Under the pieces are notes generated by a model. The model made no database searches. It was not told the DNA's origin and saw nothing but the letters and a program-made list of their open reading frames with translations. The translations under genes were made by a program, and so were the position numbers. From Thermoanaerobaculia bacterium (lineage in GTDB: Bacteria > Acidobacteriota > Thermoanaerobaculia > Multivoradales > JAHEKO01), in NCBI GenBank assembly GCA_945787575.1, contig CALZKB010000057.1, positions 1 to 34,583 of the forward strand: a DNA stretch of 34,583 bases, in the 5' to 3' direction. Below are positions 1 through 34,583 of this stretch, piece after piece. The first letter of the stretch is position 1, and every line of letters begins with the position of its first letter.

Positions 1-1180
1 CCGGCTTACCCTGATCACCCTGCGGGCCTGGCTTGCCCTGCTCACCCTGACCGCCTGGCTTACCCTGATCACCCTGGGGACCGATCTTGCCCTGCTCACC
101 CTGACCGCCCGGCTTACCCTGGTCACCCTGGGGACCGATCTTGCCCTGGTCACCCTGCGGACCCGGCTTGCCCTGCTCACCCTGACCGCCTGGCTTACCT
201 TGCGGACCCTGGGGACCGCTGTCGCCCGCGGGACCCGGCTTACCCTGGTCACCCTGCGGGCCCGGCTTGCCCTGCTCACCCTGACCGCCTGGCTTACCCT
301 GGTCACCCTGGGGACCGATCTTGCCCTGGTCACCCTGGGGGCCCGGATCGCCGGTGTCGCCCTGCGGACCCATCTTGCCCTGCGGACCTTGATCGCCAGG
401 AACAGCACAAATCGTCAGATCGTAGTCCTTGAGGCAGATACCGCCGTCGCCGGTGCACTCGATGTTGTTGTAGGCGTCGAGAAGATCCTTGATGTGGATC
501 ATCTCCACCCGGTCCGAGCCCTGAGGATCAGTGCCCGGCGGATGAAGCGCGAGGAGCTCGTCAGCCTCTTCGACCACGGGCTCAATCACCGGATCAGATC
601 CCGCTGCCAGGTTGAGCTTCGTGGCGGTGAGATGCTTGGCCAGCTTCAGTGACGCGTCGTCGTTAGAATCGTCGTACTCGAGAAAAGCCAGGAGCTCGTC
701 AAAGTTGTAGACCACGCCCCCGAGCTCGAGTGAGTCCACCGGCCAAGCCGCCGGATGGTTCTTCCAGTACCCCGGAGTGCGGGGACAGAAGCCTCCGTCC
801 TGGCCCACGCCGCATGAGCAGTCGCCGTCGGCGGCGGTGCACCGGTGCGTAAGCAGATAGTCACCACACGGGATCGGAAAAGGCAGGTCGACCACGACAC
901 AGGTGATGCCGTTCGGGTCGAGCGGTGGTGGCGGGCTCACGGAGCACGCGCTCTGGTCCAACGAGACGACCAAAGGCTCGATCTGGGTACCCAGAAAAAA
1001 CACAGCGGGGTCACTGAACCCTGTGCCATAGACCACCAGCTGTGTGGGCACTCCATCGACCAACACTTGTTGAACTTCAAAGATCACTGAGGAAGAGCCG
1101 ATCGACGCCTCCACCATGCTGACGCCTGCCAGACCGAAAACGCCGAGCAGCAACCAGATTCTTAGATTGTTTCTGGCCAT
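1..1180 (-). CDS. Secreted IPT/TIG-like protein with collagen-like Gly-X-Y tail (partial, 3' end outside window)
   Basis: Probable secreted or surface protein; role unknown. The ATG at 1180 follows a GGAGG ribosome site at 1186-1190 with 5 nt spacing, and a hydrophobic signal peptide occupies about residues 6-25. Residues 30-95 look like an IPT/TIG immunoglobulin-like fold (VVYGTGF, FFLGTQ, then CGDYLLT). A Cys-rich stretch containing [13 protein letters not shown] follows, then the segment [12 protein letters not shown] that normally closes such TIG domains just before a collagen tail. From about residue 262 to the window edge (at least 130 residues) every third residue is Gly, built from 9-residue (27-bp) units such as GPQGDQGKI and GGQGEQGKP, with no break. 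The reading frame is open at base 1, so the C-terminus is missing. Collagen-like tails trimerise in other bacterial proteins; that this one does so is inference. Confidence 0.85.
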
Positions 1181-2027
1181 CTCAACCTCCTACCTAGGCT
1201 GTTCTTCAATCATCGACGGTACTTTCGAGCGAATAGGGTAATCGCACAGGCTCGGGATCACCGACCCGACGCCCTGCAAAAAGGGGTGCCGTCACTGTCC
1301 GACGTTGGAGACCTCCGCCATCGCTGAAGTCGCAAGGACTCCTCCGAGACACTCCCTCCCCAGATCCAGTTCATACAGACTTAATCCTTCCGCTCCTGCG
1401 CCAAGAATGTCAATCAGCAAGAACCCGATTCTCGAGGTCGGAATGGATGATTTTCTACTTCACAATAGCCTGATCCGATCGCACAGATGGCCAGCTCGTT
1501 CCCATCCGGCCGCCCTGTCAGCTCGGTATCGGTGAGCCCGGCCGCGAGCCGCTCGATCGCCAGGGCCGGCGCTCCCGGATCGACGGCTGCTTTCGAGAGC
1601 TGGCCGCTTCCCGGCGCCTCGGCGAGGCAGTACTGCTCCGACTGCCAGGGCCTCACCCCGGCCAGGCAGTGGACCTTCCTGATCAAGGGAGGCGCTTGGC
1701 CATCTCCCGTACGCGGCGGCTGTCCCGTGAGGCTTCCTCGGAGGTCGCCAGATACCCGATCAGACTCGCCGCGTTTCGGGCGCGCTGCAACCCCCGCAAT
1801 CAGGTTTGGTCGTCTTCCAAGTGCGTAAGTCTGGCACAATGACCAACTTCGAAGAGCAAGAGGGGCAGCTCGTGGACTTAAATCAGAACGGTGACGTGGC
1901 CATTCGCAATCGCAAAGATCTTCTCTTCTTGTGGCCTTGATGACTGATACGGCGCTGGCCGGGTCCGTACCAGCGGCCGACCCGCGTCACGCGGCACCTA
2001 GGATTCGTCTATAGCGGGCCCCTGTCG
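1181..2027. other. Intergenic stretch, no convincing gene
   Basis: Open frames on both strands here (for example about 1414-1839 minus and 1487-1828 plus) overlap one another and resemble no family I know. A 33-residue open frame at 1839-1940 (+), starting MTNFEEQEGQL, is too short to support. The ribosome site of the upstream minus-strand gene lies at 1186-1190. I see no tRNA, no clear promoter and no strong hairpin. Confidence 0.5.
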
Positions 2028-3809
2028 ATGACGAGCTGGGTCAAGACGGCGCTAACGAGTCGCTGGCTGCAGGTTGCGGCGTTGCTGGCGCTGATCGTCG
2101 CCGTCTACGCCAACGTCTATCACAACGCCTATCAGCTGGACGACAGCTATCGAGTCCGCGACAACCCCCACATCCGCAAGGTGCTTCCGATGTCCCGGTT
2201 CTTCGAAGACCCGGACACGATGGCGACTTTGCCTCGGCTGGTTCAGTATCGACCGCTCTTGCCACTCAGCCTGGCGATCAACCGAGCTATCAGCGGGCCG
2301 AGCCTGGCCGGTTATCACATCGGTAACGTTCTGCTGCACGCGGCGGTCGTGGTCCTGGTGTATCTGCTGCTGCTGGAGCTCTTGACCCACTGGAGCAGGG
2401 TTCGGAGTGTGCAGGACCGCGCTGGACCCATGGCGTTCTTCGCCAGCGCCATCTTTGCCATCCATCCGATCGCTGGGATCCCGGTCAACTACATCAGCGC
2501 CCGGGACCTGCAGTTGATGGCGGTGTTCTTCTTGGGGTTCGTCCTGATCTGGGTGCGGATGCAGCGCCGCGGTAACACTGTCCATGGCTGGGTGTCGGCG
2601 CTGCTACTGCTTTTCTTGTCTCTACTCGCGAAGGAGAACGGCGTGGCGGCGCCGGCCCTGATGATCGCGTTCTCGGCGACCTGCTGCGGGCGTTCGCTGC
2701 GGTCGCGGCAAACCTGGCTGCCTGCTTTTGGGGTGGCGGCATTCGCCGGGCTGTATCTGGCGTTCGTGCGAATCGTGGTTGGGTTTTCGGGCTTCGCCAA
2801 CGTCGTGGGCCGGGGCCAGGGCGGTCCCTTGGGCTATCTCTGGACTCAGCTGAAGGTGCACCTCTTCGAGTACCTGCCGCTGGTGGCATGGCCCCTGCCC
2901 GTGCGGCAAGCGCCCCACGTAGAGCCAGTCGTGAGCTGGTTCGACCCCGCCGCGATCGCAGGAGCGGTGTTCCTCATCGGGACGCTGTACCTAGCCTGGC
3001 GACTGCGGCAGAGGCAGCCCTTGGTGGCGATGGCGATCCTGTCCTGGTGGATTCTCCTGGCGCTCACCTCTTCGATGATCCCAATGATCGCTGTATCGGT
3101 GCACTACCGACCGTACCTGTCGCTGGTGTTCGCGAGCTTGCTGGTGGCCATGGCGCTCTGGCACTGGCTACCCGCGCGATGGCTGGCGCCGATGGCAGGG
3201 CTGTTGCTAGTGCTGCTGGCGGTCGCCTCCTGGCGCCACAACGCGACCTGGGCCGACGACAAGCTGCTCTTTGATCACAGCGTGCGCTACGGCGGCGCAC
3301 CCTTAGCCCACCTCAACCTCGGCGTCGCTTGGATGGGTGTAGACAACCGCCGCGCCAGAGCTCACTTCGAGGACGCGCTGGAGATGAACCCGGCGTACGT
3401 CCTCGCCCGGCTCAACCTGGGTATCACCCGGGTCCGACTGGGCGACGTGGACGAGGGCCTCGCGCTAATGGAGGAGGCGATCCGCCAGGACCCCAAGCGT
3501 GCCCAGAGTCATCATTGGTATGCGGTGCTGCTCAACGAGGTGGGTCGCACCGAGCACGCCGCGTTGGCGAGCGCCACCGCGGCCGCCTTGCGCCCCGACG
3601 AGATCCGCTACCGCTACCGCGCCGCCCTCGATCAACAGGCGGTCGAAGACTTCGAAAAGAGCCTCGACGGCTGGTTCAACCTGGGCTGGGCCTACTTCGA
3701 CCTCGGCCGTTGCGAGGACGCCATCTACGCCTTCGAGCAGAGTCTGCGACTGCGGCCAGAGCATGCTGAAACCAAGGCCAAGATCGCCGAGTGCCGACTC
3801 GGACATTAG
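2028..3809 (+). CDS. Polytopic membrane protein with C-terminal TPR repeats (TMTC/GT-C-like)
   Basis: 593 residues. The first 400 or so hold about ten hydrophobic helices, from residue 13 on. The first extracytoplasmic loop carries an acidic pair in YQLDDSYRVRDNPHI (D38, D39), followed by a QYRPLLPLSLAINRA segment. This matches the layout of TMTC-type and other GT-C glycosyltransferases that use lipid-linked sugars. From about residue 425 there are three to four TPR repeats (AHLNLGVAW, ARLNLGITRVRLGD, GWFNLGWAYFDLGRCEDAIYAFEQSLRLRP). Protein O-glycosylation is plausible but not shown. The gene lies upstream of, and in line with, the cyclophilin lipoprotein and a second GT-C protein, and may be expressed with them. 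No clear Shine-Dalgarno precedes the ATG, so the start is the least certain part. Confidence 0.8.
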   Translation: MTSWVKTALTSRWLQVAALLALIVAVYANVYHNAYQLDDSYRVRDNPHIRKVLPMSRFFEDPDTMATLPRLVQYRPLLPLSLAINRAISGPSLAGYHIGNVLLHAAVVVLVYLLLLELLTHWSRVRSVQDRAGPMAFFASAIFAIHPIAGIPVNYISARDLQLMAVFFLGFVLIWVRMQRRGNTVHGWVSALLLLFLSLLAKENGVAAPALMIAFSATCCGRSLRSRQTWLPAFGVAAFAGLYLAFVRIVVGFSGFANVVGRGQGGPLGYLWTQLKVHLFEYLPLVAWPLPVRQAPHVEPVVSWFDPAAIAGAVFLIGTLYLAWRLRQRQPLVAMAILSWWILLALTSSMIPMIAVSVHYRPYLSLVFASLLVAMALWHWLPARWLAPMAGLLLVLLAVASWRHNATWADDKLLFDHSVRYGGAPLAHLNLGVAWMGVDNRRARAHFEDALEMNPAYVLARLNLGITRVRLGDVDEGLALMEEAIRQDPKRAQSHHWYAVLLNEVGRTEHAALASATAAALRPDEIRYRYRAALDQQAVEDFEKSLDGWFNLGWAYFDLGRCEDAIYAFEQSLRLRPEHAETKAKIAECRLGH

Positions 3810-4132
3810 CTTGGACCAGGCTACAGAGTCTCACTCGTGTTTTCGCGCCGCCGGCGTCCAAGGTCCTGGGCGAGCTCGGCGGCCGCCTGGGAGCGGACCG
3901 GCGCGAAGTGCGGCTCCGCGGCGAGGTGGCCCTGTCGAGATCTCTACCGGCGCACGTGTTCGTCCAGCTCCCCGTTCGGGCTTCGGAGAGGTCCTCTCCG
4001 GCTGTCATGACGGAGGAAGGACTAGGCCACGGATCGGGGTCCCGGCCCCGAATCTTCTGGTATAAAAGATCTTGTGTTGTGTGTGGGATTGCGCAGCCAC
4101 GGAAGGTGACAGGTTCTCGAGGCAGGGTCGCC
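3810..4132. other. Intergenic region upstream of cyclophilin lipoprotein
   Basis: 323 bases. The reading frame of the downstream gene happens to stay open through this stretch, but the translation lacks any signal peptide or known domain, so I treat it as non-coding. A short GC inverted repeat (CGGGG/CCCCG) lies near 4034-4050 and a TATAAA sequence at about 4061; without a matching -35 box I do not call a promoter. Confidence 0.45.
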
Positions 4133-5455
4133 ATGGTGACGTTGTGCCTCGTCCGGTCGCTGGTCCTCGGAGCGACGCTTGCGGGCCTGGCCGGTTGCCA
4201 AACCCCGACAGCGCCAACTGAGCCCCCCGGTCCTCGCCTGGTGATGCAGCGCTACGTGGAGCGGCTGCAACTGAACGGCTCGCTCGATCTCGAGGACCCC
4301 GACTGGAGGGCCAGGCTGCCGCCTCCCCCCGGTACGTCCTTCGACGAGCGGCGGGACTACTCATGGGTGGTCAACACGAGCCTGGGTAGCTTCACCGTGC
4401 GCCTCTTCTCCGATGTCGCTCCACGCCATGTAGCCAACATCGTCTACATGTCCGAGCTCGGCTACTACGAGGGGCTCTACTTCCATCATGTCGAGTCGGA
4501 ACTGATGGTGTATGGGGGTGGTCTTCGGCCCGATCGGGAGAGTGATCCGGGGACCGTCTACACCGTCGGCGAGACGCCGTTGAAGGAGGTGGGCTTCGAC
4601 CGGCCGGGTCGGGTGGCGATGGTCCGTCGCGACGGTGGCTCGCTCGGCGGTCGGTTCCTCGTGACCCTCGAGGAGACAACCTGGCTGGATGGGGATCACG
4701 CTGTCATCGGGCAGGTTGTGGAGGGCCTCGACACGGTCCGCCGTCTCGGGCGGAGCGTCGAGCAGGGTGAGCCAGAGGCGGCTCGCATCGACAGTACGCG
4801 GATCCTGGTCACTCCGAGCACGCTCGAGCAGGTGCGGCTTCACATCGCCCGTCTCAGCGGCATGGGCCTCCTGGATCGGAGCCGGGAGGACTGGCGCTCG
4901 GTGCTGCTGCCGGATCCTCCGAGGCTCAAGCCGGCGGTGGGCAAGTCTTTCACCTGGCACATCGAAACCAGCGAGGGTCCAATGGAGGTCCTTCTCTTTG
5001 CCGAAGAGGCGCCGCGGCACGTGGTCAATGTCCTGTACCTCTCCGAGCTGGGCTACTACGACGGGCTTTTCTTCCACCGGGTGATCCCCGGCTTCATGGC
5101 CCAAGGGGGTGGGATGGCTTGGAAGCGGGGTGGGGCAGCTCCTGGCTACGCCTTCCTGCAGGAGCGGTCGGTGAGTCACGACCGACCGTACCGGGTCGCC
5201 ATGGTCGCCGACAGCGTCTGGCTGTCCGTTGGAGGCCAATTCTTCGTGACCTACGCGGCCACCCCGTGGCTCGATGAGCTCAATACAGTTTTCGGCCAGG
5301 TCGTGGCGGGGTCTCGGACGCTGCGCCGGATCGAGACCTACGGCAGCCCCTCGGGCGCCACGTCGCGTCCTGTCACCATCGTCAGCACCCGGGTAGACGA
5401 GTCGAATGCCGGGAGCCGCTCTCTCCTGGAGGGCCCGGGAGGGGAGCTCCCGTGA
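4133..5455 (+). CDS. Lipoprotein with two tandem cyclophilin-type peptidyl-prolyl isomerase domains
   Basis: 440 residues, predicted envelope-anchored prolyl isomerase or chaperone. The ATG at 4133 is preferred over the longer open frame because it gives a clean lipoprotein signal ending in LAGC (Cys22). Two modules follow, each a short helical leader (pattern L-DR-x-DW-x-LP-PP) plus a cyclophilin domain. Module 2 keeps the catalytic signature FHRVIPGFMAQGG (R316, F321, Q324), with F-V-T and PWLD further on. Module 1 has FHHVESELMVYGG at the same place, so the Arg, Phe and Gln positions are H119, L124 and Y127; this domain is probably not a catalyst. The Arg positions are exactly 197 residues apart, as in the triple-cyclophilin paralogue at 17063-18925. 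The stop codon overlaps the GTG start of the next gene. Confidence 0.88.
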   Translation: MVTLCLVRSLVLGATLAGLAGCQTPTAPTEPPGPRLVMQRYVERLQLNGSLDLEDPDWRARLPPPPGTSFDERRDYSWVVNTSLGSFTVRLFSDVAPRHVANIVYMSELGYYEGLYFHHVESELMVYGGGLRPDRESDPGTVYTVGETPLKEVGFDRPGRVAMVRRDGGSLGGRFLVTLEETTWLDGDHAVIGQVVEGLDTVRRLGRSVEQGEPEAARIDSTRILVTPSTLEQVRLHIARLSGMGLLDRSREDWRSVLLPDPPRLKPAVGKSFTWHIETSEGPMEVLLFAEEAPRHVVNVLYLSELGYYDGLFFHRVIPGFMAQGGGMAWKRGGAAPGYAFLQERSVSHDRPYRVAMVADSVWLSVGGQFFVTYAATPWLDELNTVFGQVVAGSRTLRRIETYGSPSGATSRPVTIVSTRVDESNAGSRSLLEGPGGELP

Positions 5456-6975
5456 CCGCGCCTCGTCCTCCTGAGCACTCGCCAGATCGGCGACACTGGG
5501 CCGCGCTCTCCTTGGTGCTCCTCCTGGCGGCTGCGCTGCGGCTGAGCGGTCTCGGCTCGGTCGGCTTCTGGTACGACGAGTGCATTACGGCCTACCGCGC
5601 CACGCTGGGGACCGGCGAGCTCCTCGCCATCCTACGCCCCATCGGGCAGGCGCCTCTGTTCATCCTGCTCGAGAAGCTCGTCCACCACACCCTCGGCAAC
5701 GAGGAGTGGAAGCTGCTCCTGCTGCCTGCGCTCTTCGGGACCGCCAGCGTCGCGCTCGGCTACCACCTGGGACGGAAGTGGATAGGCCCGCGTGCCGGCC
5801 TGGCGACGGCTTTCCTGCTGGCCGTGAGCCCTCTTCATCTGCACTACAGTCGCGAGGCCAGGTCCTACAGCCTGCTCGCCCTGCTCCTCATGCTCTCCCT
5901 CTGGTGCGTCGACCGCGTGGTCAGGCAGCCGCGACCGCGCTCGGTAGCGCTCGCCGCGCTCGCCTTTTCCGCCGTGGCCTACACCCACGGCGTGGGGGCG
6001 GTCTACCTCGCGCCGCTGGTCGCCATCGCCATGCTCCAGGTAGCGCTGCGACGCCGCTGGCGGAGCCTGGTGGGGCTGGCCGCGGCGGTTGCCCTGGCCG
6101 TGGTGACCTTCCTGCCCTGGCTGCCCGACTACGCCCACCAGGTGGCAACCATCGACGAGCCCTACTATTGGGCACAGTGGCACTGGGACGAGGTCTTCCC
6201 CTGGCAGGTGCCGTATTCGCTGGCCGCCCTCAGCCACGGGAGCGGCCCGCCGGTGACCAACATGGTCACCTCCACGCCCTGGACGGCATGGCTCGCCGCC
6301 GGGCTATCGACTCTCCTCGCCCTGGTCGGGTTGCTTCGGCGCGCCGTCTGGAGGCGGCCCGAGATGACACCACTGCTGTTGGCCGGGGGGGTGCTCTCCC
6401 TTCTACTGCTCTTCGCCGGCGCCTGGCTCAAGGCGCCCGTGTACGTGGTCGGCCGGACCGACAGCGCTGCGCTGCCGTTCCTCGTCCTGCTGGCCGCCTC
6501 CGGCATTCAGGCGCTGCCTCGCCGACTGGCCTGGGCCCCGCCTCTCCTGCTCGGCGCTCTCGCCGTCCAACCCCTGGTGGCCGAGCTGCAGAGCCCGGAG
6601 AAAAGCCGCGATCGCCGCATGAACGGCATCATGGCCGAGGTCATGGAGGACGGGGACATGCTGCTCACCTCGGGACAAGTCTTCGAGCCCAGCGCCTACT
6701 ACCTCGGACAGTGGGGCCGTGAGGCGGACATTCGCGTCTGGCCGACCACCTCCTCGCCTCGCGACTCGAGAGGCCTCCAGGCGGAGGCACTGCTCATCGC
6801 CACGGAGGCCCGTCGCCGCTCCCGCCCTGTCTGGTGGCTGGTATGGAGCGAGTACGAGCTCGACCTCCTGTCTCCGGCCCTGTACGCCCACTTCGACGTT
6901 GTCGGCAGGCGCGACATGTACCACCGCAAGCAGTTCCTTCAACTGAGAGCTCGACCCTCCGGCGGCGCCGGCTGA
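5452..6975 (+). CDS. GT39/PMT_2-type membrane glycosyltransferase
   Basis: 507 residues with roughly ten transmembrane helices. The first extracytoplasmic loop has GFWYDECITAYRA, whose Asp-Glu pair matches the catalytic acidic motif of ArnT/PMT-type GT-C enzymes. HYSREARSYSLLALL, typical of bacterial GT39 proteins, follows near residue 130. Such enzymes transfer a sugar from a polyprenyl-phosphate carrier; the acceptor here is unknown. The GTG start lies in a GTGA overlap with the stop codon of the cyclophilin lipoprotein, which implies translational coupling and one operon. The soluble C-terminal part (about residues 385-507) probably faces the periplasm. Confidence 0.87.
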   Translation: MTAPRPPEHSPDRRHWAALSLVLLLAAALRLSGLGSVGFWYDECITAYRATLGTGELLAILRPIGQAPLFILLEKLVHHTLGNEEWKLLLLPALFGTASVALGYHLGRKWIGPRAGLATAFLLAVSPLHLHYSREARSYSLLALLLMLSLWCVDRVVRQPRPRSVALAALAFSAVAYTHGVGAVYLAPLVAIAMLQVALRRRWRSLVGLAAAVALAVVTFLPWLPDYAHQVATIDEPYYWAQWHWDEVFPWQVPYSLAALSHGSGPPVTNMVTSTPWTAWLAAGLSTLLALVGLLRRAVWRRPEMTPLLLAGGVLSLLLLFAGAWLKAPVYVVGRTDSAALPFLVLLAASGIQALPRRLAWAPPLLLGALAVQPLVAELQSPEKSRDRRMNGIMAEVMEDGDMLLTSGQVFEPSAYYLGQWGREADIRVWPTTSSPRDSRGLQAEALLIATEARRRSRPVWWLVWSEYELDLLSPALYAHFDVVGRRDMYHRKQFLQLRARPSGGAG

Positions 6976-6999
6976 GAGCGCCCGCCGGCCTGAAGCCCC

Positions 7000-7123
7000 G
7001 ACCTCAAGCCGACCTCAAGCCGACCTCAAGCCGACCTCAAGCCTCACAGGAATACTGCAAGATCCCGACCTCAAGCCGACCTCAAGCCTCACAGGAATAC
7101 TGCAAGAGGAATACTGCAAGATC
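7000..7123. repeat. Composite tandem repeat array A (GACCTCAAGCC units plus AGGAATACTGC)
   Basis: Six copies of the 11-bp GACCTCAAGCC (starts 7000, 7011, 7022, 7033, 7067, 7078) are interleaved with three copies of AGGAATACTGC (7048, 7093, 7107). The larger unit is two or more GACCTCAAGCC followed by TCACAGGAATACTGCAAG. The array fills the gap between the GT39 gene and the transposase gene. The AGGAATACTGC core recurs in a second array at 10384-10704. Confidence 0.9.
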
Positions 7124-7150
7124 CCCTCCCTCACTTTCGTCTCTTGGGAC

Positions 7151-8056
7151 ATGGGATACAAACTCCGCCACCTGCCCGGCCCGACGCTCGTCGAGATCAC
7201 AAGCCGCGCCATCCAACGGCGCTTTCTCCTAAGACCCTCATCCCAAGTCAACGCCATCATCATTGGCGCTCTCGCGCGGGCTCAGCGCCTCTACGGAATG
7301 AAGGTCTGCTACTGCACATACCTCTCGAACCACGCGCACCTCCTTCTTTGGCCCGACGACGCCCAGCAAATGGCCGACTTCATGCGCTACGCTCATTCCA
7401 AGATTTCCAAAGAGCTAGGAAGACTCCATCAGTGGAAAGGCGGCGTCTTCGAGCGCCGCTACACCAGCATCGTCCTGAGCGACGAGGACGAGATCCAGCG
7501 CAGACGCATCCGCTACCTTGTCTCTCAAGGTTGCAAGGAAGGCCTGGTGGCATCTCCCAAACACTGGCCCGGCGTCACCTGTGTCAGAGCACTCACCGAA
7601 GGCAAACCGCTCGAAGGCATCTGGATCGATCGCTCCGCGCAGTATCGCGCTCGAGAGTGCGGCAAAAACGCTCCGGATCACGAGTTCACGAGCGCTGAAC
7701 GCCTTGAGATCACGCCGCTGCCGTGCTGGCAAGAGCTCACCGAGTCTCAGCGCCAAGCGAAGGCCAGGAAGATGGTCCAAGAGATCGAGAGCGAGACCGA
7801 AGGGACGAGCGTTCTCGGTCGCAAAGCGATTCTCGGCCAAGACCCTCACGCAGCACCAAGGGGCCATCCCGAGAAAACACCCGCGCCCAGGTTTCACGCG
7901 ATCGATCCCCAAGTACGCCGAGCGCTCGAATGGGTGTTTCGACTCTTCGAACTCGAGTACCGGCAGGCCGCGGAGGACCTCAAGCTCGGTAAGGAAGCCC
8001 TCTTCCCCCAAGGCTGCTTCCTGCCGGCTGCGCGGTTCCTGGCGCTCATTAACTGA
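7151..8056 (+). CDS. RAYT-like (REP-associated, IS200/Y1 family) transposase
   Basis: 301 residues. The N-terminal half is an IS200-like Y1 transposase domain: an ITSRAIQRR start, the metal-binding HUH motif SNHAHLLLW (H61, H63), then FMRYAHSKISKELGR and GGVFERRYTSIV. Such proteins nick single-stranded DNA at short palindromic or REP elements. The C-terminal 150 residues (SQGCKEGLVASP, WPGVTC, GIWIDRSAQYRARE) match a domain I recall from many acidobacterial members. Tandem arrays lie just upstream and about 2 kb downstream, as expected for a housekeeping-type RAYT and its repeats. In a standard alignment the usual catalytic Tyr of the helix after HUH seems absent; Y80 or Y104 are the only nearby candidates. 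The gene has no inverted-repeat ends of its own. The start codon is tentative, since no ribosome site is visible. Confidence 0.8.
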   Translation: MGYKLRHLPGPTLVEITSRAIQRRFLLRPSSQVNAIIIGALARAQRLYGMKVCYCTYLSNHAHLLLWPDDAQQMADFMRYAHSKISKELGRLHQWKGGVFERRYTSIVLSDEDEIQRRRIRYLVSQGCKEGLVASPKHWPGVTCVRALTEGKPLEGIWIDRSAQYRARECGKNAPDHEFTSAERLEITPLPCWQELTESQRQAKARKMVQEIESETEGTSVLGRKAILGQDPHAAPRGHPEKTPAPRFHAIDPQVRRALEWVFRLFELEYRQAAEDLKLGKEALFPQGCFLPAARFLALIN

Positions 8057-8128
8057 ACTGATCCAGGCCGTCAGCTTCCTTCTACCCTGAGACGCTGCAG
8101 GCGGCCAGGCGCAGCCGTCGATCCGTCA

Positions 8129-8183
8129 GGCCGCGGGCTGTCGAGAGGCGCCTTGGATAGCCCGCGCAGGGCGTGCCGCGGCC
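8129..8183. repeat. Nested GC-rich inverted repeats after the transposase gene
   Basis: CGCGGGCT at 8132-8139 pairs with AGCCCGCG at 8159-8166 (8 bp, 19-nt loop). GGCCGCGG at 8129-8136 can instead pair with CCGCGGCC at 8176-8183. The two pairings are mutually exclusive. The element sits between convergent genes, so it could be a bidirectional terminator without a T tract, or a REP-type palindrome used by the transposase. Confidence 0.5.
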
Positions 8184-8276
8184 AGGACCAGGTCATCGGA
8201 TCTACCCCGTCGAGCTCGACTCTGAGCGAGGGCGGAGAAAGGGACCACATGCGACCGTCTACCTGTAAGTGGCCAA

Positions 8277-8306
8277 GACCTCTAGTAAGCCGACCTCTAG
8301 TAAACC
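8277..8306. repeat. 15-bp tandem duplication GACCTCTAGTAAGCC
   Basis: GACCTCTAGTAAGCC at 8277-8291 is followed directly by GACCTCTAGTAAACC (one mismatch). Its GACCTC start is shared with the units of the arrays at 7000 and 10384, and a nearby GATCTCAAGCC (about 8312) resembles GACCTCAAGCC. It may be a diverged or decaying member of the same repeat family. Confidence 0.6.
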
Positions 8307-8340
8307 TGTGAGATCTCAAGCCCCCAAGCCCCAGCGTTCG

Positions 8341-10131
8341 TCAGAACCGAGAGTATGGGGGAAGGTCCATTCGAATGACAGAGAACATGCCGCTGACGTT
8401 GTCGCGCACGCCGATCGCGACCTGCTGATCGCCCTTGCGGAGAACGATGGGCAGCGTGTGGTGGGCGAAGTCGGCCATCGTCGCTTCCATGCTGTCGTTG
8501 GGGATGGCGAGCTCGAAAGCGACCTTCTGAACCCGGCTCGGGTTGCCCACTGCATCCTTGATGCTCACGTAGATCGCCAGCGAGCCCGCCTGCGAATCAC
8601 CTCGGGGAAGGAAGTCGATCGCGGCGATCGGGATCTCCACCTTTACCGGCAGAGCCGCGGCGCCGTCGTCCCGGGGCACGACGGACCCAGGCGTGGCGCG
8701 GAGACCGAGCGGATTGTCGACGGCCTGGTACATCAGCGCAGCGACCGTCGCCCCGGCCTCGCGCTCGTCCGCCTCGGGCAGACGGATCCTCTCGGGATGG
8801 CGAACGACCAGCCCCTTCCGCTCGACCTCCACCCTGAGCTCATGATCCGAACCAGGATGCCAGCTCTCGGGTGGCTCGAAACCGAGGGAGTAGAAGGCCC
8901 GGAAGCCGTCGACCAAGTCCACGAGCTGCTTTGCCAGCTGGCCGGAGGAGATCAACAACCGCCCGCCGGTCGCCTTCGAAGCGTACTCGAGGGGGACGCG
9001 GTAGTTTTCGTCGATCAGGGTGACGGCTTCCGAGGTTGCACCCTGCTCGGTCAACGCCGATCGGATTTCCCCACCATGATTCCCGGCCGCATCGATCGAG
9101 TAGAGGGTCACTCCCGCTCGGTTTGCGGCGGTGGCCAGCCGACGCATGGGCTCGGTGAGATCGTAGTTGCCCAGCTCCCGCGTGTAGTCGGTGTTGAAGT
9201 TCTGGTGCGGAAGGCCGCGCTGCGGACCGGAGAAACGGTTGCGATACTCGACGTACAAGTCCTCTCCCGGGCGAGTGGGAATACCCTCACCGAGGTAGAG
9301 GAGCGTCTTGCGTCCCGGCACGCCGGCGAGGGTCGTCACCACGCTCTCGATCTGCTGCAACGAGCTGATGCCCCGAGCGAATTCCTCGGCCGCGTAGCTC
9401 CGGATCCTGGAGAGGATCGATTCATCAGCCAAGGCGGCCCTCGCTTGGATGCCCCCGCTCATGCCGCGGGCGAGCTCGCCGAGGATCTGCCGACGCTCGA
9501 ACTCGTTGACGTCGGTCCTGAGCGACACCTTGGTCACGCTGTCGAGGACGCTGCCGGTGGCTTCGAGGTCGGCGATAAAGTCGGAGTAGAACACGAGTCT
9601 TCGTTCGATTCCCACGATCGCAACCCGGTCGTTCGTGCCCAGACGATCCACCGCCTCGCGAAGAGCGGCAAACGCGCGGCGACGGTTGGGGGCGCGAAGA
9701 CGAGTGTGGTCGACGAGAACGACGACATGAGAGGGCCGCTCGCTCGCCACGACTTCGTCGGGTGGTGAGGACGACGGCTCCACGCCGTCGTCCGGCTCCG
9801 TCTGAACCAGGGGGCCGGTCGCAATCGGCTCGAACGACTCGCTCGATTCGGCATAGAAGTACTGGATCGGAACGACCTCGCCATCGAGCCGGAGCACGAA
9901 CTGCCCGCGGTCGAGGCCCGTAACGGGCCGGCCCGTGGGATCGGAGACGACCACGTCCACGTTGATCACTCGGACGTCCAAATGCTCGGCAAAGTAGCCG
10001 TGCGGCAATGTCGAGTCCGAGGGTTCGGACGGCTGGTCCGCGCGAACCCCGATAGAAGAGAAGACAACGCAAACTGCGAACCAAGAAGCCCTCAAAAGGG
10101 CTGGCGGGGCGCTCTTGCAGCCGGGCAACAT
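8341..10131 (-). CDS. Secreted VWFA-domain protein of the acidobacterial type
   Basis: 596 residues, exported, function unknown. A signal peptide spans about residues 1-31. Next is a segment seen in acidobacterial VWFA-related proteins (VRVINVDVVVSDPTGRPVTGL, a DVxVxVxDxxGxxVxxL pattern), then a von Willebrand A fold beginning VVVLVDHTRLR and continuing with ALREAVDRLGTNDRVAIVGI. The metal-site DxSxS is only DHTRL, so ion binding is doubtful. A C-terminal beta-rich part follows (DGFRAFYSLGFEPPE). I chose the ATG at 10131 because GGAGGG (10140-10145) lies 8 nt upstream; a GTG at 10140 would overlap that ribosome site. The gene converges on the transposase gene and diverges from the asparaginase gene. 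Confidence 0.85.
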   Translation of the reverse strand: MLPGCKSAPPALLRASWFAVCVVFSSIGVRADQPSEPSDSTLPHGYFAEHLDVRVINVDVVVSDPTGRPVTGLDRGQFVLRLDGEVVPIQYFYAESSESFEPIATGPLVQTEPDDGVEPSSSPPDEVVASERPSHVVVLVDHTRLRAPNRRRAFAALREAVDRLGTNDRVAIVGIERRLVFYSDFIADLEATGSVLDSVTKVSLRTDVNEFERRQILGELARGMSGGIQARAALADESILSRIRSYAAEEFARGISSLQQIESVVTTLAGVPGRKTLLYLGEGIPTRPGEDLYVEYRNRFSGPQRGLPHQNFNTDYTRELGNYDLTEPMRRLATAANRAGVTLYSIDAAGNHGGEIRSALTEQGATSEAVTLIDENYRVPLEYASKATGGRLLISSGQLAKQLVDLVDGFRAFYSLGFEPPESWHPGSDHELRVEVERKGLVVRHPERIRLPEADEREAGATVAALMYQAVDNPLGLRATPGSVVPRDDGAAALPVKVEIPIAAIDFLPRGDSQAGSLAIYVSIKDAVGNPSRVQKVAFELAIPNDSMEATMADFAHHTLPIVLRKGDQQVAIGVRDNVSGMFSVIRMDLPPYSRF

Positions 10132-10139
10132 CGTTGACA

Positions 10140-10145
10140 CCCTCC
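10140..10145 (-). promoter_or_regulatory. Ribosome binding site deciding the VWFA gene start
   Basis: GGAGGG on the minus strand with 8-nt spacing to the ATG at 10131. It rules out the in-frame GTG at 10140, which lies inside it. Confidence 0.6.
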
Positions 10146-10383
10146 AACCAGCCGCTACCTGATTGCAGCGGCCTTGTTTCCACCGGCAATTACGGTGCCA
10201 GTGTGTGTGTTCCTTCGGAGACCTTTATTGTACTGCGCTCTCGAGCGTAAGAGGCTGCCGGTGATCGCCGCAGATCGGAACTCGCTTGCCGGTAGGACTC
10301 AGTTTCGGAACCTTCTTGCCGAGTCCCGTGGCATTCCCCCCCCCTCGCATCCTGAAGACGGTCGCCACGGATCGGAACTCGCT
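10146..10383. repeat. Intergenic region with a 14-bp direct repeat
   Basis: GATCGGAACTCGCT occurs at 10273-10286 and again at 10370-10383, the second copy directly abutting the left edge of the large array. A run of nine C lies at 10336-10344. I see no gene. The promoters for the divergent VWFA and asparaginase genes should lie between 10146 and 10885, but none was recognisable. Confidence 0.6.
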
Positions 10384-10704
10384 GTATTCCTCCACCTCGC
10401 GACCTCGCGGGGACCTCGCGGGTGTCAGGACCTCGCGGGGGACCTCGGGGACCTCGCGGGTGTCAGAGGAATACTTCTCGGGACCTCGCAGGACCTCGCG
10501 GGTGTCCCCTCACGGGTGTCAGAGGAATACTGCTCCGGGTGTCCCCCTCGCGGGTGTCAGAGGAATACTGCTGCCTCGCGGGTGTCAGAGGAATACTGCT
10601 GCGGGACCTCGCGGACCTCGCGGGTGTCAGAGGAATACTGCTGCTGCTGCTCTGGGGGGCGGGTGTCAGAGGAATACTGCTGAAGGTGTCAGAGGAATAC
10701 TGCT
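10384..10704. repeat. Composite tandem repeat array B (seven GGTGTCAGAGGAATACTGCT units)
   Basis: Seven copies of the 20-bp GGTGTCAGAGGAATACTGCT start at 10459 (ends TTCT instead of TGCT), 10515, 10553, 10581, 10623, 10662 and 10685. They are separated by variable runs of GACCTCGCGG. At the left edge GTATTCCT (10384-10391) is an inverted copy of the AGGAATAC core. Spacing between copies varies from 23 to 56 bp, so this is neither CRISPR nor a simple minisatellite. Short peptides such as VSEEYC arise in one frame but there is no start, domain or coding signal to make this a gene. From 10705 to 10885 nothing else was recognised. Confidence 0.9.
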
Positions 10705-10885
10705 CTGGCTCCGCTGCGCGCACCTGGCGTAAACGCCCATTCGCACTTCCCCACCGCCTTTCCCTGGGCCTCGTTGTTCGCCCTCCCTGCACCAACACGC
10801 GTCAGGGTAACCTGGGAGTCCACCGGAACACCGGCCCAATCGCCCGATCGAATACGATCTTGGCGACCGACGCGACCCGAAGCCC

Positions 10886-11881
10886 ATGTCCGCCCGCCCC
10901 CACGTCGCAGTCCTAGCCACCGGCGGCACCATCGCCGGCGCCTCGCCGTCCGCCACGGGGGCCTCCTACACCTCGGGCCGGCTCTCGATCGGCGCGCTGC
11001 TCGAAGCGGTTCCGGAGCTCGGCGAGCTGGCGGAGCTCTCGGGCGAGCAGATCACCGCGATCGGCAGCCAAGACATGACGGGCGCGATCTGGCTCGAGCT
11101 TGCCCGGCGCGTGGCCGACCTGGGTGGACGCGACGAGATCGACGGGATCGTCATCACCTCGGGCACCGACACCATCGAAGAGACCGCCTTCTTCCTGCAT
11201 CTGGTAGTCGACACCTCCAAGCCGGTGGTCCTCACCGGGGCGATGCGGCCGGCCAGCTCTCTCTCCGCCGACGGGCCGCTCAATCTCTACAACGCCGTCG
11301 CCGTGGCGGCCGATCGCGACGCGCGGGGCAAGGGGGTGCTGGTCGTCGCCAACGACAAGATCCACGGCGCGCGCTCGGTCGTCAAGGCCAACACGACGGT
11401 GGTCGACACTCTGCAGAGTCCGGGCCGCGGCCTCATCGGCACCGTCCACTTCGGGGAGCCGCGCTATTTCCGCGGACCGGTCCACGGCCACACGCTAGCG
11501 AGCCCGTTCTCGGTCGATGGCGTCGAGGCGCTCCCGCGAGTCGACATCGTCTTCGCCCACGCGGACATGGACGGCAAGCTGATCGAAGCGGCGGTGGTCG
11601 CCGGAGCAAGGGGAATCGTCCTTGCCGGGGTCGGCAGCGGCAACCTCTCGTCCTCGGCCCTCGAGGCACTGACGGCGGCGGCAGCCGCGGGCGTCACCTG
11701 TGTGCGCAGCACCCGGTTGCCCACCGGCTTCGTCGCCCGCAACGTCGAGATCAACGACGACGAGCATGGATTCGTCGCGGCCTACGACCTGAGCCCGCAG
11801 AAGGCCAGGGTGCTGTTGCTGCTCTCTCTGCTGGGGGCCCACTCCGGGACCGAGCTGCAGGAGCTGTTCCAGAGGTTCTGA
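10886..11881 (+). CDS. L-asparaginase, type II-like
   Basis: 331 residues; hydrolyses asparagine to aspartate and ammonia. The N-terminal signature VLATGGTIAG supplies the nucleophile T15. Y28 (SYTSGRLS) sits in the flexible lid, GIVITSGTDTIEETAFF carries the Thr-Asp pair, and NDKIHGARSVVKAN supplies the Lys of the second triad. The residue before GTDT is Ser where most type II enzymes have His. No signal peptide is visible, so the enzyme should be cytoplasmic, although sequence and length match the normally periplasmic group. It stands alone: repeats lie upstream and a convergent acylase gene downstream. No clear ribosome site precedes the ATG. Confidence 0.9.
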   Translation: MSARPHVAVLATGGTIAGASPSATGASYTSGRLSIGALLEAVPELGELAELSGEQITAIGSQDMTGAIWLELARRVADLGGRDEIDGIVITSGTDTIEETAFFLHLVVDTSKPVVLTGAMRPASSLSADGPLNLYNAVAVAADRDARGKGVLVVANDKIHGARSVVKANTTVVDTLQSPGRGLIGTVHFGEPRYFRGPVHGHTLASPFSVDGVEALPRVDIVFAHADMDGKLIEAAVVAGARGIVLAGVGSGNLSSSALEALTAAAAAGVTCVRSTRLPTGFVARNVEINDDEHGFVAAYDLSPQKARVLLLLSLLGAHSGTELQELFQRF

Positions 11882-11992
11882 GATCCGCTGCAAGACGCCG
11901 GTTTCGCGGGCGACGACGTCACCTCGAACGAAGCGGGCGGCAAGCAAGCGTGGAGCTACCGCCGCGAGCTGCCACCCGCTCGTGAGAGCACG

Positions 11993-14803
11993 TTATTTCC
12001 CAGGCACGAAGAGCTCCCGGTCGTGCAGCTCCCGCAGAATGTCCCGCAAGCGCTGCCGCACCGGATAGGTGTCGTTGGTCAACCAACGGCCGAGGAGATT
12101 GGTGTAGAAGGGACTTCCCAACACCCCGCTGTCGCCGCCGGGCAGGGCCGCCGCCGAAGCGGAATGACTCGCTCGAGGCGGCGCGGGCCGAGTGACTCGA
12201 GGCGTCGACGACGCCAAAGCCGCCGTCGACGGGAATGCCGTCGAGATCGGGTAGCGGTGGCGGAAAGTCGCCGCCGGCCGGCGGGATGTCGAAGAGACCG
12301 CCGAGGGGATGGTCGAGCACGATGCGGTGCAGACGCCCCCATCGGTAGTCGCCCTGGTCGGTCGAGCCCCCGAAGGCGCTCATGAAGGCCGGTCCGGCGA
12401 GAAGATCGAGGGCGTCGAGCAGACTCGCGAGAATCACGATGTCCCGGCGAGTTGGCGGATCCGGGATGCCGGGGTCGGAGAAGAAGTCGACCCCCGAGGC
12501 GCCGACTCCCATGGCGGTGTCGAAACTGTCCAGAAGATTGCGCAGGGCGGTCATCGACTGCGCGCTTCCGGGGCGCGGCATGTCGATGCCCAGACTCGTG
12601 CCGCTCCCGTCCAGGGTCACGTCGATCGTGTTGGCGATCATCTGCCCGCGCCAGACGGAGTGGAGGGTGGCGGCAACGCTGGCCTCGATCTCATAGGCGC
12701 TGGGGAGATCCGGCACGCCGTCGACATCGCTCGAGTCGTACCCTTCGGGAATGCCGGTGGGCGTGGAGTGGTCCCAGGCGGCGAGTCGCGCCACCGCCTC
12801 TTCCACCCTGGGGTCTGCGGCGAGAGCGGCCAGCGTCGGGTGCGCACCACCCGCTGCGCCGTTGGCGAAAGCCTGCAGAACAAACGGCACGAAGACCTGG
12901 GCGTCCAACAGCACCACGTCCGCCTGCAGCGCCCGCTGGTCGTCTCGAGCACCTGGGTGATGCGCCCCGCCCGGGTGCCGATGGCGTAGCCGGGGTTGAG
13001 GTAGTAGATCCCGCCGCCCGGTCGCAGTTGGTTCAGCGCGTCGTTGTCGAGGGTAGTGCCCGCCGGGTCGTTGTTGGCGTTGACGAAGTAGCCGGCCGGC
13101 GGGTTGACGAGCTGTGGCATCTCGGCAAAGGGCAGCACCTCGAACGGCACCGCCTGGCCGGGCTGGGGGTCCACTACCGGCAGCCACTCGTTGCCGCCGG
13201 TGCCGTCGCGGATGAAGAACGGCGGCAGACCGGCCACGCCTCCCGCTTGCAGGTCCTCGCGCAACGGCATCTCACCGCTGGCGAGATAAGCGATGTTGCC
13301 GTCGAGGTCGGCGAAGACCCAGTTCTGGGATCCGAAGTCGAAGCTCTGCAGAGCCTCGACGAACTCCTCGAGATTCTGCGCCAGATTCCAGCTGCGGAAG
13401 GTCTCCGCCTCGCGGGTGCCGCTGAAGCCGGTGTACTGGACACTCAGGCCGACGCCGGCCGTCAGGTCGAGCCCCAGGATCGGTCCTTGGTTGCGGCGTG
13501 GCACGATGAGCACCGCTGCCGGAATGCCGCCACCAGGTGGAACCACGACCACGTTGTCGGGGATGGAATCGCCGATCACGTTGGTCCGGAAGACCTGGGG
13601 AAGCGGGATGATGGGCTCTGGCGTCCCCTGATGCACGATCGACAGACCGCTCGGTGAGCTCGGGTCGGCGACGACCTGCTCCTGAAAGGTGTCGGTCACG
13701 TCCATCGGGTTGGTGGTCGCGCCCCAGCTGATCTTCCGGTTCTGGCCCAAGATCACGTAGGGCACTCCGGCGAAGCCGCTGCCGACTACGTCGAAACCAG
13801 CGCTCGGTGAGCGCAGATGAACCTGATAGAAGGTCGCCGGGGTGTCGAGCGCCAGATGAGGGTCGTTGGCCAGCAGCGGACGACCGCTGGCCGTGTGGGC
13901 CCCGCTCACCGCCCACTCGTTGCTTCCCTTGACCCGCTTGCCGGGCTCGAGCGCACCCTCGAACCAGGGGAGGTCTCGCACTCGGTCGGCATACGCGCGG
14001 GCCAGCTCCAGGGTCTCGGGCCGCACCGTCGTGGCCGCCCGCTCGGCCCAGGCCCCGGTGGGACTGAGCCGGCGGTCACCGTCCATCGCGGTGAAGGGTG
14101 CGCCGCCTGCGTCGGGAACCGTTGCGGCGGGGTCGAACGGAGCGCTGCGAAAAAGATCCTCGGAAAAGAGCGCCTGACCGTCGAAGCCCAACAACGTCCC
14201 GGCGGTCACGTAAGTCACGAGGGTCTCGGTCAGTCCGATGTCGAGGTCGAAGGAGAGGCTGAAGGCGATCGCCTTGGCGATCACCAGGCTGTCGACAGGC
14301 GTCCACGGCTCGAACTGCGTCAGCTCCAGCAGCTCGTACTCGACCGGAAGGGGGTGGCTCGCGACCCAGGCGTTGACGCCGTCGGCATAGGCCTCGAGCC
14401 CCTCCCGCATCTCGGCGCAGAGCAGGGGCAAGGACAGCTCCGCGGCGCGCCGCAGTCCAACCGTCCGCAGCTCCACGTCGCTCGGCAGCGACGCGTTGCC
14501 CAGGACCTCGGCCAGCGTGCCGCTCGCCTGTCGCCGGGTCAGATCCATCTGGAACAGCCGGTCGCTGGCGTGGACCCAGCCCTGCATCAGGACCAGGTCG
14601 TGCTCGTCGCTGGCCAGGATGTGGGGAATGCCGTCCACGTCGCGCAGCACGTGAGCCGCGGCGTGAAGCCCCGGCAGCTTCGTCGGCGGCGCGGCTGCGG
14701 CTACCGTCGAGAAGAGCAGACAAGCCGCTCCCAGCACAACCGGCACCGCCAGAGTCAATCTCGCGAAAGTGATCCCAGTCGACCCGCTTCTGAATCTGTT
14801 CAT
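11993..14803 (-). CDS. Penicillin acylase family Ntn-hydrolase, interrupted by two compensating frameshifts
   Basis: Exported N-terminal-nucleophile amidohydrolase of the penicillin/acyl-homoserine-lactone acylase family; substrate unknown. The ATG at 14803 follows GAGGAGG and begins a signal peptide (residues 1-38). The alpha-chain motif RDVDGIPHI is followed by QGWVHASDRLFQMDLTRRQ. Self-cleavage should expose the Ser of KGSNEWAVSG (about residue 293), with the usual NDPHL, YVILGQNRKISWG and YFVNANND further on. The frame breaks near 12938-12942: VLETT should continue as QRALQADVVLLDAQ. It returns to the first frame near 12146-12157, giving ALPGGDSGVLGSPFY and a natural end at TAA 11993. With both shifts corrected the product is about 936 residues and complete. 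The shifts lie in or next to short G/C runs and cancel out, which favours sequence error over decay. Confidence 0.82.
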
Positions 14804-15092
14804 GGCACCTCCTCGTTTGTCGTTCGGCGTCGACTTCTTCCGCCCGGACGCGACGGATCAGCATGAGCGTTCGGCAGCCCGGCGGCCTCTTACTCCCGTG
14901 GCGGCGGACCGTTTTCGGTGAGCGAGAATCCCTCGCCTTCGTACTCCGGTGGAGGGGTGGCCCCTGTCGACGTGCCCTTCAAGATACACCCGCGGGGCAA
15001 GAGGCCGGACCACCTGAACGGGTGGTGGCCAGGGAAACAGGAGCCTTCGTTCACCTGCTACTCAGTCACCCGACCTCCGGCATTGCAGGCGA
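14804..15092. other. Intergenic region, nothing recognised
   Basis: 289 bases between two minus-strand genes. The acylase ribosome site lies just upstream of its ATG at about 14807-14812. The rest contains only an overlapping plus-strand open frame with no start signal or family resemblance. Confidence 0.4.
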
Positions 15093-15326
15093 CTACGTCC
15101 CGCGCAGGATCGTGAAGTCGCTCGTGTCGTCGTCCATCTTCGACCCCACCGAATGACCGCACACCGAGCAGACGTAGTCGTACTTCTTGCCGGTCGGAAG
15201 CACCAAGAGCAGCCGCTTGCGCACGGGGCGTGCCTGGCGGCAGCGTTCGCAGAACAGCTCGCTCGCCTCGAACTCGTCGTACTGCGACTCGTCACGTCGG
15301 GGAGGGATGTCGCGGCCAGGTCTCAT
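15093..15326 (-). CDS. Small zinc-ribbon protein
   Basis: 77 residues from the ATG at 15326 (a GTG at 15350 would add eight). The core LFCERCRQARPVRKRLLL...YDYVCSVCGHSVGSK has two CxxC knuckles about 27 residues apart, a typical single zinc ribbon that could bind nucleic acid or protein. I recall similar short hypothetical proteins from Deltaproteobacteria, without known function. A GAGG lies 4 nt before the chosen start, a short spacing, so the start is tentative. Confidence 0.65.
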   Translation of the reverse strand: MRPGRDIPPRRDESQYDEFEASELFCERCRQARPVRKRLLLVLPTGKKYDYVCSVCGHSVGSKMDDDTSDFTILRGT

Positions 15327-15495
15327 CTCGCCTCGGGCCGATTCTTGCACAGGACTCGCCCGGACTCGGACCTAACAGAGATCTTCCTCCGAGATCTGGG
15401 TAATCGATCCGCTGAAGGCTCTCTTCCGGTGAACGCCCAGGACTTGTCCTGCCGGCAGAAACCTGGTCGAGTCAGGGCCATGAGAGACTCCATGG

Positions 15496-15891
15496 ATGGC
15501 CTTCCTGGAGCTGGTCACTCTCGTCGTCGATGACTACGACCCGGCGATCCGCTTCTTCGTCGACGTGCTCGAATTCGAGCTGGTCGAGAACTCACCGGCA
15601 CTCACCAACGATGGCCGCCCCAAGCGCTGGGTCGTCGTGTGCCCGCCGGGCGCGCGGACGGGTATCCTGCTGGCTCGCGCCGATGGCGAGCGCCAGGCGA
15701 GGGCGGTGGGCAATCAGACCGGCGGACGGGTGGCCTTCTTCCTGAGGGTCGAGAACTTCGAAGCAACTCATGACCGGCTGATGGCTGCCGGCGTCGAGTT
15801 CGTGAGCCCTCCGCGTACCGAGGACTACGGACGGGTCGCCGTGTTTCTCGACCTCTCGGGGAACCGATGGGACCTGCTTGGCGAGGCCTAG
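15496..15891 (+). CDS. VOC (glyoxalase/bleomycin-resistance fold) family protein
   Basis: 131 residues forming one vicinal-oxygen-chelate domain of two beta-alpha-beta-beta-beta halves: LELVTLVVDDYDPAIRFFVDVLEFELVE at the start, AFFLRVENFEATHDRLMAAGVEF in the middle and GRVAVFLDLSGNRWDLL at the end. This is close to members annotated as glyoxalase-like or dioxygenase-like, in which subunits pair to form a metal site. The usual first His is absent and the C-terminal metal Glu is replaced by Asp, so I assign no reaction. It stands alone. Confidence 0.85.
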   Translation: MAFLELVTLVVDDYDPAIRFFVDVLEFELVENSPALTNDGRPKRWVVVCPPGARTGILLARADGERQARAVGNQTGGRVAFFLRVENFEATHDRLMAAGVEFVSPPRTEDYGRVAVFLDLSGNRWDLLGEA

Positions 15892-16024
15892 CCGAGAGCC
15901 TCAACCCCGCCTGAAACGCCCCCCCGCGGCGCACGGACTTACCGAGTGGTGGCGGCATTCCTAGCTCGACACTTGCGAGGCTCAGGACGGGCCCGGAAGC
16001 CGGAGCGGAGATCGCTGGGCGCGG

Positions 16025-16780
16025 TTACTCGCCTGGCCGGTAGCGGAACTCGATCTCCACGACCCCGCCACTGGTCACCGTGACCTGCCGCGTGTCAGTG
16101 CCGAGGACATCGTGCCAGGATGCCACCCTGTAGTCTCCGGGTGGCACGTCAGCGATAGTGAACGTCCCGTCGGCAGACGTGGTGTCAAAGAACGGGTGCT
16201 CGACGATCGCGAGGTAGGCGGTCATCCACGGGTGGACATCGCAACGTACCCGGATCATCTCCTCGGCGTTGGCAAAGACCAGCTCGGTCTCCATGCCCTG
16301 GAAGGGCTGGCCGAAATTGAAGGGCGGATTGTTCACGGTGTTGGCCTGCACGTTGTGCAGCGTCGGATCGCTGTTGCGGACGACCAGCTTCTGACCGACC
16401 CGCACACCCTGCACCCGAGGCGTGAAGAGGCAGCCGCTCTGATCGAGCAGCTTGGTCGCCGTCGGCTGGCCGTAGTCCGCCGGGCTCAGTCCCTCCCGGA
16501 TGGAGACAAAGACGTTCTCGAGATGGCCGGCGTCGTCGACCAGCACTCCTCGATGCTCCACCGCGTGGTCATGCAGCCCCAGGCACACCTGATCGGCGGA
16601 CATGTCGAGCAGCTCGCGATCGACCTGACCGTCGAGGAAGACGCGGCCGGTCACGACGCCGGGCTCGGCCGGCTCGGCGACAACAGGTGCGACCGCCTCG
16701 GGGTCCGGCTGTGGCTCCGTTTGCGCGCAGGCGCCGAGCACCTGTAATAGGGCTGCGGTCGCGATGAGTCGATGGCGCAC
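16025..16780 (-). CDS. Cupredoxin-like lipoprotein with a carboxypeptidase-regulatory-like domain
   Basis: 251 residues from the GTG at 16780, chosen because GGGAG lies 7 nt upstream and the result is a compact lipoprotein signal ending LGAC (Cys18). A GTG at 16807 would add nine charged residues. The middle holds a cupredoxin fold with a plausible type 1 copper set: H142 in PTLHNVQ and C180, H183, M186 in RCDVHPWM. The C-terminal 60 residues (TTSADGTFTIADVPPGDYRVASWHD) form a beta-sandwich like that of the carboxypeptidase regulatory domain. I recall similar proteins annotated as methylamine-utilisation-like or plastocyanin-like. An outer-envelope electron carrier or copper protein is likely; its partner is unknown. 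Confidence 0.8.
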   Translation of the reverse strand: MRHRLIATAALLQVLGACAQTEPQPDPEAVAPVVAEPAEPGVVTGRVFLDGQVDRELLDMSADQVCLGLHDHAVEHRGVLVDDAGHLENVFVSIREGLSPADYGQPTATKLLDQSGCLFTPRVQGVRVGQKLVVRNSDPTLHNVQANTVNNPPFNFGQPFQGMETELVFANAEEMIRVRCDVHPWMTAYLAIVEHPFFDTTSADGTFTIADVPPGDYRVASWHDVLGTDTRQVTVTSGGVVEIEFRYRPGE

Positions 16781-17062
16781 TAGGTCTCTCCCTCTCTCGG
16801 CGATCACCGGGCTTGTGGAGGTCCGGCCCGAGCGAGACTACGGCAACTCGTCACCGCCGGAACCACCCTCTGGGATAGGGCACAACGCGGGAACGGAGAC
16901 TGCTTCCGCGGGGCGCGCGAGGTCGAGGGCTGAGCGCGAGCTCGCACGGAGGCACGAGTGTGGCGGAGCCGGTTCCTGGTCATGAGCTAGACTGGTTGGG
17001 GCGGGAAGCTGCCGACGCGGCACCGTCATGGATCCGTGCCGACGAGAAGGAGGAAGGCCGCC

Positions 17063-18925
17063 ATGTCGAGTCGCTCAGCCACGATCGCAGTGCTCATTGC
17101 CTGCCTGCAGGCGAGTGCCGTGGGCTCTCAGCCCACGGCCGAGCCCCCCGCGAAGTCGGCCGTCGAGCAAGTGAGCCGATTCGTCGCCCGAGCCGAGGAA
17201 TCCGGGGGACTCGACCGGTCGGCAATCGACTGGAAGGCGAGCCTCCCCCCTCCGCCCACGCTCGTCTTCGAGTCGGGCGACGACCACCTGTGGGAGCTCG
17301 AGACGAACCACGGGACGGTGATCATCCGCCTGCTGACGGACGTCGCCCCGAGGCACGCGGCGAACGCCCTCTATCTGTCGGAGCTCGGCTTCTACGAAGG
17401 CCTCGAGTTCCACCGAGTGATCTCAGGCTTCATGGTGCAGGGGGGCGCGCTCGTCACGGACGGCTGGGATCCCGGACCCGGCTTCGAAGTGCCGCAGGAG
17501 ATCGAGCCGCGCCTGAAGATGAACCGTCGCGGCCTCGTGGCCATGGTCAACGAGAAAGATGTGACCCACGGCTCTCAGTTCTTCATCACGCTCGCGCCGA
17601 CCCCCTGGCTCGACGGTGAGAACACCGTGTTCGGCGAGGTCGTCGGCGGCGAGGACACGCTGACGGCGCTCGAGCAACGGGGCTCCGAGGAAGGCGTGGT
17701 TTCGGAGCCGTTGCGGATCGAGCGCTCCCGAGTGGTGAGCCGTCCCAGTGCTGTCGATAAGGCGCGGCAGCACGCCGCCGAGCTCGAGCGCAGTGGCGAG
17801 CTCGACCGCAGGGCACCCGACTGGAAGACGAAGATCCCCGAGCCGCCGGAGCTCGGCGTGCTGCCGGGCAAGAGCTACGTCTGGACGCTCGAGACGACCG
17901 AAGGCGACATCGCCGTCCGGCTCCTGCCGGAAGCCGCCCCGCGACATGTCACGAGCGTCCTGCACCTGAGTGCGCTCGGCTACTACGACGGCTACTATTT
18001 CCATCGCGTCGTCCCCGGCTTCATGGCGCAAGGGGGCGGCTCTCAGGCCGACCGCGCAGGTCCCGGCGCGGGCTACGTCGTCCCCGACGAGATCTCGAAG
18101 AAGGCGACTCACGACCGGCCTTGGAGGGTCTGCTCCTTCGGCAGCGAGTTCTACATCACGTTCGATCGGACTTCGTGGCTAGACGGCGAGAGCACGATCT
18201 TCGGCCAGGTCCTGGACGGTTTCGATACTCTCGAGCGCATCGAGTTGCTCGGCAGCGAAGAAGGCGGAACGCGCAAGCCCATCGAGATCCGCCGTGCGAC
18301 GGTGAGCGATATGGGGACATTCCTCCCGGCGACGGACAGGGCCGGCGAGCAACTCGCGGCCTTCATCGAGAAAAGGACGGCCGAAGGCGAGATCGACCGC
18401 TCTGTCGAGGGGTGGGACACGAAGCTCCCCTTTCCCCCCGAGTTGGACTTCGAGCGAGGCCGAACGTACTTCTGGCACCTCCAGACGAACCAGGGCCCGA
18501 TTCGCCTGCGCCTCCGCCCGGACGTCGCACCCATCCACGTCTCGAGCCTGCTCTACCTCAGCAAGCTGGGCTTCTACGACGGTCTCACCTTCCAGCGCGT
18601 GATCCCCGGCTTCATGGCTCAAGGCGGCTGGCACCCGAACGGCGGTCCCGGCTACAACCTGGAGAAGGAGCTGGACCCCGAGGTGCGGCACGAGGGTGCA
18701 GGCGTTCTCTCCTTCGCGAACGTCGCCGACCGCCCAGTGTCGGAGAACAGCGGGTTCTTCATCACGTTCGGCGCGACGCACTGGCTGGACATGAAGCACA
18801 CGATCGCCGGCGAGGTCGTCGACGGCATGGAGACCGTGCGGGCGCTGGAGCAGCGCGGCACCGCGGGCGCCGGTGAGCCGACGGAGTTGCTCTCGATCCT
18901 GTCGGCCCGCGTCACGGTGGAGTGA
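17063..18925 (+). CDS. Exported protein with three tandem cyclophilin domains
   Basis: 620 residues, predicted periplasmic prolyl isomerase or chaperone. The ATG at 17063 has AAGGAGG 9 nt upstream and opens a signal peptide ending near SAVGSQ; the earlier in-frame GTG at 17036 is rejected. Three modules follow, each a helical leader (GGLDRSAIDWKASLPPPP and equivalents) plus a cyclophilin domain. Catalytic Arg, Phe and Gln are present in all three: R118/F123/Q126, R315/F320/Q323 and R512/F517/Q520. The module period is exactly 197 residues both times, and equals that in the lipoprotein paralogue at 4133-5455. Module 2 is shortened just before FGSEFYITF (DRPWRVC runs straight into it), losing several residues of the usual loop. 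It stands alone between a divergent cupredoxin gene and proB. Confidence 0.9.
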   Translation: MSSRSATIAVLIACLQASAVGSQPTAEPPAKSAVEQVSRFVARAEESGGLDRSAIDWKASLPPPPTLVFESGDDHLWELETNHGTVIIRLLTDVAPRHAANALYLSELGFYEGLEFHRVISGFMVQGGALVTDGWDPGPGFEVPQEIEPRLKMNRRGLVAMVNEKDVTHGSQFFITLAPTPWLDGENTVFGEVVGGEDTLTALEQRGSEEGVVSEPLRIERSRVVSRPSAVDKARQHAAELERSGELDRRAPDWKTKIPEPPELGVLPGKSYVWTLETTEGDIAVRLLPEAAPRHVTSVLHLSALGYYDGYYFHRVVPGFMAQGGGSQADRAGPGAGYVVPDEISKKATHDRPWRVCSFGSEFYITFDRTSWLDGESTIFGQVLDGFDTLERIELLGSEEGGTRKPIEIRRATVSDMGTFLPATDRAGEQLAAFIEKRTAEGEIDRSVEGWDTKLPFPPELDFERGRTYFWHLQTNQGPIRLRLRPDVAPIHVSSLLYLSKLGFYDGLTFQRVIPGFMAQGGWHPNGGPGYNLEKELDPEVRHEGAGVLSFANVADRPVSENSGFFITFGATHWLDMKHTIAGEVVDGMETVRALEQRGTAGAGEPTELLSILSARVTVE

Positions 18926-19023
18926 TCAACCGCTGATGGCGAATCTCCCCGTCCACGATGCTCGGCGCAGAAGCGGTGCCCGGTGGAATGGGCGGCGTAG
19001 CGGTTGGACGGTAGTCTAGGTGC

Positions 19024-19708
19024 ATGAGCGCAGAACAGGCGGCTCGGCCGGAAGTCGTGGAGGCGAAGCGGATCGTGTTCAAGATCGGCACCCGCGTCAT
19101 CACCGGCGACGACGGGCGGGTCAAGCTGACCCATCTCTTCAACCTCGTCGATGCGGCGGCCAGTCTGCGCAAGCGGGGCCGCGAGGTTCTGATCGTCAGC
19201 TCGGGCGCCGTCGGACTGGGCGCCGAAGCGCTGGGCTTCGAGAGCGTTCCACTCGACCTCGAAGAACGGCAGGCTTGTGCCCCGGTCGGGCAGACGCGAC
19301 TGATGGGTCTCTACGAGCAGGGCTTTTCCCGTCTCGGCTACGTCTGCGGCCAGGTTCTTCTCACCCAGGGCGACTTTGACGACCGCATTCGCTATCTCAA
19401 TCTGCGCAGCACGCTGATGACCCTGCTGCGGCGGGGAGTGATACCGATCATCAACGAGAACGACGCGGTGTCCACCGAGGAGCTGGCCTTCGCGGAGAGC
19501 GAGACGCGCCCGGTCTTCGGCGACAACGATCGACTCTCCGCCCTGGTGGCCACCAAGCTGGGCGCCGATCTGCTCGTCCTGCTGACCGATGTCGAGGGTG
19601 TCTTCGACCGCGATCCCCGCGCTCGCCCCGAGGCGCGCCTGCTATCGAGAATCGAGGTCCCGGGAGCGGGGTGCACCGGGATCACATGGTGCTGGAGGGA
19701 TGAAGAGC
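19024..19708 (+). pseudogene. proB: Glutamate 5-kinase, 3'-truncated and frameshifted, joined to proA
   Basis: First enzyme of proline synthesis, phosphorylating glutamate. The first 211 residues are a normal amino-acid-kinase domain: VFKIGTRVIT, IVSSGAVGLG, RLMGLYEQGF, PIINENDAVS, FGDNDRLSALVATKLGADLLVLLTDVEGVFDRDPR. After RLLSRIE (about 19656) the frame is lost. In the next frame GAPGSHGAGGMKS resembles the conserved GTGGMxTK motif of ProB, but it is only about 10 residues from RIE where E. coli has about 18. It is followed at once by the start of proA, so the last 45 or so kinase residues and any PUA domain are gone. Either this is a real deletion or an assembly collapse. The out-of-frame continuation beyond 19708 overlaps proA and is not a gene. 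Confidence 0.75.
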
Positions 19709-21001
19709 ATGCCCGACCGATCCCTCGAGATGGCACGAAGGGTGCGCACGGCGCAGCGCAAGCTGGCCAGCGCGCCTGCCGCGGCTCGCGACCGCGTCCT
19801 GCGGCAGCTCGCTGCCCTGCTGGAAGAGAGGAGCGAGCAGCTGCTCGAGGAGAACCGCAAGGATCTGGCGGAGGCGAGGGCGAGCGGTCTCGCCGCGCCC
19901 CTTCTAAGCCGTCTCGCCCTGTCCGGCTCCAAGCTGGAGACCCTGCGCCAGGGGGTCGCAAAGCTCGCCCGAGACCGCGACTTGCTGGGCCGGGAGATAC
20001 GCAAGACGGAGCTCGACGAGGGACTGGTGCTGCGCCAGGTGCGCAGTCCGATTGGAGTTCTGCTGATCATCTTCGAGAGCCGTCCGGACGCCGTCGTCCA
20101 GATCGGGTCGCTCGCCCTGCGCAGCGGCAACGGCGTCCTGCTCAAGGGAGGCGCCGAGGCGCTGCGTTCGAACCGTGCTCTGATCGGGTGTCTGCGCGAC
20201 GCCATCGAGGCCGAAGGTCTCGACGGCGACGCGATTCTCGGGGTCGAAGGGCGAGAGGCGGCGCAAGCGCTTCTGGCCCACGATGAACTGATCGATCTCG
20301 TGATTCCACGCGGCTCGGCCGAGCTGGTGCGCTCGCTTCAAGCCGCGACGAGGATCCCGGTCCTCGGCCACGCAGATGGCGTGTGCCATCTCTACCTCGA
20401 CGCCAGCGCCGATCCCGAGGTGGCCGCGCGACTGGCGCTCGACGGCAAGTGTGACTATCCGTCGGCCTGCAACGCGGTCGAGACCCTTCTCGTGCACCGC
20501 AACTTCCTGCCTCATCTCGATCGCGTGGCCCGCGCTCTGCGGCAGGCGGGGGTCGAGTTGCACGCCGACGAGGAGGCTCTCCCCCACTGCCCGGAGGCGG
20601 TTCCGGCGGTCGACGAAGACTGGTCGAAGGAATACGGCGACCTGGTCGTCGCCGTGGGCACGGTGGGTAGCCTCGACGAGGCGATCGACCACATCCACCG
20701 TTACGGGAGCGCCCATACCGAGGCCATCGTCGCCACCGACCCCGAGGCGCAGCGCCGCTTCTTGGGCGAGGTTGACTCCGCCTCCGTCTTCGCCAACGCC
20801 TCGACCCGTTTCGCCGACGGGTTCCGCTACCGCCTCGGCGCCGAGGTCGGCATCTCCACGGGACGGATCCACGCCCGTGGCCCGGTAGGAGTCGAGGGCT
20901 TGTTGACCACCCGCTGGCTGCTGGAGGGCAGCGGCCAGGCGGCGGGCGACTACGGCCCCGGCAAGCGTGCCTTCACCCATCGCACCCTGCCTTTGGCATG
21001 A
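19709..21001 (+). CDS. proA: Gamma-glutamyl phosphate reductase
   Basis: 430 residues, the usual length. It reduces glutamyl-5-phosphate to the semialdehyde with NADPH, the second step of proline synthesis. Family markers in order: SLEMARRVRTAQRKLA, SPIGVLLIIFESRPDA, SLALRSGNGVLLKGG, VIPRGSAELVR, PVLGHADGVCHLYLD, YPSACNAVETLLVH (with the catalytic Cys), FADGFRYRLGAEVGIST and GPVGVEGLLTTRW. I chose the ATG at 19709, 9 nt after GGAGGG (19694-19699); an ATG at 19700 abuts that site. The gene directly follows the truncated proB, so the two were clearly one operon. Confidence 0.95.
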   Translation: MPDRSLEMARRVRTAQRKLASAPAAARDRVLRQLAALLEERSEQLLEENRKDLAEARASGLAAPLLSRLALSGSKLETLRQGVAKLARDRDLLGREIRKTELDEGLVLRQVRSPIGVLLIIFESRPDAVVQIGSLALRSGNGVLLKGGAEALRSNRALIGCLRDAIEAEGLDGDAILGVEGREAAQALLAHDELIDLVIPRGSAELVRSLQAATRIPVLGHADGVCHLYLDASADPEVAARLALDGKCDYPSACNAVETLLVHRNFLPHLDRVARALRQAGVELHADEEALPHCPEAVPAVDEDWSKEYGDLVVAVGTVGSLDEAIDHIHRYGSAHTEAIVATDPEAQRRFLGEVDSASVFANASTRFADGFRYRLGAEVGISTGRIHARGPVGVEGLLTTRWLLEGSGQAAGDYGPGKRAFTHRTLPLA

Positions 21002-21246
21002 GGTTGCGGATGTCCACTCGGCCCGAGCTGCGGAGGGTCGCTCACTCTAGCCGCCCACGAACCGGCCATTGCCTCGCCCTTTGCCTCCCAAACGTACTCT
21101 CTGATTGCCGGAGCCCGTTGTCAGTCTAGAGAAGATGGCGGTGTGCTCGTCCCCCTGCAATACTGCTGGCATTGTGATGCGCTCTAGCCAACGGCGTTAG
21201 CGCTAGGTGACGCCACCTCGTGCTCGTGGAGCGAGGAGGAACGTGA

Positions 21247-22017
21247 ATGAACAGCCCAGAGAGTAACGAGAATGCGGAAGCCACGCCCCCGAAGACGGGG
21301 GGTCCGGAGTCCCTTGGTCGGCTCACCTGGGCGATGGGCGCGTTCGCCATCGTCGCCGTCGGCGTAATCGTGGCACTGCTACCGCGAGGGCGGGACACGA
21401 CGGATGCGAACGAGGTCCGCGTTTCCGTGTCGGACCTGAAAGACCTCGGTAACCTCGAGATGGAGAAACGCGCGTCTGATCCAGCAGCGATCGACCGAGC
21501 TTTGACCTACTTCGAGCGGGCCCATGACCTCGATCCAGGCCACCTCGGCGCGCGCTTCGGGCTGGCCTGGGCGAGACAGCTGAAGAGCCTCCCGGAAACC
21601 GAGTGGCGAGGGCTCTATGAGCGGACTGTCGCCGACGCGTCCCTTCTGACCTATTACTCACTGTTCAACCTCGCATACGCCGAGGAGGAGGCGGGACGGT
21701 ACGCGGAGGCCGTCGGTCTCCTGGAGCGCGCCTTGTGGGTGATGCCGGAGCGCGCGGACGGCTGGACTCAAAAGGCCAGAAACCTGATAGCGCTGGGAGA
21801 GGACGAGCGTGCCGTCGTTGACTTACGAGAAGCGACCGAGCTGGCGCCCGATTCCGCACGAGCTTATTACCTGCTAGGCCGGGCTCACCGTCGTCTCGGC
21901 AACGATCCTGAAGCCGAGACAGCGTGGACTCGAGCGCTTCAGCTGGACCCCAATTGGGCCGACCAGATCGAGGCGGCCCGAAGCGAGAATGGGGGCCAGC
22001 ATCAGGAGCCCGAGTGA
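21247..22017 (+). CDS. Membrane-anchored TPR protein
   Basis: 256 residues. One transmembrane helix spans about residues 25-45 after a polar N-terminus, followed by a periplasmic or cytoplasmic TPR region. Repeats are visible around ALTYFERAHDLDPGHLGARFGLAWA, YSLFNLAYAEEEAGRYAEAVGLLERALWVMPE, ERAVVDLREATELAPDSARAYYLLGRAHRRLGN and ETAWTRALQLDPNW. TPR arrays hold protein partners; none can be named here. GGAGGAACGTGA directly before the ATG is a good ribosome site. The 245 bases between proA and this gene hold no recognised feature except one isolated AATACTGCTG (21159-21168), identical to part of the array-B repeat. Confidence 0.8.
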   Translation: MNSPESNENAEATPPKTGGPESLGRLTWAMGAFAIVAVGVIVALLPRGRDTTDANEVRVSVSDLKDLGNLEMEKRASDPAAIDRALTYFERAHDLDPGHLGARFGLAWARQLKSLPETEWRGLYERTVADASLLTYYSLFNLAYAEEEAGRYAEAVGLLERALWVMPERADGWTQKARNLIALGEDERAVVDLREATELAPDSARAYYLLGRAHRRLGNDPEAETAWTRALQLDPNWADQIEAARSENGGQHQEPE

Positions 22018-22156
22018 TCACGCGCTGTCACGTCGCTGCCTAGACCAGGCCTGGATGCCTGCTCGCCCGAGATCCGGATCTTGCGCCTGAGCGGGAATCT
22101 GGGCGACGGATAGATGCTATGCAGGCCGGTCCGTGTTGGAGCGGGTCGGTCTCTAG

Positions 22157-22206
22157 TCAAATGGCTGCTGAGTACCTAGTCTTCCTCTACGTGAACAACC
22201 ATTTGA
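22157..22206. repeat. 8-bp inverted repeat in the leader of the IS110 remnant
   Basis: TCAAATGG (22157-22164) pairs with CCATTTGA (22199-22206), loop 34 nt, ending just before the transposase ribosome site GGAGGA. It could hide that site or be part of the left-end non-coding RNA that IS110 elements carry upstream of the transposase. Confidence 0.45.
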
Positions 22207-22219
22207 AGGAGGAAGGCAG

Positions 22220-22960
22220 ATGCGTACATCAGCAGCCAAAGTCGAGCATAGCGTGAAGCGCGTTCTGTTTGTGGTGTTCGAGCTCAGCAACAAGAGCTGG
22301 AAGCTCGGCTTCGCGACGGACTTGGGACAGAGGATTCGAGAGCGGACGGTACCGGCCTGGGACCTGGGCGCCTTCGAGTCCGAGCTGAAGAAGGCTAAAG
22401 AGCAATTGGGCCTCGAGGAATCGGCCGGGGTCGTGAGCTGCTACGAAGCGGGTCGCGAGGGGTTCACGCTGCAGCGGTATCTGGCCACGTCGGGGATCTC
22501 GAATGCGGTGGTGGACGCGGGAAGCCTGGAGGTGAAGCGCCGGCGCCGGCGAGCGAAGACGGATCGCCTGGACCTGGCAACGCTGATGAACCGTCTGATT
22601 CGCTGGCATCAGGGCGAGAAGGGTGTGTGGAGCGTAGTGCGTGTGCCGAGCGTCGAAGAGGAGGATCAGCGCCAGTGCCACCGGGAGCTCGCAGCGCTGA
22701 AGAAGGAGCGGACGCGACACGTCAATCGGATCAAGGGGCTGCTGGCCAGCCACCGCGATCCAAAGCGTGGGACCCCTCCTCCTGCTCACGCGTCGACTCA
22801 CTTTACCCCGCGTGTGGCCCCGGTCCCACCGGCCGGCGGCGGCGCCACGGCCTGCTTTGCGGTGCCGCTGAACCGGCATCTACTGCGGTCAACCAAAAGC
22901 GTACCTTGCGTTTCTGGACGACCTTCGGGAAGTCGGAGTATTCTGGGTCAACATCCCTAA
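22220..22960 (+). pseudogene. IS110-family transposase, N-terminal fragment
   Basis: The first 180 or so residues match the DEDD (RuvC-like) half of an IS110-family transposase: LFVVFELSNKSWKLGF, VVSCYEAGREGFTLQRYL, VVDAGSLEVKRRRRRAKTDRLD, LIRWHQGEKGVWSVVRVPSVEEED and HVNRIKGLLAS. Similarity stops near 22750. The remaining open frame is unrelated low-complexity sequence, and the C-terminal Tnp domain with its catalytic Ser is missing, so the element is dead. A good ribosome site (GGAGGAAGG) precedes the ATG. It marks an old insertion between the TPR gene and the DUF2235 gene; no right end was found. Confidence 0.85.
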
Positions 22961-22981
22961 CTTTGTGGGAAGGAGACGAGA

Positions 22982-24205
22982 ATGGCGCTCTACGCATTCG
23001 ACGGCACGTGGAACAAGGATGAGGTCGACGAGCTGGACGACACCAACGTCGTCCGGTTCCGCGAGGTCTACGCTGGTGCCGATTACGAGTATCTTGCCGG
23101 AGTCGGGACGCGCTTCGGCGCGATCGGCCGCGCTCTCGGCGGCATCCTGGGAGCTGGTGGGCGCTCCAGGATTCGCGAGATGTACGAGACCCTGTGCGGC
23201 AACTGGCAGAAAGGCGACCGTGAAATCGACATCATCGGCTTCAGCCGCGGAGCCGCCCTGGCCGTCCACTTTGCGAACACGATCGGCAAGGAGGGCGTGA
23301 AGTGCCAGGACGGAACTGAGGCGAAACCGCAGGTGAGGTTTCTCGGCCTCTGGGACGTCGTGGGCTCTTTCGGGCTGTCGTTCGACACCTTCATCAACTT
23401 CCAGGACATCAACCTCGGCTGGGACATCGATAAGATCGCAAGCTGCGTGAAGAACTGCTATCACGCCATGGCTCTGGATGAGCGGCGGGAATCATTCAAC
23501 GTGACCCGGCTGAATGCGGAAGGCCGTCTGGACAACATCGAAGAGGTATGGTTTCGCGGCGTCCACAGCGATGTCGGCGGCGGTAACAAGAACGTCAAGC
23601 GATCGAACATCGCCCTCCAGTGGATGCTGGAGAAGGCGCGCGCTTGCGGCGTGCCGATCAACGACGTGCGGGCGAGCGAGTCGAAGTACAGCGTCGTCGA
23701 CAAGTGGGCGCCGATCTCCGAGAACAAGGACCCGAAGCGCGATCCGCGCAGACAGGTCCTTGATCACGACGTCAAGCATCCCTCCTCCGAGGGGCTCGAG
23801 CTGGGCGCCGGCCAATCCCACATCAGCACCGTTCTGGCCGCCCTCAAGTACAACTGGTCGGGAGTGCGGCTGCAGGCGGGCAAGAGCTACGCGATCGAAG
23901 TGAAGGGCGACCAACTCTGGCAGGACGGCGGAATCGAATGCGGTCCGGAGGGCTGGAAGACCGAGCAGCTTCCGTGGCTCAAAGAGAAGATCGTCGGTAC
24001 CTTCGAGGACAACCGACGCTACCCGGAGGCCAACTGGTTCGAGCTGATCGGCGCCGAGCGGGACGAAGACAAGGTGCTGTTTCGCGTCGGCGCCGGGGTT
24101 CGCTACGCGGCCAAGGAAGACGCAGACCTGTACTTTTTCGCCAACGATCTCAACTCCAAGTACGAGAACAACGAGGGCTTTCTCGAGGTGACGATCACCG
24201 GATGA
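22982..24205 (+). CDS. DUF2235-type alpha/beta hydrolase with C-terminal LecA-like domain
   Basis: 407 residues. Residues 1-270 are a DUF2235 hydrolase, the fold of Tle1-type phospholipase effectors: FDGTWN at the start, nucleophile elbow GFSRGA (S88), GLWDVVGSFG with the likely Asp, and GVHSDVGGG with the likely His. From about residue 290 a second domain begins AGKSYAIEVKGDQLWQDGG and ends FFANDLNSKYENNEGFLEVTI. That ending matches the calcium- and galactose-binding loop of PA-IL/LecA (NDxxxxYxNNxG), keeping the Asp and both Asn ligands. A sugar-targeted lipase or esterase is the natural reading. No signal peptide or secretion-system gene is nearby. AAGGAG sits before the ATG. The IS110 fragment upstream and toxin-antitoxin genes downstream suggest acquired DNA. 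Confidence 0.83.
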   Translation: MALYAFDGTWNKDEVDELDDTNVVRFREVYAGADYEYLAGVGTRFGAIGRALGGILGAGGRSRIREMYETLCGNWQKGDREIDIIGFSRGAALAVHFANTIGKEGVKCQDGTEAKPQVRFLGLWDVVGSFGLSFDTFINFQDINLGWDIDKIASCVKNCYHAMALDERRESFNVTRLNAEGRLDNIEEVWFRGVHSDVGGGNKNVKRSNIALQWMLEKARACGVPINDVRASESKYSVVDKWAPISENKDPKRDPRRQVLDHDVKHPSSEGLELGAGQSHISTVLAALKYNWSGVRLQAGKSYAIEVKGDQLWQDGGIECGPEGWKTEQLPWLKEKIVGTFEDNRRYPEANWFELIGAERDEDKVLFRVGAGVRYAAKEDADLYFFANDLNSKYENNEGFLEVTITG

Positions 24206-24287
24206 TCACGGCGCCGAACGAGGCGATCGGAAAAGAGCGCTCGCCACGCCGAACAGAGGAAGACCGCAGTGGACCTCGGGCGAGCCT

Positions 24288-24671
24288 TCAGCCGACGGGC
24301 TCGTGGAGCTCCAAACCCACGATGTCCTGGAAGTCCTCGCGATTCAGTGTCCACAGACTCGCACCGCGCGAGATCGCTGACGCGGCGATCGCCAGATCCA
24401 CCTCTCTTCCGCGTGGACGTGCCACCTCGGAATACAGCCGGGCCGCGATGACGGCTTCCTCGAGGCCGAAAGGGATCGCCCGCTCTCTAGGAAACAGTGC
24501 CTCCTGCGCCTCGAGCTCTTCTGGGCTTCGAGGGCCGCGCAGCCACTCGAAGAGGACCAAGGTCGGGAGCATCAACCGCCTGCCGTCGGCGATCGTCGCT
24601 CTCAGGCCGGGCGCCGATCGCCGGGGGCCGGTGAGGGCGTCGATCAAGGCCGACGTATCGATGACGATCAC
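24288..24671 (-). CDS. vapC: PIN-domain toxin, VapC type
   Basis: 127 residues, one PIN domain. The acidic metal-binding residues are in place: D5 in MIVIDTSALID, E42 in LFEWLRG, D92 in REVDLAIAA and D113 in TLNREDF. VapC toxins are RNases cutting tRNA or rRNA and are blocked by the paired antitoxin. The start codon overlaps the antitoxin stop by 4 nt (ATGA), so the two are translated together. The gene converges with the DUF2235 gene. Confidence 0.9.
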   Translation of the reverse strand: MIVIDTSALIDALTGPRRSAPGLRATIADGRRLMLPTLVLFEWLRGPRSPEELEAQEALFPRERAIPFGLEEAVIAARLYSEVARPRGREVDLAIAASAISRGASLWTLNREDFQDIVGLELHEPVG

Positions 24672-25006
24672 CCGCTAGCCCCGGTGTCACCGTCCGCATC
24701 TCGCTGATCGATCTCCGCGGCCGGCTCTCCTCTTCTCCGCCCACCACCCCGACGCGCCTGCCGGAGCGCCTCGAGCTCAGCCTCGACTTCGGCCAGTGGC
24801 CGTTCCGGAATCCGTGACACATGCTCATCGAACGCCGCGAGCAGACGCAGCCGCTCGGCTTCCGTCAGACGGCCCACCCGGGCGCCGTACTCCTGAATCG
24901 CCTCCCTTACCACTTCGCTTTTTGGCTTGGACAGACGCTCAGCCGTGCGCCGCAGCACGGTGTCGGTGGCTTCATCGAGCGTGAACGTAGCGCGGTGTTT
25001 GTTCAT
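24668..25006 (-). CDS. vapB: Ribbon-helix-helix antitoxin, VapB type
   Basis: 112 residues. The N-terminus is a ribbon-helix-helix DNA-binding fold (RATFTLDEATDTVLRRTAERLSKPKSEVVREAIQEY). The rest is a charged, probably disordered tail that should wrap the toxin. At 112 residues it is longer than most VapB proteins, because of a low-complexity RRGGGRRRGEPAAE end. No Shine-Dalgarno is visible before the ATG. Autoregulation by the VapBC complex is usual, and direct repeats overlap the start. Confidence 0.85.
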   Translation of the reverse strand: MNKHRATFTLDEATDTVLRRTAERLSKPKSEVVREAIQEYGARVGRLTEAERLRLLAAFDEHVSRIPERPLAEVEAELEALRQARRGGGRRRGEPAAEIDQRDADGDTGASG

Positions 25007-25027
25007 ACTCGATACATACTACCATAC
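25004..25027 (-). promoter_or_regulatory. Putative vapBC operator and promoter
   Basis: On the plus strand CATAC occurs at 25004, 25015 and 25023; on the coding strand this reads as repeated GTATG overlapping the vapB ATG. TAGTAT, a -10-like hexamer, lies 9 nt before the ATG, which would put the transcript start almost at the start codon and fits the lack of a ribosome site (leaderless mRNA). Inference only. Confidence 0.35.
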
Positions 25028-25137
25028 GGCAGCGAGCACCTCCGAAAGGGAAGGCTCGGCGGGAAGCCCGGTCGCGCCGAGCGGCGGGCGCTGTAACATC
25101 CTTCTCGACCGAGTGGTCAGAGGGATGGCTGAGAGGA

Positions 25138-25956
25138 ATGACGGGGCCCACGGCGAGCCAAGAGCTACGGCTTCATCTCGAGCGCTACTTCGAGCGGGTG
25201 GGCTTCGAGAGTGCCTCCGAGCCGACCTTGACCGTGCTGGAAGCTCTGCACGGCCGGCATCTCGAGAACATTCCTTTCGAGAACATCGACGTTCGTCTCG
25301 GCCGCCCGATCGCCCTCGATCTCAAGAGTCTGCAGGCCAAGCTCGTGCGGCGGCGACGGGGCGGGTACTGCTTCGAGCAGAACACGCTCTTCGCGGCGGC
25401 TTTGGGTGCCATCGGCTTCGAGGTCGCGACGCTGGAGGCGAGAGTCCGGCCGCCGGGGACGGCAGCCCCATCGCCGCGGACACACATGGTCCTCAGCGTC
25501 GACGCCGAGCGACGTCAGTGGCTGACCGATGTCGGTTTCGGCGGCGACGGTCCACTGCTTCCCGTGCCGCTCGACGGAGCGATCAGCGAGCAATCGGACG
25601 GAGCGTATCGGGTCGCGCGGGAGGCCGATGGTGTCTGCGTGCTGCGCCGGCGATGGCGCGGCACATGGGGGGATCTCTACGCCTTCTCGTTGACCCCGGC
25701 CCTGCCGGTCGACTTCGCGGTGGCCAACCACTTCACCTCGACACACCCGTCCTCGGTCTTCGTGAAGACACTCACGGTGCAGCGGAGTGGGCCGGGAGAA
25801 CGACGCATTCTGAGGGGACGCTCCTACACCGTGCGGCGCGGTGACGATGAGGAACAGCACCAGATCCAAGACGGCGATCTGCCGAGCCTCCTGACCGGAG
25901 AATTCGGCCTCGATCTGACCGACGAGGAGCTGCAAGAACTCGTTCGAGGCCGGTAG
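25138..25956 (+). CDS. nat: Arylamine N-acetyltransferase
   Basis: 272 residues, usual length for bacterial NAT enzymes, which move an acetyl group from acetyl-CoA to arylamines or hydrazines. The catalytic triad is complete: C78 in RRGGYCFEQN, H116 in RTHMVLSV and D131 in LTDVGFGG. HLENIPFENIDV near residue 45 is the family N-terminal signature, and a beta-barrel with SVFVKTLTVQR follows. AGAGGA directly precedes the chosen ATG. It is a single gene, convergent with the GT39 gene at 26039. Confidence 0.93.
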   Translation: MTGPTASQELRLHLERYFERVGFESASEPTLTVLEALHGRHLENIPFENIDVRLGRPIALDLKSLQAKLVRRRRGGYCFEQNTLFAAALGAIGFEVATLEARVRPPGTAAPSPRTHMVLSVDAERRQWLTDVGFGGDGPLLPVPLDGAISEQSDGAYRVAREADGVCVLRRRWRGTWGDLYAFSLTPALPVDFAVANHFTSTHPSSVFVKTLTVQRSGPGERRILRGRSYTVRRGDDEEQHQIQDGDLPSLLTGEFGLDLTDEELQELVRGR

Positions 25957-26038
25957 GCGGGGGCGAACGCCCGATCAATAGACGGCTCGCTGGTTTGGGC
26001 GCCGCGACAAGTCTCGGAACTCGATCCTGGAACCGCGA

Positions 26039-27580
26039 TCAGCTGAAGTTCTTGATCTCGGGCCAGACCTCGCTCAGCGGTGCTCGCAGGTTCCGGCAGA
26101 CGAAGACATCGAGCTCGGCCTCGTAGGGCATGCAGTACCTGCAGCTGACGTGCCCGACTCTCTCGACTTGCTCGAAACGCTCTGCGAGACCCTCACGATC
26201 GTCGCTGAGAACCAGGACGACACTGCCGTCTTTGCCGCCTGGTCCCCAGATCCAGTAGCTGTTGTGGGCGCTGATGGCCGGCGGGAGGCCGAGCGCCGGG
26301 CCGAAGTAGTCGACCGCGCCCGCCTGTCCATAGTTGTTGCCGAAGATCGCGGCGCGCGCCTGGTCCTCGGTGCCGAGCGCGTGATAGGCGACGGCCAGCG
26401 CTTCCGCCTTCTGCTCCCAGCCGAACATGTCGGCGTAGAACTGGGGCAGCTCGGCCAGCTCCTTGGCTTCGGCGGTATGCGGCTCGATGCCCAAGCTCCT
26501 GGCCCAGGCGATGTAGGCGTTCACCGGCAGGATCGGCAGCGTCAACGGCGCCAGCAGCAGGCCGCAGAGCATGACGGCGAGGAGAGAGGGCCGCACCCAG
26601 CGCCGGGAGCGCTCGAACCAGGTCTCGAAGGCGACGCCGCCGGCGGCCAAGACGATCGTCATGGCGCCGGCGAGATACTCGGGCTTGCTCCTTCCATTGA
26701 TCAGCAGGACCGCGACCACCGCGACGAAGACGATCCCGAGGGCGCGGTAACGCCGTCCGGCTCCGAAGAGCAGGAAGACGAGGCCGCCGATCCACAGAGG
26801 GATGGTGACCGGGTTGTTGATCAGCAGCTGGCCGCCAAGGAAGTCGATCACTCCGAGCCGCGAGTACTTACCAGTCACCGCGTTACCGATGAACTCCACG
26901 TGAGCCATCTCGTGCAGGAGGTTCCAGATCACATAAGGAGAGAAGAGCAGCAAGGCGACGCCGGCGGCTATCCAGGGCCAGCGGGAGCGCAGGGCGCGGC
27001 GCAGGGGAGTCGCGAGCACGGCGACGGAGATGCCGGCGCCGAGCCACAGGACCCCAAGCTTGTTGAGCAGCCCGAATCCGAGGAGCAGTCCGAGGTAGAG
27101 CCAGTCCCGAGGCGCTTCATGGTCAACGAGACGGGCCAGCAGGAGAGCGGCCGCCGCCCAGAGCACCAGATCGAAAGCGTTCATCGAGTAGATCGTGTCG
27201 TAGGCGATGAAGATGAGCGACACGATCGCCGCTGTTCCCGAAAGCGCCACTGCCCATCTCCCGCCGCCGAGTCGGCGGGCCAGCAGCATGATCAGAGCTA
27301 CGGCTAGGGAGCCGGCCACGGCCGGCAGCAGCCTCGAAGCGAAGAGCGAGTCACCCAGGAGCCAGCGGTTGACAGCGAGGATCGCGATCGACAACGGCGG
27401 GTGATCGACGTAGCCCCAGTCAAGTCGACTCGTCGAGGCCAGATAGTAGAGCTCGTCGCGGAAATACCCGTAGCCTCCCAGAGCATTGGTCACGAGATGG
27501 ATCAGGAGCTTGGCGCCGGCGAACGCGGCGATCAGCGGTGAAAGCCGAGCTGAAGTGGATTCCTGTGGCTCGGGGTTCAT
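26039..27580 (-). CDS. GT39/PMT_2-type membrane glycosyltransferase
   Basis: 513 residues, ten or more transmembrane helices. The first loop has GYFRDELYYLASTSRLDWGYVDHPPL, with the Asp-Glu pair and DHPPL typical of bacterial PMT_2 proteins such as ArnT relatives. A soluble C-terminal domain of about 150 residues follows (AISAHNSYWIWGPGG, VLVLSDDREG). It should use a polyprenyl-phosphate sugar on the periplasmic side; acceptor unknown. The ATG at 27580 is well supported by GAGGAGAATCC. It is unlike the GT39 protein at 5452-6975 in the loops, so not a recent duplicate. Confidence 0.9.
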   Translation of the reverse strand: MNPEPQESTSARLSPLIAAFAGAKLLIHLVTNALGGYGYFRDELYYLASTSRLDWGYVDHPPLSIAILAVNRWLLGDSLFASRLLPAVAGSLAVALIMLLARRLGGGRWAVALSGTAAIVSLIFIAYDTIYSMNAFDLVLWAAAALLLARLVDHEAPRDWLYLGLLLGFGLLNKLGVLWLGAGISVAVLATPLRRALRSRWPWIAAGVALLLFSPYVIWNLLHEMAHVEFIGNAVTGKYSRLGVIDFLGGQLLINNPVTIPLWIGGLVFLLFGAGRRYRALGIVFVAVVAVLLINGRSKPEYLAGAMTIVLAAGGVAFETWFERSRRWVRPSLLAVMLCGLLLAPLTLPILPVNAYIAWARSLGIEPHTAEAKELAELPQFYADMFGWEQKAEALAVAYHALGTEDQARAAIFGNNYGQAGAVDYFGPALGLPPAISAHNSYWIWGPGGKDGSVVLVLSDDREGLAERFEQVERVGHVSCRYCMPYEAELDVFVCRNLRAPLSEVWPEIKNFS

Positions 27581-27955
27581 GGATTCTCCTCAGCTTCCGA
27601 ACGTCTCGACGATCCTATGAGACACCGGCCAAGCACTCCACTCTTCTCGCGAGGATCAAGCTTGCAATCAGCCCCCAACCCACCAGATCCGGGCCGCCAG
27701 GGCCGCACCTGCGGCCACCGCCTCAAGACCGATCCAGATCCGGCTGGGTGAAGGCGCCGGCGCGGCGGCCGCCGAGACCATCGCCGCAGCCGAGGCCCGG
27801 CGCAGGCGCAAGAGCGCCGCGGAGCTCAAGGCACCGCACCTGAAACCTCGATGGGCACGATCGCGCCGCATGTCAGCTCCGGTCCGCAGCCCGAGAACAC
27901 CTGAGATCCTCTCGAGTTGTCTCTTTCGCGACCCTCGGAAGGGCGGTGCGCTCGT
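27581..27955. other. Intergenic stretch, no convincing gene
   Basis: 375 bases between the GT39 start and the end of the arsenic operon. A minus-strand open frame at 27668-27871 (67 codons) ends in one hydrophobic segment (GLEAVAAGAALAARIWWVGG), but has no ribosome site and no family resemblance; I do not call it. No clear terminator was seen after the selenoprotein gene. Confidence 0.4.
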
Positions 27956-28237
27956 TCAGTCTTCAGTGCTCGCTACCGGGCCGGCGGCTTCGGCGAGCTG
28001 CGCTTTCACCCGTCCGGCCTGGACGGCCATGACCACGGCTTCGACGGCGCCGATCTCCTCGGCCGTCACGCCTTTCTTCTTGGCGACCCCAAGATAGTGC
28101 CGCATTCACGGATAGCACGCCACCGACATGGCGGTCGCCAGATGGAGGAGCAAAGTCGTCTTGACATCCAGCACATCGTTGAAGCGCGCCGCCTTGTAGA
28201 ACTGGTTGAAAGTCTCGTTCTGTGGCTCGGGTAGCAT
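27956..28237 (-). CDS. AhpD-like selenoprotein with CxxU motif (in-frame TGA read as Sec)
   Basis: 93 residues if the TGA at 28106-28108 is read as selenocysteine (U44). The ATG at 28237 has AGGAG 8 nt upstream. Translation runs MLPEPQNETFNQFYKAARF, DVKTTLLLHLATAMSVA, CYP-U-MRHYLGVAKKKG, VTAEEIGAVEAVVMAVQAGR, ending at TGA 27956-27958. This is the AhpD/carboxymuconolactone-decarboxylase fold, whose redox site is CxxC; here the second Cys is TGA, giving C41-x-x-U44 with H47 next. The family-like pattern continues for 49 codons after the TGA. AhpD-like CxxU selenoproteins are known from bacterial selenoproteome surveys, and a related, often Sec-containing peroxidase-like family accompanies arsenosugar biosynthesis. 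It lies 27 nt after arsM, so is co-transcribed. Role inferred: thiol/selenol redox for arsenic methylation or peroxide removal. Alternative: a nonsense-mutated gene. Confidence 0.8.
28078..28094 (-). promoter_or_regulatory. Candidate bacterial SECIS hairpin
   Basis: On the coding strand, 11 nt after the TGA, UCUUGG pairs with CCAAGA (6 bp perfect) around the loop GGUCG. Bacterial SECIS elements sit just downstream of the UGA inside the coding region and show a G-U in the apical loop bound by SelB; E. coli fdhF has GGUC there. The first loop G is 18 nt after the UGA, within the usual range (about 16-37). Confidence 0.65.
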
Positions 28238-28264
28238 CGGTCCGTCTCCTCTCGGTGTCGTTGT

Positions 28265-29161
28265 TCAGCTCTTTCGTGCGCGGAAGGTGACCGAGCGCAC
28301 GGTGCCGGCGAGATCCTCGACGCGGACGCCGGTCCGTTCCACCAAGGCGGCGACCTCGCCGGGTAGCGCGAATTCGGTCGCCGCGAGAAAGTCGTCGTCC
28401 TCGAGCACCTCGAACTCGCCGAGACCCGCCGCCTCCAGAGACGGGAAGTAGTCTTCACGAAGCATGGCGCCCGCGACACACCCGACATAGGCGAGCAGGT
28501 CCTGCCCCAGCGCCTCCGGCAGCGGCTTCGACAGCAAGATGTCGGCGATCACGGCACGGCCTCCGGGTCTCAGCACTCGGGCGATCTCCTGGAACACCCT
28601 GGTCTTGTCGGGGACCAGATTGATGACGCAGTTGCTCGTCACCGCGTCCACCGAGGCATCTTCGACGGGCAGCTCCTCCAGCCGGCCCTGCCGGAACTCG
28701 ACGTGTGAGAAGCCGGACCGCTCGACGTTCCTATTCGCCACGTGAATCATCTCTGGAGTCATGTCCACGCCGATGACCCGACCGTGGGGACCGACGCCGC
28801 GCGCCGCGAGGAGGGCGTCGAATCCACCTCCCGAGCCCAGGTCGAGAACGACCTCGCCCAGCTCGAGCTCGAGGTGCCGGACCGGGGCGCCGCAGCCGAG
28901 TCCCAGGTTGGCCTCTTCGGGAACCGCCGAGAGGTCCTCCTCGTCATAGCCGATGCTGCGCGATACGGTCTGTGACGTCGGATCGGCGCTCGCCGCCCCG
29001 CAGGCTGACGGCTCGCAGCATCCGCCCTCGCCCGCTGCGATCCGGCCGTAACGCTCCTTGACGGCCTCAACGACCCTCTCGGCGTCCGCGGGCGTCTTGT
29101 CTTGCGGTCGGAAGACCGTGCTTGGCTCAGGCTGTTTCTCGCGATGTGAAGCTCGACTCAT
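28265..29161 (-). CDS. arsM: Arsenite S-adenosylmethionine methyltransferase
   Basis: 298 residues. It methylates As(III) with SAM in the cytoplasm. Rossmann motif I is [11 protein letters not shown] (residues 105-115). The three arsenic-binding cysteines of the family are C90 (NLGLGCG), C178 (TSNCVINL) and C228 (YVGCVAGAM). The N-terminus adds C48, C49 and C54 in [11 protein letters not shown], next to [11 protein letters not shown]. The ATG at 29161 has GGAG 6 nt upstream and overlaps the marR stop by 4 nt; an upstream in-frame start would run deep into marR. It is the middle gene of marR-arsM-AhpD-like selenoprotein. Confidence 0.95.
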
Positions 29162-29688
29162 GTTCCACTCCTTTTCTCGGCTCGCGCCCCTTTGGGCTCG
29201 AGCAAGTGATCGAAAGCTCCGGGGCAACAGGACTCAGTCGCCAGGCGCACTGCGGCCGACAGCTCGTCGAGACTGTCGAGAACGGCGCGACGCCGGGCGG
29301 GAGCGAGCCGGTCGAGGATCGAGGCCGCGAAACGGTCGGATTGCCGCTCGATCTCTCGCGCGGCGCCCTCTCCTTTCAGCGTCAGCCGCACCCGGGCAGC
29401 TCGCGCGTCGGTGTCATCGGCGACGCGAATCACCAGGCCGCGGTTCTCCAGGCGCTCGAGGTTGCGGCTCACCGTGCTCGGCGCGATCCCCAAGCGGCGG
29501 CCGAGATCGCCCATCCGCAGGGGTCCCGCCGCCGCCAGAGCTTCGAGGCACGCGGCTTGCGCCACGGTCATGCCGCAGCAGGAGACGTCGGCCCGTGCCG
29601 ACAGCGAGAAGCGTCCAACCAGGCCGCGAATGGCGCGGCGCAGCGCGCGGGCGTCGGTCGATGAAACGGCGCTGGCGGTGTTTGGCAT
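29158..29688 (-). CDS. MarR-family regulator with vicinal Cys pairs, likely metalloid-responsive
   Basis: 176 residues. A winged helix spans about 57-105 (PLRMGDLGRRLGIAPSTVSRNLERLENRGLV, then the wing DDTDARAARVRLT). Cys pairs lie at both ends of the fold: C37-C38 in ADVSCCGMT plus C47, and C154-C155 in TESCCPGAF. As arsM overlaps it by 4 nt, the cysteines probably sense As(III) (or selenium/redox), releasing DNA to induce the operon; this is inference. The ATG at 29688 has GGAG 6 nt upstream. A 13-bp palindrome and a longer inverted repeat lie upstream as likely operators. The usual ars regulator is ArsR, so a MarR here is uncommon. Confidence 0.9.
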   Translation of the reverse strand: MPNTASAVSSTDARALRRAIRGLVGRFSLSARADVSCCGMTVAQAACLEALAAAGPLRMGDLGRRLGIAPSTVSRNLERLENRGLVIRVADDTDARAARVRLTLKGEGAAREIERQSDRFAASILDRLAPARRRAVLDSLDELSAAVRLATESCCPGAFDHLLEPKGARAEKRSGT

Positions 29689-29702
29689 GGCTGTCTCCAG
29701 AA

Positions 29703-29740
29703 GATAGTTGTATCATACAAGTTTGTAGAATGCAACTATC
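29703..29740 (-). promoter_or_regulatory. Operator and promoter region of the marR-arsM operon
   Basis: TTGTATCATACAA (29708-29720) is a perfect 13-bp palindrome of the size bound by MarR dimers. It contains the -10-like TATGAT on the coding strand (29712-29717). Around it GATAGTTG (29703-29710) and CAACTATC (29733-29740) form an 8-bp inverted repeat. Binding here would block transcription of the operon. No good -35 was found. Confidence 0.6.
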
Positions 29741-29825
29741 GACTCGGAGTCGCGCCACGAGCGACTTCCACCGGTATCCCAGGAGCGGCCCAGACCCGCC
29801 TGAGCCTGTGGCGGGGCAGCCCTCC

Positions 29826-32671
29826 TTACAGCCTGTACGCCCCCACCTCCGGCTTGACCGGACGAATCAACCACCCCGGCCGCCTAGTCCCGTCGGGACT
29901 CACCTTACGCGCGGACCTCGTTTTCCGAACCCACTCGCGAAACGCCTCCACGCTCTTCTCCGCGTCCACCTCGATGTCTCCGTAGGCATCGTCCTCGCGC
30001 GCCTTCACCACCCGCACCGCCTGATGCCAACAGTGCATCCCACTCACCGGATCCGGATGCACTGCAAACGTCAGATTCTGATGCACCCCCACATCCGTCC
30101 ACCAGATCCTCCCCGTATCCGGGTCTGACGTCTCATAGGGCCCTGCCCCCTTCTCCTGCTTCAACTGCCAATCGCTGTTCGACCGATTGAGGCTGGCGGT
30201 CGCCATCATCTGCCGCTGCCCTTCCCCTTCGTGCTCGGCGAGTTTCCATCGGCCCATGTGGTGCGAACAGGCCACCACTCCGGGCCGAATCCCCTCTGTG
30301 ACCCAGGCTTTGACGACGAAGTAGCCGATCTCGGTCTCGACCCGCACGAGGTCGCCGGTTCGCACGCCGAGCTCTTCCGCGTGGTTCGGATGAATCCATA
30401 GCGGGTTGGTGTGGGCGATCTCGTCCAGCCACTTTGCGTTCGCCGATCGCGTGTGAATCTGCACCGGCAGCCGGAACGTCGAGATCAGCACATGCTGATC
30501 CTCCTGCAGGTTCTCGGGATGGACGTGGCTGCGCATGTAGGTCGGAATCGCCACGTGATTCCACCCCCAGCTCGCGAGCGTGGGCGAGTAGAACTCGAGC
30601 TTCCCCGATGGGGTCGGGAAGCCGCGCAACACTTCCCCATCGACCTCGACCCCGCACAGCCGCCGCCCCTCGCCGTCGCCGTCAGGCGTGCCGATGGGGG
30701 CGATGTTGATCTTGGGGGGCGCTTCGCCGCGGGTGAAGACCCGGCCGTGGGGGTCGGTGACTAGGTCGACGAGCTCGGCGTCAGGGACTCGCGCCGCGTA
30801 GGGCGTCTCGACCTCGCCTTCGGGCGCTACTTCGAAGGCGCCGTAGCGACGCATGTACTCGAGCGGCTCGAGGCCTTCGGCGGTGGCCTTCTCGGGTAAG
30901 CCGGGAACCGAGTTCCCGAAGATGTATCCGTAGTACTCATCGACGCCCAGCCTCGTACCTGGATTCTCTCGACTCTCCACAAACTCCCTGATGCCCAGAT
31001 CCCCATCCGGGTCGATTCGCCAAGAGAGCTCGAGCCAGAACTCGTTCTCCTCCCAGACTTCGCCGGGGTTGACCTGACGGGTGTCGTCGATCTGGAGGCC
31101 CAGTCGATCTTGAGCGGCGCGCCGCACCGGTTGCCGGAAGCCGATCCACTGCCCGGCGTGGGTCTCGTAGGAGTGGATGTCGTGGCGCTCGGAGGAGTGG
31201 CCCATGGGGAGGATCAGGTCGGCGAAGTAGGCGGTCTCGTTCCAGGTCGGGGTGAGCGCCACGTGGATGCCGACTTTCGACTCGTCGGTCAGCATGTCGA
31301 TCCAGGCAAAGCCGTCGGGGTTGGTCCACACCGGGTTGTAGACGCGGGTGAAGTAGGTGTCGAGGTAGGCGTTCTGCTCGCGGACCAGGTGCGGCAGGAG
31401 GAAGGAGAGCTCGTACATCGAGAGCGGCCATTCCTCGGGCCAGGTCAGGGTGTTCCAGTAGTCGGGGTGCCGGGGCAGGCGGATCGGCTTGGCGACGAAC
31501 TTGTTCCACGCGTTCAGGTGGGTGCCGCCTGGGGTGCCGACGGAGCCGGTCAGGGCGTTCAAGAGGAACAAGGTCCGCGCGACCTGCCAGCCGCCTTCGT
31601 TGGAGGAGGAGGCGCTGCGCCAGTTGTGGGTGGACAGCCGGCTGCCGGCCTCGGCGACGGTCTGGGCGACCTCGGCGATCTCCTCCGCGTCGATGCCGCT
31701 CTCGCCCGCGGCAAAGTCGAAGGTGTAGCCCTCGTATTCGGCGGCGAGCATCTTCTCGAAGTTCTCGAAGGTCGATTCCAGACCGGGGTGGACCGCCTCG
31801 AGGTACTCGCTCCAGTTCCACCACTTGCGGACGAACTCGCGGTCGTACTGCCGGGTCTGGATCAGGTGGTTGGCGATCGCCAGGTTGAGCGCTGCCTCGG
31901 AGCCGGGGACGGTGGCGAGCCAGTGGTCGGCGTGGGTGGCGGTGTTCGAGAGCCTGGTGTCGAGGACGATCAGCTTGGCGCCGTTGGCCTTCGCCTCCAT
32001 GATCCGCTGGGCGTGGGGATTGAAGTAGTGGCCGGTCTCGAGATGCGAGGAGATCAGGTAGATGACCTTGGCGCGGGCGTGGTCGGGGCTCGGGCGGTCG
32101 ATGCCGGCCCAGAACTGGTAGCCGGCGCGGGCGGCGGCCGAGCAGATGTTGGTGTGGGAGTTGTGGCCGTCGACCCCCCAGGCAGCCATGATCCGCTCGG
32201 TGAAGCCGTCCTCGCCGGGCCGGCCGACGTGGTACATGATCTCCTTCTTGCGCCCCTCGCGCATGGCCTTCGCGAGGCGCTCGGCGAGGGTGTCGAGCGC
32301 CTCGTCCCAGGTGATGCGCTCCCATTTGCCTTCGCCGCGGGCGCCGGCGCGTTTCAGGGGATAGAGGATGCGGTCGGGGTCGGTGATCTGGTTGAGGGTC
32401 GCCGGGCCCTTGGCGCAGTTGCGGCCGCGCGATCCGGGGTGCTCGGGGTTGCCCTCGAACTTGCGGATCTGCATGGTGTCCTTGTCGATGTAGGCCAGCA
32501 GTCCGCAGGCCGACTCGCAGTTGAAGCAGGTGGTCGGCACCAGCATGTAGCGCTTCTCGACCCGCTTCGGCCAGGCCCTGGAATCCAGCTCTCGCCGCGG
32601 GCTTCGGTGGCCGACTTGGCGGCAGAGACTCGTTCGTTGAGGGAGCGCTTGTACTGGTCTAGGTCGGTCAC
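29826..32671 (-). CDS. Molybdopterin oxidoreductase catalytic subunit (DMSO reductase family), one frameshift
   Basis: About 948 residues after correction. CFNCESACG...NCAKG (Cys about 49, 52, 56, 86) binds one [4Fe-4S] cluster. Domains for bis-MGD follow: RITWDEALDTLAERL, VIYLISSHLETGHYF, LIVLDTRLSNTATHADHWL, and the C-terminal HTRSANAKWLDE with WIHPNHAEELGVRTGDLVRV. The Mo ligand should be the Cys of HTNICSAAARAG (about 177), as in polysulfide, thiosulfate, tetrathionate and arsenate reductases. The N-terminus (MTDLDQYKRSLNERVSAAKS) has no Tat signal, so it probably stays cytoplasmic. The frame breaks at 32576-32578: SWIPG must continue as AWPKRVEKRYMLVPTTC, explained by one missing G. GTG start at 32671, weak ribosome site. 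It is downstream of, and transcribed with, the FeS/NrfD gene. Substrate unknown. Confidence 0.85.
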
Positions 32672-32752
32672 GAAAGGTATCCCGTCGAGCGGTGCAGAGG
32701 AGTCAAGGTGGCCGGGGGGCCCTTGCCTCCGGAGGACACTCCGATCCCGCCC

Positions 32753-34306
32753 TTACGCAATCGGCACCGCCTGGGCTGATTGAACGTAGGCGTGCTCGAA
32801 GAGGCCGAGGCCGGCCACTGCACCGAGGGCGAGGATCGCCGACACGGCCGGGCCGGCCGCCCAGGGGGCGAGGCAGCCGAGAGCGCCGCCGAGGAGGCCG
32901 AGCCAGAAAAAGGTGCCGTAGCGTCCGGTGGTCATCTCCTTGACCGCCAGCGCCGCGTGGGCGGTGCCGTGCGGCAGGGTGACCTCGCCGGCGACGAGCA
33001 GCAGGTGGACCAGTGAGCTGACCGCCAGGACCCAGCCGAGCGCCTCGACCGCGCGAGGCTCGAAGACGAGGCAAGCGACGAGGAGGGCGGCGCTACCCCC
33101 GACGAATGCCTGGACCAGCAGATGGGCCGGCAGCAGCGGGTTCTGCCAGAGGTCGCGCCCCTTGGCCTGGGCGAAGAGGTAGGCCGTGTACACCGCTGTT
33201 GCGGCTGCCGCCAGCGCCGCCGGCGGCACGATGAACCGGTACCACGGCTGCTCGAACAAGGTGGAGAGCAGGTGGAATCCGAGCAGAAGGGAGTAGGCAC
33301 CGATGATGAAGGCGCCGCGCACCAGCCAGCTCTTCCACTGCGGGCGGGTGAAGATGTAATAGAAGCGCTTGGGGTGCTCGAGGTCGGCGATGAGCAAGAC
33401 GCCGGTGAAGGCGAGGAAGAGGGCGGCGATGAGCGGCGTGCCCCAGCGCCACAGCCAGTCGACCGGGCCCGGGACGAAGAGCAAGGCGAGATAGGCCCCC
33501 GTGGCGATCGACTTGGTGAGGGTGTAGGCGCTGACCTTCCAATCCCAGGGGATCTTGTGGGGGACGTCGTAGGAAAGCAGCGCCGCCGCCGAGGAGTTGG
33601 CGTGGGCGTCCCGGCCGCCGGGGTGGCCTGAGACGACCCGCTCGACTCCCCCGTTTGCTGGACCGAGCTGCTCCGACCACATGAAGAGGCCGCCCTCCGG
33701 GCGCCTGGCGGCGAGGGGGTCGAGAGTGGCTTGGTGGGCGCCGCGGTAGAAGAGCTTGGGGCCGGTCTCCTTCTCGGGACGCCGCACCGTGACCGGCTGG
33801 CCGTGGACCATCTGGGCGACCCGCGAGGCCGGGTCGTTCAGGTCGCCGATCATGATCGCCTCGGTCGGGCAGACGACCGAGCAGGCGGGCTCGAGGCCGA
33901 CGTCGACCCGGTGGGCGCAGAAGTTGCACTTCTCGGCCGAGTGGTCGTCGGGGTTGATGAAGATCGCGTCGTAGGGGCAGGCGGCCATGCACGCCTTGCA
34001 GCCGATGCAGATCGACTTGTCGAAGTCGACGATGCCGTCGTCGCGGGTGAACATCGCGGCGGTCGGGCAGGCGGTCGTGCACGGGGCGTCGGCGCACTGG
34101 TTGCAGCGGGTGACCTGGAAGGCGCGCCGCGCCAAGGGGAACTCGCCGACGTCGACGTACTTGACGTAGGTGCGGTTGACCGAGAGCGGCAGCTCGTTTT
34201 CGGACTTGCACGCCGTGGAACAGGCGTGGCAGCCGATGCAGCTCTCATGGTCGATGACCTTGGCCCACCTGGGGGTGGGCGTGGGAACAGTGGAGAGGGG
34301 TTCCAT
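32753..34306 (-). CDS. Fused four-cluster ferredoxin and NrfD-type membrane subunit
   Basis: 517 residues from the ATG at 34306 (a longer upstream extension is Pro-rich and unconvincing). Residues 15-190 hold four [4Fe-4S] motifs as in DmsB/PsrB/NrfC: CIGCHACSTAC, CNQCADAPCTTACP, CIGCKACMAACP, CNFCAHRVDVGLEPACSVVCP. After a linker come eight or nine membrane helices of NrfD/PsrC type, which exchange electrons with quinol (KVSAYTLTKSIATGAYLAL, LLIADLEHPKRFYYIFTRPQWKSWLVRG). In most complexes these are two proteins; here one chain does both, tying the molybdoenzyme at 29826 to the membrane. No clear ribosome site precedes the ATG. It is divergent from tusA. Confidence 0.9.
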   Translation of the reverse strand: MEPLSTVPTPTPRWAKVIDHESCIGCHACSTACKSENELPLSVNRTYVKYVDVGEFPLARRAFQVTRCNQCADAPCTTACPTAAMFTRDDGIVDFDKSICIGCKACMAACPYDAIFINPDDHSAEKCNFCAHRVDVGLEPACSVVCPTEAIMIGDLNDPASRVAQMVHGQPVTVRRPEKETGPKLFYRGAHQATLDPLAARRPEGGLFMWSEQLGPANGGVERVVSGHPGGRDAHANSSAAALLSYDVPHKIPWDWKVSAYTLTKSIATGAYLALLFVPGPVDWLWRWGTPLIAALFLAFTGVLLIADLEHPKRFYYIFTRPQWKSWLVRGAFIIGAYSLLLGFHLLSTLFEQPWYRFIVPPAALAAAATAVYTAYLFAQAKGRDLWQNPLLPAHLLVQAFVGGSAALLVACLVFEPRAVEALGWVLAVSSLVHLLLVAGEVTLPHGTAHAALAVKEMTTGRYGTFFWLGLLGGALGCLAPWAAGPAVSAILALGAVAGLGLFEHAYVQSAQAVPIA

Positions 34307-34444
34307 GTGATGAGGAGCATAACCGACGGGCGGGTTGACGACGGCTCCTCCTGGGCCGTCTCGGGCTAGCGGCAGGGGGCGAGAAGAGAACGCTGGCCGC
34401 GGGTGCGGCGCCACCCTGCAGACCGGCCTGGGCGAGGGATCGCG

Positions 34445-34450
34445 TAATAT
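34445..34450 (+). promoter_or_regulatory. Possible -10 box for the TusA gene
   Basis: TAATAT, 26 nt before the ATG at 34477, in otherwise GC-rich sequence. No matching -35. The 170-bp divergent region up to 34306 should also serve the FeS/NrfD operon. Confidence 0.25.
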
Positions 34451-34476
34451 GTGTGCCCCCCTGACGAGGAGACGTC

Positions 34477-34583
34477 ATGCCTGAGACCATTTCCACCCCG
34501 ACCTCGGAACTCGACTGCCGAGGGCTGAACTGTCCGCTGCCGGTGCTCGAGACCAAAAAGGCGATCGTGTTGCTCGCTTCCGG
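34477..34583 (+). CDS. tusA: TusA-family sulfur carrier (partial, runs off window)
   Basis: The 35 visible residues contain the family signature ELDCRGLNCPLPVLETKKAI, with the sulfur-carrying Cys at C19 in the CPxP motif and an extra C14. AGGAG precedes the ATG with good spacing. TusA proteins pass persulfide sulfur to tRNA thiolation, molybdenum-cofactor enzymes or dissimilatory sulfur pathways, and the related YedF group is linked to selenium metabolism. Divergent from a molybdoenzyme operon, it may supply or accept its sulfur; only the start is seen, so the subfamily is open. Confidence 0.85.
   Translation, partial: MPETISTPTSELDCRGLNCPLPVLETKKAIVLLAS

Follow-up and report, generated by a model that had tools for sequence, protein, structure and literature searches.

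A predicted CxxU selenoprotein of the CMD/AhpD fold encoded beside arsM in a Thermoanaerobaculia bacterium, with relatives beside arsM and hgcAB in other bacteria

Described selenoproteins and the present locus

AhpD/CMD-like selenoproteins with a CxxU motif and a selenocysteine-containing ArsM-AhpD fusion are already known. The CMD-like and AhpD-like 2 CxxU selenoproteins (PF02627) were catalogued in the Global Ocean Sampling survey (PMC2398784) and appear again in PMC13188914. PMC13188914 also lists the ArsM/AhpD-domain selenoprotein fusion NF041537 (ArsM_AhpD_UU), credited to Haft and Tolstoy 2025, and credits the selenocysteine forms in methylmercury biosynthesis to the work of Haft. The location of hgcAB near arsR, arsM and acr3 has been published, as has a MarR gene upstream of hgcA in Geobacter daltonii and Dethiobacter alkaliphilus (PMC7438021, PMC10349881).

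We analysed a window of 34,583 nt, the whole stretch of DNA considered here, in which a gene that we call ahpD(Sec) follows marR and arsM. The NF041537 fusion likewise joins ArsM to an AhpD domain with CxxU, but in the window ArsM and AhpD are separate genes, ArsM is without selenocysteine and a cysteine-rich MarR is the probable regulator; the AhpD protein belongs to a distinct subfamily (CxPU-M-x-x-Y) and scores 40.9 bits with NF041537 (cut-off 510), outside that family. The GSU3128 family (NF041047) also consists of short AhpD homologues with CxxU, but the window protein is not a member (38 bits, cut-off 110). The arsenosugar-associated peroxidase-like family TIGR04169 is similarly AhpD-like and found beside arsenic metabolism, and again the window protein falls outside it (18.8 bits, cut-off 120). 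PF02627 and CxxU are shared with the Global Ocean Sampling proteins, and the passages on them in PMC2398784 and PMC13188914 describe no operon link to arsM or hgcAB. The hgcAB-arsenic clusters have the same arsenic-gene and MarR neighbours as our loci, but the passages on them in PMC7438021 and PMC10349881 do not mention an AhpD selenoprotein.

In the literature on hgcA with carboxymuconolactone decarboxylase, on GSU3128 and on MarR with ArsM we did not find this arrangement described. Three elements appear to be new: the free-standing CxPU-M-x-x-Y subfamily, which by its scores lies below the cut-offs of the matched curated NCBIfam models; its repeated operon link to arsM and hgcAB, where priority for the unfused pairs is not certain; and the cysteine-rich MarR with a shared operator.

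Operon linkage to arsM and hgcAB and the proposed function

The following features were assigned in the window.

27956..28237, minus strand: ahpD(Sec), predicted CMD/AhpD-fold selenoprotein gene, stop TGA at 27956-27958 included (TGA=U translation, PF02627, homologues conserved on both sides of the TGA, AlphaFold2)
28078..28094, minus strand: bSECIS-type hairpin UCUUGG-GGUCG-CCAAGA (covariation in 28 sequences and RNAalifold)
28106..28108, minus strand: in-frame UGA, codon 44, predicted to be read as selenocysteine (TGA in 47 of 48 core loci)
28246..28250, minus strand: ribosome-binding site AGGAG, 8 nt before the ATG of ahpD(Sec) (from the sequence)
28265..29161, minus strand: arsM, As(III) S-adenosylmethionine methyltransferase, Cys rather than Sec form (NF008823, 299.4 bits, above the cut-off of 263)
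29158..29688, minus strand: marR, cysteine-rich MarR-family regulator (PF12802, 62.2 bits; invariant cysteines)
29706..29722, minus strand: candidate MarR operator ACTTGTA-TGA-TACAACT, 17 nt upstream of marR (shuffles give an expectation of 0.01 matches)

The gap between the arsM stop and ahpD(Sec) is 27 nt and arsM and marR overlap by 4 nt, and with this tight spacing the three genes are a single unit. Upstream of marR (29826-34414, minus strand) lie genes for a molybdopterin oxidoreductase and a Fer4/NrfD subunit, unconserved upstream of the corresponding operon in genome G008, and elsewhere in the window (22982-24205, plus strand) a protein with a T6SS Tle1-like phospholipase domain is encoded (PF09994, 147.6 bits).

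The window ArsM keeps the cysteines of LGLGCG, SNCVINL and GCVAGA, which are common to the other ArsM neighbours of ahpD(Sec). Of the 42 core loci whose context is usable, 9 have arsM on the same strand no more than 1.1 kb away; they span four phylum-level groups, with either MarR or ArsR as the regulator: the window, L041/L056, the deltaproteobacterial L065, L066, L067 and L070, L076 (Anaerolineales), L083 (Methylomirabilota) and L151/L181. The exact order marR-arsM-ahpD(Sec) was found in only one other genome, that of the Thermoanaerobaculia locus L041/L056 (arsM 80% and marR 83% identical); the order in L083 is marR-ahpD(Sec)-arsM, and arsR is the first gene in L065-L067 and L076, with acr3 near in L065 and L067. 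Distant Cys homologues, examined in the same way, had arsM directly adjacent only in L150, and three others merely share arsM islands with the Sec gene. The NF041537-type fused ArsM-AhpD was detected in Desulfobacterota (L166, 584 bits, cut-off 510). A second short CMD protein of Cys type (CIPC) is encoded in three ahpD(Sec) arsenic islands (L065:7406-7576, L066:5343-5513, L067:3297-3470).

The mercury methylation genes hgcA and hgcB, all above the NCBIfam cut-offs, adjoin ahpD(Sec) in four loci, in two of which (L076 and L181) arsM is present as well.

L064 (Geobacter), 2930-5249: marR-hgcA-hgcB-ahpD(Sec)
L182, 3125-5339: marR-hgcA-hgcB-ahpD(Sec)
L076, 3631-6863: arsR-arsM-ahpD(Sec)-hgcA-hgcB
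L181, 3372-6561: hgcC-arsM-ahpD(Sec)-hgcA-hgcB

The hgcAB-ahpD(Sec) pairing is a minority arrangement, because none of the best 30 hgcA loci in the Desulfobacterota sample has an adjacent ahpD(Sec), and about 3 of some 109 hgcA-positive genomes in that sample are known to have one. The co-occurrence of hgcA with ahpD(Sec) in Desulfobacterota (9/12 against 97/363, Fisher p ~9e-4) is a rough figure, with kinship uncontrolled and slightly differing samples, and is not the main evidence. On another contig, the genome of the window carries hgcA (427.7 bits) and, next to it, hgcB (G000:C34:56132-57073; L192, L223), and the organism is therefore a putative mercury methylator.

The MarR regulator is another shared element. 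Five MarR proteins encoded in related arsM or hgcAB operons all have C37, G39, Q44, C154 and C155, although the distant ones among them are only 27-30% identical to the MarR of the window; from the cysteines we infer metal sensing. The sequence ACTTGTA-TGA-TACAACT is a good candidate for the operator of this MarR: the sequence ACTTGTA-CAG-TACAAGT stands at the marR start of L083, and among the 223 loci CTTGTA-N3-TACAA occurs at two distinct places only, in the window and before the L083 marR. A sigma-70-type promoter match was not found in the region. The cysteine-rich MarR and the operator provide a testable candidate arsenic sensor.

ArsM turnover forms protein disulfides and requires a thiol reductant, and a CxxU protein next to ArsM, or fused with it, fits this need. 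We propose, with a probability of roughly 0.5, that the CMD/AhpD-fold selenoprotein acts through its CxxU as a thiol-selenol redox partner for the methylation of thiol-loving metal(loid)s, here serving the adjacent ArsM. The MarR dithiol would sense As(III) or a related species and leave the operator before marR, and marR, arsM and ahpD(Sec) would thereby be co-expressed. The ArsM cysteines would bind As(III), which ArsM would methylate, and the CxxU of AhpD(Sec) would reduce the disulfides formed in ArsM via a transient selenenylsulfide and would also hold the metalloid in a trivalent, thiol-bound state. In some lineages HgcAB would be served in the same way.

Selenocysteine decoding, repeated operon linkage to arsM and hgcAB and a conserved cysteine-rich MarR are what the computation provides, and the role of the protein as the reductant of ArsM, proposed initially, is what we infer from them. 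The link to ArsM, also part of that proposal, is real: four phylum-level groups show the pairing, and ArsM and AhpD also occur naturally fused. The link is not exclusive, however: hgcAB are neighbours too, and neither arsM nor hgcA is nearby in 31 of the 42 ahpD(Sec) loci, most of those in the window's own family among them, and the protein is hence not an exclusive partner of ArsM. That unrelated bacteria carry ahpD(Sec) next to genes for arsenic or mercury methylation points to a selenium-dependent helper common to the handling of these two toxic elements. In its full form, as a shared selenium-dependent accessory of ArsM and HgcAB methylation, partly under a previously undescribed cysteine-rich MarR metal(loid) sensor with the operator ACTTGTA-N3-TACAAsT, this idea is tentative. 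If it is true, selenium supply would limit arsenic, and perhaps mercury, methylation in some bacteria, which would be relevant to methylarsenic and methylmercury in soils and sediments.

It is possible, and we would give this a minor but real share of the weight, that the protein is mainly metal(loid)-binding, its thiol-selenol pair capturing As(III), methylarsenite, Hg(II) or methylmercury and passing it to or from the methyltransferase, or sequestering it. The recurrent partners (arsM, hgcAB, acr3 and an ArsP_1 permease) share a soft metal(loid) substrate and not one redox reaction, the Sec site is without the AhpD proton relay, and binding would account for the hgcAB link more directly than the redox form; a 2026 review in AEM also suggests metal-binding selenocysteine in other metal-related selenoproteins (PMC13188914). 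However, the fold that carries the CxxU motif is redox-active in its characterised members, AhpD for one, and many loci have no metal-related neighbour. The redox and binding forms are not separable by sequence.

The neighbours of ahpD(Sec) vary in most loci (cupin, DinB-like, DUF3788, ABC transporter genes and others), as would be expected of a housekeeping thiol-selenol oxidoreductase that came to lie behind arsM by chance in a few lineages. This is unlikely, since the adjacency in 9 of 42 loci involves four phylum-level groups with differing regulators and gene orders, chance adjacency to a one- or two-copy gene is estimated at well under 1%, and fusion of the two proteins has occurred naturally in NF041537. 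On the tree the arsM/hgcA-linked label changes at least 7 times (7-8 in bootstrap), and the link has thus been gained or lost repeatedly.

Fold and active-site residues

The AlphaFold2 model (mean pLDDT 90.5) predicts four helices with the selenocysteine near the start of the third. It matches the CMD proteins 3bey and RclX (7y4r) best, with M. tuberculosis AhpD lower, and the comparison with 3bey (Z 9.1, rmsd 4.3 over 83 residues) places the model in the CMD helical fold. The PF02627 match, which spans the TGA, assigns the protein to the CMD family by score as well (44 bits, cut-off 23).

The peroxidase relay of AhpD consists of a Glu 12 residues before the first Cys and a His 4 residues after the second. 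The relay is absent from the Sec subfamily: none of 47 Sec members has Glu at the position 12 residues ahead of the first Cys, which is mostly aliphatic, and 46 of them have Tyr 4 residues past the Sec; of 35 Cys homologues, 25 have Glu and 25 have His at the respective relay positions. The CMD/AhpD fold with a CxxC-like motif would suit an AhpD-type peroxidase clearing the peroxides formed by trivalent methylarsenicals, an option raised in the initial annotation, but a peroxidase role is unlikely because the relay Glu and His are replaced, and this particular version of it is very improbable; the score with the peroxidase-like TIGR04169 is also far below the cut-off, and many ahpD(Sec) carriers belong to usually anaerobic lineages. 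A partner in thiol-selenol redox chemistry or in metal(loid) handling fits these residues better than a peroxidase.

Reading frame and selenocysteine decoding

The feature is carried by the minus strand and read from 28237 down to 27956; the plus-strand reading of 27956-28237 is meaningless. The gene has 94 codons for 93 residues and a single internal TGA, at codon 44 (C41-Y-P-U44), with 49 codons beyond it. With TGA read as U, the translation is MLPEPQNETFNQFYKAARFNDVLDVKTTLLLHLATAMSVACYPUMRHYLGVAKKKGVTAEEIGAVEAVVMAVQAGRVKAQLAEAAGPVASTED, followed by the stop TGA. All the numbers given initially for the frame (the 94 codons, the TGA at the second Cys of CxxC, the 49 codons after it and the distance to arsM) were confirmed, with the then unstated strand now added, and so was the good ribosome site. 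The terminal TGA looks like an ordinary stop, because the stop codon varies between homologues and their tails show no conservation. At the internal TGA, standard annotation would break ahpD(Sec) in two or overlook it; the gene is small and testable.

The assembly of the window's genome (97.5% complete) contains tRNA-Sec (72.3 bits, anticodon TCA) together with selA, selB and selD, that is, the whole of selA to selD. The selD gene itself (L018, G000:C27:10276-11208) has an internal TGA, consistent with a Sec-containing SelD. Of the ahpD(Sec) genomes tested, nearly all have selA; it was not detected in two MAGs, G014 (69% complete) and G510.

The bacterial family to which the window belongs provides seven more copies, including one in the window's genome; each has a single TGA, at the corresponding codon, and they are 58-85% identical. 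The window's genome contains the second ahpD(Sec) paralogue (G000:C76:3286-3540, L046; 58% identical) between cupin and DinB-like genes, in the same order as in L047, and a short ahpD(Sec) fragment with the TGA (G000:C138:12740-12820, L048), which loses similarity after the motif and looks decayed.

A contig scan with the window protein as the sole query gave no confirmed relative. A profile scan with the eight-row alignment, using patterns that did not assume a TGA, gave 35 loci from Acidobacteriota, deltaproteobacterial lineages, Neomarinimicrobiota, Chloroflexota, Zixibacteria, Planctomycetes, Gemmatimonadota, WOR-3 and Methylomirabilota, with TGA at the Sec codon in 34 of them. When all searches were pooled, the core loci (at least 90 bits) amounted to about 48 distinct relatives from about ten phyla; TGA is conserved in 47 of 48, and a Cys form exists in L156.

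Rfam at gathering thresholds gave no match in the window, and the hairpin was therefore tested by covariation. All 28 aligned genes have the hairpin, with standard pairs in 98.5% of the pair cells; two pairs are compensated, being C-G in some genes and U-A in others (18 cells in total), the covariation score was reached by none of 500 shuffles, and RNAalifold independently gives the same helix. The apical loop begins 17 nt after the UGA, the stem has 6-7 bp and the loop starts with G (GGUCG or GUG). The 61-nt folds (-11.6 to -18 kcal/mol) and the geometry agree with the bSECIS constraints as quoted in PMC13188914 (stem 4-16 bp, loop 3-9 nt, G in loop positions 1-2, 16-37 nt after the UGA, MFE at most -7.5 kcal/mol). 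When sequences are folded singly, the hairpin region does not clearly outperform shuffles (z -1.95 to +0.31), and the case for a SECIS element therefore rests on the covariation.

Taken with the tRNA-Sec and the sel genes, the TGA conserved in nearly all relatives and the retained bSECIS-type hairpin predict that the window gene encodes a selenoprotein. The CxxU selenoprotein proposed in the initial annotation is thus supported, and the findings named there as contrary to it (absent sel genes, no conservation downstream of the TGA, or TGC or TGT in its place) were looked for and none of them overturned it. A true stop at this TGA, whether in a pseudogene, through an assembly error or between two short proteins with re-initiation at the following ATG, is extremely improbable and was rejected: TGAATG is indeed invariant in the 28 aligned genes, but the same codon recurs in independent assemblies across phyla, the protein is conserved on both sides of it, the hairpin covaries, the genome has the Sec genes, and the Met is a feature of the protein, kept in the Cys member L156 (CYPC-M) and replaced in distant Sec members without the ATG (U-T, U-A).

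The one locus of the TGA-agnostic scan with another codon is L090 (4998-5135), a partial Desulfobacula copy in which CGA (Arg) replaces the Sec codon (CYPR), through either a sequencing error or the loss of selenocysteine.
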